The translations under genes were made by a program, and so were the position numbers. A model generated the notes under the pieces. That model saw only the letters and a list, made by a program, of their open reading frames with translations. It searched no databases and was not told the origin of the DNA. 64,000 nucleotides of DNA, taken from assembly GCF_932294415.1 (NCBI RefSeq), contig NC_065535.1:94070862-94134861 (forward strand), read 5' to 3'. This DNA is from Quercus robur (taxonomy: Eukaryota; Streptophyta; Magnoliopsida; Fagales; Fagaceae). Every line of letters starts with the position of its first letter. Position 1 is the stretch's first letter. Shown here piece after piece: positions 1 through 64,000 of the stretch.

Positions 1-987
1 TTTTAATTGAATGATTAAATTTATTAGTTTCTAACAATTTACAATTTTTAGATAAGTGGTAATTTATTTATAGTATCAAGGCAGATGGAATTGAGTATGA
101 AATATCTTAAAATTTAAAGTCACACCATTGCCTGAAGGAAAAATGTTATACAGGTCTTGCATAATGAACTTATTTACTTCTTTGGATTACCAAAGCATGG
201 TTGAAAAGAAATAATATTCATGATGGTTTATACAGTCTCAAAAGATAAATAAATTCATGATGGCTTATAATTGCCTAAAAAGTATATCTTCGTACATAGT
301 CTCAAGAGATGAGATTAGAAGGCTTAGTCTATATTATAAATTTCAATACCAGAAGACTTGAAAAAATAACCTGAAAAAATTAGCAAGGAGGAGAATCTTT
401 CCAAACTTAGAATTTAAAAGCTTAGGGAACTGGAGGTAGAAAGCTCTAGTATGGATCTAGGAACTAAGTTATGTGGGAAAACAGATAACCAAAAATTAAA
501 GAAAGAATCTTCCACCTCTAGAGGAAGAAGCCAGAGTTTGAAAACCCACTAAACTGTTCAAGTTCTACCACAATAAAACCAAAACAAAAAAAGCAAATAC
601 TTTACCGGTTACGGGGATACGGCCTATCTCTCTTTGCTTGTGGTTCCGACAAACCTTAACTGAACAATAGACCTAAATAAGATTAAAAAAGAAAAGCAAA
701 TATCAGCACAACATTCAATCCTACACTTATTTGATCCCCAGGATTTCATTAAGATTAGTTACAGAAAATTGTTTTTACTTTGAAAAAAATTATCAATAAG
801 TCTAAACAATAAACCCATTTATTGTGACCAAAGCATCCAAATTAAATTACTAAACCCAGTTCCAAAGCAATAAATTCAACTTGTCACCATTTAGAGAGAA
901 CTGCGATTCCAAAGGAGCTTCAATTAGAAAGAAAAAAATAGAATAGGAAATATTTCCAAATTAAAAAATCCAGGCCCAATTGTCCAC
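1..987. other. AT-rich DNA, no gene recognised
   Basis: No coding region can be assigned with confidence. On the minus strand, 659-606 is an 18-codon open stretch preceded by TTCAG and followed by G|GTAAAG, so it could be an internal exon of the minus-strand gene whose first exon may lie at 2253-2189. Its frame does not join directly to that exon without a stop, so the link is unproven. Confidence 0.3.
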
Positions 988-1346
988 TAGGGGTGTGCAT
1001 GGGTCGGGTTGGGTCGGGTTGAGGAAATTTTTTGACCCAATCCACTATGGTGGGTCAAAAAAAATTCAACCCAACCCAACCCATCACATAAATTCAACCC
1101 AACCCACGTGGGTCGGGTTGAACCCATGGGTTTGACAATTTTTTATTTATTATTAAATTAAGTAGAAAAAAAATATAAATATTAATATATTAAAAAAACC
1201 TAAAGATTAGTATCAATCTAACTCCTTGAAGGCTCAACACTAATGACTAAACAACAATAGCAATTTATTAGAATTTGTGTGAACTAATTGGCTTTTATAC
1301 AGGATAGGAAGAATTGGTTATTTAAAAAAATTTATTAATTATATAA

Positions 1347-1378
<32 letters not shown>

Positions 1379-1693
1379 TAAATTAGTATTAGTAGAAGGA
1401 ATTGAGGAAATGCAAATTATTAAATATAATATATATATATATATATATATAAAAGTGCCTTACAATTGATTTTTTTTTAAATTATTAAATATAAAATATA
1501 TTTTAAATATATATTAAATATGGGTGGGTCGGGTCGGGTTTGGCGGGTTTGTAATTTTATGACCCAAACCCAACCCGACCCGCTATAATAATTTTTTTGG
1601 CAACCCAACCCAACCCACCAAGCCTTAAAAACCGACCCAACCCGGTGGGTCGGGTCGGGTTTGGCGGGTCGGTGGGTTTTCTGCATACCCCTA
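988..1693. mobile_element. hAT-type MITE with GGGTCGGGT subterminal repeats
   Basis: The element begins TAGGGGTGTGCA and ends TGCATACCCCTA, an imperfect 12 bp terminal inverted repeat. It is flanked by an exact 8 bp target duplication, TTGTCCAC, at 980-987 and 1694-1701, the length made by hAT transposases. Both subterminal regions are packed with GGGTCGGGTT or its complement, while the middle is very AT-rich with TA microsatellites. No transposase is encoded, so it is non-autonomous. Reading frames across the G/C-rich ends are artefacts of the repeats. Confidence 0.9.
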
Positions 1694-1701
1694 TTGTCCA
1701 C

Positions 1702-2180
1702 TGCCCTTTGCTCTTTGCCCTTTGCATCGTGTGTGTGGGTTTTGAGTTTGACTTGTGGTGATAGAGTCCTAAACCAAAACACGATGCAATTCCACAATAG
1801 TATACCCATCAATTAGCACTGTTTCTGGCAGGGAGAGAATGGAAAAAATAAATTAAAAAAATTAAAAAAAAAATTCCAAGGGAAAAAAACAAAAACAATA
1901 AAGTCATCTATTTTTTAATAAGGGTGAAAGAAGAACCCTAGACAATTCAGAAGGGGAAATTTCTTTAAAAATATATACAGACGACTTTAAATTCAATTTT
2001 GAATTATAAAAAGAACCTCCCTACAGAAAATTTTAAAACGTCGCAATTACCTACATGAATAGTTATGTGTTTTTCTAAGCACCGTTAAGAAGTTCCAGGG
2101 AAAAATTCATAACACATTGATAGATTTAACAGTAATAAACAATTAGAGTGAAAGATTTACAGAGAAAACAGCAAAGATTG
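1702..2180. other. AT-rich intergenic or intron DNA
   Basis: I see no coding signal. If 2253-2189 is a first exon, this stretch would be its first intron, containing the MITE at 988-1693. Confidence 0.3.
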
Positions 2181-2188
2181 TAACGTAC

Positions 2189-2253
2189 CTCAGCGGAGCA
2201 ACCACAAACCTCGCAGAGAATGACCTTAGGGAAGCCATTGATGTTTTCATCAT
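2189..2253 (-). CDS. Possible first exon, mitochondrial-presequence-like
   Basis: Reading from 2253 on the minus strand gives two Met codons and then a peptide containing MASLRSFSARFVVAPLR. It is rich in Arg and Ser with no acidic residues and is spaced like an amphipathic mitochondrial presequence. It ends at G|GTACGT, a good plant splice donor, in phase 2. The hAT element begins only 17 bp upstream of the first ATG, so the native promoter has been pushed about 2.1 kb away. No downstream exon was identified with confidence, so the product is unknown. An overlapping frame is also open, which lowers confidence. Confidence 0.35.
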
Positions 2254-2269
2254 CTTCTCTCTCTCGCTC

Positions 2270-3383
2270 AGGGGCGTAGCCAGGAATACATACTTGGGGG
2301 GGCCGGGTTGTAACAGAGATATACCAAATATAATTTTTAAGTCTATTTGATACAAAATTATCAACTTTCATATATTATTATATACTTGAACATGTTGGGA
2401 ATTCAACCGAAATTTCAAACCTGTGAAAAACAAAAAAATAGAGAAAACAAAACGCCAAAAGTAAAACAATCACACGCACAAAAAAAAAAGGAATACATAT
2501 TGTTTGTTGATAGGAAATTCACATATTTGTTTACGTGTTCCTGGATCACGATCTATCTCTTCAGATTGAAGTTTTGGACATTTGGAGGTGTGTTCATCAA
2601 GCATCGAAGTATTAACATTTGTTTCTACAGTCACAGGTGTCCTAATTTCTGAATTGCTAACATCTTTTTTCTTAAAGAATGCATCAATTGTTTTTCGTTT
2701 GCTCATAATTCTTTTAGCTTTAAGAATATGACTCAATTAACCTGAAAAGAATTTTAAAAAATAAAATTTTAATTAGAAATTTTTGCTTAGTTATATGAAT
2801 ATTATTCATACTCAAGAAAAAACAAAATTTTTACACAGTCAACCCATTTTTAATACAACTTTAATTAATAATAACCACTCAAATAATTTAATTAATTTAT
2901 CTTTTATAATGTATTGGTTAATTTAATTATATAACTTTAATTATTGTTGTTTAGCATAACAATAAACTATATTGCTTTAATTTATTTATCATTAATTATA
3001 ATGCTTTAATCCTAGTTGGTAATTACGCAATATAGTTTTAATTTATTTGTCATTAATTTTAACATAACATATCCTTTGTTACAATTCCTAAAATATAGCA
3101 ATAAACAATTAAACAATTCTTAAAAAATTGCAATAAATAATAGCTAATAATTTAATTATTAACTTTTGAATAAATATTAATTATTATTTAATAATGTTGG
3201 TTTACACTAAAAACCAACACACTGACCATTGACCAACAAAGAGGAATAACCGGATCAGATAAAGACAAACAGGAAAAAAAAAAAAAAAAAAAAAAGAATC
3301 AGTGAGATGCTATTAAAGTTAAAAGAATAAAAAGGCTCAGGCAGAATTCATTTCCACTAAACAGTCTAAACCATTCGGTCATT

Positions 3384-3423
<40 letters not shown>

Positions 3424-3983
3424 GAGAAAAACCTTGAGGGAGGGTTGGAGCCGGAGCCGGAGCGGAGGAAGCAGTCAAGCAACTAGTCAACGGCAGATCT
3501 CCGATGAGGGATGACCGATCTACCGTCTGGCGTCGACAATCTACAAAGATTTCGTTCCATTTTTCATTTTAGTGACAGTGAGATAAAGAGAGAGAGAAAA
3601 AGAGAGAAATACCTTGAGGGAGGGCCGGAGGGAGCACCGGAGCAGAGGCCGATCTCTGATCTGCGATGAGGGGCGAGCGACGACGGTGATGACGAGCGAG
3701 CTGCGGCGTCGCGGCGACATGACCGTGGGTTTGCTGGGGTTTGGTTTTTATTTGTGTATTGGGGATTTTTTTTTTTTTAAAGATAAAAACCTCTGTCTCT
3801 CTGTGTTCTCTGTGTTTCTCTCTGTGTTCTTTGTGTTTGGTTTGCTGTTGAGTGTTGAGTGTTGAGTTTGGTTTGCTGTTGAGCTTGATTTGCTCTGTAT
3901 AGGCAGTATCGGGCATTGTGGTATCTGCCACCGATTTGATTTCTCTGCCAGCGACGTGATGGTTGGATTTTCTGATTCTCTGT

Positions 3984-4042
<59 letters not shown>

Positions 4043-4113
4043 CCGGTTGAGAATGTGTGGGCTTAGCTTGCCGTGGGCTTCTCTGTGATTTTTTTTTTTT
4101 TTCAGATTTTAGT

Positions 4114-4151
<38 letters not shown>

Positions 4152-4373
4152 TGAAAGTAGAACAGATAATTTTTTTTTTTTTTTTTTTAATCTGAGGATG
4201 TTACTAATTTTTGATTGAGGCCTGGGGGAGAATGGGTGAGAAATTGGGAGGGGGGGCCGGCTGCCTAAGGTTGGGGGGGGGCCTAATTATTTTTTTCTTC
4301 ATAGTCTAATGGGAAAAATTTTTTTTTTTGCAGGGGCCACGGCCCCCCCAAGCCACTATGTGGCTCCGCCCCT
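2270..4373 (-). mobile_element. hAT-like element, internally deleted
   Basis: Ends are AGGGGCGTAGCCA and TGGCTCCGCCCCT, a 13 bp inverted repeat with one mismatch, typical of plant hAT elements. Direct repeats CGCTC at 2265-2269 and 4374-4378 flank it; the flank is a CT-rich tract, so the exact length of the target duplication (8 bp expected for hAT) is ambiguous. The interior holds the N-terminal part of a transposase (minus strand, 2736-2470), an (AG)n run near 3388-3418, an A tract near 3271-3294 and several T tracts between 3986 and 4190. Most of the transposase is missing, so the copy is non-autonomous. Confidence 0.75.
2470..2736 (-). pseudogene. hAT transposase N-terminal fragment (TTF/ZMYM1-like)
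   Basis: The frame includes KRKTIDAFFKKK and, further on, EEIDRDPGTRKQICEFPIN. This is the familiar start of plant hAT transposases annotated as TTF-type or zinc-finger MYM-type 1-like proteins, in which a KRKTIDxFF motif is followed by a RDPGxRxxIxxxP motif before the zinc finger. The frame stops soon after this motif and none of the zinc finger, catalytic core or dimerisation domain follows. It is a remnant inside the element at 2270-4373 and has no expected activity. Confidence 0.7.
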
Positions 4374-4640
4374 CGCTCTTTTCTTTTTTCCTGATTCTGG
4401 AATAGGGTAGGGACGGCCAGGTTTTGTTTTAGGTTTTGTTGTTGTTGTTGTTTTTTTATTTATTTAATATATATATATATATATATATATATTTTTTAAA
4501 GATAAGTATCCGGTGTTTTTGAGTGAATAGAGTTTTTAACGGAGTGAAAAGAGTTTTTAATTTTATTATTTAAATATTGTGCTGAAAAAATTATTATTTA
4601 ATTTTTTAAATATTGTAGTGGTAGCTTACAAGACTTCGGA

Positions 4641-4673
4641 TATATAAAGCACTGAAGCTAAAGCAAACCCTAA
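4641..4673 (+). promoter_or_regulatory. Probable core promoter of HISN1: TATA box and telo-box
   Basis: TATATAAA at 4641-4648 lies about 140 bp upstream of the HISN1 start codon. AAACCCTAA at 4665-4673 matches the plant telo-box, an element frequent near the transcription start of growth- and translation-related genes. With initiation about 30 bp after the TATA box the leader would be roughly 110 nt. The hAT element ends at 4373, only about 270 bp further upstream, so the proximal promoter is short. Confidence 0.55.
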
Positions 4674-4782
4674 CTATAAAAAATCATCTCTTTCTCATTT
4701 ATTTTTTCCGACTTTTGCTCCAAACCGGGGGACCACCTCTCTCTTTCTCTCTTTCAAAAAAAGCACTTCGCGCGAAAAAGCA

Positions 4783-7700
4783 ATGTCGGTGATGCTCCAG
4801 CCATGCCTCTCAGCCTCAATGCCTTCTTTCCCCTTCAAACGCACCGTTTTGGTGTGCTGCGCTTCGTCGCAGCAGTCCGACGCTAGGGTCCCCGAGCGAA
4901 CCAAGGTCCGTCTCGGCCTCCCCAGCAAAGGCTGCATGGAGTCCGATACTCTAAGGCTTCTCGAAGTACACATTGTCCCTTCTTTTCTTCTTTTTTTTTT
5001 CCTTTTCCTCTCTGTTTGGTTCCTGAGAAAATTGCATAGCATTGAAATTTCTTATAACTTTTGTTTTGTTTGTGTAAAAGGCTTGTCAATTGCCTGTGAA
5101 TCGAGAGAAACCACGACAATACGTTGGGCAAATTCCTGAGGTATGCGAAAACTTTTGTTCTAACTGATACTTTATAAGCAACTGGTTTTGAGTCTGGCAC
5201 TTGTTTAAGTAAAGAATGCTGAGATTGCATTCCCAGTTGATTTTACAGCATGCAGCAATAGTCTCATTTGACTCAATTAACCGGACTTGGAAGTTAATCC
5301 TAGATACATTCTGTAGCTAATATTTTTAATACCCATGTGTTCTGCAGCTTGCTGATTTGGAAGTTTGGTTCCAGCGGCCCAAAGACATCGTCCGGAGATT
5401 GATATCCGGAGATATAGACCTTGGTATTGTGGGTTTTGATATAGTCAGTGAATATGGCCAGGTAAGCATTAAGTTATGAACTGTTTCTGGTTCGTTATTT
5501 GGGTAATTGGGTCCCTGGGTGTTCTTTTGAGGTTTACATATATATGGGCATAGTGACAATATTTTGCTTTATAAGTTGAAAAGTAAAAACTGAAATGCCT
5601 TCCCCTTTCTGCCTTAAGAGTAATTTTCCTACCATTACATCCAACCCTACTTTCTTGTGATATTCATTTAGGAGTCTCTCTCTCTCTCTCTCTGTGGTTA
5701 GTTTGAAGGCCATACGTTTGAAAAAGTATCATGTACTTTGATGAGGAAAATGCTTGTAGAGTGTGCACAAGTGTGTGTATATATATATTTATTTAAATAA
5801 AAATTGAACTTTAGGTTTGTATTGGATGTTTGATTCTAACCTAGTTTATGACATCTTCAGAATCAATGATCTATAAATCATTAAGATTGGATACTCAATG
5901 TTACTAAAGTTATTAAGAATGCCTATTAAGTTGATTACTCAATGTTACTAACTGGAATAATTCAGAATGCCCATAAGGTTAGATACTCAAGCAAGCATTG
6001 TCACTTTCTTTGCTCTCTGCTATGTGTTACTGTGTTTTTTCTGTGTTGCTGCCTATTTCAGCTGTGCTTCTATAGTGTCTTTGTACTGATCTGATGTATT
6101 TCCTTGAAATAAAAAGATTTTCATTCATAAAAAAAGGGTTTAGATACTCGAGCATGGGTTAGAACCCAGAGTAAAATTGTAAGATTTGTTTCAGCGAAGA
6201 ATTCAATCTCTTAAACACACATACATGCATCCAATGAACACTCTTTTTATGTGAAGCATTCTTCCCTTTGTCATTACCTCAATAGAAACTTGTGCACGTA
6301 GTTTACACCTTGGAAAATAGGCAGAGTGCTTCCAAGACCCTCCATATTGGGGGTTACAGACATATAACTGCAATGGCATCCTGTAATTGGCTGGTAGATG
6401 CTCTGCCATACTCATAAATGTGAATTTTAGTAAAGGGAATGACACTTTTATCAAAGGGAAGAGTTGCAATTAGCAGCAGATCATGGACTCATTATGAAAT
6501 TTAACTAGCAAAATTTCCTTGTTTCTTGTGTAGACCCTATGTACTAGGATAGTGCTTTATTTTGCTCCTTTTTTTTTAATGAAATTTTGTTACTTATTTA
6601 AAATAAAATAAAAATCCATGTGTTCTTATCAAGAATTGGTATGAGGAAGTGCATTACCATTAAAAGTTCATCATTTTTGTTCCTGCTGTCAGGGCAATGA
6701 AGATCTTATTATTGTTCATGATGCTCTTAAGTATGGGGAATGCCGTTTATCACTGGCGGTAAGTTGTTCTTGCAGATAGCCAACTGAAACTTACTACTTA
6801 TCTCATAAATTTTACTGTTAATAATCTTGGTATATCACCGATCATAACAATCTTGGTATATCCTTTGTCCTTTCAGATTCCCAAATATGGGATTTTTGAG
6901 AACATAAATTCTCTAAAAGAGTTGGCAGAAATGCCTCAATGGACTGCTGAAAATCCTCTACGAGTCGCTACTGGATTCACCTACGTATGATCTGTGTTTT
7001 ATTTTATTATTTTATGAAAAGTTTAGTTTATTTTTTTATTTTTGTAACATTTTCAGTTTTGGCCCTATCCTTCTGCACAGCTAGGTCCTAAATTTATGAA
7101 AGAAAATGGACTAAAGTATGTGACTTTTTCAACTGCTGATGGAGCACTGGAGGCAGCTCCTGCGGTGAGAACTGCATTCTTTCTCTATGATTTGCCGATT
7201 TCTTTCTTTCTTTTTGTTATTCTCTTTTTCCTCAATTTAGAAGTGAATTGTTGCTGTCCATTGAGATAGTTGATCTAGTCCCTCGTCATATATTAGAACA
7301 ATGCATGTTGTTCTTGGGGAAGAGGCTTAGAATTTCTTTTGATCCAGAATATTGATCACCCTGCTAGTCAGTTTATTTGTTATTAACATATTCTTAATAT
7401 TCTTTTCCCTTTTAAAGAAGATTGTTTATTTTGGTTATCTAATTATTTATATTCTTTACTGTTTTACCAGATTAGTGGTTGATGAGGTAAATTGTTTGAT
7501 TGTCAGTTCTGTATACAGCACTGAACAATCTCTTTTCACTTTCCCCCATTGCTTAGAGACGTAATTTTTTTGAAAGATGATAAGAATGGAAACTATAAAT
7601 AAGCTATTATGGGTTTTTTTTTTTTTTGGTGGGGGTGGGAGGGTGGGGGGAAGTTGGTCTAGTTCATAAAAAGGCACAGAAAGAAATTGAGAGAATGAAT

Positions 7701-9979
7701 AAAAAATGGATAGAAGCACAACTAAAATAGAAATAGAAGCTAAGATGGTTTTGAAGACTGAAATTGAAATAGCTGAGCTCATTCACTGAAAACACAACTA
7801 AGTGAGCTATGCAGAGGGGAAGGCAGTCTCCAACAGAGGAGTCCATATTGTTGGCTTCACAGGTTAGGAAAATATGGCTTTATTTATTTATTTTGAGGGG
7901 TGTGGAATCAATGTATAGCTGACCTTAATTCATATGAAAGGATACAGTTGTAAAGTGCAATTTAGATTCTACTTTCCACTTTTTTTTCTTTTTCTTTTTT
8001 TCGGTTTTGTTTTGTTTTTATCTGGTAACTCTTCAAACCCACCACAATGCAACCCATACTGGGTCACAAGCCCGCGTGACTGAGCTTGGCTACTTTTCTA
8101 CTTCTGTTAGTTTTATAATAAAATAAAATAAAAATTGTATGAAACCTTGAAATAATTGGTTTTCATTGGACAAATTACTTGTCTTCCTTTGAATTCTCTC
8201 CACTTCTTCTCCATAGAGAAAGAAAAAACGATGACCCTTCAAGCACATTTTGTTCACTATCGTGAACACGAAGTACTCTTTTCAATAAAGCTTCTATTAC
8301 CTATCCCAAAAAAAGAAAAGAAATGATGACCCTTTTCTCTTTACCCTTCATTCTCCCTTTTGGTGTTTTTAGGTGATGTGCATAATGCTCACTAAAATGT
8401 TGATAAATATGTCCTAAATTAAGAATCCTGAATGCTTCGACAAGCTGTGGATAACAAACGACATAGATGATCATATATGGTTCAGTTTTATTTTGTTCAG
8501 TCTGTTGTCACGTTACAGCTCTTTCTGCAGTATTTGCCCTAATAAGATACAGCACTTCAAATATCCAATTGGTTGAGGTTGTCATAACATAGAGCTGTAC
8601 ACAATGGCTTCTAAAGGAAAGTTTTGGGTCTTGGGTGACAGTTCTATATGTAAAGCAATTAAAATATGAATAAAATAATTCATTTTGTTACATAATATTT
8701 CCCGTGGAATATGTTGCCTTTTGGTTTAAGACGTTCGTGGTTTGGATAATGATGTCACTTGTTAAAATGGAAATTTTGTATTGGATAATGGTGTTATCAA
8801 GTGTAGCTGACTGCTTAATAAATACATGCTATCGCCACATGAATTTTATATAGACTACTTGTCTTTACTGTAAATTCAGATGGGCGTAGCTGATGCAATT
8901 GTGGACCTTGTGAGTAGTGGAACAACACTGAATGAAAACGACTTGAAAGAAATTAAAGGCGGAATTGTGTTGAAAAGCCAGGTTAGCTATCTTGGACCTT
9001 GCCAAGCATCAGATTTTGTAGTTTCTAGAATGCTATTAAAAGAGGGACTTCGGGTAACTACTTTTCTTACACAGTTAATTTTGCATTTTGTCTTTTTCAC
9101 ATCTTGTCATACAACATTCTTCAGGCAGTTCTTGTTGCAAGTTGGAAAGCATTGATACAGAGGGAAGGTGTATTGGACATAACACGTAAGATTCTTAAAA
9201 GATTGGAGAAACGTTTGGAGACTGTTGGTCAGTTCAGGGTATGTCATGTTCTTCTGCTGGGGCTGCATTTTATTTAAATTTAGTTTTATGTTGCTTACAC
9301 ACTTCGCTGGCAGGTTTCTACAAACATGAGGGGAAGTAGTGTGGAGGAAGCGGCCGAGAGAATACTGAGTCAGCCATCATTATCTGGATTGCAGGTGTGC
9401 TTTGGAATGAAATCAATCACTTTTATTCTCCCAACTAAGTTTTCCACAATCGTTTTTTATAAGAAATAAAAAAAATTTAAAATGGAAAGGCTCTAGCCCT
9501 AGTACATTGGAAGTATAAAGGGAAGCAAAAAGAAATCTAAGAACATAAATAAAAATAAATAACTGTCTTGACCGTTACGATTGAAACCAGCTTGTTTTTA
9601 ACAGGTTGGTTCAACTTAACTTGGTATGACATGCAGGTTTGTCCAGTTTATGTAGCACCAGTTACTGGGTTTTGAGTCTTAACATGTAGATTCTGAACTC
9701 ATAAGAAATCTCTGTGCCCATCTTTTGTATTGAACTATATAATATGTGTTGAAAAACAAGGACACTAGTTTCTGGCATCTCTCATCTCGCTAGGGATTTT
9801 TGTATCTGGCTCCACATTGAATTGAGTTTCCTTGACCAGAAATCCACCTGCAAACTTAATTGTTTGGATATTGGCTGATGCAGGTTGTAGGCAGTGGAGT
9901 TCTTGTTTCTCTTTTGACCAACATTTTTAATGAAGAGACTCCAAGATGGTATGAGCTTCTCAGAAAACTTGGACTTTAG
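4783..9979 (+). CDS. HISN1: ATP phosphoribosyltransferase, plastid type, lacking one exon
   Basis: The family condenses ATP with PRPP in the plastid, the first and feedback-controlled step of histidine synthesis. I read ten exons, all joined in phase 0: 4783-4965, 5081-5140, 5348-5461, 6693-6758, 6877-6984, 7081-7164, 8880-8981, 9125-9238, 9314-9394, 9884-9979, giving about 335 residues. Recognisable blocks are [64 protein letters not shown] and [12 protein letters not shown]. The first about 30 residues look like a short transit peptide. Compared with Arabidopsis HISN1, from memory, exon 9 (ending SLSGLQ) joins straight to the last exon. The 40-codon block from GPTISPV to QQLRA, which is part of the C-terminal regulatory fold, is absent from the 489 bp intron. 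Other oddities are SKGCM where SKGRM is usual and ASWKAL where ASRRAL is usual. It may be a relaxed paralogue. Confidence 0.85.
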
Positions 9980-10852
9980 TCCATTGTAGCAAATGCATTG
10001 AGCATGTTGTTGTAGTTACGTAGTTGTATTAATGTTGAAGAGTTTTTTGTGCTCATCCCTGCCAGAAGGCTGAGGAGCATACTTTTCGGGTAGCTTTTTC
10101 TTTAATCCTAATGCTATGTTTGGAAGTTTGGAGGGAAAGGAAAGTAAACGGAAGTAAAGGGGAATGATTAGTTTCCAACTTATTTGGATGTTTTAAAAAT
10201 TAGGATAGGAAAGAGAGGAAATGTTTAAATATATTTAAATAGACGAATATACTCCTATTTGAAAATGGACTTGCAACATTGGTCTATTATTAATTTGTTA
10301 GATTAAATAATTGTGACTACAACATGCATTATATATATATATATATATAGATATATTTTTTATTTGAATTAAATAATCAACATTGGTCTATGATTAATTA
10401 TATATATATATATATTTTTTTTTTTTACTAAAAAAAAAACCATCCCTTATTGTTAATAATTAAAATAGGAAAAAATGTTTGGTTTATTTGTTTACTAAAA
10501 TAATCAACGAAATATTGAATTTTGAGTGTTTCTTTCATTTATTATTATTTTTTTTAATATTTTTTATTTTGCTAGTTTGTAAATTTAATTTTTGCAGATT
10601 CAAAGAAGAATTGAGACCAAAAAAATAAAAGTCAGGGAGAGTGACTCTTTGAATTAAGTAAAAAATGGGATCCTACTATGTAATATGTAATATAAACTCA
10701 AATATTTGCCCACTTACTATTCAAAAACTAAACAATAGATCACAGCTGAAGTTCAGAAAAGAAAGCAACCCAAAATTCTCAACCCTACTAACTACTAAGC
10801 AATAGCACACAAATTTCAACAACTTTGAAGTGACTTTAACCAAAACAAATGA
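9980..10852. other. AT-rich DNA downstream of HISN1
   Basis: This contains the HISN1 3' region, TA microsatellites near 10330-10410 and T/A tracts. No gene was recognised. Confidence 0.4.
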
Positions 10853-11068
10853 ACAACTCTTCAAAGTAACTTCATTTTGAGCGACTAAATGATCAATTTC
10901 TTCAATGTTCTCTGTAGAGCCCTCTCTAGTTGAAGTAGCCCATTGTTGCCTCATCTCCAATGCAGTTTTAGATTGTTCCCCAATTGCTCTATCTTTTCCA
11001 TAAAGCTCAACCAATTTGTTGTAGTTTGGAAATGGTTTGTTCTTAAGCCCTTTTGCTTTAGGTTTAGC
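10853..11068 (-). pseudogene. Myb/SANT-like domain fragment
   Basis: The frame reads KGLKNKPFPNYNKLVELYGKD followed by RAIGEQSKTALEM and a polar tail. This is the second half of the Myb/SANT-like domain found in plant L10-interacting MYB-like proteins and in the accessory protein of PIF/Harbinger transposons (pattern NKPFPxYxxLxxxYGKDRAxG). The N-terminal half with its conserved tryptophans is not in frame upstream, and a stop lies just before the motif. An acceptor-like AACAG precedes it. It is probably a transposon remnant or a decayed gene piece. Confidence 0.5.
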
Positions 11069-12203
11069 TTACTGTTAAAAAATGGCAACAAAATAAGAAT
11101 TGTATTAGTATAATGAAATGACCTTGACAAGTTTAATTGTAATCAAACAATTAGCACATAAGAAATTATAGCTTCCAAAACCAATGGTGATTGATATTAA
11201 TAATGATCAATTTATCATAAATAGAATTAAACCTCAATATTTAAAGCTGCAAATAATGAAGATCAACAAAGAGAAGATAATCATTGTGAGAATTGAGATG
11301 TCAAGTCGTCTGTCAAACCTCAAGAGGTTAATTTGTCATTCAATTATGACTGCTTAGGAAGGGTCACATAGTACTTACTACAACATATTAATTTTTACAG
11401 CTCATCTTAACTCAACTAGTGTACAAGTCCATGTTAGTAGATCCGTTATTGAAACAAATATATATGCATAATATAAATGACAAACCTGGATTAGACTTTC
11501 CCAAAATCTTGATCATTCCAAAAATGGCGAACGTTTGTCTTTCTAACCTCAAAGTACTAATTGAGTAAGTTACTTGTCTCCTTTAAGGCCTCCTTCAAAG
11601 TATTAACCAATAGGCTACAAGACAAACTACATAAGCAACTGCCATTCGACGTCTCCATTCCCAAATTTGCAATGCACGTTTCCTTTTATTCTCTTGTATA
11701 TCCATCTAATAAAATTATCCCATGACAGCAAAGCTATTACAACCCATGAAATGCATAAACACACTAAAAACAACTGAAAGAGCCAACTTTATAGCAACGA
11801 ACAACATGCAAACACAGAGACATGTTGAATGCATGTGTGTGTGCACATGCTAGATTAATATGCACACAATCAAAGAAACTCACCTATGCAATATGTACTA
11901 TATTCATCATCAACAACTTTACAAGACAAATAAAACTATCACCATTACTAATTGACAAACCATGTTCCCTCTAGGAAATATCATGTCCTCTAGCACATAT
12001 GCACAAGCATTTAATTCTTGTAACCTAAAGTCTAATTTTTAGCATTTGTGGAGATTAAACAAGTCTCAAAGGATATCAGAGGATATAGATTATTTTTACC
12101 TGGACTTTAGAAAATTTATGCTTTCATACTTTTACTTAAATGTTCAAATGGTTAAAGGATAAGATAACTATCATATTTATCTCTCTTAACCTCAGATGCA
12201 TTA
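11069..12203. other. AT-rich intergenic DNA
   Basis: I see no gene, RNA or clear repeat structure in this stretch. Confidence 0.4.
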
Positions 12204-12213
12204 TAGGGACTGT

Positions 12214-12687
12214 CGAAAAAATTGGCATTTGTCATTTTTAAAAAAACAATCCAGCATTTTGCCTCCTTTCCCAAACTAATTAGGGAAATGCCTCTCTTTT
12301 GAAATTCGATTTTCTCAAAATCGAGTTAAGTTCTATAGTGACGTTTTTAAGGAGCCTATAGTGACGTTTTAGGACATAAAAGTGGCATTTTGAAATTCGA
12401 GCTCCTTGAACTCGAGTTATAGGTAAAAAAAAAAAAAGAAAAAAAAAATTGCTTGTAACTTGACTTCATGGAGATCGAGTTACAAAACGCTACTATAGGT
12501 CCTTTAAACGTCACTATAGGTTTCTTAAAACGCCACTATAGGACTCTAGAAATTTTTATTTTTTATTTTTTATAACTCAATTTTGAGAAAATCGAGTTTC
12601 AAAAGAAGGGCATTTTCCTAATTAATTTGGGAAAGATGACAAAATACTGTATTTTTTTTTTTTAAGGGGTATTTGCTCATTTTCTCT
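12214..12687. mobile_element. Foldback MITE, Mutator-like
   Basis: The two halves are an inverted repeat of roughly 130 bp per arm. The left arm carries CTTTCCCAAACTAATTAGGG and TCGATTTTCTCAAAATCGAG-like blocks, which recur in reverse complement in the right arm. Flanks TAGGGACTG (12204-12212) and TAGGGATTG (12688-12696) look like a 9 bp target duplication with one change, as expected for Mutator-like transposition. The core contains CTATAGTGACGTTTT motifs in both orientations. There is no coding capacity. Confidence 0.7.
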
Positions 12688-12697
12688 TAGGGATTGT

Positions 12698-13841
12698 ATT
12701 AATTTGGGTGTGGTATACTGTATACCAAGCAAAAAATCTTATTTTGTATGAGTCACAGATAGCAAAGTGACACATATATTTAACATTAAAATCACAATAT
12801 AAACTATGAAAAAATTTATATGTTTCATATTTGTGATTAATACAATAAATGATTTTTGCCCCTGCAAAGTAGATGGAACATAACCTAATTGATATAGGAT
12901 TTTAAGATAGAGAAACTGTACAATTTTTTTGGAAAAGATACTGATTGAGTTTACAAAATTTAATCTGTTAAATTGTAAACATGTGTGGAGTTTAATTTAG
13001 CTATTTTAGATAGTGTAAATCATTCTTGATGATGGGATATAGATTATTACAAATTAGTTTTCTTTTTTTAACAAAAGATAGTGTAGATGCATATTTACGG
13101 TAATTTAGTTTTAATTGCTATTCAAGCACATTAGATTTCTCTTAAATATAAGTAGTTATACTTTTCTTTAGTTATTTTATAACTTCTTTGGATAATGTTA
13201 TGTTGATAACAACTTCTTCTTCTTTGTGGGGTTTTTATTTTATTTTAATTACAATGATTATTTTAGATAAATATAACATATTAATCATTCTTATCAACTT
13301 TTCTTCTATTGTTTGATCACTTCTTAGGATAAAGTTGTGTTGTTCTTTGTGGATTTTTTATTTTATTTTAAACTTTCTATGTTTGATAATTATGTTTTAA
13401 TTAATCTTATCCCATTTCCTTAGGACCATCAATCACCTTTTTTTTGCCTTTCATTCTATTCATAAGACCTTTCTTTTTTTATTAATTCTATTTTTTTTAG
13501 TATGAACATGTTGATTAACAATTCTATTTTCAATTGGATTTAAATTTTATATCAAATGGGACTCTAACAATATATATCCTTTAAAAAAAAAAAAAAAAAA
13601 TCTATCTTATATCCTTGTTGCCTCAACCGTCAATCACACGTTATTGTTGTTGTTGTTGTTGTTGTTTGTTTGTTTGTTTGTTTGTTTTTGTTTTTTTGTT
13701 TTTTTTTTTTTTTTTTTTTTTTTTGGCCTTTGATTCTATTCATATGACCTTTCCTTTCTTATTAATTCTATTTTTTTTTAGTATGGCAATATAACACGTT
13801 GTTTAACAATTATATTTTCAGGATTTAAATTTTATATCAAA
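12698..13841. repeat. AT-rich DNA with degenerate tandem duplications
   Basis: A block of about 110 bp (ATTCTATTCATAAGACCTTT through TTTATATCAAA) at about 13446-13556 recurs at about 13726-13841. Shorter copies of a TTCTTTGTGG-TTTTTATTTTATTTT segment lie near 13215 and 13340. A (GTT)n/(GTTT)n microsatellite and long T runs lie at about 13642-13724. The second large copy is cut exactly by the Helitron terminus at 13842. Confidence 0.6.
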
Positions 13842-14725
13842 CTAGTGTTTAACCCGCGCAACGCGCGGGATTATTTAAAATCTTATAAGTAGAAAAGAAT
13901 ACCGCTAATTGCTTTTAATATATATTATACATTGTAAAGACTCTTAGTCATTACTATTCTATTTTTGATGGTATTTACGAATGATCCTGATAAATTACAT
14001 TGTAATAAACAGACATGTTTTTGACTGTATGTCTCTATTAAAAAAATAAGAGATCAAAATAATAACCTGTGTATAGCTATAAGAATGGTTTCATTAGAAG
14101 TAATAAAGTTGTAAGAATTAGATATCATTATGTTTCTTTTAAAAAAAAAAGGAGGTGAGGAAAAGAAATGGAAATAAAAATTTAGATTGTTAGATTTATA
14201 TATCTGAATCATGGCATGCTATTTCAGAAAATAATGTGTTTGAACTTACCATATTTCTTAGGTAAAAGTCCATAGTGTTCTATTAACCAACCGATCATGC
14301 ATTCAACTATTAAAAAAAAAAAAAACTCAATAGATGATTAGAAGAAAAAATAGTCACAATAGACATTATAAGGGAATTTTGATGTATTGAAGTAGATATA
14401 TAACTAATCCAAACAGCCACAATAACTATAGAGATGCAGTAGTTGAACACACATAACTTCTTACTTTACAACAATAGAACAGTAGGGGAAAATCTATTTA
14501 TTTTATTAAAGCAATTCTGTCGACTACATTCTTCATTCACTTTATACACTTTGAAATCAGCCATTTTGGGTTTTACTATAATTACATTTTATAGTAATGC
14601 TGTCCTAATCTGTCAGCTTTATTCAGTACATTCAGTTTAGTCTTCTAAAGAAAATAATAATAATAATTAACAATACTTTGAAATACATAAAGACTCTTAG
14701 AGTAAGGTAGTTTATACATTAGAGT

Positions 14726-17197
14726 TCAGTTTTTTTTCTTCTTTGTAGCAATTTGCTTAGTACTCTTTTGACGTTTTTGAAGCATTTGGAGCGGCATTCT
14801 TTCAGGTCTTTGAGCAGATGTTTCTCCTATTTCTATTTTTTGACTGGCTATGTACCTTTCCTTCCTTGATTTTTTTACAATTTCCTCCATTGTGTCCAGA
14901 AATTATTTGCGTTAGTTAGATATGTAAAGTAGATTATGTGTAGAGTAATGTTTGAATCATATAGTAAGCAAGTTGAAGTAAGTATGTTTCAATCACCTGA
15001 TGTTCTTCAACTTTACTTGCGTCTTTTTGCTTATGTGAAATTTCCTTCTCCAAAATTTTTGAGACCATGTAATTTTCTTTTCCATACTTCAAATTATATT
15101 CATCAAGATGCAGTTGGAACAAATATTCGTTGCCAATTATTTTTTGAATCTCTTTTGGTAAAGTATTCTCATCTAATTTCAACATCTGTATAAACAAAAA
15201 AACAAACAATAAGCAAAAAATATATATATACATGTAACATTGGTAAGAAAGTATAAAATTTCAGTTTTCAGAAAATAAATATATAGGGCTGACATTTATA
15301 TATGAAATTACCTCTTCTAGCATCTCTGCAAGTTCTTTTGCTGTTTTAGAAATAATTTTCTCAGCTCCTTTGTCAAACAATATGAATGTGGTTGAGCCGG
15401 TCTCATCTTGTACTTGGAGTTGTATTCTATAGCTATTTTAGATACAAAGTTGTTAATAGAATACTATATATAATTTGTGTGTGTTTTAGAATTTACAATT
15501 CAAATTTTTTTTTAATTACCTTGGGACTGCAAATTTTGTCTCATTTTTACAACATTCACACCATAGAACTCCTTTGACTTGTTTCACTTTCGTCTTGCAT
15601 ATAAGGCATGCAACATAATACCATCCATATTTGTTGTTGATATTAATGATTTTGGCATTGCATGTTACCATCAAGTTCTATAACACAAAGATCAGTCAGT
15701 TTATAAAATTATATCTTATTATAAAACACATAAACAGTTACTAATTACGATAAATTCATGATGTAAGAATATAGTTGATACCTTTGTCTCTGAGTTCCAT
15801 TCCAAGTTCTTTATTTCAGCAACTGTTTTTTTATTATGTAAGGCCAGTTCTGCATCTTGAATTTTAGGTAGTCCCTTTGGTAGTATATATATCTTTTACG
15901 TTTATGTCTTTTGTGCTGTATCTAATCAAAATTTATGTATAACTCATAAAAACAATAACAGAACAGTTTCTATTTGTATATATCTATCATTTAAGGAATA
16001 TTGCTAAGTAGGTACACTATTGTAAAGAAAAAGTGTAATAGTACTTACTTGTTTCTCATTTCTGCAACTTCTGGAATGTTTAAATTTACATACAGCTTTG
16101 TTGCAAAAGTGGATGATAGTTGATATTGACCTATAAAAAAGTTATAAAATTTATAAGTATTATAGATACGTAAATATTACATATTTGATAAATGAGTTAA
16201 TCAATTGTTACCTCTGAAAGTTTTCACTATAGTTGAAGTCACTATTACTATGAATGGCCCTTTATTTGTTTTGTAGAAATCATCATCTATTTGTTGTGCA
16301 GTATTTCCCCATAAAGTTGTTTGAACAGATTTGTTCCTGAAGTTGTTTATATGTAAGTTTGAGTTATTTTAAAATTATAACATCTAAGTTTAAAAGAATG
16401 TATATATATCTTACTCTTCTAACAACAGTTGAATGTTTCTTATCTTTGTTGGACGCCCTCTTGTTTTGATCTCCTCAATGGCTCCAATGTAGTCCAATAT
16501 GCCAATCACATCTGTTAAGATCACATTTTAAAAAAAAATAAAAGTCAGTATTAAGATATGAATTGCATTATTTTTTAGCTCTGTAAAAGTAGGTGCTTGG
16601 CTTGTAAAATAATATAAATTACTAGTTAAGTAAGTTGTGTTATAACAACGGGAAGCTATTGTTCCATAATCAGCAAATTCAAATTGGAACTGAGGTATTG
16701 AATGGTCAAATCCTTTGAATTTTGTGACTTAAGTTGTTGAATTAAAATGTATTTTGAGATCGTTATGTATTGGACGATAGTTCCCTTTATATTCTTCTAC
16801 TAAGAATTTTGTAATTGTATATATGCTCCCTTCAATTAGTTGTGGACGAAAACTTTGAGCAAGACTCTTTCTGATGCTTGCATGTATCAATGTTCCCTAC
16901 GAACATTTCAAATGAATTATCCTTTAATCTATAACAGCAGTACATAACAACCAATTTACATTGTCTGGTTGCAAGTTTTAATGAAGAAAGATTAGTAAGA
17001 ATTATTCTAAAAGGGGTTCAATTATGAATTTACCTCTTTGTCAACCAATATCATATCGAGGCTAATCAGATCATTGTTGTTTGCTATATTAATTGCATCC
17101 CACATTCGTAAAACTCTAACTTTCACTTTTGAGTTTTTTTGTCTGTCAATATCTGCTTCAAATTTGTGTACTCCATATTCTTTTGAATTTGTATTAT
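14726..17197 (-). CDS. Helitron RPA-like single-strand DNA-binding protein
   Basis: About ten minus-strand exon-like blocks resemble the RPA 70 kDa subunit encoded by plant Helitrons. The first (17197-17034) reads KVKVRVLRMWDAINI and LISLDMILVDKE, an OB-fold start. Next is GTLIHASIRKSLAQSF (near 16900-16650), then DVIGILDYIGAIEEIKTRGR (about 16510-16418), SVQTTLWGNTAQQIDDDF, GQYQLSSTFATKLYVNLNIP, a zinc-ribbon block with CLIC and CECC (about 15650-15530), TGSTTFILFDKGAEKIISKT, and LPKEIQKIIGNEYLFQL. The last exon encodes a Lys-rich tail ending at 14726. The family binds single-stranded DNA, and in Helitrons it is thought to assist rolling-circle transposition. One in-frame TAA at 16729-16731 suggests this copy is no longer fully functional. 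Exon borders are my reading and some are approximate. Confidence 0.7.
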
Positions 17198-17800
17198 CTG
17201 CATAATTTAAACATCAGTTAAATTTATATATAATTATGGAGTAAAATCTGTCATTTGCAACATAAGCGACAATATAACTATTAGACTATTTAAATATTTC
17301 AGTTTGAAAAACGTAATAAAAATCTTTAAAAGAAAAACAATATTTAATTATTTTAACAATTGAAGAAAAAGATTTCAAGAGATTGAAAAAAAATAATGGG
17401 AAAATAGCGAAAATGGTATCTAAATGTAATATTTATTGAGTAATGCAGCAAAATTGAAAGGAAAAGACAATGAGAAAAGAAAAGTGAAATCTTAACAAAA
17501 AACTCTTAAATGGAAAAAAATAATAATAATAAAAAAGGAGAAAGTTAGAACTCATGTTTTTTGATTGAGATAAAAGAAGAACCCTAGAAAATTAAACTCA
17601 ATAGTGGGAAAATGATCTGTGAACCCTAGAAAGAAAACATGCTCACTTTCTTCATAGTCTGTTGTTACAGAGAAGTCTTCTGAATAGTTTGCTGTTGCAG
17701 TGAAGGAATGGCGGTTGAAATAATTGAGGGAGGGATTCTGTTTTTGTGTTTGTGTATTTGTATTTGGCCGAATAAGTATATTGGTTCAAGATTTTCATTT

Positions 17801-17894
17801 TGTCGCACCACTTCAATGAGTGATTCTTCTACTTTGGGCTTGATCAATGTCGCACCACTTCAATGAGTGATTCTTCTACTTTGGGCTTCATCAA
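17801..17894. repeat. 47 bp tandem duplication inside the Helitron
   Basis: A 47 bp unit beginning TGTCGCACCACTTCAATGAG occurs twice head to tail (17801-17847 and 17848-17894) with one visible difference near the end. It lies just upstream of the RPA-like gene and could be a recent slippage product. Confidence 0.8.
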
Positions 17895-19674
17895 TTTATC
17901 TGAATGGGCCCAAATATGGTTATTATCTGAGGCTTACTTTACTTCAGTAAGAGTAAGTGTATCACGCAATCAATAACATTTTTTTCTCATGAGTGAGGCT
18001 GGGCTTGGGATTGGCCTTAATTGTATATGATTGTCTCTCATAACTTTATAGGGCTCATGATTATTAGATGAAATGGGTTGGGCTTTTTTAGGTTAAGGTA
18101 TGGATCTATCCACATGTGAAATTGGAATTGTTATATGTCCACAATAAGAATTTATTGGGAACTTTAATAATGAGATTTATGTGTATTTGGCAATTATCTG
18201 ATTTGGGAATATACAATGGACTCATTCAATGTAATTTTTGTGATTTGTAATTATTAAATGTCGTCCAAACTCAGGACCTTTGAGTTTTAGATACAAAAGT
18301 ATATATATGTGAAAAGAAAGACTAAAGCAGTCAGGTTTGTTCTTTGTTTTCGTTCTGAAAATTCAATTGAATTTGTTGTTGGCAACCAGATCAACTTCAA
18401 TAATTTGTTGTTTAACATGACAAATAACCTGTAAAATATTTAATTTTTAAGCGTGGTCGTACAGGTTCATATATTTTATTGGTGCAGTAGAATTTTTAGC
18501 AAACTAAAAGAAGTATATGTAATCAATCAAATGTTTGATACCGTTTTGCAGTTTCAGTTTTATGGTCATGCTACATTGGATGCTGCACATACAATCTTTG
18601 AAAGTATTCTAAAGTATGAAACTTAAAGGAAAAGAGGTGTGTTCCAATCAAACATGATCTACTAAATGAATTATAAACAATTTCTGTCAATTTAATAGTA
18701 ATTACATTCATTGTTTTATAAATGAAAATTCACCTTCCAGCAACCATAAACTTACAACAACAAAAATACATTACACTTTCAGATTTCAAAGTCTTACAAT
18801 TTTAATCGCTATTCAAAAACAGTATATCAGGTAGGATGGAAAACAGTTTGAAATAGTGATAATACTTTTTCTTTTTTTAGCGCTCCGTCTCCCCTTGAAT
18901 AGTAAGCAGTAAGTCATCGGTTCATTTTTAATAATAAGTAAAATGGGTTGAAACTGCTGTTTTTGCTAGGATAACAGCAAGTACACACTGGCAGTTAATG
19001 AGTCCCCTATTAAAAGAAATGAACGTTAAGATCAATAGGATGCCAAAAAAAAAAAAAAATAAAGAAAGAAGGAAAGTGTAATAAGCAGGAAATCAAATGG
19101 TATAAAATTATTTTTCTCAATATATCCAAAAAAATATAAAAAACAATACAAATTCTGTTAAGTTCAAACAGTAATATAATAATTGATAAGAAGTAAATTA
19201 CAGTTCAAACTCTAGCCATGGTTTAATAGTTTAGGTAGTTGTAGACATGAAGTTCGGATTTCTTTTTTTTCTTTTCAAGTGAGGGAGGGGAGAGATATGA
19301 AATCGGGTTCACCCAATGAGGAAACAGGACAGTGCCACCAACCCACAAAGGTCATTGTTAATTTTGATTTAGTTCGTCCAAAAAATTAAACAGAATTAGT
19401 TGAAGGTCTGTTACCTGGAGTCTCTAAAGTCAATATTGTAAAGTCAATAAATCTTAAGTTTAACATGGTCAATATTTCAATATGCAAATAATTCAAATCT
19501 AATGTTCATAATAACTGAACGTTTGAGTCTCTGCAAAAACTTCTAACATTTATAATCCTGTATCTTAAAATAATTCTTAGTGGCCTTTGAATTGCTTACT
19601 TCTAAAGCAGTACGCAGTGTATAAGTACAACTCAGTTATCATTTGGTAAATATAGAATTCAGTTTAAATATTAC
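17895..19674. other. Helitron interior without a recognised gene
   Basis: This is AT-rich DNA between the two Helitron genes. It would hold the promoter of the RPA-like gene and the 3' region of the Rep/helicase gene. No other coding region was recognised. Confidence 0.4.
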
Positions 19675-19854
19675 CTTATCCTGTAATGCAAAAGCTTTCC
19701 GGTGAACAGTATCATTCTTCAATGTGGTACTTCTTATACTACTGCCACCCCCAAGTTTCTCATGACTAATAGCTTTTGTCTTGAGGATCTGTTCAGTAGA
19801 GGTAGATACAAAGTCAGAAGATGACCCTATGGTCTGTGTAACAGAATCTGAGAT
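19675..19854 (-). other. Unassigned 60-codon exon-like block in the Helitron
   Basis: This minus-strand stretch is open for exactly 60 codons, begins after AACAG and ends at AAG|GTAATA, phase 0 at both borders. It encodes a Ser/Thr-rich polar segment including GSSSDFVSTSTEQILKTKA. It could be a 3' exon of the Rep/helicase gene or a captured host exon. I do not recognise the family. Confidence 0.35.
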
Positions 19855-20308
19855 CTGTTATTAAATCTGAAATGTTTTAGATAATTCTTTCTAGCATTGT
19901 ATTACAGCAGATATTAGTTTTTTTTGTCAATGGATACCTTATCAGATTTAGACCGTGATGACCAAAATTCACAGCTTTTTGCCAATACAGAATTGTAATA
20001 TTTCCAGCATTAACTCGTCTACAATAAGATGTGATTAATTTCCCCTTGATGCTTAACCATATAAGTATGAAGAAAGAATTATAAACATATAATGTTCCCT
20101 GGAAACAGTTAAAAATACTCACATTCACTGATTTCTGCTTCAAAGTTTTGTACTTCGTTGCAATATGAATCTGTAATATTAGAACATTTTAAACATTAGT
20201 AAAGTTTAAATATAACAGTGGACAAAAACCTACTGTTTACAATATAATTGACAATTTAGTTTACATTATCAATAACTTGAAATAATATTAATAAACAGTA
20301 TGTGTTAC

Positions 20309-23300
20309 CTTTAGGCAAATTATCAAATATTTCTTTGTAGACAATATTTTTTGTATGAAAATGATCACTAGTATCATTTTCTACAATGAGTATTCTAAGG
20401 CCATCTTTACTTGTAACTTTGGATACGGCAACATATAATTGTCCATGACTGAAAACTGGTCTATCTAAATAAAGTCCAACACGTTGCAGAGATTGACCTT
20501 GGCTCTTATTAATTGTCATAGCAAAGCAAACAGATACTGGAAACTGTCTTCTTTTCAGTACAAAGGGCCATTTGGAATTAGAAGGGGATAAGACTATTCT
20601 TGGTATACACACCTTTTCTCCAATATGAGTTCCTGATATTATTTGAGCTTCCAAAACCCATTTTGATAATTGAGTGACTAAAAGTCTAGTACCATTACAA
20701 AGTCCATTACTTTGGTTTAAATTTCGAAGTAACATTATTGGTAGCCCTACTTTCAATCTGAGTTTATGGTTTGGAATACCAGGAAACTTCAATGAATTGA
20801 GAAACTCTATTGGATACATTACATCTTGGTCTAGAATGTTGCTTGAAGCTTTACATAATGAATCTGCACTAAGATATGTCTCTTCATCAACATTAATAAG
20901 ATCAATCATGTAATCATTTATGTCTTCTACTACTTCATTCGTTGGAGCTAAAATTGTTCTCTCTTCTAAATACTTAGAATCGTTGAATTTTGTATCGAAA
21001 TCTAGATAGGTAGCTTTTACAATATCGTTGAAAGGATGAGCACCAGGATGAATTAGTAAATCATGCGGTATTTCAATCAATGCTTCACCTTCATTATTAC
21101 TTAGTTCACCATCACCAATTTTCAACATCCATTCAGCAAATTCCCTTGCTGCAATATCACCTGGGTTTTGTGTCAACCTCATATTTATTGTCAAAATGAA
21201 AACTTTGCAACTGTTCCATAATGATGACTTATTAATTGATGCTTCAACTATTTGTTCTCTTCGTGCTTTTGATACCACTGGTAATATTTTTCTGAAATCA
21301 CCACCAAGAACAATAGTTTTTCCTCCAAAAGGTGTCTCCCCACTATTTGGGTTAGAAAAACGTAATATATCTCTTAATGACCGATCAACAGCTTCAAAAC
21401 AATTTCGGTGTGCCATAGGAGCTTCATCCCAAATTATAAGACTTACTTTTGTCATAAGTTCTGCAATTTGTGAACCTTGTTTAATACCGCAAGTTGAACT
21501 GTCTGTTACATTTATTGGTATTTGAAATCTTGAATGAGCTGTTCTCCCTCCAAGCAACAATAATGCAGCAATTCCAGATGTTGCAATTGCAATAACTATC
21601 TTCCCTTCTGAGCGCAATCGGCATATAATGGTTTTCCAAAGATAAGTCTTTCCAGTTCCTCCATGTCCATAAACAAAAAAGAAGCCACCTTTATTCTCTG
21701 AAACAGAATAAATTACTTCATCATATACCTTTCTTTGATCAGTATTAAGACCAGAAAAAAGTTTAATATGTTCTGCTGCCAAAGAGTTTCTATCATAATC
21801 CAATTCTTCTTGTAATACTCTATTGTTACTTTGTCTGAGAAGTAATGTATTTGGATATGGTATTGACTTAAATTCGTGCAAAGATCTGCCACTCTTTACC
21901 AAAATCTGTTCAATTTCACATAGTGCGTAGTTCTGTAATTGAGAGTCATCAAGATGTAGGTTGTCATATCGTAAAACTGTTCTTTGACGATGCAGAATGT
22001 CCTCAGATAACAACTGCCAATTTGAAATCCATAATTTATATGGATCTGCAACCTCACAAAAAATCAACATTGTGACAAAAAGTTCTCGTAGTTGTTTTCC
22101 CGAAGCCCAATATGATGCATGATTCAAAGCTTCGTGCCACTCTTTATCATCATCAAGCAAACCAAGTGCATAACATGTTGATCTGAAAGTTGGATATACA
22201 ATATTATTTATAGTTCGTATTTCCTTAAATGATCTAGCTCCTTTAATAACATTAAGTAGCATCCGCAAATAAAACCGTTCTAAACTTGCAAGATGAGCAT
22301 AATATATACGCCCAATACATCTTCCAGATTTTCTCAATTTCCATTCTTTGTCTTTTCTATGCCAAACCCATTTAGTAGGAAATTCAGAATAAGTCAATTC
22401 CCTTGCTTCTTCATACAATGCATTCGCTTTCATCCATTCTGTAAATTTGCTTTTTCCGATATCTAGCTTGTCCACAACATTATTTAAATAATCAGTATCT
22501 TCAAAAACAACTGGTTGTTCGTCCTCATTGTGAAAACTGAGTCTTTGAACAGCAGGCTCTCGATGGTGAATTGCAAATTCAAATATCCTCCAACACGCCT
22601 CTATGGCAGACACATATCTACAATTTAAATATGTCTTAACTTCATCAGTATCTGTCATATGTTGCATTCCAGTAGAAGAATCAATATGTAAATTTTCTTC
22701 AAGAATCAAAGTTGCACGATCAGGTCCTTTTGTTATATATTTAAATAAATACTTTATAGATCTTGAACGATTACACCACTCAACATTTATGTGTGCTTGA
22801 AATTTCACCAACAGATCAATATTGTGTGGAACTATAAATCGATTATCAAGTCTGACCTGATTTCTTTCAACGAATCTTCCATTATTCCTTCTTCTATATA
22901 CTGGGAAACCATCTTCATCAACAGTTGTTTGCGAACAAAATTTTTTAGGGAAGTGTTTTGTACATCTGTTTTCAATCATACAGCTTGCCCTTGAATTAAT
23001 AGAACCGCAAGGACCATGGACCATATATTGTTTGACAGCTTCATAAAGTAAAGGTTCTTCATTGAAATCTGAAATTTCTGCTGAAATTATTCTATCAATT
23101 TCTGCTGCTGTAGGATGCTTGTCATCATGATGTAGAAAAAGTAAAATGTGTGCATGAGGTAACCCTCTTTTTTGATATTCAACAGTGTACACAACTGGCA
23201 CCAAAACAATAAGTTAGTTACATTTGTATAGATTAATTATTAAGCCAAGTAAAGAAGAAGGGAAAAATATTTTAAATATAAAGTTTAGAATACCTGCAAT

Positions 23301-25217
23301 TACTTTCCCAAAGTGTTGGCCATGCTTTAAATCATTTAAGAGTTGATCAAGCTTTATCTTGAACACTCTTGCAACCACATCAAGCCGATCTTCTACTTTC
23401 TGTCCAGGTTTCCTAGATAGGAAAAGATCAATTTCTGGCCATTTTGTGTTGCATGTGAAGGTAATAAAAAGGTCCGGATAACCTGCCCATCTACAGATCG
23501 CCATTGCATCTTGATAGTTTTCAATCATATACCTTGGACTTCCAGTGAAACTTGAAGGTAGAACAAATCTTTTGCCTGAAGATGCAGGGGTGGTATCTCC
23601 TCTCATAACTGCATCTTTCAATCCTTTATACAATTCTATTCTTAATTTGTCTTGGTTCTCTTTTACCCACATAAGCCGGATTTCTTCTATACATGTGTAG
23701 GCATCTACATCAAATTGTTGAAACAATCTACCACCATATATCAGTGTATGTCCCTCATGTTCACGTTCTTGCAATCGATATGCATAGTATTCTCTCATTG
23801 TAACAGAATCAGTTGTATCAGTTCTGATTCCATCTACATTACTATACAAAATGCCGAGTCTAAAACCATCCTCACCATATGGGAACAAAAGGGGATATTG
23901 TAATGCCATGTATGAAGGATGCAACACATTAATACGTTGTAATCCTCCTTCTTTTAATTCAACAATAATATCGCGATGTGCATTTTCAGCACCAATATCA
24001 CCAACGATAATTGCTGCAATCTCTGAACATGTAGGCAGGTTATATTCTCTTCCATCTGTAGTTAGGGAGCCAATAAGACGTAATCTTAAATGGTGAACAT
24101 CAGTATTAATGAAACGGTCTCTAGACATCCGAAATATCTTCACCAAAGTATTTGATTCATCAAACATTTGGACCAATGCTTCAACAATAGATGGATCAAG
24201 GTCACTATCAATTTGACCATTGCTAAAGACGTTCATTCTATGTTGAACTTCATTTTCAGTATCATAGAAATATAATTGTGCAAATTGTGGATCCTGACCA
24301 TCATTAGGAAGAAGAGTTCCAATTCTATGATGGTTTTGGCCATTAAGTTTAAAAATGTAAGGGTGTCTTCCATCGTTAATTCTACTATCTACTTTACCAC
24401 CCATAGATGTCATTGCAAACATTGCATTATAAGTTCTGATTAGAGTTCTGAATGTTTTAGATCGATCACTACCAAGAGGATCTAAAAGCTCATCTATAAG
24501 AGGAGGTGCTTTCCTAAGCAAAGGTAACTTAACCTTACCCTCCATACAACAGAGAGAGAATTTTGGGTTCCTAGGCCTCTTAGATTTGACTGTTCTCTCT
24601 TCATACCATAAAATTGTTCCACAATGCACGCATACATAAGAAGGCGAGCCAAAATTCCAAGGTTCAGTAAATTTTCCTATAAGAATTTTAAAATATAAGA
24701 ACAACAATAATAATGTAAACAAAAATGAATATCAATATTTTTTTTCCTTGTAAATTTAAGTTAAGTTATTTACTTGGAAATTCTTCACAATCACTCTGAT
24801 TTTCTGATTCTTGGATTTCTTGAGGTATATCACAATTATTGAATCCATCTTCTACCAAAGTATCATCTGTACTTATGTTCATTCTAGTTTCTTCATAGGA
24901 ATGTTCCATGTCAATATCAATATCTAATAATCAAATGTCAATTGAAAGTATTATGTTCTAATTTTTATGAAGCAATGTTTAAAGTATTTATAAATAGAAT
25001 GTGGCAGTAAGAGAAACAAACCTCTTGATGCATAAAAATCCATATTTGTACCAGGTGAATGCAACATAGAGCAGTCATGAGTTAATGCTGTTCTATTCTT
25101 CTTGTTTTTTTTTCCTCTTTTCAGCAATGACCATTTTCCTGGATTTCCTCGCCTGGGTAAATTTATTTTGTAAACTATTTTTCTTTTCATGCCATTTTCT
25201 GCCGGATCTTCTCTCAA
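20309..25217 (-). CDS. Helitron Rep/PIF1-type helicase (RepHel)
   Basis: The protein is the Helitron transposase: an HUH/Y2 Rep nuclease that nicks and rejoins DNA, fused to a SF1 PIF1-family helicase. Minus-strand exons are about 25217-25022 (start uncertain, basic N terminus), 24923-24774, 24676-23294 and 23194-20309; splice phases match at each join. The Helitron_like_N region is read from WNFGSPSYVCVHCGTILWYE onward. The HUH motif is GLPHAHILLFLHH just after 23194, and the two-tyrosine motif is YLFKYITKG (about 22757-22730). Helicase motifs are GHGGTGKT (about 21671-21648), IIWDEAPMAH, VLGGDFRKILPVV and, near the C terminus, INKSQGQSLQRVGLYLDRP. The two large exons are open throughout. 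From the last donor, AAAG|GTAACA, further short exons could extend the frame to a TGA at 19969-19971. Apart from the 5' exon choice I see no break. Confidence 0.88.
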
Positions 25218-26123
25218 TTATTAGCATCTGTCTTTTTAATCGCGCTTGCTTTGCATTTTTCATATTTTTTTAAATTCAGAAATGAGCTGCAACAAAATTA
25301 ATTATAATTATTTAAATTTCAGAAAACATAGCAGGTTTATATAAATGAAATATATTACAAATCCTTTATTTAATCAAATATTCCTTCCTCTTCTATTTTA
25401 TATAAATGGAATCCCTGAAACTTTTCACTCACTATTATGTAATCTTCTATTCATAAGATAAATAAATAAAACTAAAGCATCTATAAGCACTCAATCCAAA
25501 ACACTAAGATACACACAATAAAAATAAATAAGTCAACAAAATAAATAAAGCTAACAATAACATTTAAAAAAGCCTCCCAATAAACTAAATCTAATAGCCT
25601 GAACAGTAAAAAAATTAAAAGAAACAAAGTCTTATAAGTATTCTAGTAAATTAAAGACATATCAATAAGGAAATAACAAAAAAATTTACATTCAAAACTC
25701 AGTAATTGACATTAAAAACAAAACATTTTACTTACTAAAAATTACAAAATAAATTTACTCTTCAAACATTCAGATCTTAAATCATCCATTTTACAAAACA
25801 TAAACACAATCAGAAAAGAAAAGTGGAATCCTAACAAAAATCTCAAAAAAAAAAAAATATATATATATATATATGTGCTTTTTTTTATTCCATTTTTTCA
25901 AGGAATAACAACAAACACATTAATTAGAAATCCTAATTATAATGGATAACAACAAACACTTTAATTAGAAATCCTAATTATAATAGGATATAGTGATATA
26001 CATAATATTTAATTTTTTTATTTTTATTTAAAAAAACTCTTTAATTTTTCTTCAATTTGGTGTAACCACTTGGCGCAACCACAATTTCTAAACCCAACTT
26101 TTATTATATAGTATATAATATAT

Positions 26124-26800
26124 TGTGGGGCCCGGCCCAAAATAATGGGCTAGCCTAACTACAGGCCCGTCCGAGAAGCATCCAGTCCGAGGAGAAGTCA
26201 CAGATAAAGCATTATTCAAGCCCAGTTGTGGCAAAAGAAACCTGTCTGAGGAGTAACTCCTCCTCGGACATTACAAAGTCTGAACGAAGAGCTCGCCCCA
26301 ACCATTGCAGTTCATCCTCCCAGCATATAAAAAGAATAAAACCCAAAATATCTCATGGAAAGCTGCCACCACCACATTAAATATGCCTCAACCACCCTCT
26401 TGGCCGCATTAATGAGGAAAAGACCCCTGAACAGTACTACCTTGGCCACTGCAACTCACAAGGGAGTGATAGGGGTGTCTGATGGGACAGGTGCTCAAGT
26501 GGAGGCTTAGATGATCAACAAGTGTAAGGTTCAGATAAGAATGAGAGAGCTATATAATGTAGTGGAGTCCCTCAAAGAAAAGGGACGGGGAAATGTATTC
26601 AGAACTGAAGAAATAGAATTTTCTGTTAGATATCCATCCTTGTGTTTTTGTTCCGCCAACAATATTGTCCATGCATCAGACCGAATAACCCCACTGAAGC
26701 TAAGTTCTTTGATCCATCCTCTACAAATATTTGTTGTTGGTTGTGCTTTGGGCCAAGGCCTGATCAATAGGGTTTGGACCGGAAAAATTGTGCAACTACA
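26124..26800. mobile_element. Solo LTR of a Ty3/gypsy-like retrotransposon
   Basis: The fossil begins TGTGGGGCCC and ends CTACA, and is flanked by TATAT on both sides (26119-26123 and 26801-26805), a 5 bp target duplication. Its length, 677 bp, and its ends match the LTRs of the element at 37197-41402, but the body differs, so it belongs to a related family. No internal region is present. It shares the TCCTCGGAC / GTCCGAGGA motif with that element. It appears inserted within the 5' end of the Helitron, hence younger than it. Confidence 0.8.
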
Positions 26801-26812
26801 TATATAATATGA

Positions 26813-27566
26813 TATGATATGATATGAGACAATTTTTGATTGATCTGTTATGTTGCACAGGCATAATACTAGTGGTTGTTTATTTGGTTATTATAGCTCC
26901 GTACGCTATTTTGTGGACAAGATGGGTTGCTGTTTCATCGTTTTATTCTCAATCACACATGTTGGATCGGTGTAGGTCTCTCAAGAACAAATTTGTGTGA
27001 ACAGGTCTCTCTAGTCTCAAGGACAAATTTGTGTGAACGTGGCTGAGAAGCGTAGGTTTCTTAATAATAAATTCATTCATAATAGGAGCTCATACTATAT
27101 TTATTTCATATTTTTTTTTTCGGTTTTACAAGTATCATCTTTGTACCAACGTTGAGTGTTCATTTAGTGTTCTCAGACTTTGATTTTGAACACTTGGCTC
27201 ATCCTTCTATTTATTTATATTTTTATAATAATCTGTAGAACAATTAGTTCCTTGAATATTAGTTTTGTGTTAAATCAAGTCTTTTGTTTGTATTCTCCCT
27301 AAAGCCTCGTAATGATCTCTTGCACGTTCTTCACAAAAAACCAAAAAAAAAAAAAAAAAAAAAAACTCTTGCACATCATCAATAATTTCAAATACCATTA
27401 ATAGTTTAATACTATCTTATTTTAAGTAAAATGTTGACATGATAATCACTTATTAAATGGTATAAAATATGAGTTTAACACCTCGTTGTTAGAGAATTTA
27501 ATCTCTTTCTTTTTTAATTACAAACAATATGATTTCATCCACCTCGTCCACTCTTCGATGACTATG
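26813..27566. other. AT-rich intergenic DNA
   Basis: This has a short imperfect tandem repeat around 26970-27045 (a GACAAATTTGTGTGAAC-type unit twice) and an A tract at about 27343-27364. No gene was recognised. Confidence 0.4.
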
Positions 27567-27574
27567 CTATACCA

Positions 27575-28505
27575 TAGGGATGGCAATTTTTCCCCGCCCC
27601 GCTTGACCCGCCCCTCCCCGCTTCGCCCCGTGCGGGTTTTCCCCGCCCCGCAAAGGTGGTGGGGCGGGGATGGGGCGAGATTTTAGACCCACACCACGGG
27701 GCGGGGCGGGGATGGGTTTACACTTTTTAGACCCACCCCACCCCGCCCCGCATTAATAAGGGTTAAATTGTAATTTTATTGTATCCTAAAACCCTACTAT
27801 TTAAACAAAAATATCATCAACTTATTTTATTCTACCTAACGTGGCTCTACCTCTTTTTTCTCTCTAGCAAAGTTGGAAATAAGGTACCAATTTTAACTTC
27901 TTCTTTTTTTTGTCTTTATTGGAAACAAATTTATATACTATTGAATTGATAATTTCATTCATAATTCATACGGTCTTTCTCAACTTACTTTTCATCATGT
28001 ACATAATATAATTTTTTTTAATGAGTTACGGGTCTGTGGCTCTAAATATGTGTCTGAGTAATTGTTTTTGTAATTTTGTGTGGGCATTTGGCTGCTTAAC
28101 AACACTGTTTCTTTAAGCTTGTTAAAATTTTATTTTATCATGTTATGAGATTTTTGTTGTGATATTGTCTTGTTAAACATTAAGATAATATTATTTAGTT
28201 TTTGCTAAAAATTAGTTTAATTTGATAGGATAAATTTATTTATAATTTCAAGTATATTTTTATTATTGAAACATGTCATTTTATTTGAAAAAATGGTAAT
28301 AGTTGTAGGGAAAATTAACAAGAAATAAAGTTTTACGGTGTAGGGTGGGGCTTCGCGGGTCTTCGTGGGGCCTTAAGGGGCGGGGATGGGGCAAGAAATT
28401 TTACCCATCATGCGGGGCGGGGCGGAGATGAGGCAAGAAAAATCCATGCGGGACGGGGGCGAAGATCTCATCCTTCGGCCCCGCCCCGCCCCATTGCCAT
28501 CCCTA
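27575..28505. mobile_element. hAT-type MITE with CCCCGCC subterminal repeats
   Basis: Terminal inverted repeats TAGGGATGGCAA and TTGCCATCCCTA are flanked by an exact 8 bp duplication, CTATACCA (27567-27574 and 28506-28513). Subterminal DNA is rich in CCCCGCCCCGC on one side and GGGGCGGGG-type motifs on both, with an AT-rich centre. There is no transposase, so it is non-autonomous. Confidence 0.9.
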
Positions 28506-28513
28506 CTATACCA

Positions 28514-29523
28514 TGCTAAAATATTAGAGCACACATAATAAGGTTGCTAAAATGACTAAATAGTTATTTTAGCAACCAAAACATCAAAAACACACGCTAC
28601 AACAAAGAAGGTAAAGCAAAACGTTTTTGAGTGATTCCTACGGTGGGCTACTATCTCCTGCGCTTTCTCCCTCCAGCCTCTCTTTGCCCAGCCCTATCTC
28701 CGCCTAGCCTAGCCCCCTCTCCCCTTCGCCCAGGCTTGTGCGGTGATTTTCGTTGTGTTTGGGTGCCGTGAGTATGTTGATTGGTGTAGTGGATAGCTCA
28801 TGTCGCTGGGTCGTTGGGAGCCGTGGTTGGCTAGGTCGATCGGTATGGCTAGGTTGATCATTGTCGTGGGTCACTTGTCGCCCTGGTTGTGTTGTGGGTT
28901 TTCAGAGTGGCTGGGTTTGTGCGGTGGTTTTGTCATGGGCTGCTTGTCACCACAGTTGTGTGGTGGGTTTTTAGAATGGCTGGGTTTGTGTGGTGGTTTT
29001 CTCTGTGTATCTCAAATCATCACTCTCTCTCTCTCAATCAAAACAAAAAAAGAATCTATAAACATTCAGCAAAGAAAATTATGATTTTAGACTTTATAAG
29101 CTTCTTCTCCAATGTCAATCCGACTTGTCGCTGCTCATCTCTGCCAAGGTGTGGCGTGGGTTTTGTGATTTCTAATGTGGGTTTTGTGATTTCTAACGTG
29201 AGTTTGTGATTTGCGCTTTGTGGTGGTTATAGGTTGGATTGGTGGTTGTGATGTGGGTTTGGTGAGTTTGTGATTTGGATTTTAGGTGGTAGGGGTTCCG
29301 ATTTGTAGAGGTTGTCGGTGCCGGTGATGGTGGCTATGATTGTGCTATGGTGGTTTACGTTGGTTGTTGGCTATGACGGTAGTTTGTGTTAGTTGTGAAT
29401 GTTTATTGTATTGAAATATATTATTTTATTAAATTATTTATATTATTTTAATGTGTTAAATACTAAAATAAAATACTTGCCGTTAGATGTACGGTAAAAT
29501 GAGTTATTAAAATAAAAGCTATA
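28514..29523. mobile_element. G/T-rich non-autonomous element, ends uncertain
   Basis: This is a G/T-rich interior (about 28630-29400) between AT-rich borders. A roughly 70 bp unit containing GAGTGGCTGGGTTTGTG-like sequence is repeated in tandem near 28865-29005, which explains the apparent reading frames there. The right border, with TATTTTAATGTGTTAAATAC-like sequence, resembles the border of the elements at 60-62.6 kb. I could not fix inverted repeats or a target duplication. Confidence 0.4.
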
Positions 29524-29530
29524 TTTTTTA

Positions 29531-29882
29531 GATACTTTGCCATGAATACCAAGCGATAACCTCTAGATACTAGGCACTTGAAACTCGAAACTCGAAAAAG
29601 TTCAAGCACTGCCCGATGAAGTGAACACAAATACTGAAATACATCAACGTAAATTGGGCTCATCAACATCAAGAACTATACCTACACATCAAACCAATGG
29701 TGGTGTTCTTATTTTGCTGTGAATGCTAAGCGATGACCTCTCAAAACTAGGCACTCGAATCTTGAAAAAGCTCAAACACTGCCCGATGAAGTGAACACAA
29801 ATACTGAAATACATCAACGTAAATTGGGCTCATCAACATCAAGAACTATACCTACCACATCAAACCAAGAGTGGTGTTCTTG
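29531..29882. repeat. Tandem duplication of the NPF gene 3' end
   Basis: Two copies of about 175 bp lie head to tail (about 29531-29706 and 29707-29882). They share GAAGTGAACACAAATACTGA and the following 70 bp almost unchanged. The copy nearer the gene contains the real last codons and stop; the outer copy repeats that end and the 3' untranslated region. The start of each copy is more diverged, so the duplication is not brand new. Confidence 0.75.
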
Positions 29883-32800
29883 CTTTGCACACATCTTCTT
29901 TACTTTCCATTTGTTCTAGCCCATTATCCTTCATTTTAGCCCTTGCATCCTCACTAGGTCCATAAGCCCAACAACAACCAAGAAAATATACAAAATTAAC
30001 CACACACATTATGGTGATGAGCCAATAGTAATAATCCAAGTGACCCTCATTCAGATTCCTAGAAAGCCAACTCTCATTCCCTCCTTTCTTTGTAGCTTTA
30101 TCAACAATCTTCACCAGAAAACTACCCACCAAGTTAGCCACAGCCATTCCCAGCGTGAAAAGAGCCATTGCAATACTTGACATGTTCCTTGGAAACTGAG
30201 AGAAATAGAATTCAATCTGGCCAATTGCATTGAAAGCCTCAGCCAACCCAAACAAGCAATATTGTGGAATTAGCCACATTGCAGACATGTCCATCACCAC
30301 CCTTGGCTTATCAGCAAGGCCTAGATCAATGGCAATATTCCTCCTTATGTTCTCAACTATCGCAGACACAGCCATGGCCAAGGCAGATAGTACTAACCCA
30401 ATTCCCATGCGCATTTTTGTTCCAAGCCCGCGTGGCTTTCCGGTAAGCTTTGCAAGTAATGGAACAATTGCACGGTCATATATGGCGACCCAGATAGTTA
30501 ATGTGATAATTGTGAACACAGTGAATGATCCTGCTGGAATTTGAATCTTGGGACCAAGGTGTCGGTCCATCATGCTAGCTTGGAGTGTGGAAAATGAGTT
30601 TTGGTTCAAACTAACTAGTATCATGAAACCAGTAGACCACATGGGGATGACTCTCAGCAGTGCTTTGAGTGATTCTACTTGATCTATTGTGCAGAGGTTC
30701 CATGGATTAATAGGTGAGCCTTCTGGGTTTAAGTCTTTCTGAGGATCTCTGATAATGCAAGCTCTGTTGAGATACCTGCTCAAAGGACAAAAACATGGTA
30801 AGAGAAATTTTCCTGTTGGTGTATACCTTTTCTTTTCCCGAATTTTTATTTCATTCACAGTTTCCATAAATATTCTGTTAAAAACTTGGCTTTCCTTGCA
30901 CTCAACAGAACACGAAACCAATGACAGTATTGTTTTGATGTTCCTTAAAATGAGTCATTTTAAGGAAACATTTTTAAACATGTTTTCACCATTAAGACTC
31001 AAAATAAATTTTTTCACAACTTTTGAGGTGACATGTTAAAATTAGTGCTAATAAAAATAGTGTTACGTTAGTAGGTACCCTTCTCGTCATTATTAATAAA
31101 TTATTTTAGAAAAATTTTAACATTATTTTTATGAAAAATATAAAAAATTGTAAAAAAAATTAATTATTTTTTTTCTTTCCTCATAAAAAGTTTTTAAAAA
31201 TATTTTCTAAGTCAAATACTCTTAGAATATTATTTAACTTTTCCCATAAAAGTATATGTTATCAATAATGATATTGTTCTAATCATGACTTTTCATGTAA
31301 CCCCTTATGAAAAAGATGGTGAATTTTTTGCCTCTCACATTACTATTACTATTTTCAAGAACATGTCCAAGCATGTTCCTGCACAGTTTTGTAGTGTTTG
31401 CATGTCCAAATTTAACAATGACATTGATATGGTACCTTAGTTTATCAGTTGGAGCAATGATGTTTGGGTCTTTGCCATAATGGTACTCTACATTCTTGGC
31501 CGAGAGTGGAAGATTTCTTTTCCTGAAGGCAGCCACTAGTACTTGAATAAAACCAATAAACAAGCTTTTTTCAACCTTCACTTTTACATAAAGAGAAGAG
31601 CCAAACAAGAACATTAGGGCTGAAACCACCATTAGAATTGCAGGAACTCCAAAACCAACTTTCCATCCCAAGTGGTCTTGAATATAGACAATGATAGTCA
31701 ATGCAAGAACTGTTGAAACTCCTATTGATGCATAGTACCAACTGAAGAAGCTCTGTAAAAGTCTCTCATTTTTGGGGTTGTCTTTCTTGTCCAACTGGTC
31801 TGCACCAAAGGCCATGGAACATGGTCTGATGCAGCCAGCACCAATGGACATGAGCCCGAAAGAGGATAGCAAGACAATGAGTTGACCAGGACTGGCTGAG
31901 CCGCAATTGCTGCTAAATTGGGCACAAGGAGGAGGCTTTAACTTTGGAATTACGGCTGTTAGCCATAGTAGTGTCATGCCCTATGACAACAATTTATGAA
32001 AACAAATATTATAGCATTAGATAAAATCCAATATTAAGATAGGAAAATAATAAATGGGTTATATATAATAGGATTTGAATTTATGGTGCTTATTTCAACA
32101 TTATAAATTTTGGAAAATTATTGAATACTTTGGGAGTACAATAAATGCGTACTCTCCCCTTTCACATGAATCGTGGGTTCCACCATGAATTTAATTAGTG
32201 AGATCCACAATTATGTAAGAGGAAAGAGTATACATTTATGGTACTCCGAGAGTATCCAATAATTACCCATCAATTTTTTGAGTTATGTTAAAAGAATGGT
32301 TAATAAATCATTTTAAGAAAATTTTTATACTAATTTTATAGGAAATTGAAAAAATTTGTCAAAACATTAAATTTTTTTCCCATAATTTTTTTAATTAGTT
32401 CACTAATAAATGTCCTTAGGACATTTATTAATTTTTCCTTTATTTTTTATCATTAGATTAAAACAGCAATAAATTTTTTAGGTGAAATTTAAATTTAAAT
32501 GTTTTTATTGATGATGAGAGATTTCGTTAATTGAGTTAACTCTAACTTAAAACAAGTAATAAAGGCAAGTATATTTTAATTAATCATTTACGTTTAAGTG
32601 TGAACTTAGACCTCAATTGGCTAGTCAAAATTGATGTTTTGACCAAATTATCATGGAACTTGCTTTATTATAACATTCACATCAGTCTCCTTAATTTTTT
32701 AGCTAAACTAACCTAAAAAACTCTACTTTTACTAGTTTAGCTATCTTTTACTAGTTTATCTATCTTTTTTTTTCATACACATGCATCAGCCTCAATACTC

Positions 32801-34139
32801 CATCATTATTGCAATTAAATATTATTTTCTCCCCTTCACATTTTTAGTCCTCAAATTCAACACCACCCACCACATCCACAACCTAGCAAATGCCAAAATT
32901 CACAGGTGATCTTCCAAAAAAAATTTCCTTGACTTCAACTTTTTCTTTCTTTTCTTTAATTGTAAGCATTCCAATACACAGATTTCTCAATTTCACAACA
33001 GATAAATTTACTTTTAGTATGAAAGGAAATGAAATTCTTAGAAAGTCTTATTCCCTGTTCAAATAAAGTTGGCTTCAAATTTCATTATCTTATGCTTCGT
33101 GAAATCAATGTTTGCATCTCCTATTATATTCTCACATATTGCACTGTCAGTTTTTTTTTTTTTTTTCATTTAATTTTTTGCTATATATTTGCTGAAAAAT
33201 TAAAATAGCTATATTGATGTGAATGCTATCAGTATCTAATTTATTAGATTTAATATATATATCTCCCATGTTAGAGAGATATATAGCCATGATTCGAAGT
33301 TAACACGATCACATGCAATAGGGTTCCTGGGGACTTGAACGGTAATAGTCATTGGGAAGAACCACTTTTTTAATATAAATTTGTAAACCATCCCAATTGT
33401 CGGATATTCCTTAAGGCTGAATGAATAGAAATGAAAAGAATCAATTCCAAAAATCAAAGAGAAAATGAAATTCAATGGATCCAATTATTAGCAATTCAAA
33501 TCATCGATCACAACTGTTTGTCACGAGTCTAATCAACAATAATAATCAAGCATGGACAGAAAACAAAAAATATACATAAGCTTTGGCTAGTTATTGCAAC
33601 TCTATGAGAGGTAGTACTACTACTATAAAATGCTAGCAGATCGAGCTGTGGATTATAGGAAGAAAAGTCACAAAATACTAACCAGAAGGCTAGAGAAGGA
33701 TCCCAAGGCGATGACCCAGAACCGGCCCAAGAAAGAATCAGAGAGGAAAGCGCCCACAATAGCTAGGGCATTGGATATGGCTGACCACATGAACAATATG
33801 CTTGTTCCATTTGCAGTCTCAATGTGATATCCGTTCATCAAATAGAAGATCATGTTCGGCATCAGTCCGTAGCTGGCTACTTTCTCAAATGATTCATTCA
33901 CTGTTTGTTTTCCAACAGCAAGAACAAGAAAAAAAAATATGGTCAACAAAAACTCTTTTTAGTATACTGCTTATAGTAACTAAAATATATACATAGGTGT
34001 GTGAGATTGAGATATATTTATTACCTATGATGAAGGGCATGGTTCTAAAGCCACCCTTTCTGCTGGGTCTTGATGATTGCTCTGTTGTATTTTGGTTTGA
34101 TGGAGTTTCCATGCTCTCCTCTGCAACTAGCTGATCCAT
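29860..34139 (-). CDS. NRT1/PTR family (NPF) transporter, NPF1-like
   Basis: A proton-coupled transporter of the POT/NPF group, which carries nitrate, peptides or hormones across membranes. Minus-strand exons are 34139-34025, 33900-33683, 31980-31436 and 30775-29860, with phases agreeing and 597 residues in total, normal for the family. The start is the ATG giving MDQLVAEESMETP; the family motif in helix 1 is ESFEK (ExxE[K/R]). Next come SAISNALAIVGAFLSDSFLG, GAGCIRPCSMAFGADQ and FFSWYYASIGVSTVLALT, and the last exon contains the helix 7-12 half, ending KARTPLLV. The four-exon layout is usual for NPF genes. The resemblance is closest to the NPF1 subgroup (NRT1.11/1.12 type) by motif wording, so I would not state a substrate. 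No inactivating change is seen; intron 2 is long, 1.7 kb. Confidence 0.92.
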
Positions 34140-34928
34140 CCTCAACAAAGAGTTGTGATGCTCGCTCTCTGTATAGGTGACTCAAAACAAGAGAGAGAAA
34201 CAGAGAGGTTTCAAGTTCAGTACTCAGTGTGATACCAACTCTTTTGAACATCAAGTAACACATGGCATCGCATTATAGGTGCGGTTTGCGGCAACACTTG
34301 TTGGAATTGGTGAGTTTTATTTTTATTTTTATTTTTATTTCCTTTAAATGCACTTTTCCACTCTATGATCTTTGAATTTGCTATAAAATAAAATAAAAAG
34401 TTAATGTTACTAAATAGTAGTAAATACTCAACTCCGTGTACCACTTGGATCATGATTCATGAATCCTTACCCAAAATGGAAAGTCAAAGCGGACCTCCAC
34501 TTCAGTCTATTACGCGTGAAGTTGGGCAGCAAATTTTTTTTGTTGCTACAAACTAAGTATATCAATTTCATAGTATGAATGTGAGACTCTTCTTCTTTTT
34601 TTTTTTTTTTTTTTTGTCCTATAGTAAATTAATTCATGTATCCACATATAAGTGGGATTGAACTTGTAGATACTAGCACCGCAAGGGTGGAATGTTCTAA
34701 TATATAGGTTTCATTTGGTTTTTTTTTTTAAAAAAAAAAAACAAAGGAAACAGAAAAAAAAAAAAGTAAATAAGCGTACATATGGAAATATTATAAATTT
34801 AAAAATAAATAAAAATTAAAAACGATGATATATGTTAAGTTATTTCTAAACTCCAATGACATAAAATGTGGAACTTATGAGTTTTCTTCCTTCCATTTTG
34901 TTATTTTTTTTAATATGGCTTGAGAAAG

Positions 34929-34959
<31 letters not shown>

Positions 34960-35316
34960 TTCAAATAAACTCCTTAATTAATAGTTGGATTCATTAAAAA
35001 AATATATATATAGTTCAAATAAATTCTTTAATTAAGAGTTGGATTCATTAAAAAAATGAAAAATAATAAAGACTTTGAATAATGGATTAGAGGGAAATGG
35101 TAAGCTAGTCACATAGATATATGTCCAAATATGATCCTGCCATTTCACATGAAATTGAAGTGTATATAAAATGTTTAGAATCAGTCTCTCTCTTTTTTCT
35201 TCTTTTGGCAGAGAAAAGTATTATTGGAATTTTTACTTTTACAATCTAAGTATAAAAAATTATTGAAAATTTTCACTGTATTAGTATTTGAACAAATTAT
35301 AAAATTATTTCTGACA
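34140..35316. other. Upstream region of the NPF gene and AT-rich DNA
   Basis: The leader of the NPF transcript probably begins within 150-200 bp of 34139; no convincing TATA box was fixed. The rest is AT-rich with A/T tracts and a TA microsatellite near 34930-34960. No gene was recognised. Confidence 0.4.
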
Positions 35317-35324
35317 CTGTTCAC

Positions 35325-36260
35325 CATAGTTGTCAGTATCGTACGATACGTATCGTATCGTGTGTAAAAAGTTCTGTATCGTATCGGCGTATCGTAAGTG
35401 CTCATGAATCGTACAATACAACGTGCGTATCGTATGAATCGTATCGTATCGTAAAATCGTACGTATCGTACGATACATAGAAAAATACTTTAAAATGAGA
35501 TTTTTTGTTAAAATTTGTACTTTTATTTGAATCTAACAAGTTGTTAGACTTGTTTTTAACACAAAATTATTAGTTTACTTAATTTGGCCTAATAAAATAA
35601 CATATTCATAAGTTTTTTTCCCCTCTCTTTTTCCTATAAAATTTAGACTATACAGTATACACTTACACTTCACTTTAATATTTGCAAATTTATTTTTTGT
35701 ACTATGAATAAGATATCAATTGGCAATATAATTTTTTTTTTTTTGTCATTATTGTTATAAGTCCAAGAAACTAAAAGCCAAGAAGATTTTTTTTTTTAAT
35801 TATTAAAATAAAAAGAACAAGGAGAGATACTAAATGTTAATGATGATGAAGAAAATCTTAATGAAGAAATAAGTTTGCAAAATGATAAACATGATCATAG
35901 CATTGACTTAGATGTGGTTTATTAGGCAATATGATGAAAATAAATTATTATTTTTTGATCATTTGTAATAAATTATCACTTTTAAATTTAAATCATTTGA
36001 ATGTGTATGTTATAAACACATGCTAGGTTGATTTATTTAGTTAGTTTGTTAAATATTATTACATAAGTGATGAATAAATTAGTCATAAGTTGAATATATT
36101 TAAAATTTATAATGAATATACCATTTATATATGTATATCTATAGTTTTTTATAAATTTTATTAAGTGTTTGTGTATCGTATGATACACGATACGATACGA
36201 TACACGATACGGAAAAATAAAAAATCGATTCACGATACGATTCACGTTTTGACAACTATG
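35325..36260. mobile_element. hAT-type MITE with ATCGTACG/ATCGTATC arrays
   Basis: The ends CATAGTTGTCA and TGACAACTATG form an inverted repeat flanked by an exact 8 bp duplication, CTGTTCAC (35317-35324 and 36261-36268). Both subterminal zones are arrays of CGTATCGTATCG / CGATACGATACG units, and the centre is AT-rich. No transposase is visible. Confidence 0.9.
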
Positions 36261-36268
36261 CTGTTCAC

Positions 36269-37191
36269 TACTATATAGAACTGTTTACTTTTATTATTCA
36301 TTGTATTATTTCGAATTTATTGTTTATCATTTGGTTTTTTTTTTTTTTTTTTTCATTTTTGTATTCCTATGTATTTGGCATTTGCATAAGTTGAAAGATG
36401 CAAGCTAGCTATAAGCAGGCTTAAAAACTCAGAAAGCCAACAAGTATCAGTCCCTTTGTATCAAAAAGCCCTCTCTCAATCCCAAAAAATTCTTCCTTGC
36501 ATTAGATAAAAATCATCCTTGTATATCTTAAAAATTATACTTGTATTATTTTGAAGAATTTGAATGAGATTAGTTTTTGAAGTATTATTCAAATAAGTTT
36601 TTAATCTTTTCGAAATAGATTTTCATTATCATTTTTTACATATTATACTGTTATTTTGTTCTTGCATGCAACGCATTTCTTTCTTAGCATCCATCCTTAT
36701 TACTCTCTTCATTTCACACACTCATATGGTCATATTGCCTGTAGACTACCTCAACTTCATGTGAAATGGCAAAAGGTGCTATATTAGAACATTCATGGTT
36801 CTTACCAAACAAATACCCTCCCTATCCGATATTAAAAAAAAAAAAAAAAAAAAAAATTTAAAAAAAAAGGCTCCAAAAACAAAGTCAAATCTTTAAGAGA
36901 GTGACAATCATGCCAAAAAAGGACATATGCACATCATTTAGTCTCCGTTTGGTTTGAGGAATTCTTTTAATCAGTTCCTTGTGATCAAGGACAAGAGTTT
37001 TAAGGGGACTACTTATCAAGTTAGAAACAAGAACAAGATCAACGTAGGCATCCAGTTCCATCCCTTTAAAGTCCACAATTTAGCCGTATAACTCTTGGTG
37101 GCAAATCTAATGGTTCTTGAGTATCCTCTAATATAGTTTGGAAGTAAATTTTTACAATTAATATTTTAAATTTTTAAAATCTAATTATATA
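36269..37191. other. AT-rich intergenic DNA
   Basis: Poly-T and poly-A tracts lie near 36336-36354 and 36833-36857; there is no recognised gene. Confidence 0.4.
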
Positions 37192-37196
37192 CAGAC

Positions 37197-37873
37197 TGTG
37201 GGGCCCAAAATCTGCGGTCCCAGCCCATCTTGTATTAAGGGCCCAAAGCCCAGGCCGAGGAGCCCTACTACCCAGGACGTATGATGAAAGTCCCTTAAAG
37301 GCCCAAGAATGTGGCCGAGGAGGATCTCACGCTCAACACCTCACAAAACGCCTGAAGTAAAGGACAAAGTCAGTACAAAAGCATTACAATGAAGAAAGCT
37401 GTCCACGCCGTAATGTGGAGCCCAGCACCTGACAAGCCCATACTCCAGACCTTGCTATTCAACTTTCCCCAACCACCCCCAACCACTCTGACGTATGGAT
37501 TGATAGGACAAGTACTGACCCCAACGAAGGAAAAACTGACACGTAGGTGAAGAACGGGAAGTAAATACTAGTATAAAAGGGAAAGAGAGCGGAGATAAAA
37601 AGGGGGGAATCCATAAAAAAGGAGAATGGTGAGAATGAGACGCTCCTCGGACTTAGTCCGAGGAGACAAACCTTTCAAACCACATCCGTGTAAGGCTTAG
37701 CTATACAGGCCAAATCCACCTTCGTATGGGCTTCCATGAAAATCATGACTAAACCGCCGCCCAATGACCAAGGTCCAGCCTTTCTATCCCACTCTCTATG
37801 AATTATATTGTTCGAGCCTTTTTATATACGAGACCAACGTTATTCTTAGGTTGTTAAAAATCGTGTCCTTAAA
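37197..37873 (+). repeat. Left LTR
   Basis: Contains a near-perfect palindrome, CTCCTCGGAC-TTA-GTCCGAGGAG-like, near 37644-37668, and a TATA-like GTATAAAAGG about 110 bp earlier that may have been the retroelement promoter. Confidence 0.85.
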
Positions 37874-38109
37874 ATTGGCGCCGTCTGTGCGAAGGCTTGT
37901 GCGTTGGCGCGGCTGGCGGTGGAGTCAAGTCTTTATCAAGCAGAGGTCCGCGTAGCTTCCTCCATTTCCAGCAACATGCAGTTGTTGCTCCAACATAAAC
38001 TCCCGCTAGGGGCTACGTCTTGTAGTGCCAATGGCACGGGCAGCTCTAGGGGCTTCCAACCTCAAGCTAACTCTCCCCACCTTGGTCGAGGGGCTAACCT
38101 TCAAAGCAA

Positions 38110-39240
38110 AACTACAAGTTTTGGACAGAACCAAGGCCTTGCATGGTCCTCGGACTCAAGCCTATGGGGAAACCAACTACTTGAAAGAAAAAACTAAAAG
38201 TTTTGGATAGAACCAAAGTCTTGCATGGTCCTCGGACTCAAGCCTATGGGGAAACCAACTATTTGAAAGAAAAAACTACAAGTTTTGGACAGAACCAAGG
38301 CCTTGCATGGTCTTCGGACTCAAGCCTATGGGGAAACCAACTACTTAAAAGCAAAACCACAAGTTTTGGACAGAACCAAGGTCTTGCATGGTCCTCGGAC
38401 TCAAGCCTATGGGGAAACCAACTACTTAAAAGCAAAACCACAAGTTTTGGACAGAACCAAGGCCTTGCATGGTCCTCGGACTCAAGCCTATGGGGAAACC
38501 AACTACTTAAAAGCAAAACTACAAGTTTTGGACAGAACCAAGGTCTTGCATGGTCCTCGAACTCAAGCCTATGGGGAAACCAACTACTTGAAAGAAAAAA
38601 CTACAAGTTTTGGACAGAACCAAGGCCTTGCATGGTCCTCGGACTCAAGCCTATGGGGAAACCAACTACTTAAAAGCAAAACCACAAGTTTTGGACAGAA
38701 TCAAGGCCTTACATGGTCCTCGGACTCAAGCCTATGGGGAAACCAACTACTTAAAAGCAAAACCACAAGTTTTGGACAGAACCAAGGCCTTGCATGGTCC
38801 TCGGACTCAAGCCTATGGGGAAACCAACTATTTAAAAGCAAAACCACAAGTTTTGGACAGAACCAAGGCCTTGCATGGTCCTCGGACTCAAGCCTATGGG
38901 GAAACCAACTACTTAAAAGCAAAACCACAAGTTTTGGACAGAACCAAGGCCTTGCATGGTCCTCGGACTCAAGCCTATGGGGAAACCAACTACTTAAAAG
39001 CAAAACCACAAGTTTTGGACAGAACCAAGGCCTTGCATGGTCCTCGGACTCAAGCCTATGAGGAAACCAACTACTTGAAAGAAAAAACTACAAGTTTTGG
39101 ACAGAACCAAGGCCTTGCATGGTCCTCGGACTCAAGCCTATGGGGAAACCAACTACTTGAAAGAAAAAACTACAAGTTTTGGACAGAACCAAGGCCTTGC
39201 ATGGTCCTCGGACTCAAGCCTATGGGAAAGCCAACTACCT
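38110..39240 (+). repeat. 81-82 bp tandem array, about 14 copies
   Basis: Units contain AAGTTTTGGACAGAACCAAG, GCATGGTCCTCGGACTCAAG and GGGGAAACCAACTACTT. Spacing between successive units is 81 bp, or 82 bp in the variants reading GAAAGAAAAAAC. Because 81 is a multiple of three the array is open in several frames on both strands, so the long apparent proteins here are a repeat effect and not genes. Neighbouring units are nearly identical, which points to recent homogenisation. A degenerate unit follows near 39250. Confidence 0.93.
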
Positions 39241-39641
39241 AGAAGAGACAACATGGGGTTTGGACACAACTTGGACACTATATGGCCCTTAGAATCTACC
39301 CTCGGATCCTCAACACCAAGAGGATTGATGCAATACAGGGCAATGTGTTGTCAAAAATACAGTCAAAATCCCTCACAGCTCGGCTACCTTCTCGGATGAA
39401 TTATTTAGCGTTTATCGTTCTTGGACGGACGCCTTGCATGCATTACGAAGCGCTCAACCGTTATCTCGGTTAGTTTCAGGAGTTTAATTTACTGTTAATT
39501 ACCATTACTATACTTGATAATGTCAATAAGTTCAAATTAGTAGGAATTTATTTCAAAGTTTTTCCTACCCTAAGCATCATTAAAGGAAAATGCGCATTTA
39601 ATATTCATGCACAAAGTAGTGATTGCAAAAAAGAAAAGTAT

Positions 39642-40082
39642 TTGAGAGTAAGCAAATCCATTTCTTATTTAGACAAAAGAACAGTACAGTGTACAATGAA
39701 AGAGCTTAAACAAGCTCATACTGAAACTAACTACACAAGCGAAAAGAAAATATACAAGGGCATGAAGAAAAAGCCGAAGAAGAGATGCAGAGAAGAAACG
39801 TGCTGCCGCTCCAAAATTTTGTCTAAGGACGCCATTCCTCAATACTTTTACATGCCTATAACTCAGGCAGCAAAAGAACCCAACTTGGGGCTTGCACCGT
39901 TGAAGAAAAGGTGCAGAGAGCCCAACTCCGGGCTAGCGCTGCTGAAGAAAAGGTGCAGGGAACCCATCTTGCAACCAGCACCGTTGAAGAAAAGGTGCCG
40001 GGAGCCGGAAGTTGATGAGTCTCCACATAATCACGCTTGCGATAAAGCAGACGGCGCTGATGGCGGAAAACCTTGCTTCTGA
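39642..40082 (+). other. Open stretch with short repeats in the LTR element interior
   Basis: An open frame with three to four repeats of a 14-15 residue unit around LKKRCREP. I do not recognise any retrotransposon or host protein. It lies between the tandem array and the right LTR and is more likely repeat DNA than a gene. Confidence 0.35.
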
Positions 40083-40726
40083 CGCACCAAGAATCTGGTG
40101 CGACCAATACCTGCTTCGGATTTTGACTGAAAGAGGGAGAAATACCATCTCCCCCTTGTCAAAACGGGGGACTGACTTGAATCTGTGCCTTCCTTGTCCG
40201 GACCACATCACCTTGAGTATCAGAAGGATTCGGTGCCTCTGAAGCGTGTGAAGACCTTTCATCCCCACCCACGCCTCAAACATATTGCTCTGAGGCAGAA
40301 TGGTACTAGAGATGGAGATCGTGGGTATGGTGGAAGGATTATGATTCTGAAGGAAGCAGAAGGGTTTATATGTTAGGGGAGTGACCCCCTATCCTATTTA
40401 TACAGAGAGCAAACCGGTGGCATTTAATCCATGCAAGTTTCCAAGAAATGTTACAGACAAGGCAGACTTGGCTCAATTTCCAACCTCATCCGCAGCCGTA
40501 GGATCTGAAGATCCTCGTGAAGGTGCGTCTCGAATACTGGAACATCAAAGGGCTCCGCGTGAGTGAATAAAGGAATGCCTCTAAATTTGGCACGTCTCAC
40601 ATGGAAGCAGGAAAACACAAATATTAGTAGAAGTACAGAATTCAAGTGAGCCATGATGTGAGCCTTATTTCACCAAAACCCTCCTCCCCAACAACAAGGC
40701 CGGGCAGTAGGATTTTGAGGGGCTAT

Positions 40727-41402
40727 TGTGGGGCCCAAAATCTGCGGTCCCAGCCCACCTTGTATTAAGGGCCCAAAGCCCAGGTCGAGGAGCCCTACTA
40801 CCCAGGACGTATGATGAAAGTCCCTTAAAGGCCCAAGAATGTGGCCGAGGAGGATCTCACGCTCAATACCTCACAAAACACCTGAAGTAAAGGACAAACT
40901 CAGTACAAAAGCATTATAATGAAGAAAGCTGTCCACGTCGTAATGTGGAGCCCAGCACTTGACAAGCCCATACTCCAGACCTTGCTATTCAACTTTCTCC
41001 AACCACCCCCAACCACTCTGACGTATGGATTGATAGGACGAGTACTGACCCCAACGAAGGAAAAACTGACACGTAGGTGAAGAACGGGAAGTAAATACTA
41101 GTATAAAAGGGAAAGAGAGCGGAGACAAAAAGGGGGAATCCATAAAAAAGGAGAATGGTGAGAATGAGACGCTCCTCGGACTAAGTCCGAGGAGACAAAC
41201 CTTTCAAACCACATTCGTGTAAGGTTTAGCTATACAGGCCAAATCCACTTTCGTATGGGCTTCCATGAAAATCATGACTAAACCGCCGCCCAATGACCAA
41301 GGTCCAGCCTTTCTATCCCACTCTATATGAATTATATTGTTCGGGCCTTTTTATATACGAGACCAACGTTATTCTTGGGTCGTTAAAAATCGTGTCCCTA
41401 CA
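40727..41402 (+). repeat. Right LTR
   Basis: About 97 percent identical to the left LTR by eye, with one single-base length difference. It is followed by the target duplication CAGAC. Confidence 0.85.
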
Positions 41403-41681
41403 CAGACTATAGTGCATCACACTATTTAAAATTTCAAATGATATTTTATTATAACATTAAATTTGTATTAATTGATATGATGATTTATGAAATGATACTT
41501 GTGCATTAGTGCTTGCCAGAGGTGTAATGAAACGTGTATTGTTGTGTGAAACAAACGAAAGTATTTGTAAAACCGACAAAAGCAGATGGGACTGAGGATA
41601 AGAGTATATCTTCACGTGGTTTATTGGTGGAGGAGAGTGGAACTAGTATTATAAAAGAGAAATGATATGTCTACAATATTT

Positions 41682-41830
41682 CTACAACATTTTTACAACA
41701 AGTCCTAAGTGGTAGGTTATTATTGGTTTTTATTGTTAAGACAAAAAAGTAATCTTAATGTTAGTTTCAAATTTGAACCAATAACAAGTTAACAACTAAC
41801 CACATGTGATTTGTTGTAAAAATGTTGTAG
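41682..41830. mobile_element. Small MITE with CTACAACATTTTTACAACAA ends
   Basis: Left and right ends share an inverted repeat of about 45 bp starting CTACAACATTTTTACAACAA, continuing into the GTGGTAGGTTATTATTGG / GTGGTTAGTTGTTAAC region. The target duplication was not resolved and the true outer limits may be a few bases further out. There is no coding capacity. Confidence 0.6.
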
Positions 41831-41835
41831 TCCCC

Positions 41836-44228
41836 TCCAGTCTTGAAGTCTCATGTTCTCTCCCATTTTAAAACTGATGAAGGACACGCGGCAAAAATAA
41901 AATCCAAAGGTCACAAAGATGCCACGCCAAATACAACTTTTTTCTCACCTAAGAAGTAGTTAGGTGGGTTACTATTTCAAGGAGGAAAAAATAAAGAACA
42001 AAGTTAGAAACCCTACAAACTCATCATATATATTTATATTGAGGATGAATTTTGAAAATCTAACCGTTAGATTGCATGTTCTTATTACATCCTTAATGCT
42101 TACAAAATTTCAAAAAAATCAAAAATCGATTGTTATGTCATCAAACAAATATTATAATTTCAAGTGTTTGTAATCTAAAGTTGTATATAAAAAATAAGTT
42201 AATTGATCAAATAGTAAATAATACCTGATTTGAACGAAATTTGATATGCATATTAAGAACATAAGCAATATGAAATTCAACGGTTAGATTTTCAAAATTT
42301 ACATCAAAAAAAGAAATATATGAGAAGTTTGAAGAGTTTCTCTCCAAACTAATTTGGAGAGAAGTTTTATTCAAAAATAAAAATACATAATACTCCTGTC
42401 ACATGGATATATATCAAAATATGATCCTGCCATTTTTCATCATTTAAAAAAACAAATGTAGCCTTAAATGTGTTTTCTATCATCCAATATGTTTTATTTT
42501 TCTACTACTCAATTTTAATAATACTGTAAAATAATTTTAAAATATATAATTTTAATTTATTTCATATTTTCAATAAGTAAAAACATCTAAGTTGTAACTA
42601 TCAACGATATGTTTTGGAACTGATCCAAATAATGATTTTGAATATTAATATTTTTGCTATTTAGTTGTCTCCGTGTAAGCTTGTTCACTATGGTTTCTAT
42701 TTCCTCCAAAAAAAAAAAATGAAAAATAAGAAGAAGAAGGAGCCAATCTAAAAGATGTACAAAAATTAATGGGAAATTCTAAAGTTATTGTCAATTGTAT
42801 TTTAAGAAGCTTACAAATTAAATTGATAATAAATGTGATTGTTGTTATCTCAAAAATATATAAATAAATTTTTTAATTACTTTTTTTTGGCTTGTTTTTG
42901 AAAATTGACATATAAGTTTATGAGGTTTATCTAATAAAAATTTGTAATATCTTTAGCATTACCCAAAATTGTCTTCTCTGCTTTTTCCAGGACCAGGCTG
43001 AGTATTATGTCTCAAAACTCATTATACGTTGTTATTGGGACACCACAGAAGTTGGCATTCCTACTCTAGCATGTATGCAAAGAACATCAACTAAGCTCAT
43101 TCCAAATGTCATTTTAAGTTGTGCTTATTCAACAGCCCTGTTAGCTGGTGTGCCAAGCACAGAAGCAAATAAACTTATTTCCTTTTCCAGGTTGTGAAAA
43201 TACTTCTTCATTAAGCTGCATTTCAACTATAAAAGCATGGTATCATAGTAAGATATGAGAGAAAAATGGCCCCTGCGATCGTGTCAAAAAGAAACACAGT
43301 AAACCAGTGATACATTATAGGGAATGCTACATATGCATATTCCACGCTATTGCTACTTACCTATTGTATAACTTCGAAGATCACATAAGGAAAATTACAA
43401 GGAAACATTGAACACTCTAATATGGGATTGTCCTTGCAGCATCCCAATCAAAGTCAGAGAAGAAAAAGTTCGTGAATATCTAGTGAAATAACAGAGCTGA
43501 AATTGAAATTATCAAACTTCTTGCTTAATCAAGCTATAGAATTTGTCATCTAATGGACAACTTCTTGCCAGTGAGCTTTAGCTCAAACGGAAATTTCTCT
43601 CCTCGCAAGAATCAAAACCCACTGGTTGTGTGTATGAGTATAAACATTTCACGAAAAAATTATTTTCAACCTCATTTCTGAGTTCTAACTTCGTCACCAT
43701 GAGTTGTATTATCTGTGTCCTCAAATTTATCAGCTATTTAAGCAGCAGTTATGAAGTCCACTAACTCATTTAATACAGTATCTTGACCTGAGACATAACA
43801 TAATGAAATGAACAAACTGATTAATGCTGTTACCAAGTAAGAATGAAGCTCTTCTATGATAGAGAGAGGAAAAAAAAAGGCAAAATAAAACACAAGATGG
43901 AGTCTCATAGCCCAAGTACTGCCGATACTTCTTAAAGAAACAGTGCATCAATCAGATTAGTGTTGAAAACAAACACAAATCTGATATATGACATGTCACA
44001 GAGATGATTCAAATGTATTTATCCTAGTAGTTTAGTAGTTTTCTTCACAATCAATCTGCAAAGAGACAAGCAGATACCTAGCCAAGCAAGCCAAACACAC
44101 ACTAAACCATATGTAATTTAGCATAGTTCCCAATTTTATAGCAAGATATTCTCTGCGGTTACTAGTACATTCCAAATAATTCGTGTTGTATAGGCCACAA
44201 ACAAGTACAAATTTTTAGGCTCATCTCT
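41836..44228. other. Intergenic DNA, one unassigned open stretch
   Basis: Mostly AT-rich. On the plus strand 42991-43196 is open for 68 codons after TTTTCCAG, starting DQAEYYVSKLIIRCYW and ending in TGA. I do not recognise it, so it may be chance or part of a transcript. No other gene is supported. Confidence 0.3.
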
Positions 44229-44372
44229 GCATATAAATAAGTCTCGTTTGTAAACGAAGCACACAAGTTTATTTCCAAAGTTTTCCACCACCTAGAAAAT
44301 GCATATAAATAAGTCTCGTTTGTAAACGAAGCACACAAGTTTATTTCCAAAGTTTTCCACCACCTAGAAAAT
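44229..44372. repeat. 72 bp perfect-looking tandem duplication
   Basis: A 72 bp unit starting GCATATAAATAAGTCTCGTT occurs twice head to tail (44229-44300 and 44301-44372) with no difference that I can see, implying a recent duplication. No gene is evident around it. Confidence 0.9.
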
Positions 44373-45363
44373 CCCAAAATGTATCCGTCAATAGTCCCAG
44401 CAATACAATATGCTGACTCAAAATTTTCAGTTTTGATATAAAATGCAACTTCAAAATACAAGTCCTATCCTACGCCAATAACACGAACTCAAATGTGTAT
44501 TTCTGCCCATAATGTAACAGCAACTTAAACAACCCCCCAACCAAACCACATGCAGTTTTTTAATAAAAGATGAGAAACAAACCAGATGCAGTTTAGAGTA
44601 TACAAAATACTGTCATAAGCAATGGCTCCCCACACCAAAAAGGAAAAAAGTATGGGAAAATAAAGATAGAAAGTATCATTGAGTCCTTTAGGACTACAGA
44701 CTACATAATAAGTCAACTAACTATCCTGGCAACTTAGATTGCTAACATGCCTAGTGTTCCACAACAGGTAGCACTGAACCTCATAATCCAATGCCTATCC
44801 CACAGTATTCTAACAGGTTAGCAATCAAAGTTGCCAAGATAGTTTGGTAGAATTGTTAAAATAAATCGCATAAAAACTTTGCAATTCCACTAATTTGACA
44901 CCTTCAGGACTGCATAACCAAGGAAACATAAAGTCATACGAACAAGATCATAGCACTATAGCATTAAGTAGGTTACTCGAGTATACTACAAAGACAGAAT
45001 TAAACATAACTCTAAAACGGCATCGTTTTGTAGTTACCGTTAGGAACTTACTCTTTCCCTGACAAGAAGCTATGAAAGGCCGAACAGAGAAACTAAGGAA
45101 GGAGAGAAAAACTCAAAAAAGAAAACCCAATAGGAGAAGAATTACGAAATACAAACTAAACAAAGAGAACCAAGAGACCAATAAGCAATGCACAGAATTA
45201 AGCAGAGGCTTGCTTTGGTTATTGCCGTGAGCTTTAAGCCAAGGAAAAGAAATCGAAATCGAAATCGGAATCGGAATCAGATACAGAGTCGGAACCCACA
45301 TATTACTAGTACAATTTATAAGTAACCGACTTTTTTTAATGAGGCCGACTTAGCGCCAATGCA
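44373..45363. other. DNA upstream of the pseudokinase gene
   Basis: No gene is firmly supported. On the minus strand an open stretch from 45301 to 45113 begins MWVPTLYLIPIPI and is only about 220 bp from the kinase-like start, so a divergent transcript is possible. Its low-complexity start argues against a protein. Confidence 0.3.
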
Positions 45364-45373
45364 AATAAATACC
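45364..45373 (+). promoter_or_regulatory. Possible TATA box of the pseudokinase gene
   Basis: AAATAAATAC lies about 155 bp upstream of the start codon at 45524, a spacing that would give a leader of about 120 nt. It deviates from the TATATAA consensus. Confidence 0.3.
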
Positions 45374-45523
45374 CACCCCAGCAGGACACCACCCTCAGAT
45401 TTCATACGTTAGGTTTATTCTTCTTGCTCTACTGCTAAACAAGAGGTTCACTTTTTTTTTTTTTTTCTTGAAGATTCTTGTTTTTCAACCCTCAAGAACT
45501 GCTATATTTTCTTCTTCTCTACC

Positions 45524-48500
45524 ATGGCTGATCGAGAGGTCCAATATCCATCAACTTCTCATTCCTACAAATTGATTAGTATAATTTCTAGCAGTGCTAG
45601 TTCCACGGTTTACAAGGCCAAGTATTTGAACACTGTGGTGGCAATCAAAATAATTCATCTTGAAAAATCGGGTTCAAATTTGGAGAGTGGTTTACGTGAT
45701 GCAAGAGAAGTCTCACATGAAAACATTCTTACTGCCTACTGTTTCTTTAGATCTAATGATTGTATTTGGGTGATATTGCCATTGATGTATTCTTTATCAT
45801 TGATAAAAGATTATTTGCCTCATAGGTTAAACGAGCGACAGATTGCCATTATTTTGAAACCAACTCTAACGGCATTGTCTTTTCTTCACAGACAGAATAT
45901 ATTTCACAAAAACTTGAAGCTATCTAATATTTTGATAGACTCGAATGGATCAGTTAAAATCTCTGACTTTGGTACCTCGAGCTCAAGTTCCAAGTACGTA
46001 AAAAGCAAAAAGTCAGTGTTATATTGGATTGCACCAGAGGCAAGAAACTCACGACGACAACGTAATAATGACAATGCTAAGGCTGATATATGGAGTTTTG
46101 GAATTTGCGCATTAGAATTATTTCATGGTGGTCCTCCTATAACTTGTCTCCCTAATTCAAAGCCTTTGCTACAACAAATTAGAGAAAGGATTGAATTACC
46201 AGATGGGTATGAGAATTATATTACAAATCCAAGAAAATTGTCCGAAAAATTCTGTGAAGTAGTGAAAAGTTGCTTGAGTCCAAATCCTGAAAGCAGGCCC
46301 ACAACCGAAGATTTGCTATGTTACCCATTTTTCGAGAATCGTAGGAATAGTGAGGTTTGTCTCAAAAAACTGGTGAATGAGGTTGAAGGCAAGGTTAGGG
46401 AGATTAGTGAACCCAATATTACTTTGGGCAAATTTGATGAAACGTTAGGCTTATTAAAATCAAGTGGTGGAGTTGATGATAGAAGGGTTACCATGCAGAT
46501 TCGAGTACCTTCTCATGCACACACTGAGGTAATCTATACTTTTGAGTTTACTTTGCATTTAAAATTTTGAACTCTATATTAAACGTGCTATTTGAACTTG
46601 ATTTATAACAAAATGGAGCATGACCTTATGATAACCTATATGTGTATTTGCATAGCTATGACTTTTTATTAGAGTCTCAAATTATATGTGAGGGTTTTAA
46701 TTAGATTTATATTTTGAATGCTTTAACTCAAGAGTTGAATCCTATTTTACAATGTTATTTAATATTTTTTTAAGTAAGGTTCATTTAGTTTGTCAAATTT
46801 GGTTTCTCTGTATTAGAGGTAACACGAGTTCCATCCAACAAAAAATAAGAAAATAATAATAATAAGTTCTAATTCTGCTACTTTCTTTTTGGTTGTTAAA
46901 TGCAGAATATTGAGGCTGATGGTATGGTTCATAGGGCAACTAAGCGAAGTAGAGTAGTACACGCTAATTCCACTCAGGTAAATCTATACTTTGAGTTTCT
47001 ATTGTATTTAAAAATTTTGAACTTTATATTTGAACTCATTGTCAAAAATAATATTGAGACTGATGGTACATTCTTTGTGGTTGTTAAATGTAGAATATTG
47101 AGTCTGTTGCTACAATTGATAGGGTTACTCAATTTCAAACAATCAATGAGTCAACTCAAGCAAATGTAGGTCCTAGTGCCAATGGACATGTAAATGTGGG
47201 TATTCAGTCTGAAATTGTTGAACCACCCAATGGCTCAACTCAGGTAAATCTATACTTTTGAGTTTCCATTGCATTTAAAATTTTGAACTTTATATTTGCA
47301 TTCATTGTCAAAAATAATATCAAGATTGATGGTACATTCTGTGTGGTTGTTAAATGCAGAATATTGGGACTGATGGAACAATTGATAGGGTTACTCAACC
47401 TCAACATTTTCAAACAATCAATGAGTCAACTCATGTAAATGTTGGTCCTAGTGCCAATGGACATGTAAATGTGGGTATTCAATCTGAAATTGCTGAACCA
47501 CCCAATGGCTCAACTCAGGTAAATCTATACTTTTGATTTTCCATTGCATTTAAAATTTTGAACTTTATGTTTGAATTCATTGTCAAAAATAATATTAAGA
47601 TTGATGGTACATTCTGTGTGGTTGTTAAATGCAGAATATTGGGATTGATGGAACAATTGATAGGGTTACTCAACCTCAACATTTTCAAACAATCAATGAG
47701 TCAACTCATGTAAATGTAAGTCCTAGTGTCAATGGACATGTAAATGAGGATACTCAGTCTCAACTTTTTGAACCACCCAATGGGTCAACTCAGGTAAATT
47801 TATACTTTCGAGTTTCCATTGCATTTAAAATTTTGTACTTTATATTTGAACTCACAAGCTCTTACAAGAAAAGAAAGTGTTATTTGAGCTTGGTCTATGA
47901 CAAAATGGAGCAACAGAAAGTACCTTAATAACATTTTGAGCATATGATCATTGTGTGTGTGGGTTTGTATAGCTATGAATTTTAATCAATGACGAAGCCT
48001 TAATTATACATAATGGTCATAATAAGATTTTGGGGTCTATTTTGAATGCTTTAGACCACAACAAGTTAAATCATATTCTACAATGTAATCTAATATTTGT
48101 TTTGTGGGGTTCATTTAGTTTGTCAAATTTGGTTTCACTAGATTATGGCATTTATTAAAAATAATAATAATACTAAATAACGAGTTCTAATTTGCTACCT
48201 TCTTTTTGGTTGTTAAATGCAGAATATTGAGACTTATGGTATAGTTGGTAGGGTTTCTCAATCGGTTCCTAGTGACAATGGACATGTAAATGAGGGTACT
48301 CAATCTCAACCTTTTCAACCACCCCCTGGGTCAACTCTGGTAAATCCATACTTTTGAGCTTCCATTACATTTGAAATTTTGAACTTTATATTTGAACTCA
48401 TCGTCACAACAAGCTCTTACAAGAGGTGAGGAAGTGTTATTTGAGGTCTATGATAAAATGGACCAATAGAAATTATCTTACTAACATTTTGAGCTTATGA

Positions 48501-49462
48501 TCATCCTGTGTGTGGGTTTGTAGAGCTATGAATTTTATCTATAACAAAGTGTAAATTGTGAGTTAAATACTATTCTACAAATTTGTTTTGTGGAGTTCTT
48601 TTAGTTTTTCAAAATCGGCTTCATTAGATTAGAGATAACGATTTCCATACATCAAAAAATATAAAATAATAATAACAATAATAACAAGTTCTAATTTTGC
48701 TACTTTTTTTTTGGTTTTTAAATGCAGGATATTGAGACTTATGATACGGTTCGCAGGGCTACTCAGCGGATTGGAGTTGGTCGTGCTAGGATTCCTCCAT
48801 CTCGACCTTCTCAATTACAACATGAGCCAACTCTAGTAATTAAGTGTCCTAGTGGCAATGGACAGGTAAATGAGGAGGGTCCTCACTCTCGACCTTCTAG
48901 ACCAGCCACTGAGTCAACTCCGAGTCCTAGTGCCAGTGAGACCAATGAGGCTATTACTATGGACTATACTGATGATCTAAGTCTAATTTTTCAAAGGAAT
49001 TGGCTGAGAAATTGGGATGAAAAGTTAAAGCAAAAGATACCTGAGATCTCTCAGCTTTCAACTAGGGTGAAAGATATGAATGCCTTCCTGGATGATGAAA
49101 TAAGGAACATCACAGAATATCGTAATGAAATAAGAAACGTCATAGAACATCATACTAAAATAAGGAACGCCACACATCTAGAAGGGTTGAAAGATTTCCT
49201 GCTTAATCCCAATATCCTCTCAAGTCCTAGGCAAATTGTGCTTGATAGTATGAGCTTTGGGGAATTACTCAATGCCTTATTAGATTGCATGAAAAAGCAA
49301 ATGAATGAGGTTGGTAATTTAAGGAATTTATATTTACCATCAGATTACAGTGTGTCTGAGCAAGAGCAAATGATGATGAAGAGGTTGCTTCAGTCAGTGT
49401 TGACCATGCTGCACGAGGAGGAGGACATCATTCAACATTTCAAGACTCAACGTTCTTTTTAA
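45524..49462 (+). CDS. BLUS1/STE20-like pseudokinase with amplified middle exons
   Basis: Seven exons, all phase 0: 45524-46528, 46906-46977, 47094-47243, 47360-47518, 47635-47793, 48223-48339 and 48728-49462, giving 798 residues. Exon 1 (335 residues) is a kinase fold closest to plant STE20 kinases of the BLUS1 type: VVAIK (Lys42), NILIDSNGSVKISDFG, WIAPEA and KADIWSFGICALEL. The catalytic HRD is HKN (Asn130 replaces Asp) and the glycine loop (about residues 19-31) is Ser-rich with no glycine, so phosphotransfer is unlikely; Lys42, Asn135 and DFG 148-150 remain. Exons 2-6 encode related low-complexity modules starting NIE/NIG and mostly ending GSTQ. The last exon adds a mostly helical, charged domain (WLRNWDEKLKQKIPEISQL onward) that I do not recognise. 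A role as a scaffold or regulator is an inference. The exon-intron reading fits throughout with no in-frame stop. Confidence 0.8.
46529..48727 (+). repeat. Tandem exon-intron array inside the pseudokinase gene
   Basis: Each module is an acceptor (GGTTGTTAAATGCAG or near), an exon, and an intron that starts GTAAAT (GTAATC in intron 1) and continues CTATACTTTTGAGTTTCCAT-like. Exons 3, 4 and 5 are 50, 53 and 53 codons with very high identity and sit 266 and 275 bp apart, separated by short introns of about 116 bp. Introns 1, 5 and 6 are longer (about 377-429 bp) and share an extra stretch around AACATTTTGAGC and GGTTTGTATAGCTATGA. So there are a long and a short form of the same module. Confidence 0.85.
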
Positions 49463-49801
49463 TCTTTTTTTTTAGAGGAAGAACGTTCTTTTTAATCTTG
49501 TTTCTAGTAGTTGGGAACTTTCATTTTTGTCTTTCAAAATAGAATTTAATTTTGGAATTTGTCATTAGCATTTAATAAATTGTTATCGTGTTTGACAATG
49601 GAAAAATTATGAATGTTCTTTTAGTTGTTATTCTGAAATTTTATTTTTGGCTTCTCATGCCTCTTCTAATTTCTGATTTGGGGCTTTAAACCAAAAACAA
49701 TTGATTTCTATGACAAGTGTTTTGTACCAAAAGATTAGGCCCTAATTAAATTTTGCAATTAATTTATCCTTATTTAGCTAACAAATTTAACACATTATTT
49801 C

Positions 49802-50853
49802 AGGAAAAATGCCCTAACACCCCCCTAAATTTTGAGAGTGGCTATTTGACTCAATGAACTTTTATTTTGGCCAATTTGATACCTATGTGCCAAATAGTTT
49901 CTTTTGTTAGTCTCTCCGTTTAATAACGTTCTACTCTAATTCACGTGACATGCACAAGTAAAAAACATTTTGCAAAACCAATTGCAAGTTTGCAACCGAC
50001 TGAGAGAGAGAGACAAAAACGAACAGAACATCACACCTTTTAGTTTCAAGAGACAAGAAGGAAGTAGAAACAGTTTCAAATCTGTAAAGACTGTAATCAT
50101 CTACAAAACTAAAAATCAAAAACGAACAGGGCATCACACCTTTTAACTCATAAAGAATTTCCCTATTATCTTTAGAATATTTTCTCAGTAACATTTTTGA
50201 TAGATTTGGACCACATCTCTACAACCATTAGATGCATTTTCTCTCTCATTCAGTTTGGTACTGTTAATTACGGGAAAGTACAAATACAACATAACTCTTC
50301 ATCCCTTTGAGAATTTTAGAAGAGAAAAACGGCCATAATGACAAATCCCATAACAAAAAAATAAATAAATAAATAAACAAACAAACAAACACAATGAGAG
50401 AGAGAGAGAGAGAGAATGATAAAATGTTAGGAATTTAGGAGGGCAAGGAGGTCAGCCCACATTCTTCCAGATGGAAGCAGCTCAGGAGCTCCGCGCGTAC
50501 TCAATTCCTCACCTTCCCACCCTTCTTTTCTCTAGTTTGTTTCTTTCAAAAAAAAATGTATCGTTTTGAAACTTTCAGATCTGCAATAGATCTTTCGTTT
50601 TTGTTTTTCTAATTTTGCAAATGATGAAATGGTTTTCTCTCTCTCAATCAGTTGCAAACTTGCAATTACTTTTGCAAAATGTTTTTTCCCCATGCATGTC
50701 ACGTGAATTAGAGTAGAACGTTAGTATTAAACAGGGAGACCAACAGAAGCAGCTATTTAGCACACATGTAAAGTGTAGTGCTAAATTATTCAAAATAAAA
50801 TTCAAGCGGTCAAATAGCCACTACCTCAAAGTACAAGAACATGTGGAAATCAT
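49802..50853. mobile_element. Mutator-like element with about 190 bp inverted repeats
   Basis: The left arm (about 49815-50010) and right arm (about 50637-50845) are inverted copies sharing GTGGCTATTTGAC, ACGTTCTACTCTAATTCACG and AACATTTTGCAAAA blocks. The interior has (AAAT)n, (CAAA)n and (AG)n runs at 50350-50416 and a G/C-richer piece at about 50440-50520 that could be captured host sequence but is too short to identify. No transposase is present. Outer limits are approximate and the target duplication is not fixed. Confidence 0.7.
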
Positions 50854-53800
50854 GATTTAAAAAGTGTAATACTTGTTTGAAGTACTCAAAGAAAAAAAAA
50901 AAAAAAAAAAATTGGCACCATTTTTCTAATAACAAAAAAAATAAACATAATTATGTGATTGGTATGAATACGTGTTTTCTTTAACTGTACTTCTACTAAC
51001 GAGAGAGACAGTCCTAGGCCAAAAAAAAATTGCCTTTCCTCTCTCACCTCCTTTTCCTTCCCATATGATTTCTCTCTCCCTCGCTTCTCCCTCGCTTCTC
51101 TAGAAAAGAAAAGAAGAAATATCCACAGCCACAAATTACACAAATTATTTACAACCAAAACCCATTCTTATCAAGTCCAAAAACTACTCTACAAATAAGA
51201 AAAAACTTAACACAGTACACAAACTATTCACCACAAAAACCCATTTTTAATCAAGCCCAGAAACAATAAGCCATCCTTTCAACTCTATTCCATTCATCCT
51301 TTGATGGATAATGCTTGAAATTAGCATCTTCCTCTGCCAAATAGTTCAACACAAAACGATCTCATACAGTACTATCAAACATTTCCCATGTTGCATTCTA
51401 TCTCATAGACACATCTAGACATAAACCCTTTATTCTCTCGTCACCAAGTGAGGGAGAGATATTTGAGTTTGAGAGAGAGAGAGAGAGCGAGTATGTCAAT
51501 GTGTTATCATATGGATTGTGAAATATTAAATTGATAGAATATTTCATTTTCCTTTTTGTAACAAAGACAACTTCTTTAAGTGATTTTTTTTTTCAACTTC
51601 AATCTATTGTGTTGGGGTATCATCGCTTAGTGCACAAAATAAAGATGAATAATACTTTCAGCAATTTTGTATGTTAACTATGTCAAGATTACATGAGTTC
51701 TTCAATCTTGTATTATATACTCAAATAAGATTTATATGGGCCCTCTTTTTTTATTTAGTACACTCGTATCTCTTTTTCCCCATAGGGAAAAGGTCTGCCT
51801 GTCTAGTACGGTAGTACTAGTGGCAGTACCTCTTAAAGATCACATTTCCCCAACAAAGAAAATATGGGCAGATATACACCAAGCAACCGAGAGGATAAAG
51901 GCAATGCGCCATTTTAACTTCACATATAGCAACAAATTATACATGAATTATAAGTTAGAAACTATAAATTACAAAGTTTAAGGCCAATGCCCCGTTATGT
52001 ATCTTGCTTCATTGGGAAATGAAAGTTTTACACCATTGTAGATATCAAAGGCCCTTTGACAAAGGGTAGATCAATCTGGTCGAGAAATAGATCTACGTTC
52101 TGTGATGCCTTCAACACAACAGATAATGAGATAATAGGCAGACAACAACGGTCACATCCTTATAAAATTTTCATCTTACAAGTTTGCAAAGCCTTCCTAC
52201 AGAATGGTGACTATCCTCAAAGAAATATTACGTAAAAAAATTCAAAACTAACCTCAATAATTCAAATGCCAAAAATTTGTAAAGTATGAAAACGAAACTC
52301 CAAAACATCAGGTGCATAAAATACTAAACAATGAAAGTGCAAAATACTAGGAGTTTGATCTTGTTCCAAAATTCTTAAACTAACCTTATGTGGACAACAA
52401 TTAGCAAAAGCCCCTAAACTTGTTATTCCTCGAAATCTGAAATTGAAAGGGGGAGCAAGGGGGATGAGCTTCATAAATCAATAAATAACCAAATTTCAAC
52501 TATAAATAATAATAAAAATTTGATAGGTATCAACTATAAATAAAATTTTGCATAAAATAAAAATGCAAAAGCTTAGAGACTATATTTCAGTTCAAATAGG
52601 AAAATTAATTCATATAATTTAAAGCGGATTTTGAAAACATAAACTTATAATTGTAATGGGTTCCAAAAACATCAAAAATTATAATTTGTAATGAGTTCAA
52701 AATTTTCATTGGACTTGAAATGATAACCATATTTAATCAGATTCTTAACAATTTTTATGACAACGGTCACAATATATCTTCATGACTTGGCTTAGAATCA
52801 CATGTCCGCCCATGATATGCCCCTTAAGAAACTAGTTTCTGAGACAATGTATAGCCCCACTTTAACTGGGTCCTTAACATAGTCAAAATGTACAATAAAT
52901 TTATCAAATTTATCCAGTTTCATTTTAGTTCAAATCCAAAAATCATATACAATAAAATTAGAGTTTAGACATATATTTCCTTCAAATATGGGTTCTTTTT
53001 GAAAAATTTACAAATTCCTAATCCAAGTTTGAGGAAATAGGAACCATCAAAAAATCCAATTGGGTTTAATACAATTATAATATTTCAATGAGGAAGAAAT
53101 TATATTTCTTTTCTTTAAATCTATGCGACAAAATTAGGTAAATAAATTTTTTTAATGAAATACAAAAGAGTATTTAATAAATAGAACTTTGTTTTTGAAG
53201 CAAATAAAACTAGCCAAGATAAGATTACTGACCTATCAACAAGCTTATAAAAACTGAATACTTCTCTTTAAGATCCACAAGTTGAACCAAAAACCAATTT
53301 TTAGAATAATCCAACTGCATCAATCTTATATAAATAATACAATTTAACAATGGATTAGTTAGCAAAAATTTTGTAATGATGGCACAGAAGCTCTCTAAAA
53401 GTTTCTAAAGAGTGCTTGGATCTGGTTCCTTCACTAGAATACGAAAACTAACTTGTTGCCTAATGGTCCTTTTGGATTAAGGGAGAGTAGAGTAGAGTTA
53501 GCCGGAACCACAAAGCACAATCACGTCTTAAGGTTCGCAAATCCCTAAATCCACGCATCAAAGAGAGGAGAACCATGACATTATCCATTGAAAAAGTTTT
53601 CTTATAAGTAGCTCTACTACTGTAATTTTTGTATAGCTATGATAACTTGGGTGCTTAGTTTGATAACAAACCAAAAAAGACTAAACCATCAATGTATAAT
53701 ACAAGCCTATCTATGTTGTAAATATATACCTGCCGAGACTAGAGAATCATCTCCCCACCTAAACCATTAGATATTCCTCATTCAACCTAGCCTTACTTTA

Positions 53801-55117
53801 TGGCCCCTACAATCTAAAACCATCCTCATCTCTTCAAAGATTCAACACACACCAGACCGTGACTTTTCCTAAGGCAAGCCACTAGCTCCAAAAGGCGACA
53901 CCACATCCCCTATGATGGTTATTAAAAAAATTTAAGGGTTAAAAAACACTTAATTAACGGGAAAAGTGACACTTCATAATGCACCAAGAATCTGGGTTTC
54001 TTTTGCTCACTATAATTAGATTCTTGCCACATGTTATTCGCATCATACCAATTGCAATTACAAAAGGACAACGAAACATGTTTTAATAGAACAGAATCTA
54101 CTTGAAACTAATTGCACATGTAACACATCTAAAAAGAAAATATGGTAAAATAAAATTTATATACACCAAGCAAGGTGCTACTTAGTACTTATATTGTAAA
54201 GCTTTCTAGTGATTGGTCAAAAATGTTAGACAATTCTACATATATATCCAATGAACGAGAAAAAAAAGGGGGGGGGGGGGGGGGAGGTGGGAATTTTTCG
54301 TGCCTGCCACCAGACTCTTGTGCCACACTATTCTTTCATTCATTTCTTGACATTTTGCTAAGTTGATACAAGGATATTTAAGATGTTCCATAGAGTTTGA
54401 AACCTTCTCTTGCAATTATACCATTTAAGATGACCCCACTGTGTTTAGTGGGATTTAATGTGGTATGCATCCTTTTGATTTTGTTGGGAAAAAAATAAAA
54501 ATAAAAAGAATCATCCTCTTATAACCTCTCTAATCCAGCGATAAACTATATTTGTGCATATTGATAGGAAAAGAAATGAAACACTGGTTTCCACTTGACA
54601 ATACAAGAGAAATTTCACATTATTTTATTATGTAAGGGAGACTAGGAGTTAATTCATACGAGGAGTTAATAGTTATTACAGGGGTTAGCACTAAATTCAA
54701 AACAAAAATCACATACACTTTTATAAGTTTATCTTAATATATTTTAAATCAAATTCTTAACAAGCCAAAAAAGGGGAAAAAACTAAATCAGGATCCGCTC
54801 TTTTTTAACTGAAATAAACAAGTGTGATGCCGTTTATACGTGGCACTAGATACATGTGGAAAGGTTTCAGCTTTCAGTGTTTGCCGATCCTCCCTTTGTT
54901 TAGTTGTGTTGTGGTCCATGTATGTTCATTTTAAACAACTATTGGAAACTAGAATACTAAATTGATATTATATTATTTGCTAGATACCAGAACAAGTATA
55001 ACTTTGACAGCTAAAATATCATGTTGTTCTAAAGTTAAAAAGTATCGCATTCTGTTCACACAAATATAGTTTACCTGATCAGTTTTCTAGCTCTTATAGC
55101 CGCCCACATCAAGCCGA
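50854..55117. other. Long AT-rich intergenic stretch
   Basis: I find no gene, RNA or well-delimited element in these 4.3 kb. Notable sequence features are an A tract at 50890-50910, (AG)n near 51472-51488, and a G tract of 16-17 bases near 54268-54283. Short open frames show no family signature. Confidence 0.4.
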
Positions 55118-56284
55118 TCATTGCAGATAAAGGCTTTCCACATATGTAGCTGCCTCCATTCTTGGATTGGGATCACATAATATACTTGTACAGGTGTGAT
55201 CTGTCAAATTCCATTCTACCAATTTGTAATAGCATTCTCCGGTTATTCCAACACTTTTAACTTGAGTCTCCCGCATTAAAACCTTTTCACCATTCTTTGA
55301 CGCGCACATAGGCCTCAAACAAGTGCCCAAATATGGAATGGTCGCCAATCTAGTCCAAGATTCCTTCATCACCCATAGCTGAACACACAAGTTTTTGCGG
55401 GATTCGCCGGTGCACACAGATAGACACAGGTGTTCTCCAAAAGTCCCCAACTCCCATAAACCTGTTGTATAGAAACATTTTCCTGATGACCCGTCTCTTA
55501 CGCAATACAAAACAGATTCTGGCCATGGCAGCTCATGAAATATCTCCTCTGCTAAGTCAAAATAAATGATTGACGGCTTCCCATATTTCATAGCACTCCA
55601 ATAAATTGCCCCATTGCAGTAGGTAGTCTTTGGGGTCAATGGAAGACTGCAGTTATAAATATTGTCCACATCCACCAGAATTGTCTTCCAAGTAAAGGTC
55701 TTGATTGAAAAGATCTCAATCCTTTTTATATCAAAAGGGAAAATCTGGTAGGGCCTTACTATCTTATGATCATCAGTGGAATAATCATAGCCAAAACCAA
55801 AACGGTAAAACCAACAAGACATTGAATCAGGTGTTGATGTTGGTCTTGGTATGTTTTTGTGACTTTTGGTAGATGGGTTCCAAACCAAATATTCAGATGT
55901 ACGTTTGCGCCTATTATATAATTCAATACATACCAAGCCATTGCAAGAAGCCAAGTTTGTCTCAACAAATTCTTCACCCCACAATGGAAAACCTTGAAAA
56001 TCAACATCAACTGGTTGACCATGAACACAGGTTTGAAATAGTGCTTCATAACCTAACGATAAGACACAATTGTCAGTAAAAACAAGGACGTTCATGCAGC
56101 TGGGGTTTTGAGATGCTCTCTGAAAATGGGATTTAGCGAATTGGCGACTACTGATCAAAGTGTGCCATGCTTTGGATACGCACTTGAATCGCATGAGAGA
56201 CTTCACTGGTAGTCTTGAAAGTATGTCCTCAACGAGGTCATTTGGGATCGTAAAGCTTCGCCGCCGTGCCTTACAAATTCGCAT
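55118..56284 (-). CDS. F-box protein with FBA-type associated domain
   Basis: A single-exon 388-residue protein. The F-box is at about residues 12-55: [20 protein letters not shown] followed by [22 protein letters not shown]. After it comes the F-box-associated interaction region: [11 protein letters not shown] (about 112), [31 protein letters not shown], then [33 protein letters not shown] and [13 protein letters not shown] in the usual order. Proteins of this CPR1/At3g-type family are adaptors of SCF ubiquitin ligases: the F-box binds SKP1/ASK and the FBA part picks the substrate. Length and motif order are normal and no break is seen. A 5' untranslated exon may lie about 1.6 kb upstream (57890-57960), because CCCTAAAAG|GTACTC there has donor form, but this is a guess. 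The substrate is unknown. Confidence 0.92.
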
Positions 56285-59200
56285 GCTTTAGTTCAAGTCC
56301 TTGGCTCTATAATCAATATATATATAGAGAAAGAAAAAATGATTAAATAGTTATATTTTAAATCTAATAATTAAAAATGTAACAAATTAAAATTTATAGT
56401 TTCAAAAGTATTAAACCCTAAAAATTCAAAAAGTAACAAATTAAACCCTCAACTCATTAGAAGTAAAATGGCAGGTAGCAGCAAAATGAAAGGGTCCATC
56501 CTAAACAAAGTTGTGTTAATTTGGGGTATTGTGTGCTGCCCTGGCTTTCTAAAAGTTGTTGGTTGTGCCCCTGCAGTGCATTGCATAATTTTATGTGGTA
56601 GGACACCTAAGAAGCCAAATCAGTTATAAATGATTAGCCAAAAATATTTACAAAAATAATAATAGAAAAATAATCAGTTATATATATATATATATATATA
56701 ACTATGGAACCAAATATATATATAACTGATTACGCTTATTTATAGTTTCTTGATTAATGGTTGCCTGTCTAGTAGTGAGTATTCCATTGTCACTGTATGT
56801 AATTTCTTATCCTGTCTAAGGAATTTTCTGCAGATCCATGTAAAGTCTTCTGATTAATGGTTGTACTTTTTAGTGTTTTTGTTTTGATCCATAAAGCTTC
56901 CCAATTAATCAAGATATAGTTTCTTGACTAATTGTCCAGGCACAATTCTTCAAGCCATACCATCTGAAATAAGAGAAAGTATCTCGTGTGTTGAATATAT
57001 GCATCCTCCTCATAACGTGTGGATCCCTCACGGCTGTGAGGTACATGGTGATAGGGAGGATGCATATAACCTATTACAAAATTATTGCTAAAATAAAAGC
57101 ATTGAATCTCTCAACAATCATTGCATTCAGCATGGACAGAAAATCCCTGCTTCACATCTTGTTTTATCATTCCATCCTCAATATTTTAATAAACTCAACC
57201 ACCTTACAGCCTGCCTTGAATACATCCGTATGCAAATGGGTTAAAACCAAATGATGCCATATATATAATAAGACAGTCAAATTATGACTAGCCATTAGTG
57301 GGATAAAAATAATGCATCAATAAGACAGATTGATACAATTTTCTGTATAGAGACAATATGCTCATAACACTTTCCTTCTATTTAACATAAACCCAATCTG
57401 CTCAAAACAAGTAAAATTCCCACTGCATCAAGCCACCCCCAATAAAAATAAAAATAAAAAGCTTCCAACCCTAGAATAAAAATAAAATAGAATGAAAGCC
57501 TGGAAAACTATACACCATGTTAAAGGAATAAATCACCACAACCCCACCTTAAACTATTACAATCTCCATCAATTGTTACTCCCACCACCAGCACCACTGA
57601 TATTAGTAGAAGGAGAGAGAGAGAGAGAGAATACTTCCTAAGAAAATTAATAGCTGAAGAAGTTTACAGCTCACGTACTGCTAAACTGAACCATGATTCC
57701 AATATCAAATTCCCCAGTGTCTTGCTTCACATTTTTTTTTTAAATGTATCACTGATATTGTTACAAGTTACTACTACGACTATGCACACTACTCAACTGG
57801 GCTTATCAAAATATAAAAAAGTTTAACAAGAGTATCCAATCAAATCACGAAAATGAATTGCAAACGAAAAAGAAATGGAAGAAGAGTACCTTTTAGGGTT
57901 GACGTGACAGCAAAATCTGGTGATGGGCGGAGAACAAGCTTGGAGAGCAAATCTGGGCAGATGGAATAAATATAGTATTTATTTACACTTCATTTGTTTC
58001 GAAATAAAATATTTGACACTGAAAATGTTTTCATTTTATCCTGTTTGGTTGTATACATGAAAATGCGGAAGAAATCATTTTCTAGTGTTTGGCACGATTT
58101 AAAATGAAAAAATTTCCTCACAATTAGAGAAAACCCAAACTCAAGATTCTCAACTAATCAAGCTCTAATTCTCTGATTTCAATCAAAATACATCCATGAA
58201 TCAAAGCAGATATTTTCAAACCCAAACTAGAATTTCTTTACAAAGTCACCCAAACTCAAATTAGCTACCAAAAATAAAAATTTGGTATGGGGTGGAAAAT
58301 GCATGAGTTGGGTAGATTTTGGGTTGAGTCATTGATGGGTCATGTACCTAATTATCCCTTTATTACCCATTTAAATACCCATTAGGTACCCAACTCATTT
58401 AATCTAGTAACCCATTTAACCCATTTAAACAGGATTCATTCTCTACAAGTTTCCTGCATTTTCTCAGCAACAGTTGAAAAACACACTTGAAATAGCTCAT
58501 TTTCTTTCACTTTTCTTTTATTTTCTCAGCAACCAAACAGAAACAATTACGCTTAAAAGTTCATTTTCTTTCACGTTCTTTTACATTTTCTCAGACACCA
58601 AACAGAGTTGATACAAACCACACTTCAAATAGCTCATTTCAAACATAAACAAAAGAAATAGAAATAAGAAAAAACAGAGTAGAACCGATACTGACTCAAT
58701 GGAAAAGGAGATTGAGAAGTTGAGATTCGCGTGTGGATCGAGAACTGGAGAGCTCCGACGAGTTCATATTTGGCTGTCTAACAAGATCTTCGATTCACCA
58801 TAGATCTACAAAGTATTTGAGACGAAGCGCTTGTTCTAATCTTGCACAAATGCCGAAACCTCACTAAGCGCGTCTCCTGAATTTATTGATGCAGGATGAT
58901 CATGTAGTCTAGGAAGTTAAAACATGAACTCGTCGGAGCATAGCTCAAAATTTTGAACATTATCTGAATTTGCCGAAAACATGATCATTCTAGACTACAG
59001 AGACATGAGAAAGGAGACAGTGTGTTGGTATAGTTCCACAGATAACCATTCAACAACTTTAAACCCCCAAGAGTCAGAGAGAAAATTTTGTATATTTATT
59101 GACAAGAACCTATTCAAGACCCAAGAAAGCATTTCAACGAACAGATGGTAGGCAATAACAAAACTCCACAATAGCATACAACTGGGATTTTGCATAGCTC

Positions 59201-59689
59201 AAAAGCAAGAGCAACACTCAATAACCAGCCAAACTACGAATACCCAGTTGAGAAAAGTTGGTAAGAATTCAGATAATGTTCAAAATTTTACAAAGCAAAA
59301 GTGATAAGTGAGAGATAGTGACAAAAATTAAGCAAAGTAAAATACTGACCTGTGACTCTGTGAGTGCTTGGAACAGAGAAGAGAGGGCTGAGAATGCTGA
59401 AGATGACGCAGAGGAAGCCACAATCTCAAGCCTTACTTTTTGGTGAGAGAGAGGCTATTGAACGAGGCTGTTGAACGAGATGGGTCTCATCTCAGCGATG
59501 AGGGAGAGAGAAAAAAAAAATTGAGAAGGATAAAGGAGGAAAGAAGAGAAGGAGAGAGAGCGAGAGAGAAAAAGAAAGAAAAGAAAAGAATATTTTTTTA
59601 ATGAGAGAGAGAGAGGGAAAGTTTAAAAAAAAAAAAAAATTAGCTACTGGCTAAATTTTAGTTATAGCACCATTAAGCATCCGTAGCAG
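56285..59689. other. Intergenic DNA, repeat fragments
   Basis: AT-rich DNA with TA microsatellites (56680-56700), an (AG)n run near 57612-57630, A/G-rich sequence at 59500-59635, and ACCCATTTAAATACCCATTA-like low-complexity repeats near 58360-58440. A segment with TGTTTGGTTG / CAACCAAACA ends (about 58040-58620) may be a MITE. No gene is supported. Confidence 0.35.
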
Positions 59690-60120
59690 CTGTTGTAAAA
59701 ATTATGTCATTTTACCACATCAAAAGCCTACTTTATTATTTTACCACATCATTTTATAATATCTCATTTATCAGATGTTCTATATTTTTACCACTTCATT
59801 TAAATATTATTTCTTAATTCTTATTTTAAAACCTAGGACTGTAGCCACTAATGGGGATTGGGGACTGTAGCCACAGATGTCACAAAATTAAAAGCTTAGA
59901 ACATGGGGACTGACCGACTGACAGAGAAAGAGGAATAAAAAAATAAAAAAATCATATGCCACAGATTTCCGTACCGTGCCAAATATATGATGACACTGTA
60001 GCATGTTGTAAAAATTATGAGATTTAGAACATCTGATATTTGGTGTTTTTTGGTGTTTGGTGTGTTAAATGTGCCAAATATTTGGCATTTGGCACATTTA
60101 GCACATCTAGTGTGGGTGCT
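59690..60120. mobile_element. Shorter copy of the element at 61740-62576
   Basis: The left side has GTCATTTTACCACATCAAAA and CCTACTTTATTATTTTACCA, the right side TTTCCGTACCGTGCC and TTTGGCATTTGGCACATTTA. The same segments, in the same order, bound the longer element at 61740-62576, so this looks like an internally deleted relative. Ends are approximate. Confidence 0.45.
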
Positions 60121-60236
60121 ATTATTATAGCATTTATTTTATCAATGATGTGCATTAGCATTAAAAAAAAAAATTAGCTACTGGCTAAATTTTAGTTATA
60201 GCACCATTATTATAGCATTTATTTTATCAATGATGT
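60121..60236. repeat. Direct repeats at the border of two elements
   Basis: A segment TTATAGCATTTATTTTATCA-ATGATGTGCATTAGCATT occurs at about 60124-60160 and again at about 60211-60247. A segment ATTAGCTACTGGCTAAATTT occurs at about 59640 and about 60172. This implies nested insertion or local duplication here. Confidence 0.6.
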
Positions 60237-61714
60237 GCATTAGCATTGAAAAATGCTAATGCTATATTTCAGCCCTTTTTAGCATTTTATGTCTCAAAAT
60301 GGGCTGCATCAAAGGATGCTAAACACAGAAATTGTAAAAAATTTTACAATAGTGCTACAGTACAATTCTATCTTTAGAATTGTACTGTAGCACAATTGTA
60401 AAAAAATATATATATATTTTAATCGACATTTCTCTCTCCTCCCATAATTTCTGTTACATTCTCTCTCTTCATTCTCTCTTTCTCATCTGCTCTCTCCGCT
60501 CTCTTCATTCTCTCTTTCTCACTTTCCTCTTTCAAACCCAAGCATCATCCAGCATCTGTTTCTAAATCAATGCCCGAAGTGAGAATCGCAGGTCCACAAC
60601 CAATTAAGAGGCCATTTACAGGACATGGAAGCAACTTTACTCCGTTGGATCCAACAGAAAGCATGACAATAGAGAAGTCCTCATTCGATCTCGTCGAGAA
60701 GATGCACTACTTATTCGTTCAAGTGGTGAAAGCAAGGAAACTCCCCAGCATCGACCAATACCAACTGGGTTGAAGATCGGAGTGGGTCATGGCGTGGGTC
60801 ACGGAGATCGAAGATCGGAGTGGGCTGAAGTGGGTTTTTGGCTATGACCGGTGTTTTTGGTTGTTTTTGGCGTGGGTCCGGTGTTTTTGGTTGTGGTTTT
60901 TTGTTGTGGTTGTGGTTTTTGTGCTTAAAGGGGTTGTGGGTCGTGGTTGGGTTGTGGGTCCGGTGTTTGGGTCGTGGGTGACGGCGTGGGTTTGGTGGTT
61001 GTGGTTTTGGCTGTGACCGGTGTTTTTGGTTGTTTTTGGCTTGGGTCCGGTGTTTTTGGTTGTGGTTTTTGGTTGTGGTTGTGGTTTTTGGTTGGGTCCG
61101 GCGTGGGTTCGATGTTTTTGGTTGTGGTTGTGGTTGTGGTTTTTGTGCTTAAAGGGGTTGTGAGTCGTGGTTGGGTCCGGGGTTTGGGTCGTGGTTGGGT
61201 TGTGGGTCCGGTGTTTGGGTCGTGGGTGACGGCGTGGGTTTGGTGGTTGTGGTTTTTGGCTGTGACTGGTGTTTTTGGCTTAGGTCCGGTGTTTTTGTTT
61301 GTGGTTTTTTGAATGGGTTTGCTCCGATGGGTTTCAAATCGACGGTGTGGTTTCTGATCGGTGGCTTGGGTGGTGGGTGTGGTGGCCGTTGTTGGCTCTG
61401 GTTTGATGGTTTGTGTGTGTGGCTGTGTGTGGCTCTGTTGATGGGTCTGTGTGTGTGGTTCTGTGAGATGAACCGGTGCTAGAGGTTGAGGGAGGCTGAG
61501 GAAAAAAAAAAAAAACGGTTGGAAAGCCTAGGAAAGTGGAACTGAAAAAAAGTATTTGTTAAAAAAAAATAATAAAGAAAGAATAAAGAATAATATTTTA
61601 ATAAGAATAGAGTTTTAGGATGTGAGAGGTATTGTAAAATGGGATGGTATAAGTAATAAAGTGGTTTTTTGGGATGGTATAATCGTATAGTATAGCATTT
61701 TTCAATGCTAGTGC
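60237..61714 (+). mobile_element. Pack-type element carrying an MCTP gene piece
   Basis: Ends match as inverted repeats: GCATTAGCATTGAAAAATGC on the left and, reversed, GCACTAGCATTGAAAAATGC on the right. Inside are a CT-rich leader (about 60425-60535), an open frame derived from a C2-domain gene (60570-60773), and a G/T-rich low-complexity tract (about 60780-61490). No transposase is present. The target duplication is not resolved, so Mutator-like origin is only likely. Confidence 0.55.
60570..60773 (+). pseudogene. Captured MCTP (multiple C2 domain) fragment
   Basis: A 67-codon frame. Residues 37-59 read SSFDLVEKMHYLFVQVVKAR followed by KLP, matching the highly conserved start of a C2 domain in plant MCTP proteins (pattern S[TS][YF]DLVE.M.YL.V.VVKA..LP). 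These proteins sit at ER-plasma membrane contacts and plasmodesmata (QUIRKY, FTIP1 group). The upstream residues may also come from the same linker. The frame stops before the calcium-binding loops, so no C2 function is expected. It is enclosed by the inverted repeats at 60237 and 61714. Confidence 0.7.
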
Positions 61715-61739
61715 TAAGATAGCTATATAGCTATTTAAG

Positions 61740-62576
61740 AGTATTTTTATCAGTTTTCTTATAAAAAATGTCATTTTGACATCTTAAAAACCTACTTTAT
61801 TATTTTATCACGTCATTTTACAATACACCATTTATCAAATCAAATATTTTATTTTTCCATTCTATACATTAAAATAATATTTACACCACATTAAAATAAT
61901 ATATTAAACTCCTCCAACAACAACAATTCCTCCACCACTGCCACAACAACGGCCATCAACAACCACTGCCACAACAATATCGACAGCCACCACTGGCACA
62001 AACCCACATCCACCAACGGCACCTTAAAAATTTTAAATAAAAAAAAAACACACACACACACACAACCAGGAAAAAAGAAATCCACAACAACCCAAAAAAT
62101 AGCCACCACAACTATCCAATAATCACCACCACAACCACCAAATTGTCGCCACAACCACAGTACCATTGCCACAACTAACCCACAACCCACCACATTCACA
62201 AACCTCAAAACCCATCTCAAATCAAACAAACCCACAGCTCAGGCGGTGAGGTCGGCTTCAGTAAGGAGACATCAGCGGCGAGATTAGCTTTAGGCAGCTT
62301 CAGGCGAGATCGGTTTCAGCGGCTTAAGGTGGCTTTAGGCGAGATCGGCTTCAGGCGGCTTGAGGATGAGAGAGGAAGAGAATGAGAGTGAAGAGGGAGT
62401 TGAGTGAATAAACAAATAATAAAAAATTTGGCATGGATGTCCGTACCGTCTCATATTTGAAACGGTACTGTAGCTGTGTGCCAAAATTTTTGGCATTTGA
62501 AACATCTCATGAGGCTCATATTTTGGGGTTTGGTGTGCTAAACATTTGGCATTTGGCACACCTAATGAGAATGCTC
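61740..62576. mobile_element. A/C-rich relative of the G/T-rich elements
   Basis: Starts near ATGTCATTTTGACATCTTAA with CCTACTTTATTATTTTATCA, then a CAACAACAATTCCTCCACCA-type A/C-rich tract (about 61910-62235) that is the complement style of the G/T-rich cargo at 60.8-61.5 kb. It ends with CATTTGGCATTTGGCACACC. Borders correspond to those of 59690-60120. No coding function is seen. Confidence 0.45.
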
Positions 62577-62678
62577 TAACACAGCTATTGCTAGTGCTCA
62601 AGCTTCCGTTATTCCAGCAACGTTAATCCCTGTTGAAATTCAAATTTTGATTTGGAAATTGGGCGGGTTCGATGATGG

Positions 62679-62711
<33 letters not shown>

Positions 62712-64000
62712 TTTCATTTTCAATCTTTATTTTTAGAGCTCTCTCTCTCTCATCACCACTACAGCCACCGTTTGGCTGCCACTTCCTTCCATCTCAACGT
62801 TGGCAACATTTCTGCACTTGTAAGGTGCCAATTTTGTTCCATTTTTTTTCCAAACCTCTCCTTCTTGTGGCCTTGTGTTCTTATTATTAGGGGCTGTGGG
62901 GGTTCATGTTAGTGTGGTGCTAAAATCTGATTTTTTTTTTTTTTTTTTTTTGATTTAATTGGTTAGGATTTGATATTTACAACAGTTATAATGATACAAG
63001 ATGCTTGCATCCAACGGAACGAAGAATAGGGGGCTAGTACTTTGCAACAATATTAGGATCTAGTTTATCAAAAAAAAAAATATATCAGAATCTAGTGTTA
63101 GAAAAAAAAGAAGCAAATATTTGTTCATTCGTTGGGTGTATCTCATTTTCACCTTTTAAGTCTTTCTTTTTTTTTTTATAGGAAGTTTGAAGTGGGTCAT
63201 TGCCATAGAATCATATTTCGTATTTTTGTCTTGCATTTTAGTTCATTTTTATATTTTAAAAATGAACAAAGTTGTACTTAATATTTGATTTTTGCATTTT
63301 AGTTCATTTTTATATTTTAAAAATGAACAAAGTTGTACTTAATATTTGATTTTGATAGAAGCTAAAAAGAGAATTTTGAAGTTGATCTTTGTCCATATAA
63401 AGGAGTTATTTAGCATTGACCTCTAATTTAATAGGTAATTGTCCCCTTGTTATTCACATTATTACTAAATGTCCCACAATTTTTTCAGTGGCATAGAAAA
63501 TTGCTTGTTGAAAGGCTTCATAGAGTTTTGGTTTGTTTAAACTTGTGGATTTGTATTCATGTTAACAGGGAACTAAAATAAGTTAATGAAATTTCTTGTC
63601 CTATATCATGTCAAATAATTTTAAATTATTTCACTTTTCTTTTGTCATTTCGGTTTGTTTTGTGATTTTGATAGCACTCTATGTTTAATTTGATGCATGA
63701 GGCTTCAGCATGTATGCAGCGTGGATGTGCGAGGCTTCAGCAAGCTAAGAATGATGATGAGGATTAACATCATCAATTTAGCATGGATGGCGTGAATATC
63801 TTGCAACAGAAACAGAAGATGCAAATGACTAGCAACATGGATAAAAGTATTAGTAATGGGTGGAGTGGTTCCTTTATCCAAGGGAGCTGTTAGTAGTTGA
63901 TTAGAGTTAGAATTCAGACAATGAATTCCTAGTTTTTAGGTAGAGCTATCAGATTGAGATATGTTCAATTATCTTATTATTGTAATTCGGTTGATAATCA
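62577..64000. other. AT-rich DNA to the window end
   Basis: An A tract of about 30 bases lies at 62680-62708 and T tracts lie near 62931-62951. From 62740 to 63900 there is sequence with the look of a transcribed leader or intron, but no coding frame I can support. Confidence 0.3.
63233..63352. repeat. 61 bp tandem duplication
   Basis: A unit starting GCATTTTAGTTCATTTTTAT occurs at 63233-63293 and again from 63294, nearly unchanged. Within each unit, TTCATTTTTATATTTTAAAA-ATGAAC is a palindrome able to form a hairpin. Confidence 0.85.

Follow-up and report, generated by a model that had tools for sequence, protein, structure and literature searches.

Locus and gene model

The window, meaning the whole 64-kb stretch of DNA that was analysed, has a plant-like base composition with a GC content of 0.26–0.44 in 2-kb bins. 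On its forward strand lies a predicted gene at 45524–49462, which runs from an ATG at 45524 to a stop codon through seven exons and six GT-AG introns and comprises 798 codons. The exons were joined by script at donor and acceptor motifs picked by eye, without a gene finder, and all borders given here are predictions.

Exon 1 (45524–46528, 1005 nt) encodes a STE20/SPAK-OSR1-like kinase domain. It is followed by a series of short exons, each separated from the next by an intron of one of two forms. Exon 2 (46906–46977, 72 nt, 24 aa) has a first half most similar to the first half of exon 7. Next come exon 3 (47094–47243, 150 nt, 50 aa), exon 4 (47360–47518, 159 nt, 53 aa), which is a hybrid, exon 5 (47635–47793, 159 nt, 53 aa), which contains an internal 84-nt half-repeat, and exon 6 (48223–48339, 117 nt, 39 aa). 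Exon 7 (48728–49462, 735 nt) carries a diverged last module at its 5′ end and then the C-terminal region and the stop codon. The long intron form is represented by intron 1 (46529–46905, 377 nt), intron 5 (47794–48222, 429 nt), and intron 6 (48340–48727, 388 nt), and the short form by intron 2 (46978–47093), intron 3 (47244–47359), and intron 4 (47519–47634), each of 116 nt.

An earlier reading of this DNA, referred to here as the preliminary description, placed an array of amplified modules at 46529–48727. This interval is exact, its two ends coinciding with the start of intron 1 and the end of intron 6. The same description assigned phase 0 to all six introns, which follows from the gene model as the lengths of all seven predicted exons are multiples of three. 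The coding frame is free of stops in all seven exons and each of the other two frames has at least one stop per exon; for comparison, intron 2 is likewise stop-free in one frame. GC content is 0.37–0.43 in exons versus 0.24–0.28 in introns.

Several other features were noted in the window. At 44228–44372, ~1.2 kb upstream of the gene, a 72-bp unit is present in two perfect tandem copies. A tandem array at 38185–39242 (forward strand) encodes LDRTKALHGPRTQAYGETNYLKAK-like repeats and is open in more than one frame; its Pfam matches are to bacterial-looking domains and appear spurious. The reverse strand carries a coding stretch for a POT-family (PTR2) transporter at 29860–31980 and one for an F-box protein at 55118–56287. 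Also on this strand, at 20256–24731, Helitron_like_N and PIF1 helicase domains are encoded by two open frames that abut, with an in-frame stop between them. This stop perhaps lies within a short intron, as the Helitron_like_N match is split there.

The kinase domain and the encoded protein

The whole protein matches Pkinase (PF00069) with an E value of 2.3e-40, and the best matches among PDB sequences are SPAK and OSR1. Alignment to PDB kinases revealed that the catalytic HRD is replaced by HKN at 45905. In the glycine loop GSG has become SSS near 45587, with both loop glycines replaced by Ser, and the alpha-C Glu is an Asp, in LRDAR near 45692. Motifs that are retained include VAIK (45638) with its Lys, DFG (45965), and APE (46031). 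The loss of HRD, of the loop glycines, and of the alpha-C Glu suggests that this STE20/SPAK-like kinase is likely inactive, which supports as probable the pseudokinase assignment of the preliminary description.

The STE20/MAP4K signature around APE is GTxxWMAPE. An intact copy of this signature was not found, the gene encoding SVLYWIAPEA where SPAK has GTPCWMAPEV. The motif that marks the BLUS1 subclade, given as S(G/A)WNF (PMC8415026), is also missing, since a reading by eye of the 798-aa translation found no WNF.

The segment between the kinase domain and the C-terminal region had been described as a linker, and its composition lends some support to this. With linker limits set by the analyst, its charge-hydropathy value of 0.415 is only a little past the boundary (0.426) towards disorder, and the kinase domain falls on the ordered side (0.466 versus 0.425). 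The linker may act as a disordered spacer under weak constraint on its length. Exon 7 alone gave no Pfam match at 0.001, and outside the kinase domain the whole protein has only sub-threshold Pfam matches (IFT43 at 0.029, DIRP at 0.089). Exon 7 as a query against a prokaryote contig collection returned 22 stretches and exon 1 against a viral contig collection returned 17; none was confirmed in either case, as expected for these collections. An imperfect 30-nt coding repeat in 2.5 copies is present in the C-terminal exon at 49095–49168.

Kinship of introns and exons

The preliminary description called the introns homologous, and kinship was found in 15 of 15 pairs. For pairwise scoring, 8 nt were removed from the 5′ end of each intron and 20 nt from its 3′ end. 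Real scores of 54–234 exceeded the best of 200 Markov shuffles for every pair (shuffle maxima 30–42), and a control set of 272 random pieces of the window from outside the gene scored at most 46. Short-form introns are 92–97% identical to each other and long-form introns 79–86%. Between the forms identity is 76–83% over 81–116 aligned columns that partly include the relic region described below. Introns 3 and 4 form the closest intron pair, with 4 differences in 116 positions.

The exons form a comparable series. Exons 3–5 had been called near copies and are 89–93% identical (E3–E4 0.933, E4–E5 0.918, E3–E5 0.887). Exon 6 is 80–83% like exons 3–5, the start of exon 7 is 69–79% like exons 3–6, and exon 2 is 71–75% like the other module exons over 48–72 columns. 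The top gap-free match extends for 447 nt at a shift of 275, pairing the stretch from within exon 3 to the interior of intron 4 with the stretch from exon 4 to intron 5. Tandem Repeats Finder reports a core at 46972–47854 with a period of 275 and 3.2 copies. Adjacent exons and introns are hence homologous together, with matches that cross their borders, and the frame is kept by symmetric introns of the same phase, as in tandem exon duplication.

Introns could also resemble one another through repeated insertion of an introner-like mobile element, and the homology of the introns beside the much diverged exons 2 and 7 would suit such an origin. However, the 447-nt gap-free match runs across exon–intron borders, and searches of the 64-kb window found no further copy of the gene, of an intron, or of a module (blastn E 1e-3; tblastn E 1e-2). 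Homologous introns at unrelated sites, which would characterise introners, are absent within the window. Introner elements were rejected on account of the border-crossing matches and are considered very improbable as the source of the intron kinship.

Trees of the modules are poorly resolved. Bootstrap values were 36–47 for introns only (using the part common to all introns), 68–81 for exons only, and 67–82 for the concatenated modules, with the intron tree grouping intron 2 with intron 5 at a value of 39. Given these low values, no order is asserted for the origin of the long and short forms.

A hybrid exon

Exon 4 consists of an exon-5-like 5′ part and an exon-3-like 3′ part, with the break at approximately 47436–47444. 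At 17 informative gap-free sites, exon 4 agrees with exon 5 at positions 8, 10, 14, 17, 18, 75, and 77, and with exon 3 at positions 11, 85, 95, 113, 116, 119, 127, 130, 133, and 150. The break statistic was reached in 13 of 20000 permutations, in a test that omitted a 9-nt indel and the three sites at which exons 3 and 5 agree and differ from exon 4 (84, 123, and 134). Site 11, which was counted, contradicts the break. Exons 4 and 5 have the 9-nt indel in common, and counting it would add weight to the left block. When exons 6 and 7 are used as the reference, our own reading of the sites identifies 8, 18, and 75 on the left and 113, 119, 127, 130, 133, and 150 on the right as shared-derived, the remaining informative sites being changes in a single exon or of unclear polarity. 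The hybrid nature of exon 4 also explains the conflict that arises between the closest introns (3 and 4) and the closest exons (3 and 4).

As the break lies inside the exon, the recombination ignored module borders. The preliminary description, in which whole modules were amplified, needs correction on this point. Exon 4 has the form of a hybrid copy at a recombination junction, a form that gene conversion may produce as well.

The most likely route for the latest gain is unequal crossing-over after mispairing of exon 5 with exon 3. Such an event would have produced the hybrid exon 4 together with two copies of one intron, now introns 3 and 4. It predicts both the doubling of the intron and a middle exon with the front of exon 5 and the back of exon 3. 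Conversion among tandem copies likewise yields mosaics, and exon 4 might have become a hybrid in this way among modules that already existed, rather than through the crossover that added it. Against this, the close match of introns 3 and 4 (4 differences in 116) and the nearly clean switch in exon 4 fit a single crossover, and gene conversion is regarded as the rather unlikely source of the hybrid.

Exon-start remains in the short introns

All three short introns contain a copy of the beginning of a module exon, here called the exon-start relic, and none of the three long introns does. The relic of intron 2, AATATTGAGACTGATGGTAC, lies at 47050–47069 on the forward strand and matches the start of every one of the six module exons with 2–3 mismatches. 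Its counterparts on the same strand, at 47316–47335 in intron 3 and 47591–47610 in intron 4, depart from it at 3 and 2 positions, respectively. A search of both strands of the 64 kb with this 20-mer, allowing up to 3 mismatches, found nine places, namely the start of each of the six exons and one site in each short intron. Only 0.04 places are expected, and none of 100 shuffles contained nine.

Against the exon starts, no more than 1 of 500 shuffles equalled the intron 2 relic in score. The relics of introns 3 and 4 are weaker: scored against single exon starts, the intron 3 copy was equalled by as many as 245 of 500 shuffles and the intron 4 copy by as many as 23, and the case for these two introns leans on their alignment with intron 2. 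Such weakening would follow from decay of the relic. When the relic segments were scored against the three long introns, 27–171 of 500 shuffles did as well.

Each short intron is laid out as ~66 bases from the beginning of a long intron, then the exon start, then ~30 bases from the end of a long intron. The 3′ end differs from that of the long introns by 4–6 mismatches in 30. It overlaps with the relic at GGTAC/GCTAC, a pattern expected of a deletion at a microhomology. An exon start sitting between the two intron ends does not fit an origin of the short introns by simple partial loss of a long intron. The stepwise growth put forward in the preliminary description consequently stands in part. 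Amplification of exon plus intron in frame is borne out by the kinship of the copies and the border-crossing matches, but the short intron is not merely a trimmed long one.

Judged from the layout, the relic would have arisen in one of two ways: either a module was swallowed into an intron, or an acceptor with 20 exon bases was duplicated locally. The relic by itself does not separate these. Under the first route, one module seems to have died before the latest gain, with its acceptor lost and nearly the whole exon deleted. The module would have been skipped in frame and cut down to its first 20 bases, and fusion of the introns on either side would have given the short intron of 116 nt, later multiplied as the array expanded. 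Under the second, the 3′ splice site and the first 20 exon nucleotides would have been copied without any exon being swallowed, after which the first acceptor decayed and the middle of the intron was lost. The final layout would be the same, and a plant parallel has been reported in almond and peach (PMC6141779). Local duplication does require that the intron middle was lost in a further step, and no clear dead acceptor precedes the relic (TTGTCAAAAAT versus TTGTTAAATGCAG). It is nonetheless a serious contender, with a likelihood somewhat short of even.

Half-repeats and donor-like copies

Exons 4 and 5 each contain an internal repeat of 84 nt, with a score reached by 0 of 500 shuffles in each exon and by 5 of 500 in exon 3. 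The repeat ends in a donor-like CAT|GTAAAT, reading ...CAACTCATGTAAAT in comparison with ...CAACTCAG|GTAAAT at the exon/intron border. In exon 5 the donor-like copy (...CAACTCAT|GTAAAT) occupies 47695–47715 on the forward strand and resembles the border of exon 5 and intron 5. A like copy is found in exon 4 at 47420–47440, on the same strand. These exons may carry a decayed donor along with the first six bases of an intron. This reading is held loosely, as a nearby second CATGTAAATG is an alternative source of those bases.

A further donor-like sequence was noted in exon 7, where CAG|GTAAAT at 48866 resembles the donors in use and stands where exons 3–6 have CAT|GTAAAT. It is a possible cryptic 5′ splice site.

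Indels, selection, and coding status

Gaps were counted in the 10 pairs among exons 3–7, with exon 2 excluded, and, of the 15 intron pairs, in the 6 that are long–long or short–short, the pairs being non-independent in both sets. Gap lengths are multiples of three in 12 of 14 cases in the exons versus 5 of 37 in the introns. The two exceptions, of 2 and 35, come from a single pair of exons that differ in length by 33, which points to gap placement. That indels keep the frame in the exons and not in the introns argues that the frame is held by selection.

The tests on substitutions are weak, the pairs being non-independent and exon 7 hard to align. dN exceeds dS in 8 of the 10 pairs among exons 3–7. 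dS exceeds dN in all five pairs with exon 2, on 19–23 poorly aligned codons. Two of ten Fisher tests fall below 0.05 (E3–E7 0.0085, E4–E7 0.024), and comparison of nonsynonymous change with the matching introns gave 0.025 for E6–E7, 0.13 for E5–E6, 0.10 for E4–E5, and 0.80 for E3–E4. The pattern suggests weak constraint on the linker copies, possibly with accelerated change. Positive selection is not claimed, as few of the non-independent pair tests are below 0.05.

The degraded kinase motifs and the excess of dN over dS in those 8 of 10 pairs would also be seen if the locus were a decaying pseudogene with a neutral array. Yet 798 codons remain open and the indels keep the frame in the exons (12 of 14) and not in the introns (5 of 37), making a pseudogene improbable.

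Taken together, the gene probably encodes a STE20-like protein, itself a probable pseudokinase, in which the linker lengthens and shortens as tandem exon–intron modules recombine with one another. With phase-0 introns bounding every module, gain or loss would leave the frame intact and be tolerated. A more far-reaching proposal sees here a working exon accordion. In this, exon and intron identity would be exchanged (exon starts into introns 2–4, a decayed donor into exons 4–5), copies would be gained and lost by recombination within exons and would diversify faster at amino acid than at silent sites, and the length and sequence of the linker would be variable traits of a signalling pseudokinase within this plant lineage. 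This larger proposal is doubtful.

Comparison with known systems

Tandem exon duplication is a known process, of which the gene offers a well-marked example in a plant. In the CENP-C gene of grasses, pairs of exons from the poorly conserved middle of the gene have been repeatedly duplicated and deleted in tandem so that protein length varies, and positive selection has been reported for the duplicated exons in some grasses (PMC549713). Both cases involve the middle region of a plant gene. However, the units in CENP-C are exon pairs and those described here are single-exon modules, and the CENP-C case is supported by several species and cDNAs. The available portions of the CENP-C description contain no exon-start relic in introns (PMC549713).

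A parallel to the relic is offered by the Ma/RMja TNL resistance genes of Prunus, in which post-LRR exons are repeated. In RMjaGC2 of almond and Prupe.7G065400 of peach, the last intron holds a duplicated piece of intron and 32 nt of the last exon including its acceptor (PMC6141779). Exon amplification in a plant gene, and an intron with a duplicated acceptor and exon start, are common to both systems, but what is repeated in the Prunus resistance genes is a protein domain, whereas the present repeat is a linker piece of 39–53 aa. In Drosophila, duplicated splice-like motifs turn coding sequence into intron (PMC2891723). This recalls the donor-like and exon-start copies, which likewise involve duplicated coding sequence at a splice-like motif. 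However, the Drosophila cases are new introns in conserved genes and here introns were copied along with exons.

With the plant MAP4K family, including BLUS1, the gene shares a STE20-type kinase. The loss of HRD is also seen in Arabidopsis MAP4K9, which has lost DFG too and is without the disordered C-terminal part, whereas the present gene retains DFG and has a long linker after the kinase domain; repeated linker exons are not mentioned for plant MAP4Ks in the accessible text of that source (PMC8415026). Shuffling of modules of the same phase is said to be minor in plants (PMC6335736).

In our judgement, the gene seems unusual in the number of traces of the process that it has kept. Several steps of module growth are readable in it, among them the hybrid exon and the possible exon remains within introns. 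It offers a clear system in which to ask how exon number changes, and whether the length of a linker in a pseudokinase is selected or merely tolerated.
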